Both the position numbers and the translations under genes were made by a program. A stretch of 64,000 bases of DNA from Paenibacillus tundrae (lineage in GTDB: Bacteria; Bacillota; Bacilli; Paenibacillales; Paenibacillaceae): assembly GCF_036884255.1 (NCBI RefSeq), contig NZ_CP145605.1, positions 2,480,001-2,544,000 on the forward strand, in the 5' to 3' direction. The notes beneath the pieces are model-generated. The model had not been told where the DNA came from. It was given only the letters and a program-made list of their open reading frames with translations, and did no database searches. This document shows positions 1 through 64,000 of the stretch, piece after piece (position 1 is the stretch's first letter; each line of letters opens with the position of its first letter).

Positions 1-218
1 CGCTGCAGCGTCATTTGGTCTTACTGACTGGGATGGGAAGTGACGGGGCTCGTATGATGAAGAAATTATACGAATCAGGTGTCACTTCAACGTTTGCAGA
101 GAATGAAGAAACATGTGTTGTATATGGAATGCCGCGTTCTGCTGTAGAGCTGCAATGCGTACGGCATCTCCTGCCTTTGCAGGAGATTGCGCCAAAACTT
201 GTTCAAGCTGTGAAATAA
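1..218 (+). CDS. cheB: CheB chemotaxis methylesterase, C-terminal end only
   Basis: This is the 3' end of a gene entering from the left edge; the frame is open from base 3. The motif LLTGMGSDGA matches the part of the CheB methylesterase domain that carries the catalytic Asp, and it is followed by the usual short helical tail. CheB removes methyl groups from chemoreceptors when its receiver domain is phosphorylated by CheA. The N-terminal receiver domain and the Ser and His of the triad lie outside the window. The next gene is cheA, 33 bases downstream, which is the standard fla/che order and supports the call. Confidence 0.9.
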   Translation, partial: LQRHLVLLTGMGSDGARMMKKLYESGVTSTFAENEETCVVYGMPRSAVELQCVRHLLPLQEIAPKLVQAVK

Positions 219-251
219 ATGGAGTGAAACTCATGGAGGAGGTGCCTCACA

Positions 252-2324
252 ATGGACATGAACCAATATTTATCCATGTTTATTGATGAGTCTAATGATC
301 ATCTGCAGTCGCTTAATGAAAACATGCTACAACTCGAAGGTAACCCGGAGGATTTAGGAATCGTTCAGGTTATATTCCGTTCAGCTCATACCCTGAAAGG
401 TATGGCTGCAACAATGGGCTTTGAAGATTTGGCATCACTGACACACAAGATGGAGAATGTGTTAGATATGGTGCGTAATGAGAAACTGAAAATGCAAGAT
501 TTTATTTTTGACACGCTATTTAAAAGTTTAGATGCGCTCGAAACAATGGTTCAGGATATTACAAATGGCGGAGAAGGTAAAGCGGATGTCTCTGCAATTG
601 TTACTTCACTTCAAGCGATTGAAAGTGGCGAATGGACTGGAGGCGATGCGCCAGCAGCAGCCGTAGCTCAAACGACGGTTCCTGAAACCTTAGCTGCAGT
701 GCAACTGGATGAGTTCCAATATTCAGTACTGGATCAATCCATTGCTGAAGGACATCGTGTATTCTACATTGAGGTGCTGGTAAGTGAACATAGCCAGTTA
801 AAAGGCGTACGTGCTTACATGGTATTTGATCTGTTAGAACGCTCTGGTGAGGTTGTAAAAGCATTCCCATCCGTTCAGGATATCGAACAAGAGAAGTTTG
901 AGCGCAATTTCTCGTTATATTACATAACAACCAAAGAAGCGCAGGAACTTGAACAAGGAATTTTAAGTATTTCTGAAATTGAAAGTGCCAAAGTGATTCA
1001 GTTGGATCAAGAAACACTGGAGCAGATGACGAACCAGGCAGCCGTTGCAGCCGAAGCTGAAGTCGTTGCTGTAAACGATGCAATTGCAGCATCTCAAGTG
1101 AAAGAAGCTCCTCCTAAAGCAGAAGCGAAGCCTACCGAAACTAAAGCAGCGGCACCGAAGCAAGCGGCAGCTCCTTCACGTACGATTCGTGTAGATATTG
1201 AACGACTTGATGTACTTATGAACCTGTTCAGTGAGTTATTGATCGACCGGTCACGCCTAGAACAATTGGCTAGCGAGACAGGAAATAATGATCTTTCCGA
1301 TACGGTAGCTCACCTGAGCAGAGTCAGCACAGATTTGCAAAATATTGTATTGAAGTTGCGGATGGTTCCTGTGGATACCGTATTCAACCGTTTCCCTCGT
1401 ATGATTCGTGACCTAGCAAAAACACTAGACAAAAAAATCGATCTAGTGATTACTGGTGCCGAAACAGAACTGGATCGTACCGTTATCGATGAGATTGGAG
1501 ACCCGCTGGTGCATTTGCTGCGTAACGCAGTTGACCATGGTGTTGAATCCATTGCAGAGCGTGTAGCAGCAGGAAAACCAGAGATGGGAACCGTTAACCT
1601 GCGTGCATTCCATAGTGGTAACCATGTATTCATCGAGATTGAAGATGACGGTAAAGGGATCTATCGTGAGAAGTTGTTGAAAACAGCCATTTCTAGAGGT
1701 GTTGTTACAGAAGAACAGGGTGCCAAGATGAGCGATGAAGAAGTTAATCAACTGTTGTTCGCACCTGGTTTCAGCACGGCTGATGTGATTTCTGATATTT
1801 CAGGACGTGGGGTTGGATTGGACGTTGTTAAATCAAAAATCACTTCACTCGGCGGAAATGTAACTATTCACTCCACACCAGGAAAAGGAACAAACTTCTC
1901 TGTTCAACTTCCATTGACCCTATCGATTATTGCAGCAATGCTTGTACGGGTGGGTTCAGAGAAATATGCTATTCCTCTGTCTTCAATTGTCGAGACAGCC
2001 ATTGTGCAGCGTGAACAAGTTCGCAATATTCATGGCAACAAGATGATTACGTTCCGTGAGTCATTGATCCCATATCTCTCATTAAATGAAGTGTTCTCTG
2101 TACCAGACTTCAATGATGCAGAAGAGAAAGAAACGGAAATTGTTGTTATCCGCAAAGGAGATCGACTTGCAGCCGTATCTGTAGAGGAATTCATTGGACA
2201 AAGCGAGATTGTCCTCAAATCGATGGGAACTTATCTTCCTGCGATTGAAGGCATTTCAGGAGCAACGATCCTTGGAGATGGACAAGTCGCTCTAATTGTT
2301 GATCCTAACGCATTCATCAAATAA
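252..2324 (+). CDS. cheA: Chemotaxis histidine kinase CheA
   Basis: 690 residues, a usual CheA length. The domains run in order: HPt with phospho-accepting His46 in AHTLKGMAATMGF; a P2 CheY/CheB-binding region at about 170-270; an Ala/Lys/Pro linker at about 285-315; the dimerisation helices from about 316; the ATPase with N box HLLRNAVDHGVE, DDGKGI and GRGVGLDVV; and a C-terminal CheW-like domain. It autophosphorylates in receptor arrays and passes phosphate to CheY and CheB. The ATG has a GGAGGAGGTG site 7 bases upstream. It lies between cheB and cheW in the motility operon and is probably read through from upstream flagellar genes. No promoter was seen in front of it. Confidence 0.98.
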   Translation: MDMNQYLSMFIDESNDHLQSLNENMLQLEGNPEDLGIVQVIFRSAHTLKGMAATMGFEDLASLTHKMENVLDMVRNEKLKMQDFIFDTLFKSLDALETMVQDITNGGEGKADVSAIVTSLQAIESGEWTGGDAPAAAVAQTTVPETLAAVQLDEFQYSVLDQSIAEGHRVFYIEVLVSEHSQLKGVRAYMVFDLLERSGEVVKAFPSVQDIEQEKFERNFSLYYITTKEAQELEQGILSISEIESAKVIQLDQETLEQMTNQAAVAAEAEVVAVNDAIAASQVKEAPPKAEAKPTETKAAAPKQAAAPSRTIRVDIERLDVLMNLFSELLIDRSRLEQLASETGNNDLSDTVAHLSRVSTDLQNIVLKLRMVPVDTVFNRFPRMIRDLAKTLDKKIDLVITGAETELDRTVIDEIGDPLVHLLRNAVDHGVESIAERVAAGKPEMGTVNLRAFHSGNHVFIEIEDDGKGIYREKLLKTAISRGVVTEEQGAKMSDEEVNQLLFAPGFSTADVISDISGRGVGLDVVKSKITSLGGNVTIHSTPGKGTNFSVQLPLTLSIIAAMLVRVGSEKYAIPLSSIVETAIVQREQVRNIHGNKMITFRESLIPYLSLNEVFSVPDFNDAEEKETEIVVIRKGDRLAAVSVEEFIGQSEIVLKSMGTYLPAIEGISGATILGDGQVALIVDPNAFIK

Positions 2325-2368
2325 ACCAATTACGTTTAAGCTCTACATCTAATAGGGAGGTTTTTTAC

Positions 2369-2830
2369 ATGGAAGAAGAGTTGAAAGTTATCGTCTTTAA
2401 GTTAGGATCAGAGGAATACGGCATCGAAGTTGAGAGAGTTCAGACGATTGAGCGCATGATGCCAATTACACGTGTCCCCAAAACATTTTCATTTGTTAAA
2501 GGGGTTATCAATTTACGCGGGGTTGTTATCCCTGTTATCGATTTGCGTGGTCGCTTCTCATTGCCAGAAACGGAATATACCGATCAAACACGTATTGTCA
2601 TTGTAGGTGTAGGCGATATGCAAGTAGGCTTTATCGTTGACGCTGCTAATGATGTTATTGATATTAAGAGCAGTTCAATCGATAGCCCACCTGAAGTGGT
2701 TGGTGGTGTCAAGGCTAGATATCTCCGTGGTGTAGCGAAGCTTGAAAATGAACGTTTGCTAATCATGTTGAATCTGCATGAAGTCTTAAATAAAAGCGAA
2801 GTCGTTCAGCTGGAAAGTGTCGAGGGATAA
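2369..2830 (+). CDS. cheW: Chemotaxis coupling protein CheW
   Basis: 153 residues forming a single CheW SH3-like domain (KVIVFKLGSEEYGIEVERVQTIERM, then FVKGVINLRGVVIPVIDLR). It bridges chemoreceptors and the P5 domain of CheA in the membrane-associated array. The ATG follows AGGGAGG with suitable spacing. It lies 44 bases after cheA and 4 bases before the preferred cheC start, which suggests translational coupling in the operon. No unusual residues were noticed. Confidence 0.97.
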   Translation: MEEELKVIVFKLGSEEYGIEVERVQTIERMMPITRVPKTFSFVKGVINLRGVVIPVIDLRGRFSLPETEYTDQTRIVIVGVGDMQVGFIVDAANDVIDIKSSSIDSPPEVVGGVKARYLRGVAKLENERLLIMLNLHEVLNKSEVVQLESVEG

Positions 2831-2834
2831 CTCC

Positions 2835-3461
2835 GTGGAACTATTCAACCGATTTGAGGGATTCCAGATGGATGTGCTCAAAGAGGTCGGTAACATAGGA
2901 GCAGGCAACGCCGCAACGGCGTTGTCCCAGCTCCTTAATAGACCGATTGACATGGGCGTTCCAACGGTACAAATGCTTCCGTTCGAAGAAGTTTCTGAGA
3001 AAGTAGGCGGAGATGAACGGATCGTCGTTACTGTTTTCTTACGTGTAGAAGGCGAAGCACCAGGGAATCTGTTTTTCATGATGACACCTGAAGCAGCTAA
3101 GATGTTGCTTAATCGTCTTGCTGGTTTTGACTTGAGGGAAGGGTTTGACTTCACAGATATGGAACAATCTGCTCTGTCCGAGATTGGAAACATATTGGCC
3201 GGGTCTTATCTATCTTCACTTGCGGATTTCACGAAACTGTCCATGTATCCAACGGTTCCGGGACTTGCCATTGATATGGCAGGTGCCATTCTCAGTTATG
3301 GTCTATTGCAATTTGGTGAAATGGGCGATGCTGCATTACTGATTGACACATCGTTCTTTGAAGGACAAGATGAAGTGGAGGGTCAGTTCTTCCTCATTCC
3401 CGATCCGACATCATTTGCAAAGATATTCGAATCATTAGGGGTGCCGCTAGATCATGATTGA
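2835..3461 (+). CDS. cheC: CheY-P phosphatase CheC
   Basis: About 208 residues with the two repeated CheC/FliY/CheX phosphatase signatures: EVGNIGAGNAATALSQLLNR near the N-terminus and SEIGNILAGSYLSSLADF in the second half. Both keep the Glu and Asn used for CheY-P hydrolysis. I chose the GTG at 2835 because GAGGGA sits 7 bases upstream and the product then begins VELFNRF. A GTG at 2817 in the same frame lacks a site and overlaps cheW. CheC binds CheD, and that complex links CheY-P level to receptor deamidation. It overlaps cheD by 8 bases. Confidence 0.95.
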   Translation: MELFNRFEGFQMDVLKEVGNIGAGNAATALSQLLNRPIDMGVPTVQMLPFEEVSEKVGGDERIVVTVFLRVEGEAPGNLFFMMTPEAAKMLLNRLAGFDLREGFDFTDMEQSALSEIGNILAGSYLSSLADFTKLSMYPTVPGLAIDMAGAILSYGLLQFGEMGDAALLIDTSFFEGQDEVEGQFFLIPDPTSFAKIFESLGVPLDHD

Positions 3462-3951
3462 AGATAAAAGCGTCGTTAAAGTCGGTATGGCGGATTTGAA
3501 TATTGCTCATCTTCCTGGCATAATCCGTACGACTGGCCTTGGTTCATGCGTGGGCTTAACAATGTATGACCCACAATTGAAACTGGCCGGAATGGCGCAT
3601 GTCATGCTCCCTACTTCAGATATTGCCCGTGAGGGGAATTTGAATAGAGCCAAATATGCGGATACGGCATTGCCTGAGTTATTGGAGAAGATGGTTAAGC
3701 TCGGCGCTTCTCAATCACGTATCGTGTCCAAAATGGCGGGAGGGTCACAGATGTTTGCTTTTTCGGGAGCAGGTGACACTATGCGCATTGGACCGCGAAA
3801 TGCTGATTCTTGTCGGGAATGGTTACAAAAGCTCGGTATTCCTCTTCTAGCTGAAGATACGGGCGGCAACTATGGACGAACTATTGAAATGGACTGTGAG
3901 ACTGGACTTTTAACTATTAGAAGTGTACAAATGGGTGTAAAGGAACTATAA
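3454..3951 (+). CDS. cheD: Chemoreceptor glutamine deamidase CheD
   Basis: 165 residues. The papain-like deamidase signature is present: TGLGSCVGLTMYD with catalytic Cys32, and GMAHVMLP with His49. CheD deamidates receptor glutamines and is regulated by binding CheC. The ATG lies inside the last codons of cheC, so the pair is translationally coupled, as in other Bacilli. Length and motif order are normal for the family. Confidence 0.96.
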   Translation: MIEDKSVVKVGMADLNIAHLPGIIRTTGLGSCVGLTMYDPQLKLAGMAHVMLPTSDIAREGNLNRAKYADTALPELLEKMVKLGASQSRIVSKMAGGSQMFAFSGAGDTMRIGPRNADSCREWLQKLGIPLLAEDTGGNYGRTIEMDCETGLLTIRSVQMGVKEL

Positions 3952-3956
3952 CCAAT

Positions 3957-4400
3957 ATGATAGGAAACTACCGCATTAATCTTGGAGCAGGCATAGTCGG
4001 ATTTATTCTGACTTTTTTTGTAGCTTACAGCAGCAATGTGTTGATGACCAGTTTAATTCGCGGGTTAATCGGATTTGTAGCCTGGTTTGCCCTTGCTTAT
4101 GCACTACGCTGGGGATTGGGGTTGCTGCTGACTCCATCCTTAGATAGCAAGGGATTCGATTATGATCCCCTAAACGGTCAAGAGTTAAGAGGTTCACAGG
4201 TGGACATTAAACTCGAAGACGATGGTCAAGAGCTAAACGATTTGCTCAAAAACGGACAGAACGCCTCCTTTGGGGAAGATCTTCCGCCATCTGAGACGAA
4301 AGCTCCAACGGGTTTTGCCCCATTGGATCCGCCTAAACTCGTTCGGACCAAAGAGCCGGAAGAATTGGCGCAGGCCGTTCGTCACCTGACAGACAAATAA
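3957..4400 (+). CDS. Small membrane protein of unknown function between cheD and sigD
   Basis: 147 residues and not assignable to a named family. Residues about 7-25 and 30-56 form two hydrophobic membrane segments. The remaining 90 residues are soluble, acidic and proline-rich, probably cytoplasmic and disordered. The gene starts 5 bases after cheD and ends 15 bases before sigD, so it is surely part of the motility operon. A role in motility or sigma-D control is only inferred from position. In B. subtilis swrB, also a membrane-anchored protein, lies beside sigD, but this sequence shows no clear resemblance to it. The better SwrB candidate in this window is at 7162. Confidence 0.8.
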   Translation: MIGNYRINLGAGIVGFILTFFVAYSSNVLMTSLIRGLIGFVAWFALAYALRWGLGLLLTPSLDSKGFDYDPLNGQELRGSQVDIKLEDDGQELNDLLKNGQNASFGEDLPPSETKAPTGFAPLDPPKLVRTKEPEELAQAVRHLTDK

Positions 4401-4415
4401 GGAGGGTGAAGTCAA

Positions 4416-5204
4416 TTGAACGAGCGTAAAGCTTCACATTTGAACCATGCAGATCTGTGGGAAAAGTGGAAGGAACATGGAGATCTTGAAGCCAAGAAAA
4501 ACTTAATCGAGAAGTATCTTCACATTGTCAATTATGTATCTGGACGACTGGCAGTAGGATTGCCCAAAAACGTTCCCAAAGATGACTTGGAAAGCAATGG
4601 TGTTATGGGTTTAATAGATGCGTTGGAAAAGTTCGATTATGAACGTGGGCTCCAGTTTGAAACATACGCTTCTTGGCGTGTTCGTGGTGCGATACTCGAT
4701 GGACTAAGACAAGGGGACTGGGTTCCACGTTCCGTGAGGGAGAAAGCCAAGCGCATCGAAGACGCGTATCAGCAATTGGAACAATCGTATCTAAGATCCG
4801 TAAGTGATGAAGAAATGAGTGCGTACCTGGATGTGTCAACAAAGGATTTCCAACACATGCTTCAGGAGGTGGCGGTAATGTCACTTTGCTCACTTGAAGA
4901 CCCTATTCGAGAAGAAGAATCCGAGACACGTCTGTCTTTAATGGTTGACGAAAAGGCCAAAAATCCTGATTATAAGGTCAATGAGTTTTATTTAAAAGAA
5001 GCCTTGGTACAGGGTCTTGAGAAGCTGACAGTAAAAGAGCGCACGGTGGTTTCCCTCTTATATTATGAAGATCTGTCTCTTAGCGAGATTGCAGAGGTTA
5101 TGTCCTTGTCTCCATCACGAATTTCTCAGCTTCATTCTAAGGCGATCTTAAGACTAAGAGGAACGTTAGATAAACAGAAGGATCTATTACTACGTAAAGA
5201 TTAA
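4416..5204 (+). CDS. sigD: Flagellar/motility sigma factor SigD (FliA/WhiG type)
   Basis: 262 residues. It carries region 2 (YLHIVNYVSGRLAVGLP, then the -10 recognition helices YERGLQFETYASWRVRGAILDGLR), region 3 (RSVREKAKRIEDAY) and region 4 with the helix-turn-helix (LSLSEIAEVMSLSPSRISQLHSKA). This is the FliA/WhiG subfamily that drives late flagellar, chemotaxis and autolysin genes. The TTG start at 4416 has GGAGGG upstream; no better in-frame start is seen. It follows cheD and the small membrane gene as the next operon member, the conserved Bacillales position. Confidence 0.96.
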   Translation: MNERKASHLNHADLWEKWKEHGDLEAKKNLIEKYLHIVNYVSGRLAVGLPKNVPKDDLESNGVMGLIDALEKFDYERGLQFETYASWRVRGAILDGLRQGDWVPRSVREKAKRIEDAYQQLEQSYLRSVSDEEMSAYLDVSTKDFQHMLQEVAVMSLCSLEDPIREEESETRLSLMVDEKAKNPDYKVNEFYLKEALVQGLEKLTVKERTVVSLLYYEDLSLSEIAEVMSLSPSRISQLHSKAILRLRGTLDKQKDLLLRKD

Positions 5205-5262
5205 TAGAGAGAGTTATGCTGGATTATAGGGAGTGGAAAGTCTAAAAGGAGGAAGAACTGCA

Positions 5263-6672
5263 TTGACACAGCGAATTGCTTTGGAACAATGCTTGAGCAT
5301 TATTTTATCGGAAGATAAAAGCACGGCCTACCTTGAAGTTTCCAAATTGGAAGAGGGCTTTACCTTCACTTTAGATGAACTCGAGCAATATATTGATAGT
5401 AAAGGGATCAAGTATGGTATTTTACGAGAGGCATTGCTTTCATTCGCAAGTCATCCGGAAACCTATCTCAATAATCAGTGTAAAATTGCCGAGGGCATTG
5501 CTGCTGTAGCGGGCGAAGATGGATACATTAAGGTACTCGTAGGCATGGACGATTCCAATGAGCGTCGACCACAGGAATCGGAAGATGGTACGGTGGATTA
5601 CAAAGAAGTGACACGCCTTAATAATGTTCGAGCAGGTCAGATTATTGCAGAACGAATTCCTCCTATGGATGGCATAGTAGGTAGGGCAGTAACGGATGTT
5701 GAAATCCCTTTTCGTCCTGGTAAAGAAGCACGTTTTAAAGTTGGCAAAAATGTAGTTGTTAACCCAGATGGAACCGCAATGTATGCTGCACTGGATGGGT
5801 TGGTTACCAAAACAGAAGGCAATAAACTAAATGTATTCCCCGTATATGAAATCAATGGTGATGTGGACTATAACATCGGAAACATTGATTTTGTCGGTAC
5901 AGTGGTTATACGTGGGAATGTTCTAACAGGCTTTAAGGTGAAAGCTGCTGGTGATATCCGAGTTGTTGGTGGTGTCGAAGGTGCCGAGTTAGAAGCAGGT
6001 GGCTCGGTCGAAATCACGGGTGGGATAATCGGATATAACAAAGGGCTTGTACATGCTGGGCATAATGTTAAATGTAGCTTTATTCAAGAAGGCAACGTGG
6101 ATGCCGGTGAAGACGTCCTCGTTTCACAAAGTATTATGCATTCTAATATTCGTGCAGGCAGAGAAGTAATCTGTGCTGGGACAAAAGGGCTTATTGTTGG
6201 TGGCTCTATTCAAGCTGGTGAAAAAGTATCAGCACGTATTGTGGGTAATAGCATGTCTACCGTTACTTCTATTGAAGTTGGTGTTCTGCCTAGACTACGT
6301 AATGAATTGAACGATCTCCGCAAAGTCATACGAGAACAGATGGATTCATTGGATAAAACCAAGAAAGCTCTGACTCTATTGGATCAACTGGCAGCAGCAG
6401 GACAATTAAGTCCTGATAAAATGTCCATGCGAATTAAACTGACAGCCACACAGAAATCATCCATGCGTCTTAATGAAGAAACAAAGACTCGAATCTTTGA
6501 AATCGAAAAGGCACTTGAGGATACGAGTAGGGCTCGTGTAGATATTCTCAAGATGATTTATGGTGGCTCTAAAATAGTTATCGGCAGATACACCAAATTT
6601 ATTAAAGATCCAGTGAGTAGAATTTCATTTTATTATCATGATGGTGATATTTCGATGGTTCCTTACGTGTAA
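5263..6672 (+). CDS. FapA-family (DUF342) polymer-scaffold protein
   Basis: About 469 residues. The N-terminal 130 residues form the FapA N-domain type region. The middle holds the beta-helix-like repeats typical of DUF342/FapA (VVIRGNVLTGFKVKAAGDI, VEITGGIIGYNKG, DVLVSQSIMHSNI). Residues about 335-430 form a charged coiled coil. TTG at 5263 was chosen because AAAGGAGG lies 9 bases upstream; the GTG at 5233 would lie upstream of that site. The precise function is unknown; related proteins are found in motility and sporulation operons. It sits directly after sigD, so a motility or surface role is a positional inference. Confidence 0.85.
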   Translation: MTQRIALEQCLSIILSEDKSTAYLEVSKLEEGFTFTLDELEQYIDSKGIKYGILREALLSFASHPETYLNNQCKIAEGIAAVAGEDGYIKVLVGMDDSNERRPQESEDGTVDYKEVTRLNNVRAGQIIAERIPPMDGIVGRAVTDVEIPFRPGKEARFKVGKNVVVNPDGTAMYAALDGLVTKTEGNKLNVFPVYEINGDVDYNIGNIDFVGTVVIRGNVLTGFKVKAAGDIRVVGGVEGAELEAGGSVEITGGIIGYNKGLVHAGHNVKCSFIQEGNVDAGEDVLVSQSIMHSNIRAGREVICAGTKGLIVGGSIQAGEKVSARIVGNSMSTVTSIEVGVLPRLRNELNDLRKVIREQMDSLDKTKKALTLLDQLAAAGQLSPDKMSMRIKLTATQKSSMRLNEETKTRIFEIEKALEDTSRARVDILKMIYGGSKIVIGRYTKFIKDPVSRISFYYHDGDISMVPYV

Positions 6673-6723
6673 GTACAGCATTCAAGCAGACCAAGAATCC
6701 ATTCGAAACCGTGAGGTGAGCGT

Positions 6724-7038
6724 ATGAGTTTCAAAGCAGTTGAGTTGCAGATTGCCGTACCAAGGACGAGTGAGGCCGGTCGTTATCAAAATGAATCTCA
6801 ACAGCGGCCGGTCATCGACCAGAGTTTGCTCGCAGAGCAAACAGCCAAGGAAGCTGAGGCGGCCAGGCATCGAAGTGAAGCGATGGACGAAACATCTAAC
6901 GCTGCATTGCGTGATAATCATAGTCATGATTCAGAGCAGAAAAATGGTTCACAGGCACCAGAATCTTCTGAGAATCAAGAAAATGTTAAACCGGCTGAGC
7001 ACCCGTACAAAGGAAAACATATTGATTTTTCTTTATAA
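6724..7038 (+). CDS. Conserved hypothetical protein in the sigD-rpsB interval
   Basis: 104 residues, hydrophilic, with no membrane segment and no recognised domain. The N-terminus (SFKAVELQIAVPRTSEAGRY) looks conserved and ordered. The middle is Ala/Glu-rich helix, and the tail is Ser/Asn/Gln-rich ending in PYKGKHIDFSL. The ATG has GAGGTGAGC just before it. The preceding gene ends 51 bases upstream, so it is probably in the same transcript. No function can be given. An overlapping frame at 6740 is less plausible because it has no start site. Confidence 0.75.
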   Translation: MSFKAVELQIAVPRTSEAGRYQNESQQRPVIDQSLLAEQTAKEAEAARHRSEAMDETSNAALRDNHSHDSEQKNGSQAPESSENQENVKPAEHPYKGKHIDFSL

Positions 7039-7161
7039 CGTAGCTCAGTAGAGAAGCACCCATAGTTTTGCTTTTGATAATCGAAGTAAAACATGAATGG
7101 AAACTTGCATAGAGAAGAAGTCTTGCGCATCGACTGCTGCATCAAAAGGAGAGAACCGAAT

Positions 7162-7734
7162 TTGTCACCATGGATTATTATTGTCATATTAGGTGCCTGT
7201 GCAATTGCATATGCCTTGATTATGCCTAAGAGAGACAAGTCACAGGAGCACGGGAATCAACTGGTGCAGGAGATGGAATCCACGCTTGAACACTATATGA
7301 CTGAGATGGAAAACGATAATGATGCCCTCATTCAGCGTGTTGCTGAAATGAAGGGGGAGGCTACAGCTGCAGATCAGCGTATGCAGTTGCAGCTGGAAGA
7401 GATGCAACAACGTCTTGAGCAATTAGAACAGCGCAAAGCGGTTGAGCCAAATTCAGTTTCCCATCTGTCTACGGTAACCAGTACTAATGGACTTCAGGCT
7501 CAAGGGCTGGTAGAGAGCGTAAGAGTGGAGGCAGCTGAGTCGGTTGCTGAACCGGAAAATCAGCCAAACGACCAAGCGACGCCAACCGTTGGAGAGTCGA
7601 TCAAAGATCGGTACGCAGAACTCTTTAATTTGTATGCAGAGGGTAAGTCAATCGACGCAATTACGAAGCAAACAGGTATACAGCGTGGGGAAGTTCAATT
7701 GATACTTCAACTCGCAGAACGGGAGGAGAGCTAG
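7162..7734 (+). CDS. SwrB-like membrane-anchored coiled-coil protein (DUF6115 type)
   Basis: About 190 residues. A single N-terminal membrane anchor (PWIIIVILGACAIAYALIM) is followed by a long Gln/Glu-rich coiled coil at about 30-115, a disordered linker, and a C-terminal helix-turn-helix-like segment (LFNLYAEGKSIDAITKQTGI then RGEVQLIL). This architecture and the place between sigD and rpsB match SwrB of B. subtilis, which promotes flagellar basal-body maturation; the equivalence is inferred. TTG at 7162 is preferred because AAAGGAGA lies upstream, whereas the ATG at 7093 has no good site. Confidence 0.8.
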   Translation: MSPWIIIVILGACAIAYALIMPKRDKSQEHGNQLVQEMESTLEHYMTEMENDNDALIQRVAEMKGEATAADQRMQLQLEEMQQRLEQLEQRKAVEPNSVSHLSTVTSTNGLQAQGLVESVRVEAAESVAEPENQPNDQATPTVGESIKDRYAELFNLYAEGKSIDAITKQTGIQRGEVQLILQLAEREES

Positions 7735-7737
7735 AAG

Positions 7738-8361
7738 ATGGATAAGCGCTCCTTATGGATCGGACTTGGAAGTGGCATGATTGTTGGAGCGGTTTTGTTA
7801 CAGCTTGCTACAGTAGGACAAAATGCATTATCGGATAGCGCTTTGGATACGGATCAAGTTGTTGCAGATTTAACGAAAGAACAATTGGAAGTGGCTGCGA
7901 AAAACTTGGATATGAGACTCGTAGATTCGGATGAAGAGTTGTTCACCGAAACAGAATGGGTGCAGAAGAAAACACAGGAGAGCAGTGAACTACAAGGTAC
8001 TACAGCAGAGCCTCCCAAGGATACGGAGACAGTAGAGACGCCAAGCACACCTGCGAATCCTGAGAAGCCTACATCTACTGATAAACAGACTCAGGTTAAT
8101 CAGCCCACATCAACAGAGCCCTCAACTCCAGTAACGCCAAAAGACGCTACGGTATCGTTTAAAGTCCGGTCAGGAAACAGTTTGGCTATGGTAGCAGAGA
8201 ATTTGGAGAAATCGGGTATTGTGGACGATGCAGAAGCATTCATTCAAGCAGGCCGTGCAGAACGAATCAACACGAAAATACAAGTTGGCACATATGCGCT
8301 GGAAAAGGGCGAAAGCTTTAAGTCCATTATCGCCAAAATTACCAAAGAACCGTCACGCTGA
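7738..8361 (+). CDS. MltG-like protein with N-terminal membrane anchor, lacking the catalytic domain
   Basis: 207 residues. An N-terminal hydrophobic segment (LWIGLGSGMIVGAVLLQLATVG) acts as signal or anchor. Then comes a Thr/Pro/Ser-rich extracellular linker at about 75-135 and a C-terminal LysM-like module (FKVRSGNSLAMVAENLEKSGI, then QVGTYALEKGESFKSIIAKI). That module resembles the first domain of MltG/YceG endolytic transglycosylases. The catalytic YceG domain is missing, so it is probably a wall-binding accessory protein rather than an enzyme. It starts 3 bases after the SwrB-like gene, behind GGAGGAG, and is the last gene of the motility block; a terminator overlaps its stop. Confidence 0.8.
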   Translation: MDKRSLWIGLGSGMIVGAVLLQLATVGQNALSDSALDTDQVVADLTKEQLEVAAKNLDMRLVDSDEELFTETEWVQKKTQESSELQGTTAEPPKDTETVETPSTPANPEKPTSTDKQTQVNQPTSTEPSTPVTPKDATVSFKVRSGNSLAMVAENLEKSGIVDDAEAFIQAGRAERINTKIQVGTYALEKGESFKSIIAKITKEPSR

Positions 8362-8397
8362 GAGCTTCAGGCAGGACGGTTCTTTATATTTTTAATT
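8344..8397 (+). terminator. Intrinsic terminator ending the motility operon
   Basis: AAAGAACCGTC at 8344-8354 pairs with GACGGTTCTTT at 8375-8385, an 11-bp stem followed by a T-rich tail. The left arm begins within the last codons of the MltG-like gene. Confidence 0.85.
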
Positions 8398-8492
8398 TGA
8401 CTGCGATTCATTGTTCTTATCTTTGCTCGTATCAAGGCTTGGTATAGTTCAGAATAATATGCTAAAAATATCGTATTTTGTTTGAAAGATAG

Positions 8493-8521
8493 TTGCAACG
8501 GGTAGGCGTTTGTGCTATATT
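8493..8521 (+). promoter_or_regulatory. Sigma-A promoter for rpsB-tsf
   Basis: TTGCAA at 8493-8498, a 17-base spacer and TATATT at 8516-8521 lie about 125 bases before rpsB. The roughly 120-base leader between this promoter and the rpsB start could host ribosomal-protein autoregulation, but no consensus S2-binding fold was confirmed by eye. Confidence 0.75.
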
Positions 8522-8647
8522 AGATAACGGTGTTAAAACACACGCATGTGCTAATTTCGTTAAGGGTGCTTTCCTTATTGGAGAGTCTTGGCGAAAAATG
8601 ATGCCGGCGGAGGACACAATAAAAACCATACTAGGAGGTGTGTGAAG

Positions 8648-9346
8648 ATGGCAGTAATCTCCATGAAGCAGCTTCTCGAAGCTGGGGTACACTTCGGTCA
8701 CCAAACACGTCGTTGGAACCCAAAAATGGATCGTTATATCTTCACTGAAAGAAACGGAATTTATATCATTGACTTGCAAAAGACAGTGAAAAAAGTCGAA
8801 GAGGCTTACAACTTTGTTAAAGGAATCGCAGGCGAGAATGGTACTATTCTTTTCGTTGGTACTAAAAAACAAGCTCAAGATTCTGTTAAAGAAGAAGCTG
8901 AACGCGCTGGGCAGTTCTACATTAACCAACGTTGGTTGGGTGGTACCCTGACTAACTTCTCAACTATTCAAAAACGTATTGATCGTTTGAAACAGTTGGA
9001 AGCTTGGGAAGAAGACGGTACTTTCGCTGTATTGCCTAAAAAAGAAGTTATCTTGCTTCGCAAAGAAAAAGATCGTCTTGAGAAATTCTTGGGCGGTATT
9101 AAAAATATGAAAGGCCTGCCAAGCGCCCTGTTCATCATCGATCCACGCAAAGAGCGTATCGCTGTTGCTGAAGCTCGCAAATTGGGTATCCCAATCGTTG
9201 GTATCGTTGATACTAACTGCGATCCAGACGAGATCGATTATGTTATCCCAGGTAATGACGACGCGATTCGCGCTGTTAAATTGCTGACAGGTAAAATGGC
9301 TGACGCTGTTATCGAAGCTAACCAAGGCGAAGAAACTTCCGCTTAA
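8648..9346 (+). CDS. rpsB: 30S ribosomal protein uS2
   Basis: 232 residues. It begins [27 protein letters not shown], the unmistakable S2 signature, and contains [23 protein letters not shown] near the C-terminus. It binds late to the head of the small subunit and helps S1 association. The ATG at 8648 has AGGAGGTGTG upstream; the in-frame TTG at 8588 would add a tail absent from S2 proteins. Codon use is strongly biased, as expected for a highly expressed gene, and this produces long reverse-strand shadow frames. Confidence 0.99.
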
Positions 9347-9376
9347 TAGTTTCGAACATAATTCATGAATTAAATG

Positions 9377-9421
9377 AAAAGGGTGGTTGGTAGGTGGATA
9401 ACCTCTCACTGCCCTTTTTTT
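9377..9421 (+). terminator. Possible attenuator hairpin between rpsB and tsf
   Basis: AAAAGGG at 9377-9383 can pair with CCCTTTT at 9412-9418, which runs into a T tract, giving a weak terminator-like hairpin. It could lower tsf relative to rpsB expression. The stem is short with an imperfect upper part. Confidence 0.5.
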
Positions 9422-9460
9422 AGAGTGTACGTACAATACTTAATCTGGAGGGAATTTATA

Positions 9461-10111
9461 ATGGCAGTTAATGCGAGTGCAGTAAAAGAACTTCGCGAAA
9501 GAACGGGCGCTGGTATGCTCGATTGTAAAAAAGCACTGGAAGAAGCAAACGGTGATGTAACGAAAGCGGCTGAATTGTTGCGTGAAAAAGGTCTTTCTGC
9601 AGCAGCAAGCAAAGCAGGTCGTGCAGCTACTGAAGGAACTGTAGAATCTTACATCCACGCTGGCGGACGTATCGGTGTCTTGGTTGAAGTTAACTGCGAA
9701 ACTGACTTCGTTGGTAAAACAGATCAATTTAAGGATTTCGTTAGAGACGTAGCTATGCAAATCGCTGCAGCTAATCCTAAATATGTTACACGCGAAGAAG
9801 TTCCTACAGATGAGCTGGAAAAAGAAAAAGAAATCTTGAAAGCTCAAGCTCTTAACGAAGGTAAACCAGAAAAAATCATTGAAAAAATGGTTGAAGGCCG
9901 TATCGGTAAATACTACGAAGAATATTGCCTGATGGAACAAACTTTTGTTAAAGATCCAGACAAAACAATTTCCCAATTGCTGAATGAAAAAATCAGCCAA
10001 ATTGGTGAAAATATCTCTATCCGTCGTTTCGTTCGTTACGAACTGGGTGAAGGTCTTGAGAAAAAAGTTGATAACTTCGTAGAAGAAGTTATGTCCCAAG
10101 TAAACAAATAA
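9461..10111 (+). CDS. tsf: Translation elongation factor Ts (short form)
   Basis: 216 residues. The N-terminal UBA-like part ([20 protein letters not shown]) and the core ([20 protein letters not shown], the EF-Tu-contact TDFV motif) are clear. EF-Ts exchanges GDP for GTP on EF-Tu. It is markedly shorter than the roughly 290-residue forms of B. subtilis and E. coli, lacking much of the second half of the core, but it ends naturally with EEVMSQVNK, so this is a short family form rather than truncation. The ATG at 9461 follows CTGGAGGG; the upstream in-frame ATG at 9374 is rejected. Confidence 0.98.
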
Positions 10112-10124
10112 GACGGTTATTTAA

Positions 10125-10218
10125 ACCGGCAAGCAGGATTGATTTTCGAAGATATAAGAATGATGAAACTTCGAAGCGCAAACTCCCTTATATCTCAGGA
10201 AAACAGTGCCTTACCGGT
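10125..10218 (+). promoter_or_regulatory. Structured intergenic RNA between tsf and pyrH
   Basis: An outer stem joins ACCGGCAAG (10125-10133) to CTTACCGGT (10210-10218) with one mismatch. Inside it, GATATAAG (10151-10158) pairs with CTTATATC (10187-10194). A third pairing, TTCGAAG (10145-10151) with CTTCGAA (10169-10175), crosses the second one, so alternative folds are possible. Function is unknown. Confidence 0.55.
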
Positions 10219-10240
10219 CGATCGTTTTTCCTAAAAGAGC

Positions 10241-10268
10241 GGAACACTAGTGTGTTCCTTTCTTTTTA
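10241..10268 (+). terminator. Terminator after tsf, before pyrH
   Basis: GGAACAC at 10241-10247 pairs with GTGTTCC at 10252-10258 across a TAGT loop and is followed by TTTCTTTTT. Moderate strength; some read-through into pyrH is likely because no clear promoter was seen downstream. Confidence 0.7.
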
Positions 10269-10304
10269 AGCAGGAGGCCGTGCGCGAGAAGTTTTGTTGG
10301 TTGA

Positions 10305-11071
<767 letters not shown>

Positions 11072-11072
<1 letters not shown>

Positions 11073-11626
11073 TGCCACAAGCGGTTAAAAAACATGCCGA
11101 AGAACGTATGGAAAAAGCAATTCAAGCGTTACGACGTGATCTTGCCACTTTGCGTGCAGGGCGTGCTACTCCAGCTCTTCTGGATCGGGTTCAGGTAGAG
11201 TATTATGGTGCAATGACACCACTTAATCAGCTTGCTAATATCAGTACACCAGATTCACGCACACTGATGATCCAACCATGGGATAAGTCATCCATGAGTG
11301 ATATCGAGCGTGCGATCATGAAGTCCGATCTTGGACTTACACCAGCCAACGACGGCACCATGATTCGTCTGTCTATTCCGCCACTTACGGAAGAGCGCAG
11401 AGCGGAGCTTGTGAAGCTGACTAAAAAGTTTGGTGAAGAGGGCAAAGTGGCGATTCGTAACATTCGCCGTGATGCTAACGATGATATCAAAAAAATGGAG
11501 AAGTCAGATATTTCTGAGGACGAGTCCCGGAGACATCAAGACGATATCCAAAAATCGACAGATAAATTTATTGCTGAAGTCGATAAGGTACTCGCTGCCA
11601 AAGAAAAAGAAATCATGGAAGTGTAA
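11072..11626 (+). CDS. frr: Ribosome recycling factor
   Basis: 184 residues, the standard RRF length. Motifs are [20 protein letters not shown] and [26 protein letters not shown]. With EF-G it splits post-termination ribosomes. The start overlaps the pyrH stop. A strong terminator follows at once, so pyrH-frr appear to form a short transcription unit ending here. Confidence 0.98.
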
Positions 11627-11671
11627 GACAAGCGCAGCCCCTCCGATCCGGTGGGGTTTTGTCTCTTTTTT
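11626..11671 (+). terminator. Intrinsic terminator after frr
   Basis: Nested inverted repeat: outer AGACA/TGTCT (11626-11630 and 11660-11664) and inner CCCC/GGGG around a CCGATCCGG core, followed by CTTTTTT. Confidence 0.85.
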
Positions 11672-11714
11672 AAGCTTCAGGTGAAGAAACTTCAGGGATT
11701 TTGGAGGAACAGGA

Positions 11715-12482
11715 ATGATCAAACGGGTTCGGTCGTGGTGGAATGGGGCTGAAAAGCAGGAAACGCTGACTATATCCGAGGATAATATCCCGCAGCATGT
11801 AGCTATTATTATGGACGGAAATGGACGATGGGCCAAACGTCTCGGCCTTCCGCGCATAGCTGGACATCAGAATGGGATGAAGGCAGTCAAACGTGCGACC
11901 ATCGCGGCGGATGAACTGGGCATCAAATATCTGACGATGTATGCTTTTTCGACAGAAAACTGGACGCGTCCAAAAGAAGAAGTGGATTTTCTGATGCGAC
12001 TTCCGCAAGAGTTTTTGGCGATTGAGCTGGATGAGCTTATCGAAAAGAACGTGCAGATTCGGATGATGGGTCAGGAGGAACATTTACCTTCTCATACCAT
12101 TAATGCTTTACGTGAAGCTATACGTCTTACAGAACATAACACAGGTCTTGTGCTAAACTTTGCAATGAATTACGGAAGCCGCAGAGAAATGACAGACTGC
12201 GTTAAAAAAATAGCTCTACAGGTTCAGTCGGGGGAACTGTCTGCAGAGGAGATTACACCGGAGCTCATCGACAGACATATGTTAACGAGTGATATGCCTG
12301 ACCCGGATCTGTTGATTCGAACAAGCGGAGAGCTCAGACTCAGTAATTTCATGCTCTGGCAACTTGCTTATAGCGAACTATGGTTTACGGATATATACTG
12401 GCCCGAATTTGGCAAGCAGCATTTAATTGAAGCAGTAGCCGAATATCAGCGCAGAACAAGGCGTTACGGCGGTTTGAAATAG
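11715..12482 (+). CDS. uppS: Undecaprenyl diphosphate synthase (isoprenyl transferase)
   Basis: 255 residues, cis-prenyltransferase family. Catalytic Asp34 lies in AIIMDGNGRWAKRLG; also seen are AGHQNGMKAVKR, MYAFSTENW and the C-terminal DPDLLIRTSGELRLSNFMLWQ substrate-binding motif. It makes C55 undecaprenyl diphosphate for peptidoglycan lipid carriers. The ATG has GGAGGAACAGGA upstream. It is first of the envelope group uppS-cdsA-dxr. No clear promoter was identified in the 40 bases after the frr terminator. Confidence 0.98.
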   Translation: MIKRVRSWWNGAEKQETLTISEDNIPQHVAIIMDGNGRWAKRLGLPRIAGHQNGMKAVKRATIAADELGIKYLTMYAFSTENWTRPKEEVDFLMRLPQEFLAIELDELIEKNVQIRMMGQEEHLPSHTINALREAIRLTEHNTGLVLNFAMNYGSRREMTDCVKKIALQVQSGELSAEEITPELIDRHMLTSDMPDPDLLIRTSGELRLSNFMLWQLAYSELWFTDIYWPEFGKQHLIEAVAEYQRRTRRYGGLK

Positions 12483-12498
12483 ATGGAGGATGAAGCCG

Positions 12499-13293
12499 TT
12501 GAAACAGCGATTAACGACAGGAATAATAGCAGGTGTTTTGTTTTTGGGTTTTTGCTTGCTAGGCGGACCCTGGTATCATGGCTTGGTATTAGTGATGGCT
12601 CTCATCGGTTACTATGAATTTGTGAAAATGACGGGAGTACAGCCTTTTTCAGGTGTAGCTCTAATTGGATACCTAGGCGTTTTTTCGCTTGTATTTCCTT
12701 GGGAAATGGTATGGGAAGCCAGACCGCTGACTCTATTTCAGATCGGCTGGCTTGTGATGTTGGTATTAATGACGGCATCGGTCATTACTAAAAATAAGAT
12801 TCCGGTTAATACCGTTGCGATGCTCTTTCTTGGTGTGTTGTACATTGGTATTGGCTTTTATTACATTGCCGAGTCGAGACATCTTCAACATGGGTTGTTT
12901 TGGACTTTTCTACTGCTGGGCTCTATTTGGGCAAGCGACGCAGGAGCCTATTTTGTCGGAAAGCTGATTGGCAAAAACAAATTGTGGCCTTCAATTAGTC
13001 CTAACAAAACAGTGGAGGGTGCACTAGGCGGTATCATCATTGCCATTATAACCTCACTCGTTTTTGCAGGAGTATCGGACGGTTTGCTTACCTGGCCGAG
13101 AGCGATATTAATTGGAGTCGCTTGTGCTGTAGTAGGTCAGATGGGAGATCTCATTCAATCTGCGTACAAACGAGTTTATAATATTAAAGATTCCGGTACG
13201 TTGCTACCGGGGCATGGTGGCATTTTGGATCGGTGCGACAGTTGGATCGTCGTTTTCCCGTTCATACATATACTGATGCTACTGCCCTACTAA
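12499..13293 (+). CDS. cdsA: Phosphatidate cytidylyltransferase
   Basis: About 264 residues with multiple membrane helices. The C-terminal CDP-DAG synthase signature is present (SPNKTVEGALGGI, then QMGDLIQSAYKRVYNIKDSGTLLPGHGGILDRCDS). It converts phosphatidate and CTP to CDP-diacylglycerol at the membrane. TTG at 12499 is preferred: the GATGGAGG site ends 9 bases before it, whereas the ATG at 12490 abuts the site. The product then begins MKQRLTTGIIAG like its relatives. It lies 16 bases after uppS. Confidence 0.95.
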   Translation: MKQRLTTGIIAGVLFLGFCLLGGPWYHGLVLVMALIGYYEFVKMTGVQPFSGVALIGYLGVFSLVFPWEMVWEARPLTLFQIGWLVMLVLMTASVITKNKIPVNTVAMLFLGVLYIGIGFYYIAESRHLQHGLFWTFLLLGSIWASDAGAYFVGKLIGKNKLWPSISPNKTVEGALGGIIIAIITSLVFAGVSDGLLTWPRAILIGVACAVVGQMGDLIQSAYKRVYNIKDSGTLLPGHGGILDRCDSWIVVFPFIHILMLLPY

Positions 13294-13368
13294 TTTTGCA
13301 AACAAGACAGGTGTAGTGAGTCGTCATTTTACTACACGTGCATTGGATAAATGAAGATGAGGTGCAGC

Positions 13369-14514
13369 ATGAAGAAAATTGCGATTCTTGGGTCAACGGG
13401 CTCAATTGGAACTCAGACACTTGATGTAGTAGATATGCATCCTGAGTTATTTCAAGTGGAAGGGCTTGCTGCAGGTGGGAATGCGGAGCTGCTCATTGAG
13501 CAAACGAAGCGTTACAAACCGAAGAAAGTTTCTGTTGGCTCCAAAGAACTGGCAGACTATATTGCACCCCTAATTCCTGCAGGAACGCAGGTTTTTCACG
13601 GTAAAGAAGGATTAGTCGAAATTGCTGCAGCTACAGAAGCGGATACAGTTGTAACCGCAGTAGTGGGAAGTCTGGGACTGGAGTCTACTCTAGCTGCCAT
13701 TGAAGCTGGAAAACAGATTGGTTTAGCGAACAAAGAGACCTTAGTTACAGCAGGCCATATCGTTACGTCAAAAGCAGCAGCAAAGGGAGTTTCGCTCTTG
13801 CCCGTGGATAGTGAACACTCTGCTATCTTCCAATGTTTGAATGGAGAGAAACGGGAGCAATTGCTAGGGATTACACTTACCGCTTCCGGAGGGTCTTTCC
13901 GCGATTTAACGCGTGAACAACTCAAAGAGGTTACTGTAGAGGATGCACTGAAACACCCGAATTGGTCGATGGGTTCCAAAATTACGATTGATTCCGCAAC
14001 AATGGTGAATAAAGGTCTGGAAGTAATTGAAGCGCATTGGTTATTTGGACTTCCATACGATCAGATCAATGTAGTGCTCCACCCTGAGAGCATTATCCAC
14101 TCATTTGTTGAGTTTGAAGATACCAGCATAATTGCTCAGTTAGGTAATCCAGATATGCGTGTGCCAATTCAATATGCGTTAACTTATCCTGATCGCCTAC
14201 CATCGCAAGCGACACGTCTATCCTTAGCTCAAGTGGGTAAGTTGAACTTTCGCGAGATGGATATGGAGCGCTTCCCTTGTTTAAGAATGGCATATGAATC
14301 TGGCAAACTTGGAGGAACTGCACCAACTGCGTTCAATGCGGCCAATGAAATTGCTGTCGCGAGATTTCTAAAAGGTGAGATCTCCTTTTTACAAATAGAG
14401 TATACGATCGAGAAGATCCTGGAAAAGCATAGTAACATTCAAAATCCAAGTTTAGAAGAAATTCTGGATGCTGATGAAACTTCTCGTAAGCTAGCCAATG
14501 AGTTGCGTTTTTAA
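13369..14514 (+). CDS. dxr: 1-deoxy-D-xylulose-5-phosphate reductoisomerase
   Basis: 381 residues, the usual DXR length. The N-terminal NADPH motif [16 protein letters not shown], the metal/substrate region [13 protein letters not shown] and the long signature [20 protein letters not shown] are all intact. It commits DXP to the methylerythritol phosphate route to isoprenoids, which feeds UppS nearby. ATG at 13369 follows GATGAGGTG; the ATG at 13351 lacks a site. In Bacillus rseP follows directly, but here about 1 kb of non-coding sequence intervenes. Confidence 0.97.
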
Positions 14515-14626
14515 ACACTTTATAGATGTCCAACTCTTTTGTTAGTATGTTCCTTCATGCAAAACGATAGGCTGTGTCGGATGACAGACTGAGAGACTAT
14601 AGCTAAAGAGAAATAGCAACCGAAAG

Positions 14627-14676
14627 AAGGTCACTTTTTAAGATCAATGGCTGATCTAAAGGGGTGACCTTTTTAT
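14627..14676 (+). terminator. Terminator downstream of dxr
   Basis: AAGGTCAC (14627-14634) pairs with GTGACCTT (14664-14671), with an inner AGATCA/TGATCT stem (14641-14646, 14652-14657), followed by a short T run. It probably ends the uppS-cdsA-dxr transcript. Confidence 0.75.
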
Positions 14677-14679
14677 GTC

Positions 14680-15235
14680 AAATTAATTTAAATTGGAGTT
14701 GGTTCAATCAATTTAAATAAAGATGTATCGGAGCATTATTGGTATGAGGAGTTAAATTCAAAATTGCTATACATGAGCATCCCAATATTAATTAAGAGTT
14801 GTACATTTCAAGGTTAACCGGCTTGCCTAACGTCGAGCACTCTGAAAATCGCTATCATGATCATTATGCTGTATTATTATAGAATAGAGAATATGTCCAG
14901 TCCGATTTAGTCATGCATTTTGTGTAAGCTCAATTAATGATCGACAAAATGAAGAAATTCATCGAATATCATACAGAAATCCTAATTCACATGCCCAAGA
15001 AAATAGATCCCTTATAAAAGGAACGAGCATAGAGTCGCGTGTACTAGAGGGAATTTTCACAAGAGTTGGCGAATCTCATTCTAAAGGTTGTACTGTATGC
15101 GTACTTTATTTAGGTGGTGGACAAAGGCTGACTCTCAATTATTAGTCCAATAAGCGTGTACAACCAAGGAAGAGATCCAAAGACCGCTACCATTGCCGTG
15201 ATAAACGGATTAAATAGATGAAGGGGATTGAATCG
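14680..15235 (+). other. Non-coding, degenerate sequence between dxr and rseP
   Basis: No gene with a convincing start or ribosome-binding site is present. One stretch, 14888-15145, is open for about 85 codons without a start codon and carries no motif I recognise. The interval is AT-rich and looks like decayed coding sequence, consistent with the lanthipeptide synthetase fragment just downstream. Confidence 0.5.
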
Positions 15236-15459
15236 ATCTATCATTGTCATGGGTCACCAAGGGGCCGGAATTTTCACTACAAGAACTTGGCGTTGAAATA
15301 TGCTTGAAGTATAATAGTATTTCGGCGAGAGACTTCCAATTAGGGCTGATGACGGGAATAGCAGGCTTAGGTTATGGACTATTACGACTGAATAATCCTG
15401 AAATTCCTTCTGTTCTATCATTGGAGATTCCAGTACTTGGTGCGTTTACTGGGGCTTAA
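15236..15459 (+). pseudogene. Decayed C-terminal fragment of a LanM-type lanthipeptide synthetase
   Basis: The 3' part (15343-15459) reads GLMTGIAGLGYGLLRLNNPE, then IPSVLSLE, the hallmark C-terminus of LanM/LanC-type cyclases. About 100 bases upstream another frame reads CHGSP (15245-15259), and after a one-base shift GAGIFTTR (from 15261), together resembling the zinc-ligand motif CHGxPGIG. A third segment, NLALKYA, lies in the first frame again. Frames change at least twice, and most of the roughly 130 residues normally lying between WCHG and GLMTG are missing. No start or binding site exists. I infer the scar of a lost class II lanthipeptide cluster. Full-length homologs are about 1000 residues. 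Confidence 0.75.
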
Positions 15460-15531
15460 AAAACTTCTTGGTATTTAATTAAGAATAATGTTATTCTAGA
15501 GCATGCATAATAAGTTAAGGAGGTGTAGTGT

Positions 15532-16806
15532 TTGTTGGAGACTCTTAAAATCGCGTTCTATATATTCATGATGTTCTTTGTTATTGTAGCCATTCATGAA
15601 TGGGGCCACTATTATTTTGCGAAGCGCGCTGGTATTTTGGTTCGTGAATTTGCAATTGGATTTGGTCCTAAAATGTTTTCATATAAGAAGGGTGAAACTC
15701 AGTTCACGTTCCGTCTGCTTCCTTTTGGTGGGTATGCAAGAATGGCAGGTGAAGATCCGGATACTACGGGGATTGATGTAGGACAAACGATATGTGTTAG
15801 AATTAAGGACGATAAGGTTGAGAAAATCTTCACGAGCAATCTTGAAAAGTACAAGAATGTAATCAAAGGTGAAGTTCTGCAAATCGACCTGGAAACAGCT
15901 CTTAAAATTGAACTTGATGTTGACGGCGAGCGCATGACCTATGATGTTCATCCTCAGGCTGTTATTGTAAACAAAAATGCTAGCATGCAAATCGCACCTA
16001 AAGATCGTTGGTTTAGTAGTAAAACCGTTGGACAGCGCTCCTTGGCTATTTTTGCCGGCCCGATGATGAACTTTATTCTAGCATTTGTGTTGTTTGCAAT
16101 ATTTGTTCAAGTAAGTGGTGTTCCTGTCGAGAATCCCTCCTACATAAAAATAGCTGATGTTTCAGCAAACACGCCTGCGGAGAAGGCTGGATTCAAAGAG
16201 GGAGATATCATTAAGAGTATTAATGGTACGTCCGTTGGAATTGACCAACAACAAGTCATTGCTTCCATCTCTGAGTCAAAAGATAAGGCTATGAACTGGA
16301 CTGTGATTCGGGATGGGAAGGAACTTGACGTTTCGGTTACTCCGACTTCGTTGCCTGGCCAGGAAGGTGGCAAAGTAGGGATCTCACTAGGGTTTCCTAC
16401 GAGACAAGCAGGTTTTGTAGAAACCTTCACGTTATCTGGTAAGTATACGATCGAAACATCTAAATTAATTTTCAAAGGCCTTCAACAACTCGTACAAAAC
16501 TTCGCTCTTGATGATATTGGTGGTCCAGTCAGAACCATCGAGTTAACGGGGGAGATCGCCAAATCCGGGTTGGATCGTTTATTATACTGGAGTGCAATGA
16601 TCAGTATTAATCTAGGGATTTTCAACCTGTTACCGATCCCGGCATTGGATGGCAGCCGCCTTGTATTTTTGGGAATTGAAGCTCTGCGAGGCAGACCGGT
16701 TGACCCGAATCGAGAAGGCATGGTTCACTTTATTGGATTTGCGATGTTGTTTGTACTGATGCTGGCTGTAACATATAATGATATACTACGTTTAATTAAT
16801 GGATAA
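15532..16806 (+). CDS. rseP: RseP/RasP site-2 intramembrane metalloprotease
   Basis: 424 residues. Zinc motif HEWGH at residues 22-26 lies in the first membrane helix. A PDZ domain spans about 200-280 (ISANTPAEKAGFKEGDIIKSING-like), and the second active-site motif NLLPIPALDGSRLVFL lies near 370, followed by a last membrane helix. It cuts transmembrane anti-sigma factors and signal-peptide remnants within the membrane. TTG at 15532 has AAGGAGGTG upstream; TTG at 15535 is an alternative. It starts 72 bases after the lanM remnant and heads rseP-proS. Confidence 0.97.
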   Translation: MLETLKIAFYIFMMFFVIVAIHEWGHYYFAKRAGILVREFAIGFGPKMFSYKKGETQFTFRLLPFGGYARMAGEDPDTTGIDVGQTICVRIKDDKVEKIFTSNLEKYKNVIKGEVLQIDLETALKIELDVDGERMTYDVHPQAVIVNKNASMQIAPKDRWFSSKTVGQRSLAIFAGPMMNFILAFVLFAIFVQVSGVPVENPSYIKIADVSANTPAEKAGFKEGDIIKSINGTSVGIDQQQVIASISESKDKAMNWTVIRDGKELDVSVTPTSLPGQEGGKVGISLGFPTRQAGFVETFTLSGKYTIETSKLIFKGLQQLVQNFALDDIGGPVRTIELTGEIAKSGLDRLLYWSAMISINLGIFNLLPIPALDGSRLVFLGIEALRGRPVDPNREGMVHFIGFAMLFVLMLAVTYNDILRLING

Positions 16807-16867
16807 TATGGTTTGACTATCTTCTGGTAAGTCGAAGGTAGTCGTAATGGGAGGACGCTGGAGTCTT

Positions 16868-18322
16868 ATGTCAAAGGAAAATGAAAAACAGTTCGTAACT
16901 GAAATTACACCACAGAGTGAAGATTTTTCTCGTTGGTACATTGATGTAATCAAAAAAGCAGATCTGATGGATTACTCTCCAGTTCGCGGATGTATTGTTT
17001 TTAAACCTGATGGATTTGAAATTTGGGAACATATTAAGGATGAGCTGGATCGTCGTTTCCGTGAAACGGGTCACCGGAATGCATACTTCCCAATGTTTAT
17101 TCCAGAGAGCTTTTTCCAGAAGGAAAAAGAGCACGTAGAGGGCTTTAACCCTGAATTGCCGTGGGTTACCGAGGCTGGTGGAGAGAAGTTGGAAGAGCGT
17201 CTTGCAATCCGCCCTACATCTGAGACAATTATTGGTCACATGTACTCCAAGTGGATTCAATCATATCGTGACTTGCCAGTTCTGATTAACCAGTGGGCTA
17301 ACGTTGTGCGTTGGGAGAAAAGAACGTTGCCTTTCCTTCGGACAAGCGAGTTCTTGTGGCAAGAAGGACATACTGCACATGAGACGGAAGAAGAAGCGCG
17401 TGAGGAAACGATGAAAATGCTTGAGATTTATCGTGAAGTAGTTGAAGAATACCTTGCGATTCCGGTCATAACAGGACAGAAAACAAAATCGGAGAAGTTT
17501 GCCGGTGCGGTAGACACCTTCTCAATTGAAGCAATGATGAAAGATGGACGTGCAGTGCAAGCAGGTACATCTCACTATATGGGAACGAATTTTGCAAAAG
17601 CTTTTGAAATCCAATATCTTAGCCGCAACAATGAGTTGGAGCTTGCTTACACGACGTCTTGGGGGGTAAGTACTCGTCTCATTGGTGCGCTAATTATGGT
17701 GCATGGTGATGACCGTGGTCTGGTGCTGCCGCCTAAAGTTGCACCTACTCAAGTGGTTATGATTCCGATTGGACCGCCAAAAACTCGTGATGCTGTTGTA
17801 GGCCGTGCGGATGAATTATTTGCGGAGTTGAAACAAGCTGGGGTTCGTGTCAAGATGGATGACCGTAGCGATGTACGTCCTGGTTGGAAGTTTAACGAGT
17901 ATGAGATGCGCGGTGTGCCGATTCGTCTTGAGATCGGGCCACGCGATATGGAAAACGGTGTTTGTGTTCTTGTATCTCGGATTACAGGTGAGAAGAAAGT
18001 TGTGGAGCAGGCTAACCTGGTTGAAGAAATTCAAACGATGTTGGCACAAGTTCAGTCCGATATGTTGGAACGTGCACGTACATTTATGTCGGACAACTTC
18101 TATTCTGTAGATACATTAGATGAGATGAAAGAGTTAATGGAGAATAAACGTGGTTTCACGCTAGCAGGATGGTGCGGCTCAGAAGCGTGCGAAGATAAAG
18201 TAAGAGAAGTAACGGGCGCTACAAGCCGGAACATCCCGTTCCAGCCTGCAGAAGAAAAACATACGTGCCTGGCTTGTGGAGAAAAAGCAGAACATACCGT
18301 AGTATTTGCGAGAGCCTACTAA
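16868..18322 (+). CDS. proS: Prolyl-tRNA synthetase, archaeal/eukaryote-like type
   Basis: 484 residues. The N-terminus (ITPQSEDFSRWYIDVIKKAD, DYSPVRGCIVFKPDGFEIWE) and motif 2/3 regions (LPFLRTSEFLWQEGHTAHET, HGDDRGLVLPP) belong to the archaeal/eukaryote-like ProRS class. It lacks the inserted editing domain of the roughly 565-residue bacterial type. The C-terminal zinc-type module keeps four Cys (WCGSEACEDK, then HTCLACGEK). It charges tRNA-Pro. The ATG at 16868 follows CTGGAG; the ATG at 16847 precedes the binding site. It sits at the same locus, between rseP and polC, where B. subtilis has a bacterial-type proS. Confidence 0.96.
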   Translation: MSKENEKQFVTEITPQSEDFSRWYIDVIKKADLMDYSPVRGCIVFKPDGFEIWEHIKDELDRRFRETGHRNAYFPMFIPESFFQKEKEHVEGFNPELPWVTEAGGEKLEERLAIRPTSETIIGHMYSKWIQSYRDLPVLINQWANVVRWEKRTLPFLRTSEFLWQEGHTAHETEEEAREETMKMLEIYREVVEEYLAIPVITGQKTKSEKFAGAVDTFSIEAMMKDGRAVQAGTSHYMGTNFAKAFEIQYLSRNNELELAYTTSWGVSTRLIGALIMVHGDDRGLVLPPKVAPTQVVMIPIGPPKTRDAVVGRADELFAELKQAGVRVKMDDRSDVRPGWKFNEYEMRGVPIRLEIGPRDMENGVCVLVSRITGEKKVVEQANLVEEIQTMLAQVQSDMLERARTFMSDNFYSVDTLDEMKELMENKRGFTLAGWCGSEACEDKVREVTGATSRNIPFQPAEEKHTCLACGEKAEHTVVFARAY

Positions 18323-18407
18323 GTAACACAGGCTTCGTTATATTGTATTGAAATTATGTACTCATAATTTCGATCTAGCAAAAGGATGTTTGCTGATTAA
18401 GGTAGGA

Positions 18408-18483
18408 ATGAAAAGCTTCTGTCGGATAAAATGAGTCGGTGCCGTTCGGATCGGGGACATTTTTGATTACAGAGGCTTTTCAT
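18408..18483 (+). promoter_or_regulatory. Long stem-loop in the polC leader
   Basis: ATGAAAAGCTTCTG (18408-18421) faces CAGAGGCTTTTCAT (18470-18483), giving a 14-bp stem with one mismatched or bulged position, enclosing about 48 bases. It ends about 28 bases before the polC start and has no T tract, so it is not a simple terminator. Function unknown; it could affect polC translation or mRNA stability. Confidence 0.6.
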
Positions 18484-18511
18484 GCTTTGAAGGGCAACGA
18501 GGAGGAACATT

Positions 18512-21500
18512 ATGAGTGGATTCGAGGAGAAGAGAAAAAGATTTGAATTATTGATGAAACAGACGGATCTTCCAGCAGGGCTCGTTGAGCCATATTTTAT
18601 GGATGGTTGGATTGAACAGGTGGAAACAAGCCGTAGTAATCGAGATTGGACTATTCTGATTGCTAAGGATACCTTGGTGCCTGCTCCGATCTACCGCACA
18701 TTCTGCCTGCATATTCAGGAGAAAATGAACCATATTGCCAAAATTTCATTTGGCTTTAAATATAGTGATTCTGTCTTGTCTACAGATATTGTAAGTGAGT
18801 ACTGGAATTTGTTCCTTGAATGGGTTGCTCGTGAAATTCCATCGGTTAATGGCTGGATGAGCCGTACCAAATTTGAATGTGAAGCGGACTTACTGCAATT
18901 AACTATGAGTGATGCAACATCGATGGAGCTTGCGAAGAAGAAGCAAATTGATCAGGCGATTACGCGATTTTATGAGAAGTATTTCCATACAACTCTGAAA
19001 GTCAAAATGCAGGTAGGACAGATGGAAAGCAACAAAGAGGCATTAGAGCAGTTCCAGCTTAAAAAACAGGAAGAAGAGCGTCAGGTCATCGAGAAGATGA
19101 TGAGTGAGGTAGAGCCTGAGATGCCTGAAGAAGAAGAGCAAGGGGATGTCCGTCTGCAGATGGGATACGACATCAAAGAACCCGCTGTTCCAATGCAGGA
19201 AATTCAAGATGAAGAGAAGAAGGTCACCTTGCAAGGGACGATTTTTGGACTGGATCGTAAGGAATTGCGTAATGGTAACACGTTGTTTACCTTCTATCTG
19301 ACAGACTTTACGGATTCCATGCAGATGAAAATGTTTGCGAAAACAAAAGAGGATGTCCGAATTCTTAGTTTGCTAGCGAATGGGAAATGGGTGAAAGTGC
19401 GTGGTCGTGTTGAATATGACCGTTTCATGCAGATCCCTGAACTTGCTATGATTCCTTCAGACTTGGTTGAAGTAAAGGCACCGCCATCCCGCAAGGATAA
19501 AGCTGCTGAGAAACGGGTGGAATTCCATTTGCACTCTACCATGAGTACGATGGATGCCGTGACCTCTATTGACAAGTATGTGAAAACTGCAGCAGAGTGG
19601 GGACATAAAGCCATTGCTGTGAGTGATCATGGTGGTGTTCAAGTATACCCAGAGGCAGCAAAAGCAGCTAAGAAAAACGGAATTAAGATGATCTATGGGC
19701 TAGAAGCCAACGTGGTGAATGATTCTGTGGCCGTCGTTTTGAATCCTCAGCCATTGGATCTCAAAGCCACAACGTATATCGTTTTTGATATTGAGACCAC
19801 GGGTCTGTCTGTAACGCAGAATAAAATCATCGAGATTGCAGCAGTAAAGGTAGAGGATGGCAAAGAGATTGATCGGTTTGCTACGTTTGTGAACCCACAC
19901 GAACGGATTCCTTATAACATTCAGCAATTGACTAACATCAATGATGATATGGTGAAGGACGCTCCAGAACTTGAACCTGTCATTCAGGATTTTGTGAAAT
20001 TTGCAGGGGATGGCGTGTTGGTCGCTCATAACGCACGTTTTGATATGGGCTTCATTCAAGCTTCGTTAAAACAACTTGGTATGCCTGAGTTAACGAATCC
20101 TGTACTTGATACGCTGGAACTAGCAAGATTGCTGTACCCAAAAATGAAAAACCATCGTCTGAATACACTCGCAGACAAATATAAAGTGGCTCTAGAGAGC
20201 CATCACCGAGCGATTGACGATACGATTGCGCTCGCAGGTATTCTCAATGGATTGGTGAATGATGCTGCTCAGCTTAAAGGGCTAACGATGCTTGATCGTC
20301 TGAATGATTATGTAGGTGTCGATCTATCGAATACGCGTCCATTCCATTGTGGAATATATGCGCTGAATGATATTGGTAAGAAAAATCTCTACAAATTGGT
20401 TTCTCTTTCACATACGGAGCATTTTAAACGAGTGCCCTGCATTCCTAAATCCAAACTAGTCAATTTACGCGAAGGTCTGATTATTCTGTCTGGCTGTGAA
20501 AAAGGCGAGTTCTTCGAAGCGGTGCTTAATAAATCGCTCGAAGAAGCTGAGGAGATTGCAGAGTTTTATGACATTCTGGAGATTCAACCACTGACGATGT
20601 ACATGCATTTGGTTGATAAAGGGCTGGTAGCTACTCCAGAAGAGATCAAAACAGCGATACAGAAAGTCATTAGTATTGGTGCGAAACTGGAGAAACCGGT
20701 TGTAGCGACGGGCAATGTTCACTATTTGGAACCACGCGATAAGCTATATCGGGATATTACAATTCACGGTATTACAGGATTTAGCCCGTTGAAAGATCAG
20801 CGAAAGCCTGATGCCCATCTGAGAACGACGGATGAAATGCTGGAAGAGTTCCAATTCTTAGGTCAAGATAAAGCGTACGAGGTTGTTGTAACCAATACGA
20901 TTGAACTTGCTGACCGGTTTGAGGAAATCAAGCTGTTTCCGGACAAGCTGTTTACTCCAATTCTGGAAGGTGCGGACGAAGAAATTCGTAACACCTGCTA
21001 TAATACGGCCAAGTCCATCTATGGAGAGGACCTACCAGAGGTCATTATCGCTCGATTGGAAAAAGAACTGATTCCAATTATTAAGTACGGTTTCTCTGCC
21101 AACTACCTCATATCGGAACGGCTGGTTAAAAAGTCGAACCAAGATGGTTATCTTGTAGGATCTCGGGGCTCGGTTGGTTCATCGGTTGTTGCTACGTTTC
21201 TCGGCATCTCTGAGGTTAATCCATTACCTGCGCACTATATCTGTGTGAATCCCGAATGTAAACATAGTGAGTGGTTCCTTGACGGTAGTGTACGGAGTGG
21301 GTTTGACCTTCCTGCGAAGGAGTGTCCGGATTGTGGAAATACCCTGAAGGGTGAAGGTCAAGATATTCCGTTTGAGACCTTCCTTGGATTTAAAGGGGAT
21401 AAGGTTCCCGATATCGATTTGAACTTCTCAGGTGATTACCAACCTCATGCCCATAACTATACCAAGGTACTATTTAGTGAGAAGAGTGTATTCCGTGCGG

Positions 21501-22831
21501 GAACCATCGGAACCGTAGCCGAGAAAACTGCATTTGGATTTGCCAAGAAATACGAGGAAGAGCATCATAAGAAGTGGCGCGGCGCCGAGCTGAATCGGTT
21601 AGCTTCAGGATGCACGGGCGTAAAACGGAGTACTGGACAGCATCCCGGCGGGATCGTCGTCGTACCCGATTACATTGAAGTAGAAGATGTAACCCCAGTA
21701 CAATACCCGGCAGATGATGTTACCGCAGAGTGGAAAACGACGCACTTTGACTATCATGCTTTTGAAGAAAATCTGTTGAAACTCGATATCTTAGGACACG
21801 ATGATCCGACAATGATGCGGATGCTGCAGGATTTGACAGGTGTCGATCCAACGACAATTCCTATGAATGATCCGAAAGTCATGAGTATGTTCAACTCTAC
21901 AGAAGCTCTTGGTGTAACGCCTGAACAGATTCGTTCCCCTGTTGCCACATTTGGAGTACCGGAGATGGGAACGAAATTTGTGCGTCAGATGTTGATTGAA
22001 TCCCAGCCAACATCGTTTGCCGATTTATTGCAGATTTCTGGTCTGTCTCACGGAACAGGAGTGTGGTTAGGTAACGCGCAGGATCTGATCAAAAACGGAA
22101 CATGTAACATCAAAACCGTAATTGGTTGTCGGGATGATATCATGCTGTTCCTTATTTATAAAGCTGGCATGGATGCAAGTTTGGCATTTAAAATTACGGA
22201 AAGTGTACGTAAGGGTAGAGGTTTGCCCCAAGAATGGATTGATGAGATGAAAAATTGCAAAGTGCCGCAATGGTACATTGATTCTTGTCTTAAGATCCAG
22301 TACATGTTCCCTAAAGCCCATGCGGCTGCTTATGTCATTTCCGCAGTTCGTACTGCGTTCTTCAAGCTTTATCACCCAATTGAATATTATGCAACATACT
22401 TCACAGTACGTGCAGATGAGTTTGACATTGGACTAGTATGTCAGGGGTATGAAGCGATCTATAAGAAGATCGTAGAAATCGAACAATTAGGCTTCCAAGC
22501 ACCACCAAAAGAAAAAAACATGCTGCCAATCCTCGAAATGGCGCTAGAGATGACGGCTCGTGGGTTCTCGCTGAAGCCAATTGATCTCTATCGATCTGAA
22601 GCAACTAAATTTATCGTAGATGGCAACTCATTGGTTCCTCCATTTTCCGCTTTGGCTGGAATTGGTGACAATGCTGCGCGTAATATCGCAGGTGCCAGAG
22701 AACATGGCGAGTTCCTGTCGATTGAGGACTTCCAGCAGAAGTCTAAAGCGTCTAAAACGATTGTAGAGCTGCTGTCTAATATGGGTTGTTTCCGGGGTCT
22801 TCCTGAGAGTAATCAACTATCTCTTTTCTAA
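18512..22831 (+). CDS. polC: DNA polymerase III alpha subunit, PolC type
   Basis: 1439 residues, almost the length of B. subtilis PolC. The domains run: N-terminal domain, an OB fold at about 235-320 (TLQGTIFGLDRKELRNGNTLFTF), the start of the PHP domain (EFHLHSTMSTMDA near 336), an inserted DnaQ-type 3'-5' exonuclease (FDIETTGLS near 426; HHRAIDD), PHP continuation, a zinc cluster (CVNPEC and CPDC near 910-950), the catalytic palm (GSRGSVGSS, VPDIDLNFSGD) and C-terminal helix-hairpin-helix region. It is the main leading-strand replicase. The ATG has GAGGAGG upstream. A stem-loop precedes it. Confidence 0.99.
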   Translation: MSGFEEKRKRFELLMKQTDLPAGLVEPYFMDGWIEQVETSRSNRDWTILIAKDTLVPAPIYRTFCLHIQEKMNHIAKISFGFKYSDSVLSTDIVSEYWNLFLEWVAREIPSVNGWMSRTKFECEADLLQLTMSDATSMELAKKKQIDQAITRFYEKYFHTTLKVKMQVGQMESNKEALEQFQLKKQEEERQVIEKMMSEVEPEMPEEEEQGDVRLQMGYDIKEPAVPMQEIQDEEKKVTLQGTIFGLDRKELRNGNTLFTFYLTDFTDSMQMKMFAKTKEDVRILSLLANGKWVKVRGRVEYDRFMQIPELAMIPSDLVEVKAPPSRKDKAAEKRVEFHLHSTMSTMDAVTSIDKYVKTAAEWGHKAIAVSDHGGVQVYPEAAKAAKKNGIKMIYGLEANVVNDSVAVVLNPQPLDLKATTYIVFDIETTGLSVTQNKIIEIAAVKVEDGKEIDRFATFVNPHERIPYNIQQLTNINDDMVKDAPELEPVIQDFVKFAGDGVLVAHNARFDMGFIQASLKQLGMPELTNPVLDTLELARLLYPKMKNHRLNTLADKYKVALESHHRAIDDTIALAGILNGLVNDAAQLKGLTMLDRLNDYVGVDLSNTRPFHCGIYALNDIGKKNLYKLVSLSHTEHFKRVPCIPKSKLVNLREGLIILSGCEKGEFFEAVLNKSLEEAEEIAEFYDILEIQPLTMYMHLVDKGLVATPEEIKTAIQKVISIGAKLEKPVVATGNVHYLEPRDKLYRDITIHGITGFSPLKDQRKPDAHLRTTDEMLEEFQFLGQDKAYEVVVTNTIELADRFEEIKLFPDKLFTPILEGADEEIRNTCYNTAKSIYGEDLPEVIIARLEKELIPIIKYGFSANYLISERLVKKSNQDGYLVGSRGSVGSSVVATFLGISEVNPLPAHYICVNPECKHSEWFLDGSVRSGFDLPAKECPDCGNTLKGEGQDIPFETFLGFKGDKVPDIDLNFSGDYQPHAHNYTKVLFSEKSVFRAGTIGTVAEKTAFGFAKKYEEEHHKKWRGAELNRLASGCTGVKRSTGQHPGGIVVVPDYIEVEDVTPVQYPADDVTAEWKTTHFDYHAFEENLLKLDILGHDDPTMMRMLQDLTGVDPTTIPMNDPKVMSMFNSTEALGVTPEQIRSPVATFGVPEMGTKFVRQMLIESQPTSFADLLQISGLSHGTGVWLGNAQDLIKNGTCNIKTVIGCRDDIMLFLIYKAGMDASLAFKITESVRKGRGLPQEWIDEMKNCKVPQWYIDSCLKIQYMFPKAHAAAYVISAVRTAFFKLYHPIEYYATYFTVRADEFDIGLVCQGYEAIYKKIVEIEQLGFQAPPKEKNMLPILEMALEMTARGFSLKPIDLYRSEATKFIVDGNSLVPPFSALAGIGDNAARNIAGAREHGEFLSIEDFQQKSKASKTIVELLSNMGCFRGLPESNQLSLF

Positions 22832-22916
22832 TGTAGCTCATACTGGGAAAGCATGGTTGAAGTCAACTCGTAATTTTTTCTTCATTAGTGTGTAATTTGC
22901 CTTAAAGATCGCTTAC

Positions 22917-22945
22917 TTGTCACTATTACCAGACTATGTTATAAT
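22917..22945 (+). promoter_or_regulatory. Sigma-A promoter of the rimP-nusA-infB operon
   Basis: TTGTCA at 22917-22922, 17-base spacer, perfect TATAAT at 22940-22945. It lies about 140 bases before rimP and is the obvious start point for the long processing operon downstream. Confidence 0.85.
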
Positions 22946-22978
22946 TTTTGAAGTGAACGAGATAGTACGAATTTCTGA

Positions 22979-22998
22979 AGAGTGGGGAAACCCACTCT
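22979..22998 (+). promoter_or_regulatory. GNRA-type hairpin in the rimP leader
   Basis: AGAGTGGG (22979-22986) and CCCACTCT (22991-22998) form a perfect 8-bp stem closed by a GAAA loop, about 30 bases after the predicted transcription start. It lacks a T tract, so it is a leader structure rather than a terminator. It may stabilise the mRNA or take part in autoregulation of the nusA operon. Confidence 0.65.
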
Positions 22999-23083
22999 TT
23001 AGTCTTTGGTATACAAGAATCTTGGGTATTTAATCATCTGCCAGCGATGATGCTGGTGTAACCTAAGTTGGAGGTTATCGGTT

Positions 23084-23545
23084 TTGAGCACAACGAACAT
23101 TAAAGATACCGTGGAAGAAATGATCCAACCCTACTTGAATGAACAAGGCTTCGAGCTGGTTGACATCGAATACGTCAAAGAAGGCAGCAACTGGTTTTTA
23201 CGGGTGTATGTCGACAAAGAAGGTGGCATCGACATCGACGATTGCGTCTTGATCAGCGAAAAGCTGAGCGCCAAGCTGGATGAGAACGATCCGATTCCTA
23301 CCGTCTATTTCCTTGAAGTGTCTTCTCCCGGTGCGGAACGTCCACTGAAAAAAGCAGAGGATGTTGCCAAAGCCGTAGGCAAAAATGTGTTTGTAACAAC
23401 CTACGAGCCGGTGAATGGATTGAAGGAATTTGAAGGTAAGTTACTTTCCTTTGATGACGGAACACTCGTGATCGAAGCAGGCAAGAAACAGCATACCGTT
23501 TCTTATGAAAAGGTTGCCAGTGCGCGTCTAGCTATTTTGTTTTAA
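23084..23545 (+). CDS. rimP: Ribosome maturation factor RimP
   Basis: 153 residues. Typical RimP segments are [23 protein letters not shown] and [19 protein letters not shown], followed by the C-terminal SH3-like barrel. It helps assemble the 30S subunit. The TTG at 23084 has GGAGG upstream. It is first gene of the rimP-nusA-rnpM-infB operon. Third positions look more GC-rich than in neighbouring polC and infB, a local difference noted by eye. Confidence 0.97.
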
Positions 23546-23577
23546 GTGCCTTGTTCACTTTATTAATGAAAAAGACA

Positions 23578-23641
23578 CATCTCACGATAACGGCAAGGTG
23601 CTCAGGAGTTCAGAGCCTTTCGCCGTTTTACGTATGAGATG
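23578..23641 (+). promoter_or_regulatory. Extended stem-loop between rimP and nusA
   Basis: CATCTCACG (23578-23586) pairs with CG-TA-TGAGATG (23631-23641), and inside it AACGGC (23589-23594) pairs with GCCGTT (23622-23627), with an AAGG/CCTT and GCTC/GAGC core. The structure fills most of the intergenic gap and ends just before the nusA ribosome-binding site. The four Ts after GCCG make a weak terminator possible. Confidence 0.6.
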
Positions 23642-23668
23642 CCATGTTTGAAAGGGGGATCAACATTC

Positions 23669-24766
23669 ATGAGTATGGATTTTATTGAAGCAATGAATGA
23701 GTTGGAGCGTGAAAAAGGGATCAGTAAGGATGTGCTGTTCGAAGCGATCGAGGCTGCCCTGATCTCCAGCTATAAGCGGAATTTCAACACCGCTCAGAAC
23801 GTGCGTGTTGATATGAACCGCAATACTGGGGTTATCCGGGTATATGCTCGCAAACTGATCGTGGAGGAAGTCCTGGATTCACGTACCGAAATTTCATTGC
23901 CTGCTGCACGAGAAATCAACCCACACTTCCAGCTGGAAGATATTGCGGAGATCGAAGTAACGCCGCGCGATTTTGGCCGTATCGCCGCACAAACTGCCAA
24001 ACAGGTAGTGACCCAGCGGATTCGTGAAGCTGAACGTGGCCTGATCTACAACGCTTTCGTTGATAAGGAAGAGGATATCGTTACGGGAGTAGTGCAGCGT
24101 CAGGATTTGCGCAATATCTACATCGATCTGGGCAAAATCGAAGCGGCTTTACCGCTGACCGAATTGATGCCGAACGAGAAATTTGTTCATGGTGATCGTA
24201 TCAAAGCCTACATCACCAAGGTCGAGAATACGACCAAAGGGCCACAGATCATTTTGTCCCGTACACACCCGGGCTTGTTGAAACGCCTCTTTGAACTGGA
24301 AGTTCCTGAAATTTTCGACGGTGTAGTTGAGATTAGATCCGTTGCGCGTGAAGCTGGCTTCCGCTCCAAAATTGCTGTGCATTCCCGTAATGAGGAAGTA
24401 GATCCAGTTGGATCTTGCGTAGGGCCCAAAGGGATGCGCGTGCAGACCATTGTGGGTGAGCTGCGCGGTGAAAAAATTGACATCGTTCGTTTCTCCGATC
24501 AGGTGGACGAATATGTGGCTAATGCACTGAGTCCTTCCAAGGTGTTGGAAGTTCAAGTGTTTGAGGAAGAAAAGATGGCTCGGGTTATCGTTCCTGACTA
24601 TCAACTTTCCCTCGCGATCGGGATTAAAGGTCAAAATGCCCGATTGGCAGCCAAGCTGACCGGCTGGAAAATCGACATTAAGAGCGAGAGCCAGGCGGAA
24701 CAGGAATTCGGCAGAGAAAAAGATTCTTCTTCGGAAATGCATCAAGATTCCGTCTCCGTCGACTAA
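23669..24766 (+). CDS. nusA: Transcription termination/antitermination factor NusA
   Basis: 365 residues. The N-terminal RNA-polymerase-binding domain (MDFIEAMNELEREKGISKDV) is followed by an S1 domain at about 135-200 and tandem KH domains at about 230-345 (VGPKGMRVQTIVGELRGEKIDIV and AIGIKGQNARLAAKLTGWKIDI). It modulates pausing, termination and antitermination. ATG at 23669 has AAAGGGGG ten bases upstream; ATG at 23675 is an alternative. It lacks the acidic repeats of the E. coli protein, as is usual in Firmicutes. Confidence 0.98.
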   Translation: MSMDFIEAMNELEREKGISKDVLFEAIEAALISSYKRNFNTAQNVRVDMNRNTGVIRVYARKLIVEEVLDSRTEISLPAAREINPHFQLEDIAEIEVTPRDFGRIAAQTAKQVVTQRIREAERGLIYNAFVDKEEDIVTGVVQRQDLRNIYIDLGKIEAALPLTELMPNEKFVHGDRIKAYITKVENTTKGPQIILSRTHPGLLKRLFELEVPEIFDGVVEIRSVAREAGFRSKIAVHSRNEEVDPVGSCVGPKGMRVQTIVGELRGEKIDIVRFSDQVDEYVANALSPSKVLEVQVFEEEKMARVIVPDYQLSLAIGIKGQNARLAAKLTGWKIDIKSESQAEQEFGREKDSSSEMHQDSVSVD

Positions 24767-24791
24767 AGTAAAGCACGGGGGGCGTTAACGT

Positions 24792-25100
24792 ATGAAAACC
24801 AAAAAAGTACCGCTGCGCAAATGTGTGGCGTGCCAGGAAATGATGCCTAAAAAGCAACTGATCCGAATCGTTAAAACGCCAGAGGATGAAGTGCTAATTG
24901 ATTTAACTGGCAAAAAATCCGGACGTGGTGCTTATTTATGCGGTAAGGAATCCTGTTTTAAGCTTGCACTCAAAAACCGATCTTTGGATCGGGCGCTGAA
25001 AGGCAAGGTCTCACCGGAAATTTATGAGCAATTGGCTGCTGACTTTATTAAGGTAGAGGATGCATTCAAAGCTGCACAGGAGCGTGAAGATGATGAATAA
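24792..25100 (+). CDS. rnpM: YlxR/RnpM, RNase P modulator
   Basis: 102 residues of the YlxR family. The conserved N-terminus LRKCVACQEMMPKKQLIRIV contains the paired Cys, followed by GRGAYLCGKESCFKLALK. B. subtilis YlxR has been described as an RNA-binding modulator of RNase P (RnpM). It sits between nusA and the L7Ae-like gene, the invariant position, and overlaps the latter by 11 bases. Confidence 0.93.
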   Translation: MKTKKVPLRKCVACQEMMPKKQLIRIVKTPEDEVLIDLTGKKSGRGAYLCGKESCFKLALKNRSLDRALKGKVSPEIYEQLAADFIKVEDAFKAAQEREDDE

Positions 25101-25419
25101 TAAGGCTTTGTCTTATCTAGGACTTTCCATGCGTGCAGGTAAGCTTGTAACAGGTGAAGAAATTGTGCTCAAAGCAGTCCGTTCTTCCGAAGCTAAAATG
25201 GTTATTGTTGCGGGCGACGCCTCGGCCAATACACAAAAGAAATTTCGCGACAAATGTGGAACGTATAAAGTTCCGCTCGTAATCGGATTTGACCGGGATA
25301 GTCTAGGTTCAAGTATCGGTAAAGAAACGCGGGTTGTCCTTGCAGTAACGGACCGGGGGTTTGCAAAAATGATCTCCAAGCAAGTCGGTATAATGTCGGA
25401 GGTGGAGTATATTGAGTAA
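25090..25419 (+). CDS. L7Ae/L30e-family K-turn-binding protein (YlxQ type)
   Basis: About 109 residues. The L7Ae fold is recognised by [20 protein letters not shown] and [20 protein letters not shown], then [19 protein letters not shown]. Members bind kink-turn RNAs; the cellular role of YlxQ is not settled. The start is ATG at 25090 (or 25093), behind AGGAGCG inside the end of rnpM. The stop overlaps the infB start, so the three genes are tightly coupled. Confidence 0.9.
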
Positions 25420-27985
25420 ACAGGAAAACAAGGATAAATTGCGGGTTTATGAATATGCGAAGTCCCTTAATATGAGCAGTAAAGAAATTATAACCATTCT
25501 TAAAAAGCTGGATATTCCCGTAAACAATCATATGAGTGTCATGGAGAATGGATCAGTGGGTAAGGTGGAACAATTTTTTAAAGATATAAAATCCACTGCA
25601 GCCTCAAAACAAAGTAACGAAGTAAAACAAGTTGCTACTTCCGCAGTGGGTAGCAATAAAACAGTGGACAACAGCAAGCCGGCCGGCGGAGTGAACACGC
25701 CGAGTGACAGTAATTCATCCGGTAGTCCCGTACTAAAAAAAATACAACAGGAAAAGCAGGTAGGTATGAACAATAGACCAAATTCCAACAATAACAATGG
25801 CTCCCAAAGACCTAGCGGCCAAGATAGCCGCAACAGAACAAACTCTTCCCAAGGCTCCAGCCAAGGAGGACAATCAAGTAATCGTCCAAGACCAGCTCAA
25901 GGCGGACAAAGCAGTACTTCATCCCGTCCGCAAGGTTCAGGACAACAACGTCCAAACAATAGCGGTGGCGGTCAAGCAAGAAGCGGAGGACCAAGCGGTG
26001 GTGGCACTGGTGGCAACCGTACTGGCGGCCAAGGTCAAAGCCAAGGGCAAGGACAACGCAGAAGCGGACAAGGCAACTCAGGTAATAACAACAACAGTGG
26101 CAACCGTTCTAACAGCGGTGGCGGCGGTCGTCGTTATGACGACAATCGTGGCGGTAACTTCCGTGGCCGTGGCGGAAAAAACAATCGCAACAGAAATCAA
26201 CAACAGTACCAACAACGTGAGAAAATTGATAACACGCCTAAGAAAATCATCGTTCGCGGTGACATGACTGTAGGTGAAACTGCTAAGCTTCTTCACAAAG
26301 ATGCTTCCGAAGTTATCAAAAAACTCATCGGCATGGGCGTTATGGCTACAATCAACCAAGAACTCGATATTGACACTATTCTTCTGCTTGCAGGCGAATT
26401 CGGCGTTGAGGTTGAAGTGAAGATCGTTCTTGAAGATGATCGTTTCGAAACGGTAGAAGAGAATGATGATCCAGCAGATCTTCAATCCCGTCCTCCAGTT
26501 GTAACGATCATGGGTCACGTTGACCATGGTAAAACAACATTGCTTGATGCGATTCGTTCTACCAATGTAACGGGCGGCGAAGCTGGCGGAATCACGCAGC
26601 ATATCGGTGCTTATCAAGTTGAAATTAACAACAAAAAAATTACGTTCCTCGATACTCCGGGTCACGAAGCGTTCACAGCGATGCGTGCACGTGGAGCTCA
26701 AGTTACGGATATTACGATTATCGTCGTAGCTGCTGATGATGGTGTTATGCCACAAACGGTTGAAGCAATCAACCATGCCAAAGCAGCAGGCCTACCGATT
26801 ATCGTTGCTGTTAACAAAATCGATAAGCCAGGTGCAGATGCGGATAAAGTGAAGCAAGAATTGACTAACTATGAACTCGTTCCAGAAGAATGGGGCGGAG
26901 ACACGATCTTTGTTAACGTTTCTGCGAAACAAAGAATCGGTTTAGAAGGTCTGCTTGAGATGATCTTGCTCGTTGCAGAAGTGAATGAATACAAAGCGAA
27001 CCCGGACAAACGTGCCCGTGGTACAGTGATCGAAGCCGAGCTGGATAAAGGACGTGGTCCAGTTGCACGTATCCTCGTACAGCACGGTACATTGAAAGTC
27101 GGAGATGCATTCGTAGCTGGTAACTGCTTCGGTCGTGTACGTGCGATGGTCAATGACAAAGGTCGCAGATTAAAAGAGGCAGGACCATCCACACCTGTAG
27201 AAATTACAGGTTTGACTGAGGTACCAGGTGCTGGTGATCCGTTTATGGTGTTTGAAGATGAGCGTAAAGCTCGTTCTATCGCTGATAAGCGTGCGATTAC
27301 ACAACGTGAATCCGATCTGGGTACAAACACTCGCGTAACGTTGGATGATCTGTTCCAACACATCAAAGACGGTGAAATTAAAGACTTGAACGTAATCATC
27401 AAAGGTGACGTACAAGGTTCGGTTGAAGCATTGAAAGGTTCCCTTGCTAAAATCGAGGTTGAAGGTGTGCGCGTGAAGATCATTCACAGTGGTGCTGGTG
27501 CGATCACAGAATCCGATATCATCTTGGCAGCAGCATCTAATGCGATTGTGATTGGTTTCAACGTTCGTCCAGATAACCAAGCGAAGGTTACAGCAGATCA
27601 AGAGCAAGTTGACATTCGTCTGCATCGTGTTATCTACAGTGTTATCGAAGAAATTGAACAAGCGATGAAAGGTATGCTTGATCCGGTTTACAAAGAAAAA
27701 GTTATCGGTCATGCTGAAGTTCGGAGCACATTCTCGATTAGTAAAGTGGGTACAATTGCTGGATGTATGGTTACTTCAGGTAAAATTACTCGCTCTGCAG
27801 AGGCACGTTTGATTCGTGATGGCATCGTCCTTTACGAAGGCAAACTGGATTCCTTGAAGCGTTACAAAGATGATGCTAAAGAAGTAGCTCAAGGCTACGA
27901 ATGTGGTATCACGCTGGATAAATACAATGATCTCAAAGAAGGCGACGTTATCGAAGCCTTCATTATGGAGAGCGTACAACGATAA
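25412..27985 (+). CDS. infB: Translation initiation factor IF-2
   Basis: 857 residues. An N-terminal IF2 domain ([18 protein letters not shown]) is followed by a low-complexity Ser/Asn/Gly/Gln/Arg linker at about 85-270, a second IF2-N module ([20 protein letters not shown]), the GTPase domain ([26 protein letters not shown]) and the C-terminal beta-barrel and initiator-tRNA-binding domains. It brings fMet-tRNA to the 30S subunit. TTG at 25412 follows GGAGGTGG. The linker's repetitive codons create a long false frame at 25797. Confidence 0.99.
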
Positions 27986-28010
27986 GCAAGGAAGCATGAG
28001 GTGAACAACA

Positions 28011-28370
28011 ATGGCTAAGATTCGTACAGGTAGAGTGGGCGAGCAGATCAAGAAAGAACTCAGTGTGCTCATCCAGTCAGAACTGAAAGATCCACGGATC
28101 GGTTTTATTACCGTAACGGGAGTTGAAGTAACTGGCGACTTGTCGCAAGCCAAAGTTTATCTGAGTGTCTTCGGTGAACAGGAACAGAAGGATAACTCGC
28201 TCAAAGCTCTGGAAAAAGCAAATGGATTTTTGCGTTCTGAGCTGGGCAAGCGTATCCGGTTCCGCCATGTTCCCGAGTTGATATTCAAGATCGACGAATC
28301 CATCGCTTATGGTAGCCGGATTGAGAAGCTGCTTGGCGATATTGGTTCAGACAAGAACGAATCCCAGTAA
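28011..28370 (+). CDS. rbfA: 30S ribosome-binding factor A
   Basis: 119 residues with a single KH-like fold ([43 protein letters not shown]). It matures 16S rRNA and aids cold adaptation. It follows infB by 25 bases behind GAGGTGAAC. In B. subtilis a ylxP gene lies between infB and rbfA; it is absent here. Confidence 0.97.
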
Positions 28371-28389
28371 CAGAATAGAGGAGACGGCA

Positions 28390-29367
28390 ATGCACACTTA
28401 TGAACAGGCGCTTCAAAGTGGAAAGAAATTTCTACTGGAGCATGATGATTACCTGGTCGTGTCGCATGTACAGCCGGACGGTGACGCAGTCAGCTCGACG
28501 GTAACGGTGGGCTGGCTGCTGTCATGTCTGGGCAAGACATTCACGATGATTAATGAAGGTGAAATCCCCGGGCGTATGCGCTTCTTATGGGGAGCAGATG
28601 ACATCGTGAACATGACCGAACAACCACCAGCGCGAAAATTTAAAGCAGTCATTTGTGTGGACTGTGCTGATTTTGCACGAGTAGGCTTGACTCGTCATTA
28701 TTTTGAAGAGGATGCAGTCATCTTAAATATTGATCATCATCCAACCAATAATGCATACGGAACTGTGAACATTATTAAATCAGATGCTGCAGCAACGGCA
28801 GAGATTTTGTTTGATTTGGTAAGTCTGTTTCCAGTGACGTTGAATAAAGATGCAGCGACAGCCATTTATACGGGGTTATTAACCGATACAGGTGGTTTTC
28901 GTTATGCCAACACAAGTCCAAATGTAATGACAACAGCTTCGAAGTTGCTTGAACATGGTGTGGACGGTCCATACCTAGCTCAGACATTACTAGAGCAAGT
29001 TACTCTTCCTCAAGTTCGTATTTTGAATCAGGCACTGAATAGCCTGCAAATGACGGATGATGGCAAGATTGCTTGGGTTATTATCACGCCTGAAGATATG
29101 ATTACTTGTGGTGCGGCAAATGAAGATCTTGAAGGTATTGTGAACTACCCGCGTAATATTCAAGGGGTAGAAGTAGGGATCTTTTTCAAAGTTATTAATG
29201 ATTCGGCCGTAAAAGTATCGCTTCGCTCTGCAGGTAAGGTCGATGTAGCTGAACTTGCACAAACATTTGGTGGGGGTGGCCATGTACTTGCTGCAGGCTG
29301 CCGACTGGAAGGTACGCTGGAAGACATCGTAGCTAAGGTACTGAAGCAGGTGAATGCACAATGGTAA
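28390..29367 (+). CDS. nrnA: DHH-family bifunctional oligoribonuclease/PAP phosphatase (NrnA)
   Basis: 325 residues. The DHH phosphoesterase domain shows VSHVQPDGDAVSS, CVDCADFARVG and the signature NIDHHPTN. The C-terminal DHHA1 domain has TFGGGGHVLAAGC. Such enzymes degrade short RNA oligonucleotides and pAp. ATG at 28390 follows GAGGAGACGGC; longer in-frame extensions overlap rbfA. Insertion between rbfA and truB is common in Firmicutes and couples RNA decay to ribosome maturation genes by position. Confidence 0.95.
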   Translation: MHTYEQALQSGKKFLLEHDDYLVVSHVQPDGDAVSSTVTVGWLLSCLGKTFTMINEGEIPGRMRFLWGADDIVNMTEQPPARKFKAVICVDCADFARVGLTRHYFEEDAVILNIDHHPTNNAYGTVNIIKSDAAATAEILFDLVSLFPVTLNKDAATAIYTGLLTDTGGFRYANTSPNVMTTASKLLEHGVDGPYLAQTLLEQVTLPQVRILNQALNSLQMTDDGKIAWVIITPEDMITCGAANEDLEGIVNYPRNIQGVEVGIFFKVINDSAVKVSLRSAGKVDVAELAQTFGGGGHVLAAGCRLEGTLEDIVAKVLKQVNAQW

Positions 29368-30284
29368 AATCGTTTGAAGGAATACTAGCGGTATATAAAC
29401 CAGCAGGTTACACTTCACATGATGTCGTTGCCAAACTGCGTCGTATTCTGAAAATGAAGCGTATCGGACATACTGGAACATTAGATCCACAGGTTACGGG
29501 GGTTCTTCCGCTTTGTCTTGGACGTGCAACACGGGTGGTTGAGTATATGCAGGAACTGCCTAAGGAGTATGTGGCTACACTACGTCTTGGTCTCTCGACA
29601 GATACAGAGGACATGACAGGTGAAGTCATTGAGCGTTCGGAAGAAGCTGTCAACGTGACGGAGGAGCAGGTACGTCTGGCGCTAGAGAAGTTTCAGGGTA
29701 CGATCTCTCAGGTTCCACCGATGTATTCAGCCCTCAAAGTGGATGGCAAACGTTTATATGAACTGGCACGTGAAGGAAAAACTGTCGAACGCAAAAGTCG
29801 CGAAGTGACGATCTATGAGCTTGAATTCACCGGGATTGAGACTCATGGAGACACAACGGATATCTCATTCCGTGCTTTGTGTTCTAAAGGTACGTATATT
29901 CGAACGTTATGTGTGGATATTGGGCGTGAGCTAGGTTATCCTTCCACGATGGTACAGCTCGAACGCACCATGTCGGCAGGGATTCCCGCAGATCGTTGTT
30001 TGACAATTGAAGAGATTGAGCAACGCATGGCAGAGAATACAATAACCGAAGCATTCATACCAGTAGACGAAGCAATTGACTTTATACCGTCACACACGGT
30101 TAATGATGAACTAGCCAAAGGAGCTCTTCAGGGTCAGAAGTTGTCTGCGCGTTTGTTAGAGCCACCTGTAGAACAACCTGGCCTTCTGCGGTTATACACC
30201 CAGGACGGGACGTTCCTGGGCATTTTTGAACGAGACGAACTTAAAGCTACAGTCAGAGCAGTCAAGGTGTTTTTACCAGAGTAA
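29361..30284 (+). CDS. truB: tRNA pseudouridine-55 synthase
   Basis: 307 residues. Catalytic Asp42 lies in GHTGTLDPQVTGVLP; KPAGYTSHDVV, PMYSALKVDGKRLYELAREG and GTYIRTLC are family signatures, and a C-terminal PUA-like region follows. It makes pseudouridine 55 in the T-loop of tRNAs. It overlaps nrnA by 7 bases, and ribF follows after about 67 bases. Confidence 0.98.
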   Translation: MVKSFEGILAVYKPAGYTSHDVVAKLRRILKMKRIGHTGTLDPQVTGVLPLCLGRATRVVEYMQELPKEYVATLRLGLSTDTEDMTGEVIERSEEAVNVTEEQVRLALEKFQGTISQVPPMYSALKVDGKRLYELAREGKTVERKSREVTIYELEFTGIETHGDTTDISFRALCSKGTYIRTLCVDIGRELGYPSTMVQLERTMSAGIPADRCLTIEEIEQRMAENTITEAFIPVDEAIDFIPSHTVNDELAKGALQGQKLSARLLEPPVEQPGLLRLYTQDGTFLGIFERDELKATVRAVKVFLPE

Positions 30285-30351
30285 AGGATCTTGAGTTTAG
30301 ACTGTGTAGATGATAAGCTCTGTCTATCAAGTGAAATGCAGGTGAATGATT

Positions 30352-31290
30352 GTGAAAACCGTAATGCTAACATATCCGCAGACATTGACTTCCGATGAGC
30401 TGCATACACAGCCCCAAGTGCTAGCTATTGGTCAATTTGACGGATTGCATCTCGGACATGCAAGCGTCATTTTGTCAGCTGTCCGCATTGCGCGTGAAAC
30501 TGGTGTGCAAGCGGCGGTAATGACCTTTCATCCTCATCCGAAGGAAGTTATGCGCAAAGGCGATTACGAAGGATATCTGACTCCACTGCAAGACAAAGAA
30601 GAGATCCTGGCGGGGCTTGGCGTAGACATACTATATGTTGTTGAATTTAACGACGAGTTCTCGAAATTGACTCCGGAGCAATTCGCTCGCGATCTGTTGT
30701 TGCCACTTCAGACGCGTACGGCTGTTGTTGGTTTTGATTTCCGATTTGGACATCAAGGAGCAGGCGACGAACAACTGCTTCGGTCGTTAGGTGGTAACGA
30801 CATGACGGTTGAGACGGTACCTCCGTTCTTGTTAAACGGGGAGAAGGTAAGCAGTTCCCTCATCCGAGGTTTGCTCAAACGTGGGCAGATGGATGAAGCT
30901 AGTCAGTGGCTGGGTCGACCTTACAGTATCCGAGGAACCGTGGTTCATGGGGAAAAGCGTGGTCGTACCATTGGTTTCCCGACGGCTAACCTTGAACTGT
31001 TGGATCGTTATGTGATTCCAGCCAAAGGTGTATATGCAGTTCGGGTGCAATATGGAGAACAGATGCTACGTGGAGTTATGAATTTAGGTGTGAAGCCGAC
31101 TTTCCACGAAAGTGGGATGAAACCTACGTTTGAAGTGCATCTGCTTGATTTTGAAGGGCAGTTGTATGATCAGGAACTGAAGGTAGAACTTGTTCACTAT
31201 ATCCGTGAAGAGCGTAAATTTGCTTCAATTGATGCATTGATCAGCCAGATCCGTGAGGATGCATTGACGGCTGCTCGTTTGTTATCCTAA
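30352..31290 (+). CDS. ribF: Bifunctional riboflavin kinase/FAD synthetase
   Basis: About 312 residues. The N-terminal FAD synthetase nucleotidyltransferase shows AIGQFDGLHLGHASVI and SSSLIRGLL. The C-terminal riboflavin kinase shows GRTIGFPTANLELLDRYVIPAKGVYAV. It makes FMN and FAD. GTG at 30352 is preferred because AGGTGA lies about 6 bases before it; the ATG at 30346 nearly abuts that site. It is the last gene before the separately promoted rpsO. Confidence 0.96.
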   Translation: MKTVMLTYPQTLTSDELHTQPQVLAIGQFDGLHLGHASVILSAVRIARETGVQAAVMTFHPHPKEVMRKGDYEGYLTPLQDKEEILAGLGVDILYVVEFNDEFSKLTPEQFARDLLLPLQTRTAVVGFDFRFGHQGAGDEQLLRSLGGNDMTVETVPPFLLNGEKVSSSLIRGLLKRGQMDEASQWLGRPYSIRGTVVHGEKRGRTIGFPTANLELLDRYVIPAKGVYAVRVQYGEQMLRGVMNLGVKPTFHESGMKPTFEVHLLDFEGQLYDQELKVELVHYIREERKFASIDALISQIREDALTAARLLS

Positions 31291-31318
31291 AAAAATGAAA
31301 CAAAATGTAGGTTGAGAT

Positions 31319-31347
31319 TTACTTTAGCCTACGAACTATGATACAAT
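31319..31347 (+). promoter_or_regulatory. Sigma-A promoter of rpsO
   Basis: TTACTT at 31319-31324, 17-base spacer and TACAAT at 31342-31347, with a TG one base before the -10 (extended -10). The -35 is weak. Confidence 0.6.
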
Positions 31348-31354
31348 GTACTAC

Positions 31355-31449
31355 GTTGTCGATTGAGACAACAAATAACCTTAGCTTGGTTGCATGCTCT
31401 CACCGGCGGTTACGAGGCTAATGGCGATTATATGAAGGAGGTGAATAGG
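31355..31449 (+). promoter_or_regulatory. rpsO leader, probable S15 autoregulatory region
   Basis: GTTGTC (31355-31360) and GACAAC (31367-31372) form a hairpin at the start of the predicted transcript. About 77 bases of further GC-richer leader precede the start codon. S15 proteins repress their own mRNAs through leader structures in several bacteria, so this is a likely S15-responsive leader; that is inference. Confidence 0.5.
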
Positions 31450-31719
31450 ATGGCATTGACTCAAGAACGTAAACAACAACTGATCGACGAGCACAAAACT
31501 CACGAGTCCGATACAGGATCTCCAGAGGTGCAAGTTGCTATCCTTACGGAAAACATCAGAAGTTTGACAGACCACTTGCGTACGCATAAGAAAGACCACC
31601 ACTCACGTCGTGGACTTTTGAAAATGGTAGGTCAACGTCGTAAGCTTTTGGCTTACGTGAAAAACAAAGATGTTAAACGTTACAGCGCATTGATCGAGAA
31701 ACTCGGATTGCGTCGTTAA
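31450..31719 (+). CDS. rpsO: 30S ribosomal protein uS15
   Basis: 89 residues, the universal S15 length, with [16 protein letters not shown] and [21 protein letters not shown]. It binds the central domain of 16S rRNA early in assembly. ATG at 31450 is preceded by GAAGGAGGTGAA; the in-frame start at 31363 is in the leader. It has its own promoter and terminator. Confidence 0.99.
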
Positions 31720-31741
31720 TTATCGTACATGTTTTCAAAAC

Positions 31742-31808
31742 CAACCTGGCTGTTATCCGCCTTCCTTTTGTCTAAAAGGACAAGCGGAACCTACAGCCGG
31801 GTTGTTTT
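31742..31808 (+). terminator. Terminator after rpsO
   Basis: CAACCTGGCTGT (31742-31753) pairs with ACAGCCGGGTTG (31793-31804), with an inner TCCGC/GCGGA stem, and is followed by TTTT. Confidence 0.85.
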
Positions 31809-31843
31809 GTAGATGAACATGTTGCCATATATTTGTAGATGGG

Positions 31844-31869
31844 AGCTCCGCAAGGGGCTTTTGTTTTGC
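31844..31869 (+). terminator. Small GCAA-loop terminator before pnp
   Basis: AGCTCC (31844-31849), loop GCAA, GGGGCT (31854-31859), then TTTTGTTTT. It may act as an attenuator for pnp, whose mRNA is often processed in the leader. Confidence 0.7.
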
Positions 31870-31995
31870 TAGAGGGCTTGTTGTCCTCTTAATGAAATGT
31901 TGAAACCTGCCGATGCTAATGAATGTTGGACAAGCAGGAAATACTGTGAAGATGCAGAATCCATTGTGTTAGGAACGATTAAAAGGAGGGATTTC

Positions 31996-34098
31996 ATGGA
32001 AAAGCGTGTTGAAATGCAACTTGGTGGAAGAACGCTTGTGCTTGAAACAGGTCGTTTGGCTAAACAAGCTAACGCTGCGGTTAAGGTGACGTACGGAGAT
32101 ACCGTTGTATTGTGTACCGTTACAGCATCCAGCGAACCAAAAGATTTAGACTTTTTCCCATTGACGGTTAACTATGAAGAGAGATTGTACGCTGTAGGAA
32201 AGATTCCTGGGGGATTCATCAAACGTGAAGGCAGACCGAGCGAAAAGGCGATCCTTGCCAGCCGTCTGACTGACCGTCCGATTCGTCCGTTGTTCCCAGA
32301 AGGCTTCCGTAATGATGTTCAAGTTCTCAACATCGTTATGAGTGTTGATCAAGACTGTGAACCACAAATTGCTGCGATGATCGGTACGTCGGCTGCATTG
32401 AGCATTTCTGATGTTCCATTCAGCGGGCCAATCGGTGGTGTGAAAGTGGGACGAATTAATGGTGAATTCATCATTAACCCAACAATTGCACAGCTTGAAG
32501 TAAGTGAGATCGAGCTTGTGGTAGCTGGAACGAAAGATGCCATTATGATGGTTGAAGCTGAAGCTAACGAAGTGCCAGAAGAAATCATGCTGGAAGCAAT
32601 CATGTTTGGTCACGATGAGATCAAAAACATTGTTGCTGTGATTGAACAACTGGTAGAAGTAGCTGGCAAAGAAAAAATGGCTGTGAAACTGCATGCAGTT
32701 AACGCTGATGTAAATAGCGCTGTTCGTGAATTTGCGAGTGCACGTCTCGTTGAAGCAGTTAAAATTGCGGAAAAACATGCTCGTCAGGATGCAATTGATG
32801 TAGTGAATGACGAAACGGTTGCTCACTTCGAAGAGAAATATATCGAAACACCTGAACTGCTCAAAGATGTAAAAGAAGTGCTTCACGATATTGTAAAAGA
32901 AGAAGTACGTCGCCTCATTACACATGATAAGGTTCGTCCGGATGGTCGTGGCCTGGCTGAGATTCGTCCAATTGAATGTGACACATCCCTGTTGCCACGT
33001 ACGCATGGCTCTGGTCTGTTTACGCGTGGTCAAACACAAGCCCTTAGCATTTGTACGCTTGGTGCGTTAGGTGATGTTCAGATCTTGGATGGTATCAGTC
33101 TGGAAGAAACCAAACGTTTCATGCACCACTACAACTTCCCACCGTTCAGCGTAGGTGAAGCTCGTCCATTGCGTGCGCCTGGTCGTCGTGAAATCGGACA
33201 TGGTGCATTAGGTGAACGTGCCTTGGCGAAAGTGATTCCTTCCGAAACAGATTTCCCATACACCATTCGTCTTGTATCTGAAGTACTTGAATCCAACGGT
33301 TCCACTTCACAAGCAAGTATCTGTGCGAGCACGCTCGCAATGATGGATGCTGGTGTACCAATTAAAGCTCCAGTAGCCGGTGTTGCTATGGGTCTGATCA
33401 AAGACGGCGATCATGTTTCAATCTTGAGCGATATTCAAGGTATGGAAGATCACCTGGGCGATATGGACTTTAAAGTTGCTGGAACACCTGAAGGTGTAAC
33501 TGCAATTCAAATGGACATCAAAATTGATGGTATTGATCGTCAAATTTTGTCTGAAGCATTGGCTCAAGCCAAAGAAGGTCGTATGCACATCTTGGGCAAA
33601 ATGACTGAGGTAATGAAAACTCCACGTGAGCAATTGTCACAATATGCTCCTAAAATCACGACGATGCACATTAACCCGGACAAAATCCGTGATGTTATCG
33701 GTGCAGGTGGTAAAATTATCAATAAAATCATCGAGGAAACCGGTGTTAAAATTGATATTGAACAAGACGGACGTGTCTTTATCGCTTCCTCTAATCAGGA
33801 AATGAACGATAAAGCAAAAGCAATCATCGAAGGGATCGTGCGTGAAGTACTGGTTGGCGAAATTTATGTCGGCAAAGTAAAACGTGTAGAAAAATTCGGT
33901 GCATTTGTTGAAGTTCTTCCGAATAAAGAAGGTCTGGTACACATCTCACAATTGTCCACAGAACGTGTTGCCAAAGTGGAAGATGTTGTAGCTATTGGTG
34001 ATTCCATTACGGTTAAAGTAACGGAAATTGACCCACAAGGTCGCATCAACCTTTCACGTAAAGCTGTATTGACGGCAGAAGCTCCGGCTCAGTCTTAA
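31996..34098 (+). CDS. pnp: Polynucleotide phosphorylase
   Basis: 700 residues. Two RNase PH-like domains ([35 protein letters not shown]) flank a helical domain. A KH domain follows ([20 protein letters not shown] near 560), then a C-terminal S1 domain ([30 protein letters not shown]). It degrades RNA phosphorolytically in the degradosome-like network with RNase Y and RNase J, both also encoded in this window. ATG at 31996 follows AAAAGGAGGG; a start at 31897 is rejected. Confidence 0.99.
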
Positions 34099-34133
34099 GT
34101 TCACAGCTGAAGATACAAAGGTTCATTGAATCA

Positions 34134-34167
34134 AGAGACAGAAGGTTGTATTTCTGGCTCTTTTTTT
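34134..34167 (+). terminator. Terminator after pnp
   Basis: AGAGACAGAA (34134-34143) pairs with TTCTGGCTCT (34152-34161) with one mismatch and is followed by seven Ts. Confidence 0.85.
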
Positions 34168-34291
34168 AACGCCCAAAATAACTTTCATCCACGAAAAGCT
34201 GCAAGAAAAGCGATAGCAGGCAGTGTGTTTTATTCATATTCTTGCCCTTGTCCTCATATGATGGGGACAAAGACGGCGGGAGGATGGAGCT

Positions 34292-35287
34292 GTGAGAAAA
34301 AAGTCTAAAAAGCTGGCTGCAGTTCTGGCGGGTATAATCACGGTTATATTGGTCGGACAAGTAGGCAGTGTTCGTACATACATCACGGAGATCCGTGATG
34401 GACCGGGAACTCAAAATGCATTTGACATGTTCAAAGAGGCTACGGGTGAAGATGCTTTGTTAACAGCTATTCGGGAAAAAGCGGCTGAAACCAAAATTGC
34501 TCCAATGAATGCCAGAGTAGATCGGGTATGGAAAGCAATTCCCGGATATAATGGAACAGAGATTGACGTGGAGGCTACATATCGAAAGGCGCTTGGGGGA
34601 AACCTGAATACCAAAATTTCGTATGTTTATCGGCAAACGGAACCGGAGATTGGCCTTGAGGATCTAGGGGCACATCCGATATACCGCGGTAACCCAGAGA
34701 AGCCTATGGTATCTTTTATGATCAATGTAGCTTGGGGGAATGAATATATTGTCCCGATGCTCGATACACTCGATGCAGAGCAGGTCAAAGCGACTTTTTT
34801 CTTGGATGGTAGTTGGTTAAGCAAAAATGCGGAACTTGCAAAAGAGATTCAAAAACGTGGACATGAGTTATCAAACCATGCATATTCCCACCCCAATATG
34901 AGTCGATTAAGTGCAGAACGGGCAAGGCTGGAGATTAGTAAGACTCAGGATTTACTGCAAAAGACGTTGGGGGTAGAAAATCGTTGGTTTGCACCTCCAT
35001 CTGGAGACTTTAATCAAAAAACGGTAGATATTGCTTCCAGCATGGGTTTACAGACGGTGTTATGGACACTGGATACCGTGGACTGGCGTAAACCAAGCTC
35101 AGCGTCGGTTGTAGCCAAAATTGCCAAAAACGTGGATGCTGGAACCTTAATCCTAATGCACCCAACGGCTGCTTCCTCAGGTGCGTTAAAAGGCATGATT
35201 GATTCTATTCGAGCCAAAGGACTTATCTTAGGTACCGTCACGGAAACCTTGTCTTCGGAGCGAGTGAAGGCTAAGCCGGTTGAGTGA
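34292..35287 (+). CDS. YlxY-type polysaccharide deacetylase family protein
   Basis: 331 residues. An N-terminal signal or anchor (KLAAVLAGIITVILVGQVG) precedes a stalk and a C-terminal NodB homology domain from about 145. The usual first motif T(F/Y)DDG is replaced by NVAWGNE, so the catalytic and metal-binding Asp pair is absent. The HSxxH motif appears as NHAYSHPNM, and ILMHPT is near the end. It may bind or act on wall glycans without classical deacetylase chemistry. The GTG start follows GGGAGGATGGAG. The position between pnp and an M16 peptidase is that of B. subtilis ylxY. Confidence 0.9.
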   Translation: MRKKSKKLAAVLAGIITVILVGQVGSVRTYITEIRDGPGTQNAFDMFKEATGEDALLTAIREKAAETKIAPMNARVDRVWKAIPGYNGTEIDVEATYRKALGGNLNTKISYVYRQTEPEIGLEDLGAHPIYRGNPEKPMVSFMINVAWGNEYIVPMLDTLDAEQVKATFFLDGSWLSKNAELAKEIQKRGHELSNHAYSHPNMSRLSAERARLEISKTQDLLQKTLGVENRWFAPPSGDFNQKTVDIASSMGLQTVLWTLDTVDWRKPSSASVVAKIAKNVDAGTLILMHPTAASSGALKGMIDSIRAKGLILGTVTETLSSERVKAKPVE

Positions 35288-35389
35288 ACGATGTTTTTTT
35301 GTTAATATCAAACAGTTGGAACCAAATGTCGATTTCAATTTTAGTTTTATTGAGATCAGCACAATTATAGAGATGTAGGAGGGCCAACC

Positions 35390-36673
35390 GTGAAAAAAAT
35401 TCAGCTGGGCAATGGCCTCAGAGTTGTCATGGAACAGATCCCGACCTGTCGTTCCGTGTCTTTCGGTATATGGGTCAAAACAGGTTCGCGTAACGAACAG
35501 CTTGCAAGCAACGGGGTTTCTCATTTTATTGAGCACATGTTGTTCAAGGGAACCGATCGTTATGATGCAAAAGCGATTGCGGAACAATTTGATGCTATTG
35601 GTGGTAATGTTAATGCCTTTACTTCCAAAGAATACACTTGTTATTATGCAAAAGTATTGGACGAACATCTGCCGATTGCAGTAGACGTATTGTCTGATAT
35701 GTTTTTCCGATCCAAAATGGATGAGGGTGAACTAAGTAAAGAAAAGAATGTCATCCTTGAAGAAATATCGATGTACGAGGATACACCAGATGATATGGTG
35801 CATGATCTTATGGCACTTGCTGCTTATGGCGAGCATCCGCTGGCTTATCCGATCTTAGGTACGGAAGAACGTCTCAAGACGATGGATTCGAGCCATCTGC
35901 GTGCATATATGAAAGAGCACTATACCATCGAAAATACCGTCATTAGTATTGCTGGTAATATTGATGACAGTGTCATTGAATTAATGGAAAAGCATTTTGG
36001 TGAATTCGATGTGAATGGGGTTGCCGAGCAAGTTACGGAGCCTAAGTTCCACAGTGGACAGCTTTTCCACAAGAAGAAAACCGAACAGAATCATATTTGT
36101 ATTTCCTTCCCAGGCTGCAAAATTGGTGATCCGCTTCAATTCGCTATGGTTGTGTTGAACAACGCCATTGGTGGGGGAATGAGTTCTCGACTATTCCAGG
36201 AAATTCGGGAGAAACGTGGTTTGGCCTATTCAGTCTATTCCTATCATAGCTCTCATGCGGATAGCGGACTCTTTACAATCTATGCAGGTACTGCACCGAA
36301 ACAGACGAAGGAAGTATTGGATCTGACAAAAGAGGTGCTTAATGATCTGGCAGTTCATGGTTTGTCCGAAGATGAACTACGCAAAGGAAAAGAGCAGCTC
36401 AAAGGAAGTCTGATTCTCAGTTTGGAGAGCACGGGCAGTCGTATGAACCGTCTTGGTAAAAACGAGCTTATGCTGGGCAGACACCATACGTTAGATGAAA
36501 TGATTGCCAAAATTGAACAAGTAACCATGGACGATATCGATGCTGTACTAGACCTGATGTTCGCTGAGCCTTTTGCTCTCGCGATGGTTGGGGCTTCGGA
36601 TCGATCGATTGCCGGACTCAGAAGGGATGATTTTGTTGCATTACGTTCAAATTCAAAAGCTACCGGGCAATGA
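35390..36673 (+). CDS. M16-family zinc metallopeptidase (MlpA/YmxG type)
   Basis: 427 residues. Zinc motif HFIEH at residues 45-49 (inverted HxxEH) and the downstream Glu in EEISMYEDTPDDMVHD are both present, so it should be active. The second M16 half includes GGGMSSRLFQEIREKRGLAYSVYS. It corresponds by position to B. subtilis mlpA. The GTG start has AGGAGGG upstream. The 3' end overlaps the next gene, dut, by about 40 bases. Confidence 0.94.
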   Translation: MKKIQLGNGLRVVMEQIPTCRSVSFGIWVKTGSRNEQLASNGVSHFIEHMLFKGTDRYDAKAIAEQFDAIGGNVNAFTSKEYTCYYAKVLDEHLPIAVDVLSDMFFRSKMDEGELSKEKNVILEEISMYEDTPDDMVHDLMALAAYGEHPLAYPILGTEERLKTMDSSHLRAYMKEHYTIENTVISIAGNIDDSVIELMEKHFGEFDVNGVAEQVTEPKFHSGQLFHKKKTEQNHICISFPGCKIGDPLQFAMVVLNNAIGGGMSSRLFQEIREKRGLAYSVYSYHSSHADSGLFTIYAGTAPKQTKEVLDLTKEVLNDLAVHGLSEDELRKGKEQLKGSLILSLESTGSRMNRLGKNELMLGRHHTLDEMIAKIEQVTMDDIDAVLDLMFAEPFALAMVGASDRSIAGLRRDDFVALRSNSKATGQ

Positions 36674-37079
36674 AGATATTAAGCTGCCACAAAAAATGTC
36701 GGAGCTTGCTTCCGGTTTTGATGTAGTAGCCGCATTACAGGAAGAAGTTACATTGCAACCAGGTCAACGTACACTTATTCCAACAGGTCTCGCAATGGCT
36801 ATGCCGGCAGGACTTGAAGCACAGATCCGTCCACGTAGTGGACTTGCATTCAAACACGGGATTACGTGTCTGAACACACCTGGCACCATTGATGCCGACT
36901 ATCGTGGAGAAGTAAAGGTGTTGCTCATTAATCTTGGGCAAGAGCCATTTACTATTGTACGTGGTGAGCGGATTGCTCAAATCGTTTTCCAAACCGTACC
37001 TGCAGTGGAGTTATCTGAAGTAAGTGAGCTTTCGGAAACGATTCGTGGAGAAGGCGGATTCGGCCATACAGGAAAATAA
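36633..37079 (+). CDS. dut: dUTP diphosphatase
   Basis: About 148 residues of the trimeric dUTPase family: SGFDVVAA, RPRSGLAFKHGITCLNTPGTIDADYRGEV and the C-terminal P-loop-like GEGGFGHTG are present. It removes dUTP and supplies dUMP. The start is uncertain. I favour TTG at 36633 behind AGAAGGG, giving MLHYVQIQKLPG; ATG at 36627 is possible. It overlaps the M16 gene in another frame. B. subtilis has ymxH at this locus instead. Confidence 0.94.
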   Translation: MLHYVQIQKLPGNEDIKLPQKMSELASGFDVVAALQEEVTLQPGQRTLIPTGLAMAMPAGLEAQIRPRSGLAFKHGITCLNTPGTIDADYRGEVKVLLINLGQEPFTIVRGERIAQIVFQTVPAVELSEVSELSETIRGEGGFGHTGK

Positions 37080-37149
37080 ATGAAGTACATATGAATTCTT
37101 GGTGGAGTCGATCGCGATGACCAGGTATGCGCATATGAACGGATAAGGA

Positions 37150-37185
37150 AGAGTCATCCCGAGATAGTGGGATGGCTCTTTTTTT
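37150..37185 (+). terminator. Terminator after dut
   Basis: AGAGTCATCCC (37150-37160) pairs with GGGATGGCTCT (37169-37179) and is followed by seven Ts. It separates vegetative dut from the sporulation operon. Confidence 0.9.
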
Positions 37186-37196
37186 AATGTGTTTTC

Positions 37197-37224
37197 ACCC
37201 CTATGTAGGCAACTGCATACGATA
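37197..37224 (+). promoter_or_regulatory. Sigma-K-like promoter for dpaAB
   Basis: ACC at 37197-37199, 16-base gap, and CATACGATA at 37216-37224 fit the sigma-K pattern AC-N16/17-CATAnnnTA. The spoVF (dpaAB) operon is known to be sigma-K dependent in B. subtilis, which supports the call. Confidence 0.7.
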
Positions 37225-37257
37225 AGGCATACGTGTGGTGAAAGGAGTGACGTCCCG

Positions 37258-38157
37258 ATGCTGACCGGTGTCCGGATAGTAGTCCTGGGCGGAGATGCGC
37301 GGCAGCTTGAAGTCATTCAAAAGTGCGCAGAGTTGGATGCTACGGTAACCGTGGTTGGATTCGACAGGCTGGAGTGCTCTATTCCGGGAATTGAACTTCA
37401 GGAATTGGATGATGAAGTATTCGCTTCTGCAGATGTATTGGTTCTACCCGTCGTAGGTTGTGATGACCAGGGTAAAGTGAATACATCATTCAGTGAGTCG
37501 CCGATTTTTCTAAAAAAGGAGCATGTTGCGGCATTGCCGGAGCATTGCATTGTCTTTACAGGCATGGCTAAACCATTCTTACGTAATCTGTGTCAAGAGA
37601 ATGGACTGCGATTAATTGAAGTGTTAAATCGTGATGATATTGCGCTCTATAACTCTATTCCGACAGCAGAGGGCGCTATCGCTATGGCGATTCGCGAGAC
37701 GGACTTCACGATCCACGGATCGGAATGTATTGTGCTTGGTTTAGGTCGTACGGGATTCACAATGGCCAAAACACTGCAGGGACTTGGAGCAAATGTGCGG
37801 GTTGGAATCAGGCGTGAAGAGGATGTTGCTCGCGCGACAATTATGGGCTGGAAGCCTTTTATGACAACGGATTTGGCTGCTCAAACCGGGGAAGTTGACT
37901 TGCTTTTTAATACGATACCGACTATGATAATCACAGCACAAATCCTGTCCAGAATGCCGCAAAAAGCAGTCATTATCGACCTTGCATCTGCCCCTGGTGG
38001 CTGCGATTTTCGGTATGCTGAGAAACGCGGTATGAAGGCGCTACTAGCGCCTGGCCTCCCCGGTATAGTTGCTCCCAAAACGGCTGGCGGTATAATTGCC
38101 GACGCGCTGATCCGTTTGCTTTTGGAAGAACAAAACGCACGGGAGGTTGAACAATGA
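37258..38157 (+). CDS. dpaA: Dipicolinate synthase subunit A
   Basis: 299 residues. It has a Rossmann-type fold with an N-terminal segment VRIVVLGGDARQLEVIQKC and the dinucleotide motif VLGLGRTGFTMAKTLQGLG in the second half. With DpaB it oxidises dihydrodipicolinate to dipicolinic acid in the mother cell, which loads the spore core. ATG at 37258 follows AAAGGAGTG. A sigma-K-like promoter lies just upstream, and it overlaps dpaB by 4 bases. Confidence 0.97.
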   Translation: MLTGVRIVVLGGDARQLEVIQKCAELDATVTVVGFDRLECSIPGIELQELDDEVFASADVLVLPVVGCDDQGKVNTSFSESPIFLKKEHVAALPEHCIVFTGMAKPFLRNLCQENGLRLIEVLNRDDIALYNSIPTAEGAIAMAIRETDFTIHGSECIVLGLGRTGFTMAKTLQGLGANVRVGIRREEDVARATIMGWKPFMTTDLAAQTGEVDLLFNTIPTMIITAQILSRMPQKAVIIDLASAPGGCDFRYAEKRGMKALLAPGLPGIVAPKTAGGIIADALIRLLLEEQNAREVEQ

Positions 38158-38750
38158 ACTGGCAGGGAAAAACGGTAGGTTACGCAATTACAGGGTCTCA
38201 TTGTACGTTTGAAGAGGTTATGCCGGTCATTAGCCGGTTCGTAACTGAAGGCGCAAATGTGATCCCTATTATTTCCAATTCAGTTTTAACGACGGATACA
38301 CGTTTTGGAACGGCTCAGAATTGGCAGAAACAGTTGAAAGATATAACGGGTAATGATATTATTTCTACAATTGTTGAGGCGGAACCGTTAGGGCCTTCCA
38401 AATTGCTGGATGTACTCGTTATCGCTCCTTGCACAGGAAATACGACGAGTAAGCTCGCTAATGCAATGACCGATAGTCCTGTACTGATGGCAGCCAAAGC
38501 GCAGATGCGCAATCAGCGTCCTGTCGTACTCGCTATTTCTACGAATGATGGTCTGGGTCTGAATGCTGCCAACATCGCCAAATTGCTTGTAGCGAAATAC
38601 ATGTATTTTGTGCCGTTCGGGCAGGATGATCCGGTGAAGAAGCCTAATTCGTTAGTAGCCAAGATGGAACTGATTCCAGAAGCTTGCTGGAGTGCACTGG
38701 ACGGTAAACAGCTACAGCCAATGATTGTTGAACGTTCTCCACAAGCTTAA
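38154..38750 (+). CDS. dpaB: Dipicolinate synthase subunit B
   Basis: 198 residues of the flavoprotein/HFCD family (GYAITGSHCTFEEVMPVI, then VLVIAPCTGNTTSKLANAMTDSPVLMAAKA). It is the flavin-binding subunit of dipicolinate synthase. The ATG overlaps the dpaA stop behind GGGAGG. In Bacillus asd follows; here only a decayed asd remains. Confidence 0.97.
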   Translation: MNWQGKTVGYAITGSHCTFEEVMPVISRFVTEGANVIPIISNSVLTTDTRFGTAQNWQKQLKDITGNDIISTIVEAEPLGPSKLLDVLVIAPCTGNTTSKLANAMTDSPVLMAAKAQMRNQRPVVLAISTNDGLGLNAANIAKLLVAKYMYFVPFGQDDPVKKPNSLVAKMELIPEACWSALDGKQLQPMIVERSPQA

Positions 38751-38800
38751 TGTAATATAATCTTGGTCTGTTGTTAAATACGGTTTCGCAGAGGAACAAG

Positions 38801-39100
38801 TTCAAGGATAACGGTTATACGCTTGAAGAGATGCATAAGGTTCGATAGACAAAGAAAATCATGGGGGACGATAAACCAGGTGTGAATACCAGCCTGTGTC
38901 CGCGTTCCTGTCGTGTAAGGGCATTCCTGTTTGCGATGCTTAAGCTCACCGCAAGCGGGATGCGTTCATAGGTCTTGCGTATTATGGCGGTAACATTTGT
39001 GACCTGTGTGTAGATTGTCAGGTGCAAACATTCTACTAACGGGTATGCCATGTATGCCGTACAGTGGGTGAAGTTATCGCATCGGGACGCTCCCTAGGTT
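38801..39100 (+). pseudogene. asd: Decayed aspartate-semialdehyde dehydrogenase gene (asd remnant)
   Basis: Translation from 38801 reads FKDNGYTLEEMHKVR, a stop codon, then TKKIMGDD (to 38872), matching the conserved late-middle segment of Asd. After a frame change, 38892-38930 reads ACVRVPVV, a stop, then GHS, the Asd TCVRVPVVxGHS signature. Further weak similarity (YAM, then TVGEVIASGR in another frame) continues to about 39100. The N-terminal two thirds are gone, and no start is possible. The place between dpaB and dapG is exactly where Bacillus asd lies. A functional asd is expected elsewhere, since the activity is needed for wall synthesis. Confidence 0.85.
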
Positions 39101-39161
39101 GATCCATTTGTTGATTTGGCCCGTGTCTAGTCTTCTTGCGTACACAAATGGAGGAATAAAG

Positions 39162-40379
39162 ATGCGCATCATGGTACAGAAATTCGGTGGCACGTCGCTA
39201 TCTACCGTTCAGGCTAGAGAGCACGTGCTCCGTCATATTAAACGTGAGCTTGAAGCAGGCCTAAGTTTGGTGGTTGTTGTTTCCGCCATGGGTCGCCGAG
39301 GTGAGCCTTACGCAACAGATACATTACTGGACTGGACTGCCCAGAACGGAAATGCCATATCTGCACGTGAGAGGGATTTACTGCTGTGCTGTGGTGAAAT
39401 CATATCGGCAACTACACTTAGCAGTTTGCTGGAACATGAAGGGATATCCACGACAGTGCTGACCGGAGCGCAAGCAGGGTTTGTGACGGACGACAATTTC
39501 GGGAATGCCCGGATTTTGGATGTCCGTCCTGTTCGTGTACTGGAGCAGCTTGAGCAGGGACGGGTCGTTATTGTTACAGGGTTTCAAGGGCAGACAGAGA
39601 ATGGAGACTTTACTACGCTTGGTCGTGGTGGAAGTGATACGTCGGCTACAGCATTGGGTGCTGCACTACGTGCGGAGATGGTTGATATTTATACCGATGT
39701 CAATGGCATATTGACTGCCGATCCGCGGATCGTTGAAGATGCACGTCCTTTGACTGTGGTGAGTTATGCCGAAATCTGCAATATGGCGCATCATGGTGCC
39801 AAGGTCATCCATCCCCGTGCGGTAGAGATTGCCATGCAAGCTCAAATTCCGGTGCGTGTACGCTCTACTTTTGCGGACAGTGAAGGTACGCTGGTAACAC
39901 ATCCTGAAGGATTTCAAGATGTACAGACAGGCATTATTGACCGTTATGTAACAGGTATAGCTTATGTAAGCAATGTGACTCAGATTGCGGTTGAAGTTCC
40001 TGGCGGTGCGGATCGGTTACAGCTCAAGGTGTTTAAAACGATGGCTGAGAATTCGATCAGTGTCGATTTTATTAATGTGACCCCATCGGGAGTCGTATAT
40101 ACGGTGTTTGACAGTGATTCTGAGAAAGCGATTCAAGTTCTGCAGGAGATTGGTCTTAAACCCCAAAGTTTGTCTGGCTGTGCCAAAGTATCAGTGATCG
40201 GTGGGGGCATTAATGGTGTACCAGGGATCATGGCTAGAATTGTGGAGTCATTAACGCTAGCCGATATTCAGATTCTGCAATCCGCAGATTCCAACACGAC
40301 CATCTGGGTACTCGTAAAAAAAGAAGATATGGTTCAGGCATTGAGGGCGCTTCACGCCTCATTCGAACTTCATTTATAA
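39162..40379 (+). CDS. dapG: Aspartate kinase (DapG type)
   Basis: 405 residues. The kinase domain begins IMVQKFGGTSLSTVQAREHV; GRGGSDTSATALGAALRAEMVDIYTDVNG is the substrate/ATP site. Two C-terminal ACT domains start at about 265 and 345. It phosphorylates aspartate at the head of the lysine/diaminopimelate pathway; the ACT pair implies allosteric control, in B. subtilis by meso-DAP. ATG at 39162 follows GGAGGAATAAAG. Upstream is the asd remnant; dapA follows 42 bases downstream. Confidence 0.97.
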   Translation: MRIMVQKFGGTSLSTVQAREHVLRHIKRELEAGLSLVVVVSAMGRRGEPYATDTLLDWTAQNGNAISARERDLLLCCGEIISATTLSSLLEHEGISTTVLTGAQAGFVTDDNFGNARILDVRPVRVLEQLEQGRVVIVTGFQGQTENGDFTTLGRGGSDTSATALGAALRAEMVDIYTDVNGILTADPRIVEDARPLTVVSYAEICNMAHHGAKVIHPRAVEIAMQAQIPVRVRSTFADSEGTLVTHPEGFQDVQTGIIDRYVTGIAYVSNVTQIAVEVPGGADRLQLKVFKTMAENSISVDFINVTPSGVVYTVFDSDSEKAIQVLQEIGLKPQSLSGCAKVSVIGGGINGVPGIMARIVESLTLADIQILQSADSNTTIWVLVKKEDMVQALRALHASFELHL

Positions 40380-40421
40380 GCTGAATTGAACCGAGCAGAC
40401 CTGTTTTGAGGAGGAATCGAA

Positions 40422-41297
40422 GTGGACTTTGGAAGATTGATTACAGCAATGGTCACTCCGTTTAACGATCAAGGAGAGATTCATTGGGAGGAAACAGCAC
40501 GACTAATTGACTATCTGATTGTAGAACAAAAGTCTGAAACACTTGTTGTTTCTGGAACGACAGGGGAGTCTCCCACGCTTAGCGATTCGGAAAAGGTACA
40601 ACTTTTCGAGTTTACAGTCAAACATGCTGCTGGCCGTTGCAAAATTATCGCCGGCACGGGAAGTAATAACACGGCTCATTCGATCCATCTAACACAAGAA
40701 GCCGAGCGTGTAGGTGCTGATGGGGTATTGTTGGTGGTTCCGTATTACAACAAGCCAAGTCAGGAAGGGATGTTTAAACATTTTGAGGCTATCGCAGCCT
40801 CGACTAAACTCCCGGTTATGCTCTATAACGTCCCTGGACGTACGGTAGCGAGCCTTACTGCGGCTACAACGCTTCGTCTTGCTCAGATTCCAAACATCAT
40901 TGCAACGAAAGAGTGTGCCTCGTTAGAGCACGTTACGTTAATCGCTGCGGATGCGCCTGAGCATTTCAGAGTGTACACAGGAGACGATGCTTCTGGATTA
41001 CCAGCGCTTGCCGTAGGTGCCCATGGCATCGTTAGTGTAGCTAGTCATGTGATTGGGGCAGAGATGAAAACGATGATTGATTCGTTTGTCGGAGGAGATC
41101 CTCTGCAAGCTGCGAAGATTCATCAGAAACTTTTCCCGATATTCAAAGGGCTATTTGAGTGTCCACAGCCTCTCCCTAACCCGGTCGCGGTTAAATATGC
41201 ACTGACAATGCGTGGATTAAACGTAGGTTCAGTGCGTCTTCCGCTCATTGCTCCAACCGAGGAAGAGCAAGTGTATATTCGAGGGCTATTTAACTAG
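40422..41297 (+). CDS. dapA: 4-hydroxy-tetrahydrodipicolinate synthase
   Basis: 291 residues, aldolase-type TIM barrel. VSGTTGESPTL, Tyr135 in MLYNVPGRT and Schiff-base Lys163 in IIATKECAS are present. It condenses aspartate semialdehyde with pyruvate, feeding DAP for peptidoglycan and dipicolinate for spores. The GTG start has GAGGAGG upstream. Confidence 0.98.
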   Translation: MDFGRLITAMVTPFNDQGEIHWEETARLIDYLIVEQKSETLVVSGTTGESPTLSDSEKVQLFEFTVKHAAGRCKIIAGTGSNNTAHSIHLTQEAERVGADGVLLVVPYYNKPSQEGMFKHFEAIAASTKLPVMLYNVPGRTVASLTAATTLRLAQIPNIIATKECASLEHVTLIAADAPEHFRVYTGDDASGLPALAVGAHGIVSVASHVIGAEMKTMIDSFVGGDPLQAAKIHQKLFPIFKGLFECPQPLPNPVAVKYALTMRGLNVGSVRLPLIAPTEEEQVYIRGLFN

Positions 41298-41359
41298 AGT
41301 AAGTCAGCAATACTTAGGATAATTATTTTATTAATATTTTCCAGAATATTAAACGCATC

Positions 41360-41401
41360 AAGAACCGTTCTTCTGCTCTATAAGAAGACGGTTCTTTTTT
41401 T
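41360..41401 (+). terminator. Terminator after dapA
   Basis: AAGAACCGTTCTTCT (41360-41374) faces AAGAAGACGGTTCTT (41382-41396), imperfect at one inner position, followed by TTTTT. The AAGAACCGT stem recurs at two other terminators in the window. Confidence 0.9.
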
Positions 41402-41468
41402 ATTCCCCTATTTTAGGCTGATTCACATTCAATGTCAGAGGGAAACCTATGTATAACGACACAGTGAC

Positions 41469-41498
41469 TTGTTTTTTTTGTTTTTAATCATGTATAAT
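41469..41498 (+). promoter_or_regulatory. Sigma-A promoter for the ribonuclease J gene
   Basis: TTGTTT at 41469-41474, 18-base spacer and TATAAT at 41493-41498. Confidence 0.7.
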
Positions 41499-41504
41499 GA
41501 TGTC

Positions 41505-41786
41505 AAGTGACTGGGTGCGGTATTTTTTTGAAATTGAAAGCGACATCGTTAGGTGATGTGGCTTTGCGGTGAAAAGGGAAGGAACGGCTAAGAAGGAATC
41601 ATTTCAAAAATCCAACTTGTTGGTGAAGGGGAATAACTTCGAAGAACTTCTTCCAAATATCGTGAATAGAGGCGTTCATATACATTGATACCTAATATTT
41701 AGGTTGAAGATGTGAGGACTGCTTTTCTTAACTTACAATAAATAATAAGGTACGACGTCCAACTACCATAGGAGGTTTAGATTCAT
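41505..41786 (+). other. Long untranslated leader of the ribonuclease J gene
   Basis: About 280 bases separate the promoter from the start codon. An ACATC/GATGT hairpin lies near 41544-41560. No riboswitch consensus was recognised and no small ORF with a site is evident. A long leader would suit autoregulation by an RNase, but this is inference. Confidence 0.4.
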
Positions 41787-43466
41787 TTGTCTAAGAAAAA
41801 TAATAACGATAAACTGATGATTTTTGCACTGGGCGGCGTAGGTGAAATTGGTAAAAATATGTACGTCATCCAATATGCCAACGACATTGTTGTCGTAGAT
41901 GCTGGTCTTAAATTCCCTGAAGAAGATATGCTTGGAATCGATATTGTCATTCCTGACATCTCTTATCTGACTGAAAATCGTGACAAAGTAAGAGGCATTA
42001 TTTTGACTCACGGACACGAGGATCATATCGGCGGCTTGCCATATGTTCTGAAACACTTGAACGTTCCGGTATACGGAACAAAACTTACCCTCGGTCTTGT
42101 AGAAAACAAGCTGAAAGAAGCGAATTTGCTGGGTGAAACCAAACGGATTTTGATCGATGCTGATTCCGAGATTCAACTGGGTTCTGTGCTGAAAGCCACA
42201 TTCTTCGCCACTAACCATAGTATTCCGGATTCTGTGGGTGTATGCGTGGAAACACCAGAAGGTGCTGTTGTTCATACAGGTGACTTCAAATTTGACCACA
42301 CACCAGTCAACGGTCAATATGCGGATCTTCAACGTATGGCACAGATCGGAACGAATGGCGTCCTTGCTCTCTTGTCCGATAGTACAAATGCAGAGAAGCC
42401 AGGATTCACGCCTTCGGAGAAAAATGTGGGCATCGTTCTGGAAGATATTTTCCGTAAAGCGAGTCAACGTGTTGTTGTAGCAACATTCGCTTCGAACGTA
42501 CACCGGATTCAACAGGTCATCAATGCAGCGGAAGTGACTGGACGTAAAGTTGCAGTTATCGGACGCAGTATGGTGAACGTAGTAGGGATCGCTTCTGAGC
42601 TGGGTTATCTTGAAATTCCAGATGGCATGATCATTGAACCGGAAGAAGTAGGCAAAATGGCTGCTGACCGTGTTGTAATTCTCTGCACAGGAAGCCAAGG
42701 CGAGCCAATGTCCGCTCTGACTCGGATGGCTCGTTCGACGCATCGTAAAGTAGATATATTGCCAGGTGATACTGTAATCATTGCAGCAACACCAGTTCCT
42801 GGTAATGAAAAATATGTGGGACGTACAATTGATGAATTGTTCCGTCTGGGTGCTAACGTGCATTACAGCGGTGCCAACAGTGGCGTTCACGTATCCGGTC
42901 ACGGTAGTCAGGAAGAATTGAAATTGATGCTCAACTTGATGAAACCAAAATTCTTCTTGCCAATCCACGGTGAATTCCGTATGCAACGTCGCCATGCAGT
43001 ACTTGGTGAATCGGTTGGCATTGATCCGGATAACATTTTTATCACTGATATTGGTGAAGTAATAGAAATCCAAGGTGGCTCTGCTCGTAGAGCAGGTAAA
43101 GTTACTGCAGGTAATGTATTGATTGATGGCCTGGGTGTAGGCGACGTAGGTAATATCGTACTTCGTGACCGCAAACTGTTATCTCAAGATGGTATTCTGG
43201 TTGTTGTAGTAACGCTCAGCAAACAGGATGGCAAAATTGTATCAGGTCCGGACATTATCTCCCGTGGTTTTGTATACGTACGGGAATCCGAAGGACTGCT
43301 TGATGAAGCGAATCGCATTGTAAGTAGCACATTGCAGAAGCTGATGAGTGAGAACGTTAACGAATGGGCTTCACTCAAAACGAATGTCAAAGATGCACTG
43401 GGACGCTTCTTGTATGAGCAAACTCGTCGTAGACCGATGATTTTGCCAATCATCATGGAAGTTTAA
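41787..43466 (+). CDS. rnjB: Ribonuclease J (RnjB-like by sequence and position)
   Basis: 559 residues, metallo-beta-lactamase/beta-CASP family. The metal motif HGHEDHIGG lies at about 75-83, with HTGDFKFD, DSTNAEKPGFTPSE, the beta-CASP core, and VHVSGHGSQEELKLML. The C-terminal domain ends RRPMILPIIMEV. It is an endo- and 5'-3' exoribonuclease in mRNA decay and rRNA maturation. The tail wording (IDGLGVGDVGNIVLRDRKLL) and the locus between dapA and tepA match B. subtilis RnjB more than RnjA. The catalytic motif is canonical. TTG start behind AGGAGG. Confidence 0.94.
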   Translation: MSKKNNNDKLMIFALGGVGEIGKNMYVIQYANDIVVVDAGLKFPEEDMLGIDIVIPDISYLTENRDKVRGIILTHGHEDHIGGLPYVLKHLNVPVYGTKLTLGLVENKLKEANLLGETKRILIDADSEIQLGSVLKATFFATNHSIPDSVGVCVETPEGAVVHTGDFKFDHTPVNGQYADLQRMAQIGTNGVLALLSDSTNAEKPGFTPSEKNVGIVLEDIFRKASQRVVVATFASNVHRIQQVINAAEVTGRKVAVIGRSMVNVVGIASELGYLEIPDGMIIEPEEVGKMAADRVVILCTGSQGEPMSALTRMARSTHRKVDILPGDTVIIAATPVPGNEKYVGRTIDELFRLGANVHYSGANSGVHVSGHGSQEELKLMLNLMKPKFFLPIHGEFRMQRRHAVLGESVGIDPDNIFITDIGEVIEIQGGSARRAGKVTAGNVLIDGLGVGDVGNIVLRDRKLLSQDGILVVVVTLSKQDGKIVSGPDIISRGFVYVRESEGLLDEANRIVSSTLQKLMSENVNEWASLKTNVKDALGRFLYEQTRRRPMILPIIMEV

Positions 43467-43503
43467 ACGTACGATAAACAAACATATATTCAGGCACACA
43501 GTC

Positions 43504-43557
43504 GCCCCTTCTCTACGAGTAATATTGGACGGTTCCTCGTAGAGAAGGGGCTTTTTT
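43504..43557 (+). terminator. Terminator after ribonuclease J gene
   Basis: A perfect 15-bp stem, 43504-43518 with 43537-43551 (GCCCCTTCTCTACGA and its complement), followed by six Ts. Confidence 0.95.
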
Positions 43558-43680
43558 GTGTTCGTTACATCTTTTCTGCCACGTGACACACCTATTTGAA
43601 TATGAAGTGGGTATAAGGAGGCTGGAAAATTCCCCATACTAAGGCATACATCAAATGTATTGGAGAAGGGGAATAGCCTA

Positions 43681-44454
43681 ATGAAAAATGAAATGAATGA
43701 AAGACAGATGTCTAAATCGAATCAACCTGAGACAGAGCTACCAGAAGTGCCCGACAAAGAGGACAAAGGCATGGCGCCTGTCACGGAGGCGATCCAGCAA
43801 TTTGGACAAACACAGTCACCTGCAGGGGAGTCCAATATTTTTTGTATGACCATCATTGGTCAGGTGGAAGGCCATCTGATCTTGCCTCCTCAGAACAAAA
43901 CGACAAAATATGAACATATTATTCCGCAGTTGGTTGCAGCTGAGCAGAACCCACGTATTGAGGGAATATTAATTATTTTGAATACAGTAGGTGGGGACGT
44001 TGAGGCAGGTTTGGCAATTGCTGAGATGATTGCTTCTCTGAGCAAACCTACAGTTACGGTTGTGATTGGAGGAGGACACAGCATCGGTGTTCCAATTGCG
44101 GTAGCCTCGACTTATTCGCTAATTGCAGGAAGTGCAACGATGACCATTCATCCAATCCGTATGAACGGACTGGTTATTGGAGTACCTCAGACGTTTGAAT
44201 ACATGGAGAAGATGCAAGAACGGGTTGTACGCTTCGTCACCACGCACTCTAATATTTCAGAAGAGATGTTCAAGGAACTGATGTTTAAGACAGGTGAGCT
44301 GAATCGAGATATTGGAACTGCGGTAGGAAGTGCAGATGCTGTTAAGTATGGATTAATGGATGCTGTTGGCGGAATTGGTCAGGCCATTGCTCAATTGAAT
44401 CAGTTGATTGGAGACAAGAAACAAACGATGCAAGTAGGAGGGTATACGCAATGA
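43681..44454 (+). CDS. tepA: TepA-type ClpP-like serine protease
   Basis: 257 residues. After a charged, disordered N-terminus of about 60 residues comes the ClpP/crotonase-fold domain: [25 protein letters not shown], then [17 protein letters not shown] with the likely nucleophile Ser, and [11 protein letters not shown]. subtilis TepA (YmfB) degrades small acid-soluble proteins or aids secretion, depending on the report. ATG at 43681 follows GAGAAGGGG. It overlaps the next gene by 4 bases. Confidence 0.93.
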
Positions 44455-44669
44455 CCATGTATACCGTAATGCCTCCTGAACAGCTCTGGTCTGGAATGTG
44501 GCAAGAGGGTGAGGCTACGAGAGAGGTTAAGGTAAACGGTTTGTTGATGCAGGTTAGACCTATCAGCGAGACGGAGGCTGTCATTATTCGTTTGCTGGAT
44601 TGCCCCCTTGAAGCGTATTTGGATGCTTCCAATACACCTGGATCGAGGGTGCCGCTTTCCGGTAACTAG
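44451..44669 (+). CDS. YlzJ-like small protein
   Basis: 72 residues; YlzJ family by the start [13 protein letters not shown] and position after tepA. It is a single short domain with an internal [22 protein letters not shown] core and no membrane segment. Function unknown. The start overlaps the tepA stop (ATGA), so it is co-translated. Confidence 0.85.
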
Positions 44670-44742
44670 GAATTAACATGACGCGACGAAATAAGACAAA
44701 TAGAGCAAGAAAAGAACATATGTACGGATTATATTTGTATGG

Positions 44743-44748
44743 TATAAT
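44743..44748 (+). promoter_or_regulatory. Extended -10 promoter element before spoIIIE
   Basis: A TGG trinucleotide followed by TATAAT at 44743-44748 lies 24 bases before the spoIIIE start. No good -35 is present at the right distance. Confidence 0.45.
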
Positions 44749-44771
44749 ATTCTTCTGGGGGTGACCTGATT

Positions 44772-47498
44772 TTGGCCAGAAGAAAAAAGAAGAAGAAAAA
44801 GGCTGCTGCGTTTGGTGGCGTTTTAAAATATGAAATCTACGGGATTGTCCTGATTACCCTTGCGGTCATTGCACTTTCAGGTGAAGCAACGGTAGGACGT
44901 TCCCTGTCCAAGATGTTTGGACTAATGTTAGGCAAATTTTATTTTATAATTCCGTTGATCGGAATTTATTACGGATTAATGGTAATGATTCACCGGAAAT
45001 GGCCGAGTGGTTGGACTACACGCAAGACGGGACTAGTCCTTCTAGTGTTCGCGTTAACCCTAATGAGTACAGTTTCCGCGATGCACCAGAAGCTAATTCC
45101 CGTTGGAGCACTTGAACCAGGTGCGGTAATTACGCAGGTACATAATGATATGCAGACCGAGTTGCTTCAGCATGCACCGGGTGAACGAGAATCGATGCTG
45201 GGCAAGGATATTAGTGGCGGATACCTTGGAGCAGGTCAGTTTGCTCTTTTCTTATGGTTGTTTGGCAGTTTAGGTGCACGTCTGATTATGATTGTCATGT
45301 TTATTATCAGCTTCATGCTGATTACGAATCTGTCCTATGTCGACCTGATTCGTATCTTCAGAACAAAGGTGTGGGATGCGGGCACAACCATGTACAAGAG
45401 GTTTGAATCCAGACCTACACGAGTTGCTACGGCAGGTAAGAAGTCGAGCAACAAGCGTAAAGTGGTACCTGTCCCAGCAGACACTTATGAAGATGATGAA
45501 GATGACGATCTTGAAGATGCACAGCTTCCTAAACGCAAGACGCCAATCTTCCTCCAATTGTTTGGGAAATGGGGGGCAGATCGTGAACAGACGAATGCTG
45601 AACCGAGCAAGCATCAAGATGATGTGTCTGCTTCAGAGCAAGTTTTGTATCGAGCGGCACAAGAAGATGTAGCGGAAACATGGGGTGAAGAGTCTCGCTA
45701 TACTGCGGAGGCAACGCCTACACCAACTGGAGCTGTGCCAACTAGAGCCAGTTCTGCTCCGATCATTCGTGATTTCTTTGAACATGTTCGTTCAGAGGAT
45801 AGCAACAAGGATGATGATCTGGATGACGCATATCCATTTCCAGCGGATATAAGTGACCCTGGTAACGAAGGGGATCATGGGATTAAGATCAAAGATGAAT
45901 CACTTGGCTCTGATGAAGATTGGTCTGTGCCTGAGGAAGGTGTTGGTGAGGTTCATACTGGTGACCACGTTCTGACTGCTGGAGCCACAGAGGACAATTC
46001 CACACCGCTTGATCCTGCATCGAATAGTGGTAATGAAGAAGCACAACCTATTCAGCCACCACCACCGCCACCGAAGCCTTATAAATTACCTTCGTTCCGC
46101 CTTCTCTCTAAGCCGAACAATGGCGGTAAGGCTGGGGATCAGAAGGATTATATGCAGACAGCACGTAAGCTAGAAGCTACTTTGGAAAGCTTCGGAGTTC
46201 GGGCTAAGGTTCTTGAAGTCGTTCGAGGACCTGCGGTGACGCGGTACGAGATTCAACCTGATATCGGTGTGAAGGTCAGCAGAATTGTCAGTCTTACGGA
46301 TGATATTGCATTGGCTCTCGCAGCCAAGGACATTCGTATGGAAGCACCGATTCCTGGTAAATCAGCCATAGGTATTGAAGTACCTAATGGAGAAGTTTCT
46401 ATGGTAACCATGAGAGAAGTCATGGAGACGGCAACCTTCCAAGATGCTGAATCCAAAGTGACGATTGCTTTTGGACGCGATATCTCGGGTCAGACCATCA
46501 TTGGTAATTTAGCTCGGATGCCCCATCTTCTTGTTGCTGGTGCCACGGGTTCGGGTAAATCAGTATGTATTAACGGAATCATCACAAGCATACTGTACAA
46601 AGCTAAGCCAGACGAAGTGAAGTTCTTGATGGTCGATCCCAAAATGGTCGAGCTGAACGTATATAACGGCATCCCGCATCTGATGGCTCCTGTTGTAACG
46701 GATCCCAAACGGGCGTCGCTTGCTTTGAAAAAAATTGTAGTTGAGATGGAGAAGCGATATGAGCTATTTTCCAAATCGGGTACTCGGAATGTAGAAGGTT
46801 ACAACAACTTGATGAAGGATAATCCAGCAGCATTTTTACCTTACATCGTAGTTATTGTAGATGAGCTTGCAGACCTTATGATGGTCGCTGCAGGTGACGT
46901 GGAGGATGCGATTGCGCGATTGGCTCAGATGGCGCGTGCCGCAGGGATTCATTTGATCATCGCAACCCAGCGGCCTTCGGTTGACGTTATTACAGGGGTA
47001 ATCAAAGCCAACATCCCATCACGAATTGCCTTTGGCGTGTCTTCCCAAGTCGATTCACGAACAATCCTTGATATGGGTGGTGCGGAGAAGCTTTTAGGAC
47101 GTGGAGACATGCTGTTCATGCCTATGGGGGCTTCCAAGCCTGTGCGGGTACAAGGAGCGTTCATGAGCGATGAAGAAGTTGAGAACATTGTAAATTATGT
47201 ACGTGGCCAAGGTGAAGCCCAATATGATGAATCGATCGTGCCTGAGGTGGATGACTCGGTTCAGGCGGCGGACGAAGTACAGGACGAGCTGTATGAGCAG
47301 GCTGTACAGATTATATTGGAGGCTAAGCAAGCCTCAGTATCACTATTGCAGCGCCGGATGCGAGTTGGTTATACCCGGGCTGCACGTTTAATTGATTCCA
47401 TGGAAGCCCGAGGTGTCATAGGCCCTTATGAAGGTAGTAAGCCGAGGGAAGTATTAATCTCACTGGAGCAATATCAGCAAAATAAAATAAGCTCGTAA
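44772..47498 (+). CDS. spoIIIE: DNA translocase SpoIIIE/FtsK
   Basis: 908 residues. A very basic N-terminus ([13 protein letters not shown]) precedes about four membrane helices to residue about 200, a long acidic and Pro-rich linker at about 230-440, and the motor domain with Walker [15 protein letters not shown] near 590 and Walker [13 protein letters not shown]. The C-terminal winged-helix gamma domain recognises directional DNA sequences. It pumps chromosomal DNA into the forespore or across division septa. TTG at 44772 lies behind GGGGGTGA. Confidence 0.97.
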
Positions 47499-47526
47499 TG
47501 TTATAGGTTATAACAGACGACAGAGG

Positions 47527-47560
47527 AACCCCTCAATCCATTGGATTGAGGGGTTTTTTT
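47527..47560 (+). terminator. Terminator after spoIIIE
   Basis: AACCCCTCAATCC (47527-47539) pairs perfectly with GGATTGAGGGGTT (47543-47555) across a three-base loop, followed by Ts. Confidence 0.95.
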
Positions 47561-47613
47561 GTGTTCAGTTGTTTGATGCATTGGCATCTTGTCCAATCCT
47601 CGGGAGAATTGGT

Positions 47614-47643
47614 GCATAGGAAACAGGCAGGCTTGTCATAATA
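47614..47643 (+). promoter_or_regulatory. Sigma-G-like promoter for sleB
   Basis: GCATA at 47614-47618, an 18-base spacer and CATAATA at 47637-47643 match the sigma-G consensus GHATR-N18-CATnHTA. sleB is forespore-expressed in B. subtilis. Confidence 0.7.
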
Positions 47644-47691
47644 AGCTTAGCGATTCTGTTAATCCCACAAGAGAAAGGTAGAGCACAATCG

Positions 47692-48519
47692 ATGCGAAAA
47701 ATGAACATATGGCTTTTCACTGCTATTTTGCTGATGTCCGCATTGGGACTTCGTTATTTGCTCCCTCACAATGCGGCAACGGAAAGTACTAGTCCAAGTA
47801 AGCCGCAAACGGAAGAGACGGCTATGCCCACCTTTAGTAGTAATGCTGTTAAGTATGGGAGCTATGGTCAGGATGTCTATGAGTTACAGGGTAGACTGAA
47901 GTATCTCGGATTCTACAATGGTAAAATTGACAGTAATTTTGGCAGTAGCACGTTAAAATCTGTAAAGTGGTTTCAGTCCGAATTCGGAATGAAAGCAGAT
48001 GGAGTCGTTGGCGCTAAGACCAAATTGAAGCTGTACAATGCAACCAAACAGTGGTCACCTACTGAGCCTCCTTTGCATAAGCAGCCGGCTGGAAATAAAC
48101 AAGGGAATGCGGATTCGGCTAATCAAGAACAGAGTGATATGGGTTCAGCCAACACGATGGGACTTTCCGAGAACGAACTCAAAATTATGGCGAATGCCGT
48201 ATATGGAGAAGCACGAGGCGAACCCTTTGAAGGTCAAGTCGCTGTAGCAGCAGTCATATTGAATCGTGTCAACTCCCCAAGCTTCCCAAGCACACCGTCA
48301 GGAGTGATCTTCCAACCTGGTGCGTTTACTGCGGTAGCGGATGGTCAGATTTATTTAGAGCCTAATGCGCAAGCGCGTAAGGCTGTTGAACAAGCGATGA
48401 ATGGCTGGGATCCATCAGGTGGATGTCTGTATTATTTTAATCCGAAGACAGCAACATCGAAATGGATCTGGACTCGTCCTCAGGTAAAAACAATTGGTCA
48501 GCACATCTTCTGTATGTAA
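47692..48519 (+). CDS. sleB: Spore cortex-lytic enzyme SleB-like hydrolase
   Basis: 275 residues. An N-terminal signal peptide or anchor (IWLFTAILLMSALGLRYLL) is followed by a peptidoglycan-binding domain at about 55-125 (YGQDVYELQGRLKYLGFYNG, FQSEFGMKADGVVG), an Asn/Gln-rich linker and a Hydrolase_2 domain from about 160 (MANAVYGEARGE with the catalytic Glu, VILNRVNSPSFP). It degrades spore cortex muramic-lactam peptidoglycan during germination. It stands alone between terminators with a sigma-G-like promoter. The B. subtilis neighbour ypeB is not present here. Confidence 0.93.
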   Translation: MRKMNIWLFTAILLMSALGLRYLLPHNAATESTSPSKPQTEETAMPTFSSNAVKYGSYGQDVYELQGRLKYLGFYNGKIDSNFGSSTLKSVKWFQSEFGMKADGVVGAKTKLKLYNATKQWSPTEPPLHKQPAGNKQGNADSANQEQSDMGSANTMGLSENELKIMANAVYGEARGEPFEGQVAVAAVILNRVNSPSFPSTPSGVIFQPGAFTAVADGQIYLEPNAQARKAVEQAMNGWDPSGGCLYYFNPKTATSKWIWTRPQVKTIGQHIFCM

Positions 48520-48595
48520 TGATCTTATAAGGAGCAGCCATGAAGTCCATTTCTTACTATTTAGGAATATCAATACGGACGTTTTGAATGTTCTC

Positions 48596-48632
48596 AAGAA
48601 GCAACCAGAAGGCGTGTCTTTGGTTGCTTCTT
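48596..48632 (+). terminator. Stem-loop after sleB
   Basis: AAGAAGCAACCA (48596-48607) pairs with TGGTTGCTTCTT (48621-48632), a perfect 12-bp stem; the tail GGCTTTTGG is only weakly T-rich. Confidence 0.65.
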
Positions 48633-48736
48633 GGCTTTTGGATGGGTTAAAATGGTTGATACGCTTAAGGTTTGCTACGCTTAACATCACAACGCAATCG
48701 TGTATGACAAATGACGCCGTAAAGGGGTTTTGACAG

Positions 48737-50017
48737 TTGAATACATCAGGCTTTGAACGAGGAAGTCGGAAACAATTCCGTATACATGTACTGCCTACGA
48801 AACGTTTCAAGACATTCGCTATATCGCTTTACGCGGGGGTTCCTTTACAAGAAGATACAGTTACAAAGGTGGCTCTAACCCCTTTTGTACTTCGACGGGG
48901 AACAGAATCATATCCTGAAACAACGCAGTTCCGTGAACAACTGGAGCATTTGTATGGTGCTGGGTTTGGGTTTGATGTATATAAACGCGGAGACTATCAG
49001 ATTGTACAATTTCGGATGGATACCATTAATGATTCGTTTGTAGGTGGAGATGAGCAGCTGCTGGATCGTTCTTTTGCTTTCCTAGGGGAAGTGCTCACTC
49101 GCCCTGCTCAGGAGAACGGACATTTCAGGTCATCTTATGTACAGGCTGAGCGTGAAACGGTACGCAAAAAGCTGGAATCCATCGTGAATGATAAAATGCG
49201 TTACGCTGCAGAGCGAAGCATTGAGGAGATGTGTAAGCATGAGCCTTACCGTCTGCATCCATTGGGTGAACGCAAAGATCTTTCTACTATTGAACCTCAG
49301 GGTTTGACAAATTCATATCAATCATGGTTGCAGGATGCAAGTATGGATCTCTATGTGGTCGGAGATACAACGTTGGAAGAAGTGGAGAACCTGGTCGAGC
49401 GACATTTTAATGTGGAGCGAGTAACGTCTGCTGACTATCATGCGCAAGAAGCTTCTGTCGGAGATAATGAAGTCAATACAGTGGTTGAACGAATGAGTGT
49501 CAGTCAAGGTAAACTTAATATGGGATTACGGACATCGATCACGTACAGAGACCCTGAATATGCATCGGCCTTGCTGTACAATGGTATTTTGGGTGGGTAT
49601 CCTCATTCGAAGTTGTTCGTTAATGTTCGTGAGAAAGAAAGTTTAGCTTATTACGCTTCTTCACGTTATGACGGTCATAAGGGGATTGCAACCATTCAAT
49701 CAGGGATCGAAATTCCCAATTATGAGAAGGCTGTGACCATTATCAAACAGCAGCTTGAAGAGATGAAAAGTGGAGCAATCACGGATCTGGAGATGTCGCA
49801 GACCAAGGCGATGATTCGCAATCTTTTGAAAGAAATGCAGGATTCTGCTTATGAGATGATCGCCTATGATTTTAATCGCCAATTATCAGGGAAAGATCGT
49901 ACAGTTGAAGAGCTGCTGAATCAAGTAGAGTCCGTTAGCAAAGTTGATGTTCAACAAGCAGCGGAGAAGTTCCGTCTGGATACGATTTATTTCTTGCGCG
50001 ATGAGAAGGAGGAATAA
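48737..50017 (+). CDS. yfmF: YfmF, M16-like EF-P modification-associated protein (catalytically degenerate)
   Basis: 426 residues with the M16 peptidase fold. The zinc motif is not conserved: the expected HxxEH position reads QLEHLYG, so it is probably an inactive partner. C-terminal M16 features remain (GILGGYPHSKLFVNVREKESLAYYASS). It pairs with the next gene as in insulinase-like heterodimers. The family is linked to EF-P 5-aminopentanol modification in Bacillus, supported here by ymfI two genes on. TTG start follows AAAGGGG. Confidence 0.9.
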   Translation: MNTSGFERGSRKQFRIHVLPTKRFKTFAISLYAGVPLQEDTVTKVALTPFVLRRGTESYPETTQFREQLEHLYGAGFGFDVYKRGDYQIVQFRMDTINDSFVGGDEQLLDRSFAFLGEVLTRPAQENGHFRSSYVQAERETVRKKLESIVNDKMRYAAERSIEEMCKHEPYRLHPLGERKDLSTIEPQGLTNSYQSWLQDASMDLYVVGDTTLEEVENLVERHFNVERVTSADYHAQEASVGDNEVNTVVERMSVSQGKLNMGLRTSITYRDPEYASALLYNGILGGYPHSKLFVNVREKESLAYYASSRYDGHKGIATIQSGIEIPNYEKAVTIIKQQLEEMKSGAITDLEMSQTKAMIRNLLKEMQDSAYEMIAYDFNRQLSGKDRTVEELLNQVESVSKVDVQQAAEKFRLDTIYFLRDEKEE

Positions 50018-50020
50018 CCG

Positions 50021-51301
50021 GTGGAGAGCATAAGATATGAACATTTGCAGGAAACGCTGTATTACGAAGTCATGGAAAATGGACTGCATGTCTATATACT
50101 GCCTAAGCCGGGATTCCAGAAAACGTATGCTACGTTTGCTACGAAATATGGATCGGTTGATAATCATTTTCGAGTAGAGGGACAAGAAGAGGTGAAAGTG
50201 CCAGATGGCATTGCTCACTTTTTGGAGCACAAAATGTTTGAAGAGCCCACTGGTGATATTTTTGCTACTTTTGCGTCTAATGGTGCTTCGGCGAACGCAT
50301 TTACCAGCTTCGATCAGACCGTTTATTTGTTTTCTGCCACAGAGCATATTAACGAAAATATACAAACATTAATCAATTTTGTGCAAAATCCGTATTTTAC
50401 GGATCAAAATGTGGACAAGGAAAAAGGTATTATCGGCCAAGAAATTAATATGTATTCCGATAATCCCGATTGGCGTGTTTACTTTGGCTTAATTGAAGCT
50501 ATGTATCAGAAACATCCTGTGCATATCGACATTGCGGGTACTGTTGAATCCATAAGTGGGATCACGAAGGAAACGTTATACAATTGTTACCATTCTTTCT
50601 ACCATCCGAGTAACATGCTCTTGTTTGTTGTTGGCGGGGTAGACCCAGAAGAAGTGATGGAGCTGGTTCGTAGGAACCAGGCGGAGAAAAGTTTTGAGTC
50701 CCAAGGACAGATCGAGCGTCTGTTCGAGGATGAACCAGAGCAAGTAGGAGAGGCCAGACGGGAATCCAAACTCGCTGTATCCTTGCCTAAGTGTCTCTTT
50801 GGTTTCAAGGAAACAGAGGTTGGATTCACTGGAGAAGAATTGCTGCGTCGCGACATGGCTACCAAATTAATGATGGATCTACTCTTTGGCTCCAGTACAC
50901 CACTGTTCCAGAAGCTGTATGATGAGGATCTGATCTCAGATAGTTTCGGATTTGAATACAACAGCTCGCCGCAGTATGCATTCTCGGCTATTGGTGGTGA
51001 CACGAAGGATCCAGATCTGCTGCTCACCCGAATCCGTGAAGAAGTCGATGCTATCGTGGCGAAAGGATTTGAAGCCTCTGATTTTGAACGGGCTCGCAAA
51101 AAGAAAATAGGTGGATATTTACGAATGCTGAATTCACCAGAGAACATTGCACATGAATTTACACGTCAACAATTCCGTGGAGGGGACTTCTTCAACATGT
51201 TACCGGTGTATGAATCCCTTACCTTGGAAGAAGTAAATGACAGATTAAAAGAACACATTCGTTGGGATCAACTAGCGGTATCGCTTGTCGTGAGTCCTTA
51301 A
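50021..51301 (+). CDS. yfmH: YfmH, active M16 peptidase of the EF-P modification locus
   Basis: 426 residues. The complete zinc motif HFLEH is at residues 66-70, and the downstream Glu lies in EKGIIGQEINMYSDNPDWRV, so it should be catalytic. It follows the inactive paralogue by 3 bases with AAGGAGG within the gap. Together they probably form a heterodimer that processes a peptide connected with EF-P modification; that role comes from family naming and genome context. Confidence 0.92.
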   Translation: MESIRYEHLQETLYYEVMENGLHVYILPKPGFQKTYATFATKYGSVDNHFRVEGQEEVKVPDGIAHFLEHKMFEEPTGDIFATFASNGASANAFTSFDQTVYLFSATEHINENIQTLINFVQNPYFTDQNVDKEKGIIGQEINMYSDNPDWRVYFGLIEAMYQKHPVHIDIAGTVESISGITKETLYNCYHSFYHPSNMLLFVVGGVDPEEVMELVRRNQAEKSFESQGQIERLFEDEPEQVGEARRESKLAVSLPKCLFGFKETEVGFTGEELLRRDMATKLMMDLLFGSSTPLFQKLYDEDLISDSFGFEYNSSPQYAFSAIGGDTKDPDLLLTRIREEVDAIVAKGFEASDFERARKKKIGGYLRMLNSPENIAHEFTRQQFRGGDFFNMLPVYESLTLEEVNDRLKEHIRWDQLAVSLVVSP

Positions 51302-51323
51302 CATGGAGAGGGGAACAGGACAA

Positions 51324-52076
51324 ATGTTGAAGCCGATTGGAGAAATGACAGTGCTGGTTACTGGTGCGAGTGGAGGCATTGGAGCAGCCATTGCAGAGCG
51401 CTTTGCGAGAGTTGGCATGAATGTGGTAATCCACTACATGAAATCACATGAAGCAGCCAATGAAGCGGCTAGAAGATGTATGGAGCAAGGTAGTGGCAAG
51501 GTAATGACGGTATCTGCGGATCTTCGCAGCCGGGAACAGATTGGACGTATGCGAGAGAAGCTGGAAAGTCACGGGCTTATGCCTGATATACTGGTCAACA
51601 ACGCGGGGATATCCCATTACGGAATGCTCGCAGATGTCACGGAAGAAATATGGGATGAAGTGATGGCAATCAATCTGAAAGGTACATTTATGTGTACACA
51701 GGAAATGATGCCGCATATGATCTCACAACGATATGGACGAATTATTAACGTGTCATCCATATGGGGGTTGTCAGGTGCCTCCTGTGAAGTGCTGTATTCC
51801 ACGACTAAGGGAGGCTTAAATGCCTTTACCAAGGCGTTAGCCAAAGAGCTTGCACCATCTGGGGTGACCGTAAATGCGGTCGCTCCCGGGGCGGTTCAGA
51901 CATCAATGTTAGATCATTTAGATCAGAATGAGTTGAAATTGTTAGAAGAGGAAATTCCCGCTGGAAGACTTGCTCAGCCTGATGAAATTTCGTCACTGGT
52001 TTATTTCCTCGCCTTACCAGAGTCTGGATACATTAATGGGCAGATCATAAGTCCTAACGGAGGCTGGCTTACGTAA
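51324..52076 (+). CDS. ymfI: EF-P 5-aminopentanone reductase YmfI (SDR family)
   Basis: About 250 residues, classical short-chain dehydrogenase. TGASGGIG at residues 13-20 binds NADP(H), NNAGIS follows, and the catalytic pair sits in YSTTKGGLNAFTKALA. In B. subtilis YmfI reduces the 5-aminopentanone on EF-P to 5-aminopentanol. ATG at 51324 has GAGAGGGG upstream; ATG at 51303 lies before that site. A FabG-like role cannot be excluded from sequence alone, but the yfmF-yfmH neighbours favour the EF-P role. Confidence 0.9.
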   Translation: MLKPIGEMTVLVTGASGGIGAAIAERFARVGMNVVIHYMKSHEAANEAARRCMEQGSGKVMTVSADLRSREQIGRMREKLESHGLMPDILVNNAGISHYGMLADVTEEIWDEVMAINLKGTFMCTQEMMPHMISQRYGRIINVSSIWGLSGASCEVLYSTTKGGLNAFTKALAKELAPSGVTVNAVAPGAVQTSMLDHLDQNELKLLEEEIPAGRLAQPDEISSLVYFLALPESGYINGQIISPNGGWLT

Positions 52077-52197
52077 TTCGCTTGGATCATGAGACTGGAG
52101 CATTGCTGGATGATTTACCCTGTATATAAAATGTTCGGAAAGCACATATTACAACTGTTGATTTTAAATCTCATGCGACAGCTAAGGAGGATTTATC

Positions 52198-52461
52198 ATG
52201 TCAACAGAAAAAACAGTGGTCTCTAACTTTGACACTTGGAAGAAGTTCTTAGGTGATCGCGTACTGCAAGCAGAGAAGATGGGTATGAGTGAAGATACCA
52301 TCAACAAACTTGCCTACGAGATCGGTGACTTTCTGGATGAGAAAGTCGATCCGGCGAACCATTCCAACCGGGCATTGAAGGAATTATGGGATGTCGGCGA
52401 TGCAGATGAGCGTCGCACGATCGCGTGCCTGATGGTCAAATTGGCCAAACAAAACGCATAA
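52198..52461 (+). CDS. ymfJ: YmfJ-like DUF3243 protein
   Basis: 87 residues, helical and soluble, beginning STEKTVVSNFDTWKKFLGDRV and ending LWDVGDADERRTIACLMVKLA. DUF3243 family; function unknown. ATG at 52198 follows AAGGAGG. It is a single gene closed by a terminator. Confidence 0.88.
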   Translation: MSTEKTVVSNFDTWKKFLGDRVLQAEKMGMSEDTINKLAYEIGDFLDEKVDPANHSNRALKELWDVGDADERRTIACLMVKLAKQNA

Positions 52462-52476
52462 GTTTAACAGATGGAG

Positions 52477-52501
52477 AGCTCCCGCAAGGGGGCTTTTCTC
52501 T
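52477..52501 (+). terminator. GCAA-loop terminator after ymfJ
   Basis: AGCTCCC (52477-52483), loop GCAA, GGGGGCT (52488-52494), then TTTTCTCT. Almost the same hairpin as at 31844. Confidence 0.85.
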
Positions 52502-52659
52502 AATGATTACAGACTGATTACAGACCTGTTCTTGTAATTCATTTTCATTTTATATATCATTAACGTGACCCATTTTTAGAAGATGACTCAGTTTGCTGTC
52601 TTAAGGACGCGTTCTGTTGCTGTCGAATAATGTGGAATAATGCATTACGGGGTGTTCAA

Positions 52660-53427
52660 ATGGAATCTAAACAATGGTATATGGAATACAAAATACATAA
52701 GAACAGACCCGGCCTTTTGGGGGATATCGCCTCCATGCTGGGGATGCTTGAAGTGAATATATTGACCATCAATGGTGTTGAGGGCAAAACTCGTGGTATG
52801 CTTCTTGAATCGGATGATGATGAGAAGATTCGTCTTTTAGGCGAGATGCTTGCTAAAGTTAACAGCATTACCGTGTCAGCTTTGCGCCAACCGAAGCTAG
52901 TTGATATACTGGCTGTTCGTCATGGTCGATATATCGATCGTGATTCTGATGATCGTAAAACATTTCGTTTTACACGTGATGAACTTGGGTTACTTGTGGA
53001 CTTTTTGGGTGAAGTATTTAAAAGGGAAGGCAACCAGGTTATCGGGTTACGCGGTATGCCGCGCGTAGGGAAAACGGAATCTATTATTGCGGGTAGTGTG
53101 TGCGCGATGAAACGTTGGACCTTTGTGTCGTCCACCCTCCTTCGTCAGACCATAAGGAGTCAACTATCCGAGGACGAAATGAATCCAAACAATGTATTTA
53201 TCATCGATGGTATTGTCAGTACGATTCGTTCGAGCGAACGGCACTATAACTTGTTACAGGATATCATGACGATGCCAAGTACTAAGGTCATTGAGCATCC
53301 AGATATTTTTGTACAGGAATCCGAGTATGATTATAATGATTTTGACATTATCATTGAGCTTCGGAACAATCCAGGCGAAGAAATTATTTATGATACGTTT
53401 ACGGCCAGCTACACCGATGAACTGTAA
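52660..53427 (+). CDS. ymfK: YmfK-type DUF3388 protein with ACT-like and P-loop segments
   Basis: 255 residues. The N-terminal 75 residues look like an ACT domain (YKIHKNRPGLLGDIASMLG, VNILTINGVEGKTRGMLLE). The second half has a Walker A-like GLRGMPRVGKTESIIAG and a hydrophobic strand with acid (NNVFIIDGIV) like Walker B. The combination suggests a ligand-sensing NTPase, but function is unknown. ATG at 52660 follows a weak ACGGGGTG; the upstream in-frame start at 52630 is less likely. It stands between ymfJ and rodZ as in Bacillus. Confidence 0.87.
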   Translation: MESKQWYMEYKIHKNRPGLLGDIASMLGMLEVNILTINGVEGKTRGMLLESDDDEKIRLLGEMLAKVNSITVSALRQPKLVDILAVRHGRYIDRDSDDRKTFRFTRDELGLLVDFLGEVFKREGNQVIGLRGMPRVGKTESIIAGSVCAMKRWTFVSSTLLRQTIRSQLSEDEMNPNNVFIIDGIVSTIRSSERHYNLLQDIMTMPSTKVIEHPDIFVQESEYDYNDFDIIIELRNNPGEEIIYDTFTASYTDEL

Positions 53428-53509
53428 GGCTGCGTGAAAGATCATGAAATAGATTAGCACCAACTAGAGCATTTTGCACAATCCGAAAGATCAACTATCA
53501 AACCCATAG

Positions 53510-53542
53510 GATCTAGGCGAGACTTCGTTTTTCGTCTAGATC
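53510..53542 (+). terminator. Stem-loop before rodZ
   Basis: GATCTAGGCG (53510-53519) pairs with CGTCTAGATC (53533-53542) including one G-T pair; the trailing sequence is TTGTACCC, so it is a weak terminator at best. Confidence 0.5.
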
Positions 53543-53621
53543 TTGTACCCTTGAGCATGTGGGATCGAATGATGCAAAATGCTGACTACAGAGAAAAAGA
53601 AAAACTGAAGGAGGAGATGGC

Positions 53622-54656
53622 ATGTCTGAACTGGGTCAGCAGTTGAGAGAGGCCCGGCTGCAAAAAGGGATGAGTCTTGACGACGTACAGGAAATGACTA
53701 AAATTCGCAAAAGGTACTTGGAGGCAATAGAAGCAGGGGATTACAAGGTGCTTCCAGGTAGCTTCTATGTGCGTGCGTTCATTAAAACCTATGCGGAAAC
53801 GGTTGGACTGAACCCTGATGAGCTGTTAGAGGGTCACAAAAAGGATGTACCGGCAGAGGAAGCCGAAGCGACTATGGAGCCTGTTATTCAGAAACGTTCC
53901 AGTCGTCCGGTCGAGCGGAATAATCGCTGGATGTCAGTCGCTTTAATGTGGACATTCCCATTACTAATTCTAGTGTTGCTTTATGCCTTCTGGTCTTCGG
54001 GCAAGGGTGGAGAAGAAACTCCAAGTCTGGATGATACAAAGATTACAGATAGCCAGCAACAACCAGATGATAAGCCAGATCAACCTGCGGATAACGGACA
54101 GGCGGCTAATCCACCATCTACGGAAACAGGTGGAGATGAAGGTACTGCAGGTGGTAACGGCGGGGGTCAAGAAGATACGGGACAGACAGGTGAACAAACC
54201 GATGATTCTGAAGGCCAAACGCCTGAGGACACGGAGGAGGAGCCAACTAGTCCGCCTACAGGGGTAGCTGTGACTGAAGATGGCAAATCAGGCAATATCA
54301 CAAACTTTAAAGTGAGTGGAAGTGCAGGACAGCCTGTGACGGTAACGATTAATGCTTCAGGTGAGAGCTGGCTTGAGGTGTACAAAGGTGAAAATTCCAG
54401 CGGCGAAAAACTGCAGTTCGGTATGACTGCTGATGGAAACTCATTTACGTTTAATTTGGATAGTTCAGGTCTTTACATTAAATCCGGTCGTGCTTCAGCA
54501 ACGACTATTGAGGTAGGCGGACAAGTGGTAACAGACGGTAAAGCCACGAATCGGATCCGTTTACAGCTTGGGGATGACAGTGCTGCTAGCACAACAACGG
54601 ATAGTGTAGACTCTACATCAACGGACGGAAGCGAAGGCACAGCCACTGGCGAATAA
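53622..54656 (+). CDS. rodZ: RodZ-like cytoskeletal membrane protein
   Basis: 344 residues. An N-terminal Xre-type helix-turn-helix (LGQQLREARLQKGMSLDDVQEMTKIRKRYLEAIE) is followed by a single membrane helix near 102-125 (ALMWTFPLLILVLLYAFW), a long Gln/Asp/Gly/Thr-rich extracellular stretch at about 130-215, and a C-terminal DUF4115 domain (VTINASGESWLEVYKGENS). RodZ links MreB filaments to the elongation machinery. The ATG lies behind AAGGAGGAG. pgsA, cinA and recA follow as in Bacillus. Confidence 0.94.
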   Translation: MSELGQQLREARLQKGMSLDDVQEMTKIRKRYLEAIEAGDYKVLPGSFYVRAFIKTYAETVGLNPDELLEGHKKDVPAEEAEATMEPVIQKRSSRPVERNNRWMSVALMWTFPLLILVLLYAFWSSGKGGEETPSLDDTKITDSQQQPDDKPDQPADNGQAANPPSTETGGDEGTAGGNGGGQEDTGQTGEQTDDSEGQTPEDTEEEPTSPPTGVAVTEDGKSGNITNFKVSGSAGQPVTVTINASGESWLEVYKGENSSGEKLQFGMTADGNSFTFNLDSSGLYIKSGRASATTIEVGGQVVTDGKATNRIRLQLGDDSAASTTTDSVDSTSTDGSEGTATGE

Positions 54657-54729
54657 CCGAAGTCACTGTGGGGGACACTAACGTTGTCTTAACTTGCAGT
54701 TAATCTTCGGTAAAGCGAGGTGGAAGGCT

Positions 54730-54894
54730 ATGACAGTCAGCTGGATCGTAACAGGTTTAGGGATTATTGTCAGCCTCCTGGGGTACTATTTAACCCCGAG
54801 CGCTTGGGGTTACGGAATTTTGGGTTTTGGACTTGCACATGTGATTCTGGGTGTGCTTGATATGTTCAGACAACCAAACCGCAGCAGGTATTAG
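54730..54894 (+). CDS. Small two-helix membrane protein
   Basis: 54 residues: MTVSWIVTGLGIIVSLLGYY, a Pro/Ser/Trp turn, then GYGILGFGLAHVILGVLDMF and a basic tail. It is almost entirely membrane helices, with no recognised family. ATG at 54730 follows GAGGTGGAAGG; an in-frame upstream start at 54694 lacks a site. It lies 73 bases after rodZ and before a very strong hairpin, so it may share the rodZ transcript. Confidence 0.7.
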   Translation: MTVSWIVTGLGIIVSLLGYYLTPSAWGYGILGFGLAHVILGVLDMFRQPNRSRY

Positions 54895-54897
54895 GCT

Positions 54898-54967
54898 ATA
54901 AACAACAGAAAAAGCATTCTTGATCAGCCAACCATGGAGGGTCAAGAATGCTTTTTCTGTTGTTTAT
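54898..54967 (+). terminator. Perfect 26-bp inverted-repeat terminator
   Basis: The segment 54898-54923 is the exact complement of 54942-54967 with an 18-base loop. The A-rich and T-rich outer arms (ACAACAGAAAAAGC and its complement) allow termination on both strands. No reverse-strand gene is near. Confidence 0.9.
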
Positions 54968-55047
54968 CTTCTCTAAAATTAGACTTTTCAATAGGCTATC
55001 CTCTATAATGTTACACAGAACATATGATAACTGAAAGGGTGACCGGT

Positions 55048-55539
55048 TTGAGTTCAGAAAATTCTTTTGATATCGTGTCTAAGATGGACTTGCAGGAACT
55101 GACTAATGCCGTAACACAAACGGAAAAGGAAATAGGCACACGTTATGATTTTAAGGGGAGCAAGAGTAGCTTGAAATTGGACAAAGATGCTCTAACAATT
55201 GTGTCTGATGATGAGAGCAAGCTCAAGTCTGTCATTGATGTGTTGCAATCGAAGATGGCTAAACGAGGGCTACCTCTGAAGAATATTGATTATGGCAAGG
55301 TTGAACCAGCTTCTTCGGGAACCGTTCGTCAACGTCTGAGCTTCAAACAGGGAATTGACCAGGATATTGCTAAAAAAATCAATATTTTGATTCGTGATTC
55401 CAAGATGAAAGTGAAGAGCCAGATTCAGGGTGATCAACTACGGGTAACTGGAAAAAGTAAGAATGATTTGCAAGCGGTAATGCAATTGTTGAATGGTGCA
55501 AATCTGCCACTAGATCTGCAGTATACCAACTTTAAATAA
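55048..55539 (+). CDS. yajQ: YajQ-family nucleotide-binding protein
   Basis: 163 residues, UPF0234/YajQ family: NSFDIVSKMDLQELTNAVTQ, EIGTRYDFKGSKSSLKLDKD, and RQRLSFKQGIDQDIAKKINI. YajQ proteins bind nucleotides, with c-di-GMP binding reported for Xanthomonas, through two RNP-like folds. TTG at 55048 is chosen because GAAAGGGTGA precedes it; ATG at 55024 lies before that site. It stands between two strong terminators as a single-gene unit. Confidence 0.94.
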   Translation: MSSENSFDIVSKMDLQELTNAVTQTEKEIGTRYDFKGSKSSLKLDKDALTIVSDDESKLKSVIDVLQSKMAKRGLPLKNIDYGKVEPASSGTVRQRLSFKQGIDQDIAKKINILIRDSKMKVKSQIQGDQLRVTGKSKNDLQAVMQLLNGANLPLDLQYTNFK

Positions 55540-55552
55540 GCCATGCGTTCAG

Positions 55553-55579
55553 AACGCTTGAAATTCACAAGCGTTTTTT
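55553..55579 (+). terminator. Terminator after yajQ
   Basis: AACGCTTG (55553-55560) pairs with CAAGCGTT (55568-55575), followed by a T run to 55579. The end of the T run forms part of the next promoter's -35. Confidence 0.9.
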
Positions 55580-55606
55580 GACACTGCAATGGGCGTATAT
55601 TATACT
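55578..55606 (+). promoter_or_regulatory. Strong sigma-A promoter for pgsA-cinA
   Basis: Perfect TTGACA at 55578-55583, 17-base spacer, TATACT at 55601-55606. This is the best consensus promoter in the window; its -35 starts in the T tract of the yajQ terminator. Confidence 0.85.
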
Positions 55607-55858
55607 AAGTGTGCATTGCTGGCAATCCATCATATTAGCCCAGTCATCATCGTTTGCTGACTTTGTGATAAGCAGTACATTTTCTGGAAGTCACCGGAAC
55701 GTTTTAAACGCTTTTACGTTTGAACGGTGGACTTTATTTTTGCGTTTTTTACATAGTGAGGCATGTTGCTGAAGTGTACAAATTACAAGTTTCTGATGAT
55801 GCATCTGGGATAAAGATGAGTGTTTGGAGTTATTGGAGGATAAGAGGGAGGGCGTCTT
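55607..55858 (+). other. Long untranslated leader of pgsA
   Basis: About 250 bases from the promoter to the pgsA start. Overlapping short frames at 55578 and 55720 lack binding sites and recognisable content. It includes A/T-rich runs and an ACGTTT/AAACG repeat near 55700-55720. No riboswitch class recognised. Confidence 0.4.
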
Positions 55859-56446
55859 GTGAATTTACCCAACCGGATTACGCTTGCACGAATTTGCTTA
55901 ATCCCTTTTTTGATGGTGTTTCTGCTCGTGGATTTTCCATTTTATCCAGAGCCGTTGCAGCTTGGAAGCTTGTCGCTTCCTTATAATCAATTGATTGCGG
56001 TTGTAATTTTTGTCATTGCAGCAAGTACAGATGGACTCGATGGTTACTTGGCACGCAAGAACAATATGGTTACTAATCTTGGCAAACTGCTTGATCCTTT
56101 GGCAGACAAGCTGTTGGTGACTGCTGTACTCATTTCACTCGTAGAAATGGGCAAGTTAGATTCATGGATTGCTGTCGTGATCATTAGCCGTGAATTTGCA
56201 GTCACAGGTCTTCGCCAGATTGCATTGCTGGATGGATCTGTTGTAGCGGCAAGCAATTGGGGCAAGCTAAAAACCGTTGTGCAAATTGTAGCTATTGTAC
56301 TGCTTCTGCTGAATAATTTCCCGTTCTCTTACACAGGGATCCATATGGATGTTATCGCAGTGTGGGCTGCAGCGATTATAACAATCTGGTCAGGAATTGA
56401 TTATTTCGTTAAAAACAAAAACTTGCTTAATTTATCAAAAGCGTAA
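55859..56446 (+). CDS. pgsA: CDP-diacylglycerol-glycerol-3-phosphate 3-phosphatidyltransferase
   Basis: 195 residues with several membrane helices. The CDP-alcohol phosphotransferase motif is seen as DGLDGYLARKNNMVTNLGKLLDPLADK, with the conserved Asp residues. It makes phosphatidylglycerophosphate, using CDP-DAG from CdsA (also in this window). The GTG start follows GGGAGG. First gene after a strong promoter. Confidence 0.97.
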   Translation: MNLPNRITLARICLIPFLMVFLLVDFPFYPEPLQLGSLSLPYNQLIAVVIFVIAASTDGLDGYLARKNNMVTNLGKLLDPLADKLLVTAVLISLVEMGKLDSWIAVVIISREFAVTGLRQIALLDGSVVAASNWGKLKTVVQIVAIVLLLLNNFPFSYTGIHMDVIAVWAAAIITIWSGIDYFVKNKNLLNLSKA

Positions 56447-56488
56447 TCGTTCCGGAAAACGGGTAATTTAGAAGGAACAACTTGTACT

Positions 56489-56520
56489 AAGGGCAATAGG
56501 AATACATCCTATTGCCCTTT
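56489..56520 (+). terminator. Stem-loop between pgsA and cinA
   Basis: AAGGGCAATAGGA (56489-56501) pairs with TCCTATTGCCCTT (56507-56519). There is no T tract beyond TTT, so it may be only a partial terminator or mRNA processing element. Confidence 0.6.
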
Positions 56521-56552
56521 GAATACTCACAGCGTGTACAGGAGGATACAGA

Positions 56553-57809
56553 ATGAAGGCAGAAATCATTGCGGTTGGCACAGAGCTATTGCTTGGACAG
56601 ATTGTGAATACCAATGCGAGATATTTGTCTCGCGAATTAGCCGCGATCGGAATTGATGTGTATTTCCAAACAGTTGTTGGGGATAATCTGAGTCGCCTTA
56701 GTGAAGCAATTCGAATTGCTCAGAGTCGGGCAGATGTCATTTTATTTTCCGGTGGCATTGGGCCGACACAGGATGATCTAACCAAGGATGCTCTGGCTGA
56801 AGTGTTAGGTCGTAAGCTTCATATAGATCGACTGGCGATGGACAAAATAGAAGGCTTTTTCCGGGATCGCAATGTTACGATGACCGAGAATAATCGCCGT
56901 CAGGCTATCGTGATTGAAGGTGGAACACCTCTAGCTAACGAGACGGGGCTTGCAGCGGGAAATGCTATCTCGGACAATGGAAAACACTATGTAGTTATGC
57001 CTGGGCCGCCTAAAGAGCTGATTCCTATGTTTGAGCAGGAGGTTAAACCTTGGCTATTCCAACACGTTCTGACAGAAGAGATGCCGATCTATTCCAGAAT
57101 GCTGAAGTTTGCAGGTATAGGGGAGTCGGCTTTGGAGGATCGTCTGCTTGATCTGATCGACGGACAGACAGACCCTACGATTGCACCGTATGCAAGCGAA
57201 GGGGAGGTTACCGTGCGTGTCTCTACCAAAGCACCGAATGAGGGAGAGGCGAAGGTTAAGCTGGATGCGATGGAAGTTCAGATTCGTGAGCGTTTGCCAG
57301 AGCATCTGTACGCCAACGAGGATGTGCCTATTGAGTATACGATTGTTACGATGATGGCTGATATGGGTCTGACTCTTAGTGCTGCTGAGAGCTGCACAGG
57401 CGGGCTTGTCATGCAGAGCCTGACATCAATTCCAGGCAGTGCGGCAATTCTTAAAGGCGGAATTGTATGTTATTCCAATGAGATGAAAGAAAAACTGCTG
57501 AACGTTCCTCATGATTATCTTGAGGGAGAAGATGCGCCCGGAGCCGTAAGTCCTGAGGTTGCTAAAGTATTGGCAGAGCAGGTACGCATGATTGGGGATG
57601 CTAATTTTGGATTAGCTGTTACAGGTGTCGCAGGGCCGGGTTATTCTGAGCGTAAGCCACCTGGTCTCGTCTTCATTGCTCTAGCTGAACGTGGCAAAGA
57701 GACGGAAATCCATGAATTACGTATTAACGGTAATCGGGAAACGGTTCGCATCCGTTCGACCAAATCTATCTTCTACCGATTGTGGCGCAAGCTTGTTGAA
57801 CTAGATTAG
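56553..57809 (+). CDS. cinA: CinA-like competence/damage-inducible protein
   Basis: 418 residues. The N-terminal MoCF-like domain starts AEIIAVGTELLLGQIVNTNARYLSREL with SGGIGPTQDDLTKD. The C-terminal nicotinamide-nucleotide amidohydrolase-type domain is at about 255-415 (LSAAESCTGGLVMQSLTSIPGSA). Family members recycle pyridine nucleotides. The conserved cinA-recA neighbourhood gave the name. ATG behind CAGGAGG. Confidence 0.96.
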   Translation: MKAEIIAVGTELLLGQIVNTNARYLSRELAAIGIDVYFQTVVGDNLSRLSEAIRIAQSRADVILFSGGIGPTQDDLTKDALAEVLGRKLHIDRLAMDKIEGFFRDRNVTMTENNRRQAIVIEGGTPLANETGLAAGNAISDNGKHYVVMPGPPKELIPMFEQEVKPWLFQHVLTEEMPIYSRMLKFAGIGESALEDRLLDLIDGQTDPTIAPYASEGEVTVRVSTKAPNEGEAKVKLDAMEVQIRERLPEHLYANEDVPIEYTIVTMMADMGLTLSAAESCTGGLVMQSLTSIPGSAAILKGGIVCYSNEMKEKLLNVPHDYLEGEDAPGAVSPEVAKVLAEQVRMIGDANFGLAVTGVAGPGYSERKPPGLVFIALAERGKETEIHELRINGNRETVRIRSTKSIFYRLWRKLVELD

Positions 57810-57864
57810 TTCTTCTGCTTGGTTTGCTTTTACAGTGCAAAACAGGTATACTTTTAACAGACGG

Positions 57865-57911
57865 AAGAACCGTAGAATCAGGCACTGTAGCCCTGTTTAC
57901 GGTTCTTTTTT
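57865..57911 (+). terminator. Terminator after cinA
   Basis: AAGAACCGTA (57865-57874) pairs with TACGGTTCTT (57898-57907), then Ts. It shares the AAGAACCGT stem with the terminators at 8344 and 41360. Confidence 0.9.
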
Positions 57912-57966
57912 CTGTTTAATTCCAGGTTTTCTTGAGGAAGAGGCGCCTCGGCCTTTACAAAAAAAA

Positions 57967-57980
57967 CGAATGTATGTTCG
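57967..57980 (+). promoter_or_regulatory. LexA (SOS) operator before recA
   Basis: CGAATGTATGTTCG differs from the Bacillus LexA box CGAACATATGTTCG at two central positions and keeps both CGAA and TTCG arms. It lies just upstream of the recA -35. Confidence 0.85.
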
Positions 57981-57989
57981 AAAAAAAGC

Positions 57990-58018
57990 TTGGCAAACGT
58001 GTTAAAACAAGGTATCAT
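57990..58018 (+). promoter_or_regulatory. Sigma-A promoter of recA
   Basis: TTGGCA at 57990-57995, 17-base spacer, TATCAT at 58013-58018, directly after the LexA box. Confidence 0.8.
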
Positions 58019-58049
58019 TATCTTATAAACAGTAAAGGGTGTGAGCATA

Positions 58050-59114
58050 TTGTCAGACCGTCGTGCCGCGCTTGATATGGCGCTCCGTCAAATAGAGAAG
58101 CAATTTGGTAAAGGATCCATCATGAAACTGGGTGAGTCGACCCACATGCAAGTGGAAATCATTCCCAGTGGTTCCTTGGCTTTGGATATTGCATTAGGAA
58201 CAGGCGGCTTGCCTAAAGGCCGGATTGTTGAAATATATGGACCTGAATCTTCTGGTAAAACAACTGTAGCACTACATGCGATTGCTGAAGTGCAAAAAGT
58301 AGGAGGACAAGCTGCATTTATCGATGCTGAGCATGCTCTTGACCCTCAATATGCAAGTAAGCTTGGTGTTAACATTGATGAATTGCTTCTGTCTCAGCCA
58401 GACACGGGTGAGCAAGGGCTTGAAATTGCAGAAGCACTCGTTCGCAGTGGTGCTGTAGATATTATCGTTATTGACTCCGTTGCTGCATTGGTACCAAAAG
58501 CTGAAATTGAAGGCGAAATGGGGGATTCCCACGTTGGTTTGCAGGCACGTCTGATGTCACAGGCGTTGCGTAAATTGTCGGGTGCAATCAGCAAATCCAA
58601 AACAATCGCAATCTTCATTAACCAGCTTCGTGAAAAAGTTGGGGTTATGTTTGGTAACCCTGAAACAACACCTGGTGGTCGTGCCTTGAAATTCTACTCC
58701 ACAGTTCGTTTGGATGTTCGTCGGATTGAAAGTATCAAGTCAGGCAATGACATCATCGGGAACCGTACACGTGTAAAAGTCGTTAAGAATAAAGTAGCAC
58801 CACCGTTTAAACAAGCTGAAGTGGATATCATGTACGGTGAGGGTATCTCTAGAGAAGGTAGTATCATTGACATTGGTACAGAACTGGATATCGTTAACAA
58901 AAGTGGTGCATGGTATTCCTATGAGGGCGAGCGTTTGGGACAAGGTCGCGAAAATGCGAAGCAATTCATGAAAGAGCACAAAGAAATTGCCCAAGTAATT
59001 GAGCAAAAAATTCGTGAAGCAAGCAATTTAACGACGCTAGTTCCTGCTCCAACGACTGAGGATCAGCAAAAAGAAGAAGCAGAAGAACAAGAATTGTTTG
59101 AAATTAACGAGTAA
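58050..59114 (+). CDS. recA: Recombinase RecA
   Basis: 354 residues. The N-terminus ([20 protein letters not shown]), Walker [10 protein letters not shown] near residue 65, the DNA-binding L1/L2 regions and an acidic C-terminal tail ([13 protein letters not shown]) are normal. It forms filaments for recombination and SOS induction. TTG at 58050 lies 10 bases after AAAGGG, giving MSDRRAALD as in relatives; GTG at 58041 is too close to the site. The LexA box and promoter upstream indicate SOS control. Confidence 0.98.
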
Positions 59115-59190
59115 TGTACTGAACTCCTGAGGCTTGTCTGATTGTGACTTGACTGTGCGCAGGAAATTAGGTTTGTGGCTCGCATTGTCT

Positions 59191-59222
59191 AACAGCCTCT
59201 GTCCCATGGGACAGGGGCTGTT
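59191..59222 (+). repeat. Inverted repeat after recA
   Basis: AACAGCCTCTGTCCC (59191-59205) faces GGGACAGGGGCTGTT (59208-59222), with one G-T pair. There is no T tract; it may contribute to mRNA 3' end protection. Confidence 0.6.
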
Positions 59223-59245
59223 GGCACACTAACTGTATAAGATAT

Positions 59246-59270
59246 GGCCGGGCTGAACTCCCGGCCTTTT
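59246..59270 (+). terminator. Terminator after recA
   Basis: GGCCGGG (59246-59252) pairs with CCCGGCC (59260-59266), followed by TTTT. Confidence 0.8.
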
Positions 59271-59302
59271 ATAATAATATCTGATCTCCTGTAGAGAGCA
59301 GA

Positions 59303-59499
59303 GCTATATAAGTTCAACTAAACTTTTTACACGAGAACGGAGAGGACAGAAATAACGTGAAGAAGCGAAGCGTTCGCCTTTATCCCCGGATTTTCCCTTT
59401 GAAGAAGGGAATTCAAAAAATCTGGGGATAACAGTGATCGGAAGGTTATTCTGTCATCGAAGTGACAAGTGTAAACTTCTATAGTTGAACCTATATAGC
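59303..59499 (+). repeat. 197-bp palindromic (MITE-like) element upstream of recX
   Basis: The whole segment folds on itself. Outer arms, 59303-59332 and 59469-59499, pair from GCTATATA/TATATAGC through AGTTCAACTA/TAGTTGAAC to TTTACAC/GTGTAAA. A second pairing is GACAGA-ATAAC (59345-59356) with GTTATTCTGTC (59445-59455). Inside are GCGAA/TTCGC (59365-59377) and a 14-bp stem TATCCCCGGATTTT (59381-59394) with its complement at 59417-59430, capped by CCCTT/AAGGG. No ORF or target duplication seen. I recall similar sequences in Paenibacillus intergenic regions, but copy number cannot be tested here. Confidence 0.8.
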
Positions 59500-59521
59500 A
59501 ACGATGAAAGGAGATTAAGGC

Positions 59522-60262
59522 ATGGACAAATATGATGAGGATTTATTTGAAGAAGCAGAGCTAACGGGAATCTCCCAATTTCCCGATCATGAGGAATTGA
59601 CCATTACAAGGGTTGAGCGGTTGCTGAAGGGACGAGTGGCGAGATATCGTATCGAGTTCGGTATGCACTCAATTACTGTTCTGGAAGATGTAATGATTAA
59701 ATATCGGTTGACGCGGGGTAACACATTTGTAAAAAAGGATCTTGAGGAAATTGTTATGGCTGATGAGCGCCAACAGACATATGTTCAGTCTTTGCGTTAC
59801 CTCGAATTTAAGCCGCGTACACGTCATGAATTAAGCCAGCGCTTGCGGCAGAAGCAGTTTGCGCCTCCGTTGATTGAAGAGGTGTTGGATCGGCTGGAGC
59901 AGGAGAGATTGATTGATGATGAAGCATTTGCGAAGGAATGGACACGTCAGCGTATGGAGGGTCAGCGTAAGGGAAAACTGTGGATAAGGCAAGAACTTCG
60001 TCAGAAGGGCATTGCTAATGATCTAATTGCTGAAGCCTTGGAAACCGTGAGTGGAGATACAGAATTTGAGACTGCTTTGACCGCAGGACGTAAGAAGTGG
60101 AATCAAGTCAAAGGCGACATTTCTGAGAAGAAACGCAAAACGCTTCCTTTTCTGATGCGGCGTGGTTTTCCAATGGATATGGTGCGCCGTGTCGTTAATT
60201 GTTTAATTGAAGAAACTGAGGCTAAAGACCCTGATGATGACGACGCTTTACTGTGGGATTAG
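59522..60262 (+). CDS. recX: Recombination regulator RecX
   Basis: 246 residues with RecX three-helix repeats: YLEFKPRTRHELSQRLRQK, then IEEVLDRLEQERLIDDEAFAKEWTRQRM, GKLWIRQELRQKGIANDLIAEAL and later KTLPFLMRRGFPMDMVRRVV. It binds and modulates RecA filaments. ATG behind AAGGAG, 22 bases after the palindromic element, which therefore occupies its leader. Confidence 0.94.
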   Translation: MDKYDEDLFEEAELTGISQFPDHEELTITRVERLLKGRVARYRIEFGMHSITVLEDVMIKYRLTRGNTFVKKDLEEIVMADERQQTYVQSLRYLEFKPRTRHELSQRLRQKQFAPPLIEEVLDRLEQERLIDDEAFAKEWTRQRMEGQRKGKLWIRQELRQKGIANDLIAEALETVSGDTEFETALTAGRKKWNQVKGDISEKKRKTLPFLMRRGFPMDMVRRVVNCLIEETEAKDPDDDDALLWD

Positions 60263-60568
60263 GAGACAGGACACTCTATGTCGCATTCTCTTGACAATTT
60301 CTTTCGTCAAATACTAAAATGGACATGAGTCTTATTGAAATGGAAACCCTTTTTCCTTCCAAAAAAGCGGTTTCGGTTCTTGAGATTTCAACCATTCATG
60401 ATTATGGGTTCGCTTGAGAGCGAATAGTACGTGGTGAACATGTACACTTGAAATGAAAATCGGCGGGGGATCGCCGTAGGTAATCTTTATTCCCAAACAT
60501 ATGTAAGGCTTGAAAACTGAAATTGACCCAAGGAATGCCTTGGAGGAATCAACGAGGAGGTGAACAGT
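60263..60568 (+). other. Intergenic region upstream of rny with promoter
   Basis: It holds a likely promoter at 60291-60320 and a CGGCG/CGCCG hairpin at 60461-60476. No small ORF with a binding site was found in the remaining sequence. Confidence 0.5.
60291..60320 (+). promoter_or_regulatory. Sigma-A-like promoter for rny
   Basis: Perfect TTGACA at 60291-60296, 18-base spacer, TAAAAT at 60315-60320; leader of about 245 bases. Confidence 0.6.
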
Positions 60569-62110
60569 ATGGAAACTGCTATCATGATCGCTCTCGTTGT
60601 AGCCGCGCTATTCATTGGGTTCGGAGTAGGATATTTTATTCGCAAATCTCTTGCAGAGGCTAAAATCTCTAGTGCGGAACAAGCTGCCGTACAAATCGTG
60701 GAGAACGCGAAAAAAGAGGCAGAGGCACTGAAGAAAGAAACGGTGCTGGAAGCGAAGGATGAAATTCATCGCATTCGCGCCGAGGCTGAAAAAGACACTC
60801 GTGAACGTCGGAACGAAATTCAACGACAAGAAAGACGATTGTTGCAAAAAGAAGAGTCGCTGGATAAAAAGATGGAATCACTCGAACGTAAAGAAGAGCA
60901 AGTGGCTAACAAAGAGAAACGTATTGATGAGACACAGCAGCAAATTGAAATGATCTACAAAAACCAGGTGACTGAATTGGAGCGTATATCCAATCTCACT
61001 ATGGAAGATGCACGCAGTATCATACTGTCCAACGTAGAACAGGAAGTTCGTCACGAGACGGCTCAAATGATCAAGGACATTGAACAGCAGGCGAAAGAAG
61101 AGGCGGACAAGAAATCTCGCGAGATTATTACGCTTGCTATCCAACGTTGTGCGGCTGATCACGTTGCCGAAACAACGGTATCTGTTGTGACATTGCCGAA
61201 TGAAGAAATGAAAGGCCGGATTATCGGTCGTGAAGGACGTAACATCCGTGCGCTTGAAACCCTTACGGGGATTGACCTCATTATCGATGATACGCCAGAA
61301 GCAGTTATTCTGTCGGGCTTTGACCCGATCCGTCGTGAGATCGCTCGCACTGCCCTGGAGAAATTGGTGGCAGATGGACGAATCCATCCGGCACGCATTG
61401 AAGAGATGGTTGAGAAGTCTCGTAAAGAAGTGGACGAGCGTATCCGTGAGTACGGTGAGCAGGCAACCTTTGAAGTTGGCGTACATGGACTGCACCCAGA
61501 CTTGATCAAAATTTTGGGACGACTGAAGTTCCGTACAAGTTATGGTCAAAATGTCTTGAAACATTCTATGGAAGTGGCTTACTTGACTGGGCTGATGGCT
61601 GGCGAACTCGGAGAAGACGTAACGCTGGCAAGACGTGCAGGTCTATTGCATGACATCGGTAAAGCGCTGGATCACGAAGTGGAAGGATCACACGTCGAAA
61701 TTGGCGTGGAACTGGCGAAGAAATACAAAGAACATCCTGTAGTAATTAACAGTATCGCGTCCCATCACGGGGATTGCGAAGCAACTTCGGTTATTGCGAT
61801 GCTGGTTGGCGCAGCAGATGCGCTCTCTGCAGCAAGACCGGGTGCACGCCGCGAAACACTGGAAACGTATATCAAACGACTGGAGAAATTGGAAGAGATT
61901 TCAGAATCGTTCGAAGGTGTCGAGAAATCGTACGCTATCCAAGCTGGACGCGAAGTTCGCGTTATGGTACAGCCTGAGAAGATCGACGATGCTGAGGCAT
62001 TCCGTCTCGCACGTGACATTACGAAGATGATCGAGAATGAACTCGATTATCCGGGTCACATCAAAGTCACCGTCATTCGGGAAACCCGTGCGGTTGAATA
62101 CGCAAAATAG
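60569..62110 (+). CDS. rny: Ribonuclease Y
   Basis: 513 residues. An N-terminal membrane anchor ([20 protein letters not shown]) is followed by a long charged coiled coil at about 30-195, a KH domain ([21 protein letters not shown]) and an HD domain with [10 protein letters not shown] near 360 and IASHHGD. It is the membrane endoribonuclease that starts decay of many mRNAs. ATG at 60569 follows GAGGAGGTGAA. The in-frame GTG at 60560 overlaps the site. The sequence is nearly identical in layout to B. subtilis YmdA. Confidence 0.98.
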
Positions 62111-62119
62111 AGTATTTTG

Positions 62120-62152
62120 GGAAAAGTGGCCGCAGTAATGGGCCACTTTTCC
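62120..62152 (+). terminator. Terminator after rny
   Basis: GGAAAAGTGGCC (62120-62131) pairs with GGCCACTTTTCC (62141-62152), a perfect 12-bp stem with a poor T tail. Confidence 0.7.
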
Positions 62153-62218
62153 TGTTGATAACCATGTATTGCAAGTGTCAGAATCTGAAGCTTTGTAGGG
62201 AATGAAGGAGGCAGTACC

Positions 62219-63013
62219 ATGAAAGTTCTGTTTATTGGTGATATTGTAGGCAACGTTGGGCGGAAAGCATTGAAAGAAAATCTTCCATACCTGAAAAATA
62301 AATATAAACCACATGTCATTATCGTTAATGGTGAAAATGCAGCCGCAGGTCGAGGAATTACAGGTGCAATTGCTAACGAATTTTTCAATTGGGGTGTGCA
62401 TGGGATCACCCTCGGTAACCACACATGGGATAACAAGGATATTTTTGATTTTATAGATGATGAACCACGTATGATTCGCCCAGCGAACTTCCCTCCTGGT
62501 ACACCAGGAAGAGGGTATACTGTGGTCAAAGGCGAAGGTAAAGAACTTGCCATCGTAAACTTACAAGGACGGACTTTTCTACCTGCACTGGACTGCCCGT
62601 TCCGTGTAGCTGATGAAATTGTAGATGAGCTACGTCAGGATTATAAATGTATTCTCGTGGACATGCACGCTGAAGCGACTTCGGAGAAAATCGCGATGGG
62701 ATGGCATCTTGACGGACGTGCGTCTCTTGTCGTAGGTACACATACTCATGTACAGAGTAACGATGATCGCATTTTGCCAGGTGGAACAGCTTATCTGACA
62801 GATGCAGGTATGGTTGGACCACGTGATGGTATTCTTGGTATGGAGCGTGAAGCGGTGCTCCGTAAGTTCTATACGCAACTGCCTGTGCGTTTTGTCGTAG
62901 ACGACGGTAAATGGCATTTTCACGGCGTAGTGGTCGAGATTGACGAATCTACAGGTGCAGCAACAAGAATTGAAAAAATCCGTCTGACAGAAGACGAGTG
63001 GCGCATGGAATAG
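62219..63013 (+). CDS. ymdB: YmdB-family metallophosphoesterase
   Basis: 264 residues. Metal-binding motifs are VLFIGDIVGNVG, VNGENAAAGRG, LGNHTWDN, VDMHAEATSEK and GTHTHVQ. B. subtilis YmdB is a phosphodiesterase that affects the motility/biofilm decision and RNA metabolism. The ATG has GAAGGAGGCAG upstream. It follows rny, the same order as Bacillus. Confidence 0.96.
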   Translation: MKVLFIGDIVGNVGRKALKENLPYLKNKYKPHVIIVNGENAAAGRGITGAIANEFFNWGVHGITLGNHTWDNKDIFDFIDDEPRMIRPANFPPGTPGRGYTVVKGEGKELAIVNLQGRTFLPALDCPFRVADEIVDELRQDYKCILVDMHAEATSEKIAMGWHLDGRASLVVGTHTHVQSNDDRILPGGTAYLTDAGMVGPRDGILGMEREAVLRKFYTQLPVRFVVDDGKWHFHGVVVEIDESTGAATRIEKIRLTEDEWRME

Positions 63014-63051
63014 GGGCAATGTCCCATTTTGCAAGGAAACCCGTCTAAAAA

Positions 63052-63080
63052 GAAGGAATTTTTTTGCCTCCCGCGAATAA
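63052..63080 (+). promoter_or_regulatory. Possible sigma-H promoter for spoVS
   Basis: GAAGGAATT at 63052-63060 and GAAT at 63075-63078 fit the sigma-H pattern RnAGGAwWW-N11-RnnGAAT except for one position. spoVS is sigma-H controlled in B. subtilis. Confidence 0.55.
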
Positions 63081-63130
63081 CATCTAGTAAGTGGAAACAA
63101 ACATTCAACATTCCCAGGGAGGTACTTACC

Positions 63131-63391
63131 ATGGAAGTATTAAAAGTTTCAGCAAAGTCCAATCCCAATTCCGTAGCCGGCGCACTTGCAGGAGTTCTTC
63201 GTGAACGTGGAAATGCTGAACTGCAGGCCATTGGAGCGGGAGCACTGAACCAAGCCATTAAAGCGGTAGCGATAGCCCGGGGATTTGTAGCACCAAGCGG
63301 AGTTGACTTGATTTGTATTCCAGCTTTTACAGACATTGTGATTGACGGTGAGGACCGAACGGCCATTAAGCTGATTGTGGAGCCCAGATAA
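63131..63391 (+). CDS. spoVS: Stage V sporulation protein S
   Basis: 86 residues with the invariant SpoVS sequence (EVLKVSAKSNPNSVAGALAG, GAGALNQAIKAVAIARGFVAPSG). Alba-like fold, nucleic-acid-binding role suspected; it is needed for coat assembly and cell-division control in sporulation. ATG at 63131 follows AGGGAGG; the long in-frame extension from 63029 is spurious. Confidence 0.98.
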   Translation: MEVLKVSAKSNPNSVAGALAGVLRERGNAELQAIGAGALNQAIKAVAIARGFVAPSGVDLICIPAFTDIVIDGEDRTAIKLIVEPR

Positions 63392-63410
63392 TACATGCAT
63401 TCTTAGCAAG

Positions 63411-63439
63411 AACCTGTTTACGAAGTAGACAGGTTTTTT
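63411..63439 (+). terminator. Terminator after spoVS
   Basis: AACCTGTTTAC (63411-63421) pairs with GTAGACAGGTT (63425-63435) with one G-T pair, followed by Ts. Confidence 0.9.
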
Positions 63440-63481
63440 GCGTTCTATTCGCTATATTAGCGTAGAAAAGGGGGAATTCGA

Positions 63482-64000
63482 ATGAAAAAATGGCTCATAG
63501 CAGACTATCATTGTGATGTGCTTAGCAAAATGTTGACACAGCCGGAGATTTCCTTTCTAGATGCTCCAGAGCTTGATGTGAACTGGCAACGGCTGCAAGC
63601 TGGCAACATTGGACTGCAAGCATTTGCTGTGTATTTACCCGAAGTGTTGGGCAGAGGTAAGTTTGAACATGTGATGAGCCAGTTGGAAATATACCGTACT
63701 AAGGTAGAACTTAATCACGAACGCCCAGAAGGCACACAGACGCTGTTATGGCGTGAACAACTTACTCAGGAGGCAGCACAGCCTCATCCATGGGGCTTGC
63801 TTACGTTGGAGGGTGTGGATGGGCTGGAAGGGAACCTCTTCTATCTAGAGATCTGTTATCGGATGGGTGTTCGCATTGTGGGTGTAACGTGGAATTATGC
63901 CAATTGGGCGGCAGACGGAATTATGGAACAGCGAGGAGCGGGTCTGACTGAGAAAGGCAGACAATTGATTCAACGTTGTAATCAGATAGGCATGTTGCTA
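63482..64000 (+). CDS. Membrane dipeptidase (M19 family), N-terminal part
   Basis: The first 173 residues of a gene running off the right edge. The start MKKWLIADYHCDVLSKML contains the HxD metal motif of the M19/renal dipeptidase family. GLLTLEGVDGLEGNL (bridging Glu) and VGVTWNYANWAADG follow as expected. It hydrolyses dipeptides, including D-residue forms, using a dinuclear zinc site. The ATG has AAAGGGGG upstream. No stop occurs before the end of the window. Confidence 0.92.
   Translation, partial: MKKWLIADYHCDVLSKMLTQPEISFLDAPELDVNWQRLQAGNIGLQAFAVYLPEVLGRGKFEHVMSQLEIYRTKVELNHERPEGTQTLLWREQLTQEAAQPHPWGLLTLEGVDGLEGNLFYLEICYRMGVRIVGVTWNYANWAADGIMEQRGAGLTEKGRQLIQRCNQIGMLL

Follow-up and report, generated by a model that had tools for sequence, protein, structure and literature searches.

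The recX leader and its element

The recX gene of Paenibacillus tundrae is preceded by a palindrome (Table 1), with a terminator-like hairpin that follows recA on one side and the ribosome-binding site of recX on the other. The window is the whole stretch of DNA analysed here, 64,000 nt of this genome. The initial annotation had described 197 bp before recX as a nearly full-length palindrome with nested stems that would form one long hairpin just before the ribosome-binding site, and this description is borne out: the segment 59303-59499 folds into a single long hairpin with a minimum free energy (MFE) of -74.2 kcal/mol, as compared to -39.9 +/- 3.7 for 200 dinucleotide shuffles (z -9.20), none of which is equally stable (0 out of 200). 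The nested helices, termed P1, P2, P2b and P3, as well as a small apical hairpin, are all present in the MFE fold. A chance palindrome is ruled out by the z-score together with the motif copies found genome-wide. The 197-bp extent holds for the palindrome, while the mobile unit is slightly shorter (189 bp), as judged from TA-flanked insertions elsewhere. From the end of the element it is 26 nt to the recX ATG and 11 nt to the AAAGGAG motif. A conserved small ORF in the element was considered and rejected, there being, as judged by eye, a possible start codon (ATG/GTG/CTG) and in-frame stops that vary.

Table 1. Features of the recX leader (positions are those of the window).
Feature	Position	Strand	Basis
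Hairpin and T run resembling a terminator, after recA and upstream of the element	59246..59270	+	sequence, by eye
Left TA of target duplication (C-TA before the element)	59305..59306	.	sequence; TA-flanked insertions at comparable sites
Entire mobile unit (class A), in sense orientation with recX	59307..59495	+	sequence, genome copies, TA-flanked insertions, IS630-type ends
Left terminal inverted repeat TATAAGTTCAACTAAAC	59307..59323	+	resembles IS630 ends TATAA[AG]TTGAACTAAAG in L314/L315
P1 (outer helix), inner part, 5' side TTTACAC (partner 59469-59475, GTGTAAA)	59326..59332	+	MFE fold
Conserved symmetric GGA/GGA internal loop, 5' side CGGAG	59338..59342	+	flanking pairs covary (RNAalifold structure)
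P2 helix, 5' side, bulged A included (partner strand 59445-59455)	59345..59356	+	covariation
J2, conserved purine-rich strand, consensus GNAGAAGCGNAG, variable N	59357..59370	+	conserved columns, partly fixed by the search pattern
Helix P2b, 5' side CG-N-UCGC (3' side 59434-59440)	59371..59377	+	nearly invariant, fixed by the search pattern
Helix P3, 5' side (3' side 59417-59431)	59380..59394	+	two-sided changes; G-U 29 vs A-C 7 cells
Apical hairpin CCCTTTGAAGAAGGG, differs between copies	59395..59409	+	MFE fold, copy comparison
GGA/GGA internal loop, 3' side, CGAAG in the recX copy	59458-59462	+	sequence
Right terminal inverted repeat, TATAGGTTCAACTATAG on the minus strand	59479..59495	-	sequence, IS630 end comparison
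Right TA of target duplication, then G	59496..59497	.	sequence
Shine-Dalgarno-like AAAGGAG of recX, just beyond the element	59507..59513	+	sequence
recX	59522..60262	+	label from the initial annotation; position after recA

Copies in the genome and in the genus

The genome of P. tundrae (6,534,616 bases, one contig) contains at least 42 DNA matches to the element, with 40 out of 143 candidates scored. With up to 3 mismatches allowed, a 23-base motif of the right side is found 98 times, equally on the two strands (49 each), and the reversed motif, used as a control, has no match in this genome. A left-side motif gives 100 matches, of which 20 have no counterpart among the 98 right-side ones. 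The union of the two is 118 places, the recX copy included and a few being doubtful, so that the palindrome is not a single-copy sequence, a point for which the initial annotation had proposed a count of copies. For six of the 98 right-motif copies the left half could not be recognised on first inspection, and a few copies (e.g. L101, L133, L186) are shortened or doubtful. Within the genus, 58 out of 60 genomes match the element, the genome of P. tundrae being counted. A search of plasmid and phage records gave one weak plasmid match and none in phages. No right-motif copy was seen across 1.14 Mb of the P. tundrae chromosome (2.96-4.10 Mb) round the likely terminus, whose position is assumed; the left motif finds a tandem pair inside this region, at 3.243 Mb.

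Insertion at TA and IS630-type ends

For comparison with relatives, 30 occupied sites were located in G013, G056 and G066, and 22 of the 30 were displayed. Readable empty alleles at seven sites point to a TA-flanked insertion. At five of these (L154, L156, L161, L163 and L177) the insertion is clean, with TA on both sides; it is less exact at L119, where there are three extra bases at one end, and at recX, where the flanks differ in two places. The target was CTAG in 4 out of the 7 sites. Many of the further sites compared show deletion scars, and one of them (L140) carries an outer-arm remnant like that seen at recX in relatives. At the glyA site (L171), G013 and G056 have the core turned round within its outer arms with respect to P. 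tundrae and G066, so that before glyA the core is antisense to the gene in these two relatives. A ZTP riboswitch match (56 bits, minus strand, L171:3006-3087) lies about 900 nt upstream of the glyA copy.

IS630 elements duplicate TA (PMC2170065), and the title of a paper cited in that article speaks of a preference for CTAG. The element is like this family in its TA duplication, in the CTAG target of four of the seven sites, and in having ends similar to those of IS630-family elements of the genus; it is unlike IS630 insertion sequences in that it has no transposase inside and its genome has no match to the DDE_3 transposase family (PF13358). A cognate transposase in the same genome is usual for a MITE, even if not strictly defining. 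Within the genus, PF13358 has matches in 21 out of 75 genomes at E <= 0.001, of which 19 are over the cut-off. Element-like ends (up to 3 mismatches, a setting that gives 3 background hits in the 64-kb window) were found at 9 out of 30 fetched DDE_3 loci, and bracketing pairs of such ends at 4 out of 30 (two of them in G067 and single ones in G006 and G064). The bracketing ends, such as TATAA[AG]TTGAACTAAAG, span 1162-1167 bp and are preceded by CTA in 8 out of 8 cases. The longest frames inside the four bracketed elements are only 202-236 amino acids long, therefore none of them is demonstrably intact.

The recX element thus has the usual marks of a MITE, being small and without a transposase gene, with a TA target duplication and with terminal inverted repeats that resemble IS630-family elements of related species. 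Because of the TA/CTAG insertion and the IS630-like ends, we refer to copies with such ends as class A and regard them as MITEs of the IS630 (Tc1/mariner) type. The initial annotation had called the palindrome MITE-like or REP-like. The first term stands, on account of the inverted repeats, TA duplication, copy number, presence/absence in relatives and IS630-like ends. The second has no support from the size, the ends and the TA duplication, which are of another kind: REP sequences are palindromes of 20-40 nt partnered by a Y1 (RAYT) transposase.

Mobility of this sort raises the question whether the element is purely selfish, in which case the fold would be needed only for transposition or would be maintained by palindrome correction. 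The TA duplication, the IS630-type ends, the presence or absence of copies between relatives and the core inverted before glyA would all suit such a reading. We nevertheless consider it unlikely as a full account, for reasons that lie in the fold, the orientation and the retention of certain copies, and that are given below with the respective results.

Conservation of occupied sites

Thirty recX loci, fetched from 74 recX-bearing genomes, were compared. The full element lies before recX only in P. tundrae; G013 and G066 have a 44-bp palindrome at recX that consists of the outer arms, G056, which is labelled as the same species, has no element there, and the covariance model finds none at the remaining fetched loci. 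We considered whether short 44-bp palindromes form a separate family, and rejected this since the arm pattern, used in one arm form, gave only two places each in P. tundrae and G066. As the pattern is so rare, deletion of the core is the better reading of the remnants in G013 and G066. The recX copy is probably recent or unstable, without a conserved role specific to recX, and the earlier proposal that it may tune recX expression relative to recA is not upheld by an element that is complete in 1 out of 30 loci and missing in G056. The same 1 out of 30 is what a purely selfish element might be expected to show.

A rough rule was used to divide the copies: those with the inner P1 motif TTACA/TGTAA were taken as class A (61 out of 98). 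Inverted copies being scored as present, class-A sites are occupied in all three relatives in 2 out of 24 cases, and sites without the class-A motif in 4 out of 6. A copy adjoins moaA in 18 out of the 24 genomes whose moaA is at least 93% identical, one of these copies scoring only 34.6 bits. Among six more distant loci there is none next to moaA, and two of the six hold a copy about 800 nt away. By eye, the copies at the moaA site mostly have no class-A ends, those in G062, G040 and G012 being class-A-like. Either the moaA site is a hotspot, or the element is favoured there; the 18 retained copies speak against a purely selfish element.

A conserved RNA-like fold

The exact pattern of the central loop was scanned over genome_contigs (84,980 species) and found in at least 120 stretches. 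The 80 loci listed belong to Paenibacillus, Saccharibacillus and one record labelled Bacillus; they contain 82 pattern matches, of which two were dropped for short flanks. The search pattern fixes J2, P2b and the first pairs of P3, and leaves P1, P2 and most of P3 free to vary. In the 80 listed copies, arms of 60 nt pair with their own partner at a mean of -37.6 kcal/mol, as compared to -21.6 kcal/mol with arms of other copies, and the own partner is better than all 20 foreign partners in 64 out of 80. For P3 alone the values are -17.6 and -11.1 kcal/mol, the own partner being best in 40 out of 80.

Covariation was analysed in an alignment of 34 sequences (33 of 60 similar-length copies plus the window copy). 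In the named structure, 90.5% of the cells are paired and two-sided changes occur in 26 out of 36 pairs, including all 13 pairs of P2. None of 500 shuffles reaches its covariation, and sliding the helix partners lowers the pairing to 35-53%; the named pairs were chosen partly from the test alignment itself, which favours this structure. RNAalifold alone arrives at nearly the same structure, with two-sided changes in 25 out of 35 pairs. P2b gives no covariation evidence, since it is nearly invariant and fixed by the search pattern. The compensatory changes that the initial annotation had asked for in homologs are thus found, and what it missed is a conserved, strand-specific RNA-like fold across the order.

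The conserved fold is about 150 nt long and consists of P1, the GGA/GGA loop, P2 with its bulged A, a 12 x 2 loop (GNAGAAGCGNAG), P2b and P3; its loop motifs are GGA/GGA and GAAGCGNAG. At paired columns there are 52 G-U as opposed to 25 A-C cells. P3 contributes 29 vs 7 to these, while P2 alone, with 23 vs 18, gives no clear strand signal. The sense strand folds more stably than the antisense strand in 61 out of the 80 listed copies. The fold is also found in copies that, by eye, lack IS630-type ends. Such copies, with their loops and covarying helices kept, are difficult to reconcile with a fold that serves transposition only, and palindrome correction might be expected to straighten the loops, which has not happened.

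In a search of the order Paenibacillales, with up to 12 candidates scored per genome, the covariance model matches at least 200 out of 246 genomes at E <= 1e-4, in 33 out of 46 genera. A known RNA family of Rfam 15 was sought and rejected. At the gathering thresholds there is no match in the 64-kb window. Over the element itself, 6 matches appear when E values up to 5 are admitted, all of them falling far short of gathering (best E 0.3). In 7 loci that contain other copies the only hits are to the ZTP riboswitch and, weakly, to S15, both away from the copy. No published description was found among the papers listed in the literature searches, subscription papers and supplements being mostly outside its reach, and the main texts of PMC11109978 and PMC8632094 do not contain the word Paenibacillus. 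The folded RNA is apparently undescribed.

Orientation and position relative to genes

With ORFs called by a crude script rather than taken from annotation, copies between co-directional genes in P. tundrae are in sense orientation in 71 out of 74 cases. Sense and antisense copies number 60 vs 2 at leading-strand genes, and 11 vs 1 at lagging-strand genes. A stricter ORF filter gives 65 out of 68 in this genome; in other species it gives 32 sense and 7 antisense out of 39, and a looser rule gives 40 sense and 11 antisense out of 51. The stricter filter set aside 9 out of 98 copies in P. tundrae and 28 out of 80 in other species, as ambiguous, inside an ORF or without a flank; the copies beyond its counts have convergent or divergent neighbours. 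The sense direction cannot be a strict requirement, because 7 out of 39 (or 11 out of 51) copies in other species are antisense. For a purely selfish element, the bias would have to reflect selection against harmful antisense insertions; its strength, in spite of a symmetric TA target, weighs against that reading.

The copies are also biased in orientation with respect to the replichores (41/9 vs 8/40). Targeting to a replication strand was considered and rejected as the cause, since the lagging-strand genes (11 co-directional, 1 anti) indicate that gene orientation explains the bias better. The same numbers bear on the idea that the structure acts as single-stranded DNA, in transposition or replication, rather than as RNA. 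The replichore bias would fit it, and so would the G-U and folding signals, read as properties of single-stranded DNA of that strand. The motif GCGNAGC forms a very stable DNA mini-hairpin; GCGAAGC at 59365-59371, in J2, could form such a GNA triloop, and triloops are also possible in a 38-bp hairpin module carried by some copies, in which 28 out of 34 loops are GNA. That orientation follows the genes where genes and replication differ, and that copies are located at start codons, makes an action as DNA improbable in our view.

The element stops within 60 nt of a start codon in 49 out of 64 cases, an estimate based on a fixed right end, and in other species 27 out of 50 start codons lie 74-106 nt after the right anchor. 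It is nearer to the downstream than to the upstream gene in only 40 out of 64 cases (p 0.06). The downstream ORFs are diverse, the commonest Pfam family being found in 4 out of 83. An NCBIfam search with twenty of them left three without a family at E 1e-20 and placed twelve above a curated cut-off, these being htpG, rimM, sdhB, gnd, argB, glyA, purM, purD, rlmN, cysS, araA and a DHA2-type efflux transporter. No regulon or shared function is evident among the downstream genes. A classical riboswitch or attenuator for one pathway would sit, as many copies do, in a 5' leader just before the ribosome-binding site and would have conserved internal loops; about a hundred copies before unrelated genes, the lack of a consistent gene association and sites whose occupation differs between species make it the least credible of the explanations considered. 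At one place in P. tundrae (L111-L113, ~0.823-0.828 Mb), copies stand before purM, a 532-aa ORF and purD within a few kb; as a guess, the ORF between the purM and purD copies is purH.

Comparison with known elements

It is instructive to set the element beside RUP of pneumococcus, Correia/NEMIS and ERIC. These are sequences of 100-200 bp with terminal inverted repeats, TA ends and TA duplication, a long RNA hairpin, a high copy number and an intergenic location, and the ERIC and NEMIS RNAs undergo binding or cleavage that affects the stability or processing of the downstream message, according to Delihas (2007, PMC2229807). Going by these descriptions, the Paenibacillus element is similar in size, inverted repeats, TA duplication, RNA hairpin, copy number and intergenic location. 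It differs in that its RNA fold is conserved also without the ends, in its strong sense orientation and in the expandable 38-bp hairpin module. MRSC-65-2, as described in the main text of PMC11109978, also has dozens of copies per genome and a covarying stem, and is thought to be selfish; it has a single long stem with UYCCGG repeats and occurs in diverse phyla, whereas, to judge from that description, the Paenibacillus element differs in having several conserved loops.

A possible role in mRNA

We propose, with a probability of about 0.6, that the element is a portable, cis-acting mRNA element in sense orientation, partly dispersed by IS630-type transposition. We infer that the fold acts in mRNA. 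The unit would work in the sense direction, directly upstream of ribosome-binding sites or between cistrons, where a host RNA-binding protein would most likely bind the rod, or an RNase cut it, and thereby set how stable the downstream mRNA is or how it is processed. A site of this kind, as described for the ERIC and NEMIS RNAs, fits best because the structure is a long rod with conserved purine loops placed before ribosome-binding sites or between cistrons. New copies would arise by IS630-type transposition, most class-A copies coming and going and a few sites being kept. More tentatively, and with rather less confidence than in the proposal itself, we speculate that this is a new, order-wide class of RNA that is both regulatory leader and mobile: an mRNA module recruited by IS630-type MITEs, so that a genome would go on dealing about a hundred sense-oriented, protein-read leaders to operons, some to be kept and most lost.

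The RNA fold has about a hundred copies in this genome and is present in most of the genomes examined in the order; with no counterpart in Rfam 15, it would be a large feature of Paenibacillales transcripts that annotation has overlooked. Should it act in mRNA, a single transposon family would be handing out a ready-made regulatory module, and its effect could be tested directly on the natural alleles of close relatives, in which the element is present, absent, inverted or deprived of its core.

Modules, arrays and viral contigs

Orthologous copies differ in the 38-bp module, GAAAGCTTTCT-GNA-AGAAAGCTACATCGGAAGCATAAGC or close to it: some have it, some lack it, and in others it is partial or doubled (L111, L113, L145, L149 and orthologous sites). 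A GNRA tetraloop was rejected for this module in favour of the GNA triloop. Tandem arrays of 2-5 near-identical units of about 200-250 bp were seen at L279 (P. tundrae, C1 562777-563695), L280, L281 and L282, one array being made of five units of about 224 bp. The helices of the array units are unlike those of other copies, and the loops are kept.

The exact core pattern is also present in 24 viral contigs. Ten of these were scanned with the covariance model (L488, L490, L491, L493, L502, L503, L504, L492, L485 and L500) and have matches at 169-937, the RNA being near one end of the contig or locus in all ten. In L490 and L502 it is flanked by a small XkdX-like ORF and a holin-like ORF (names given by eye), and is in sense orientation to the latter.
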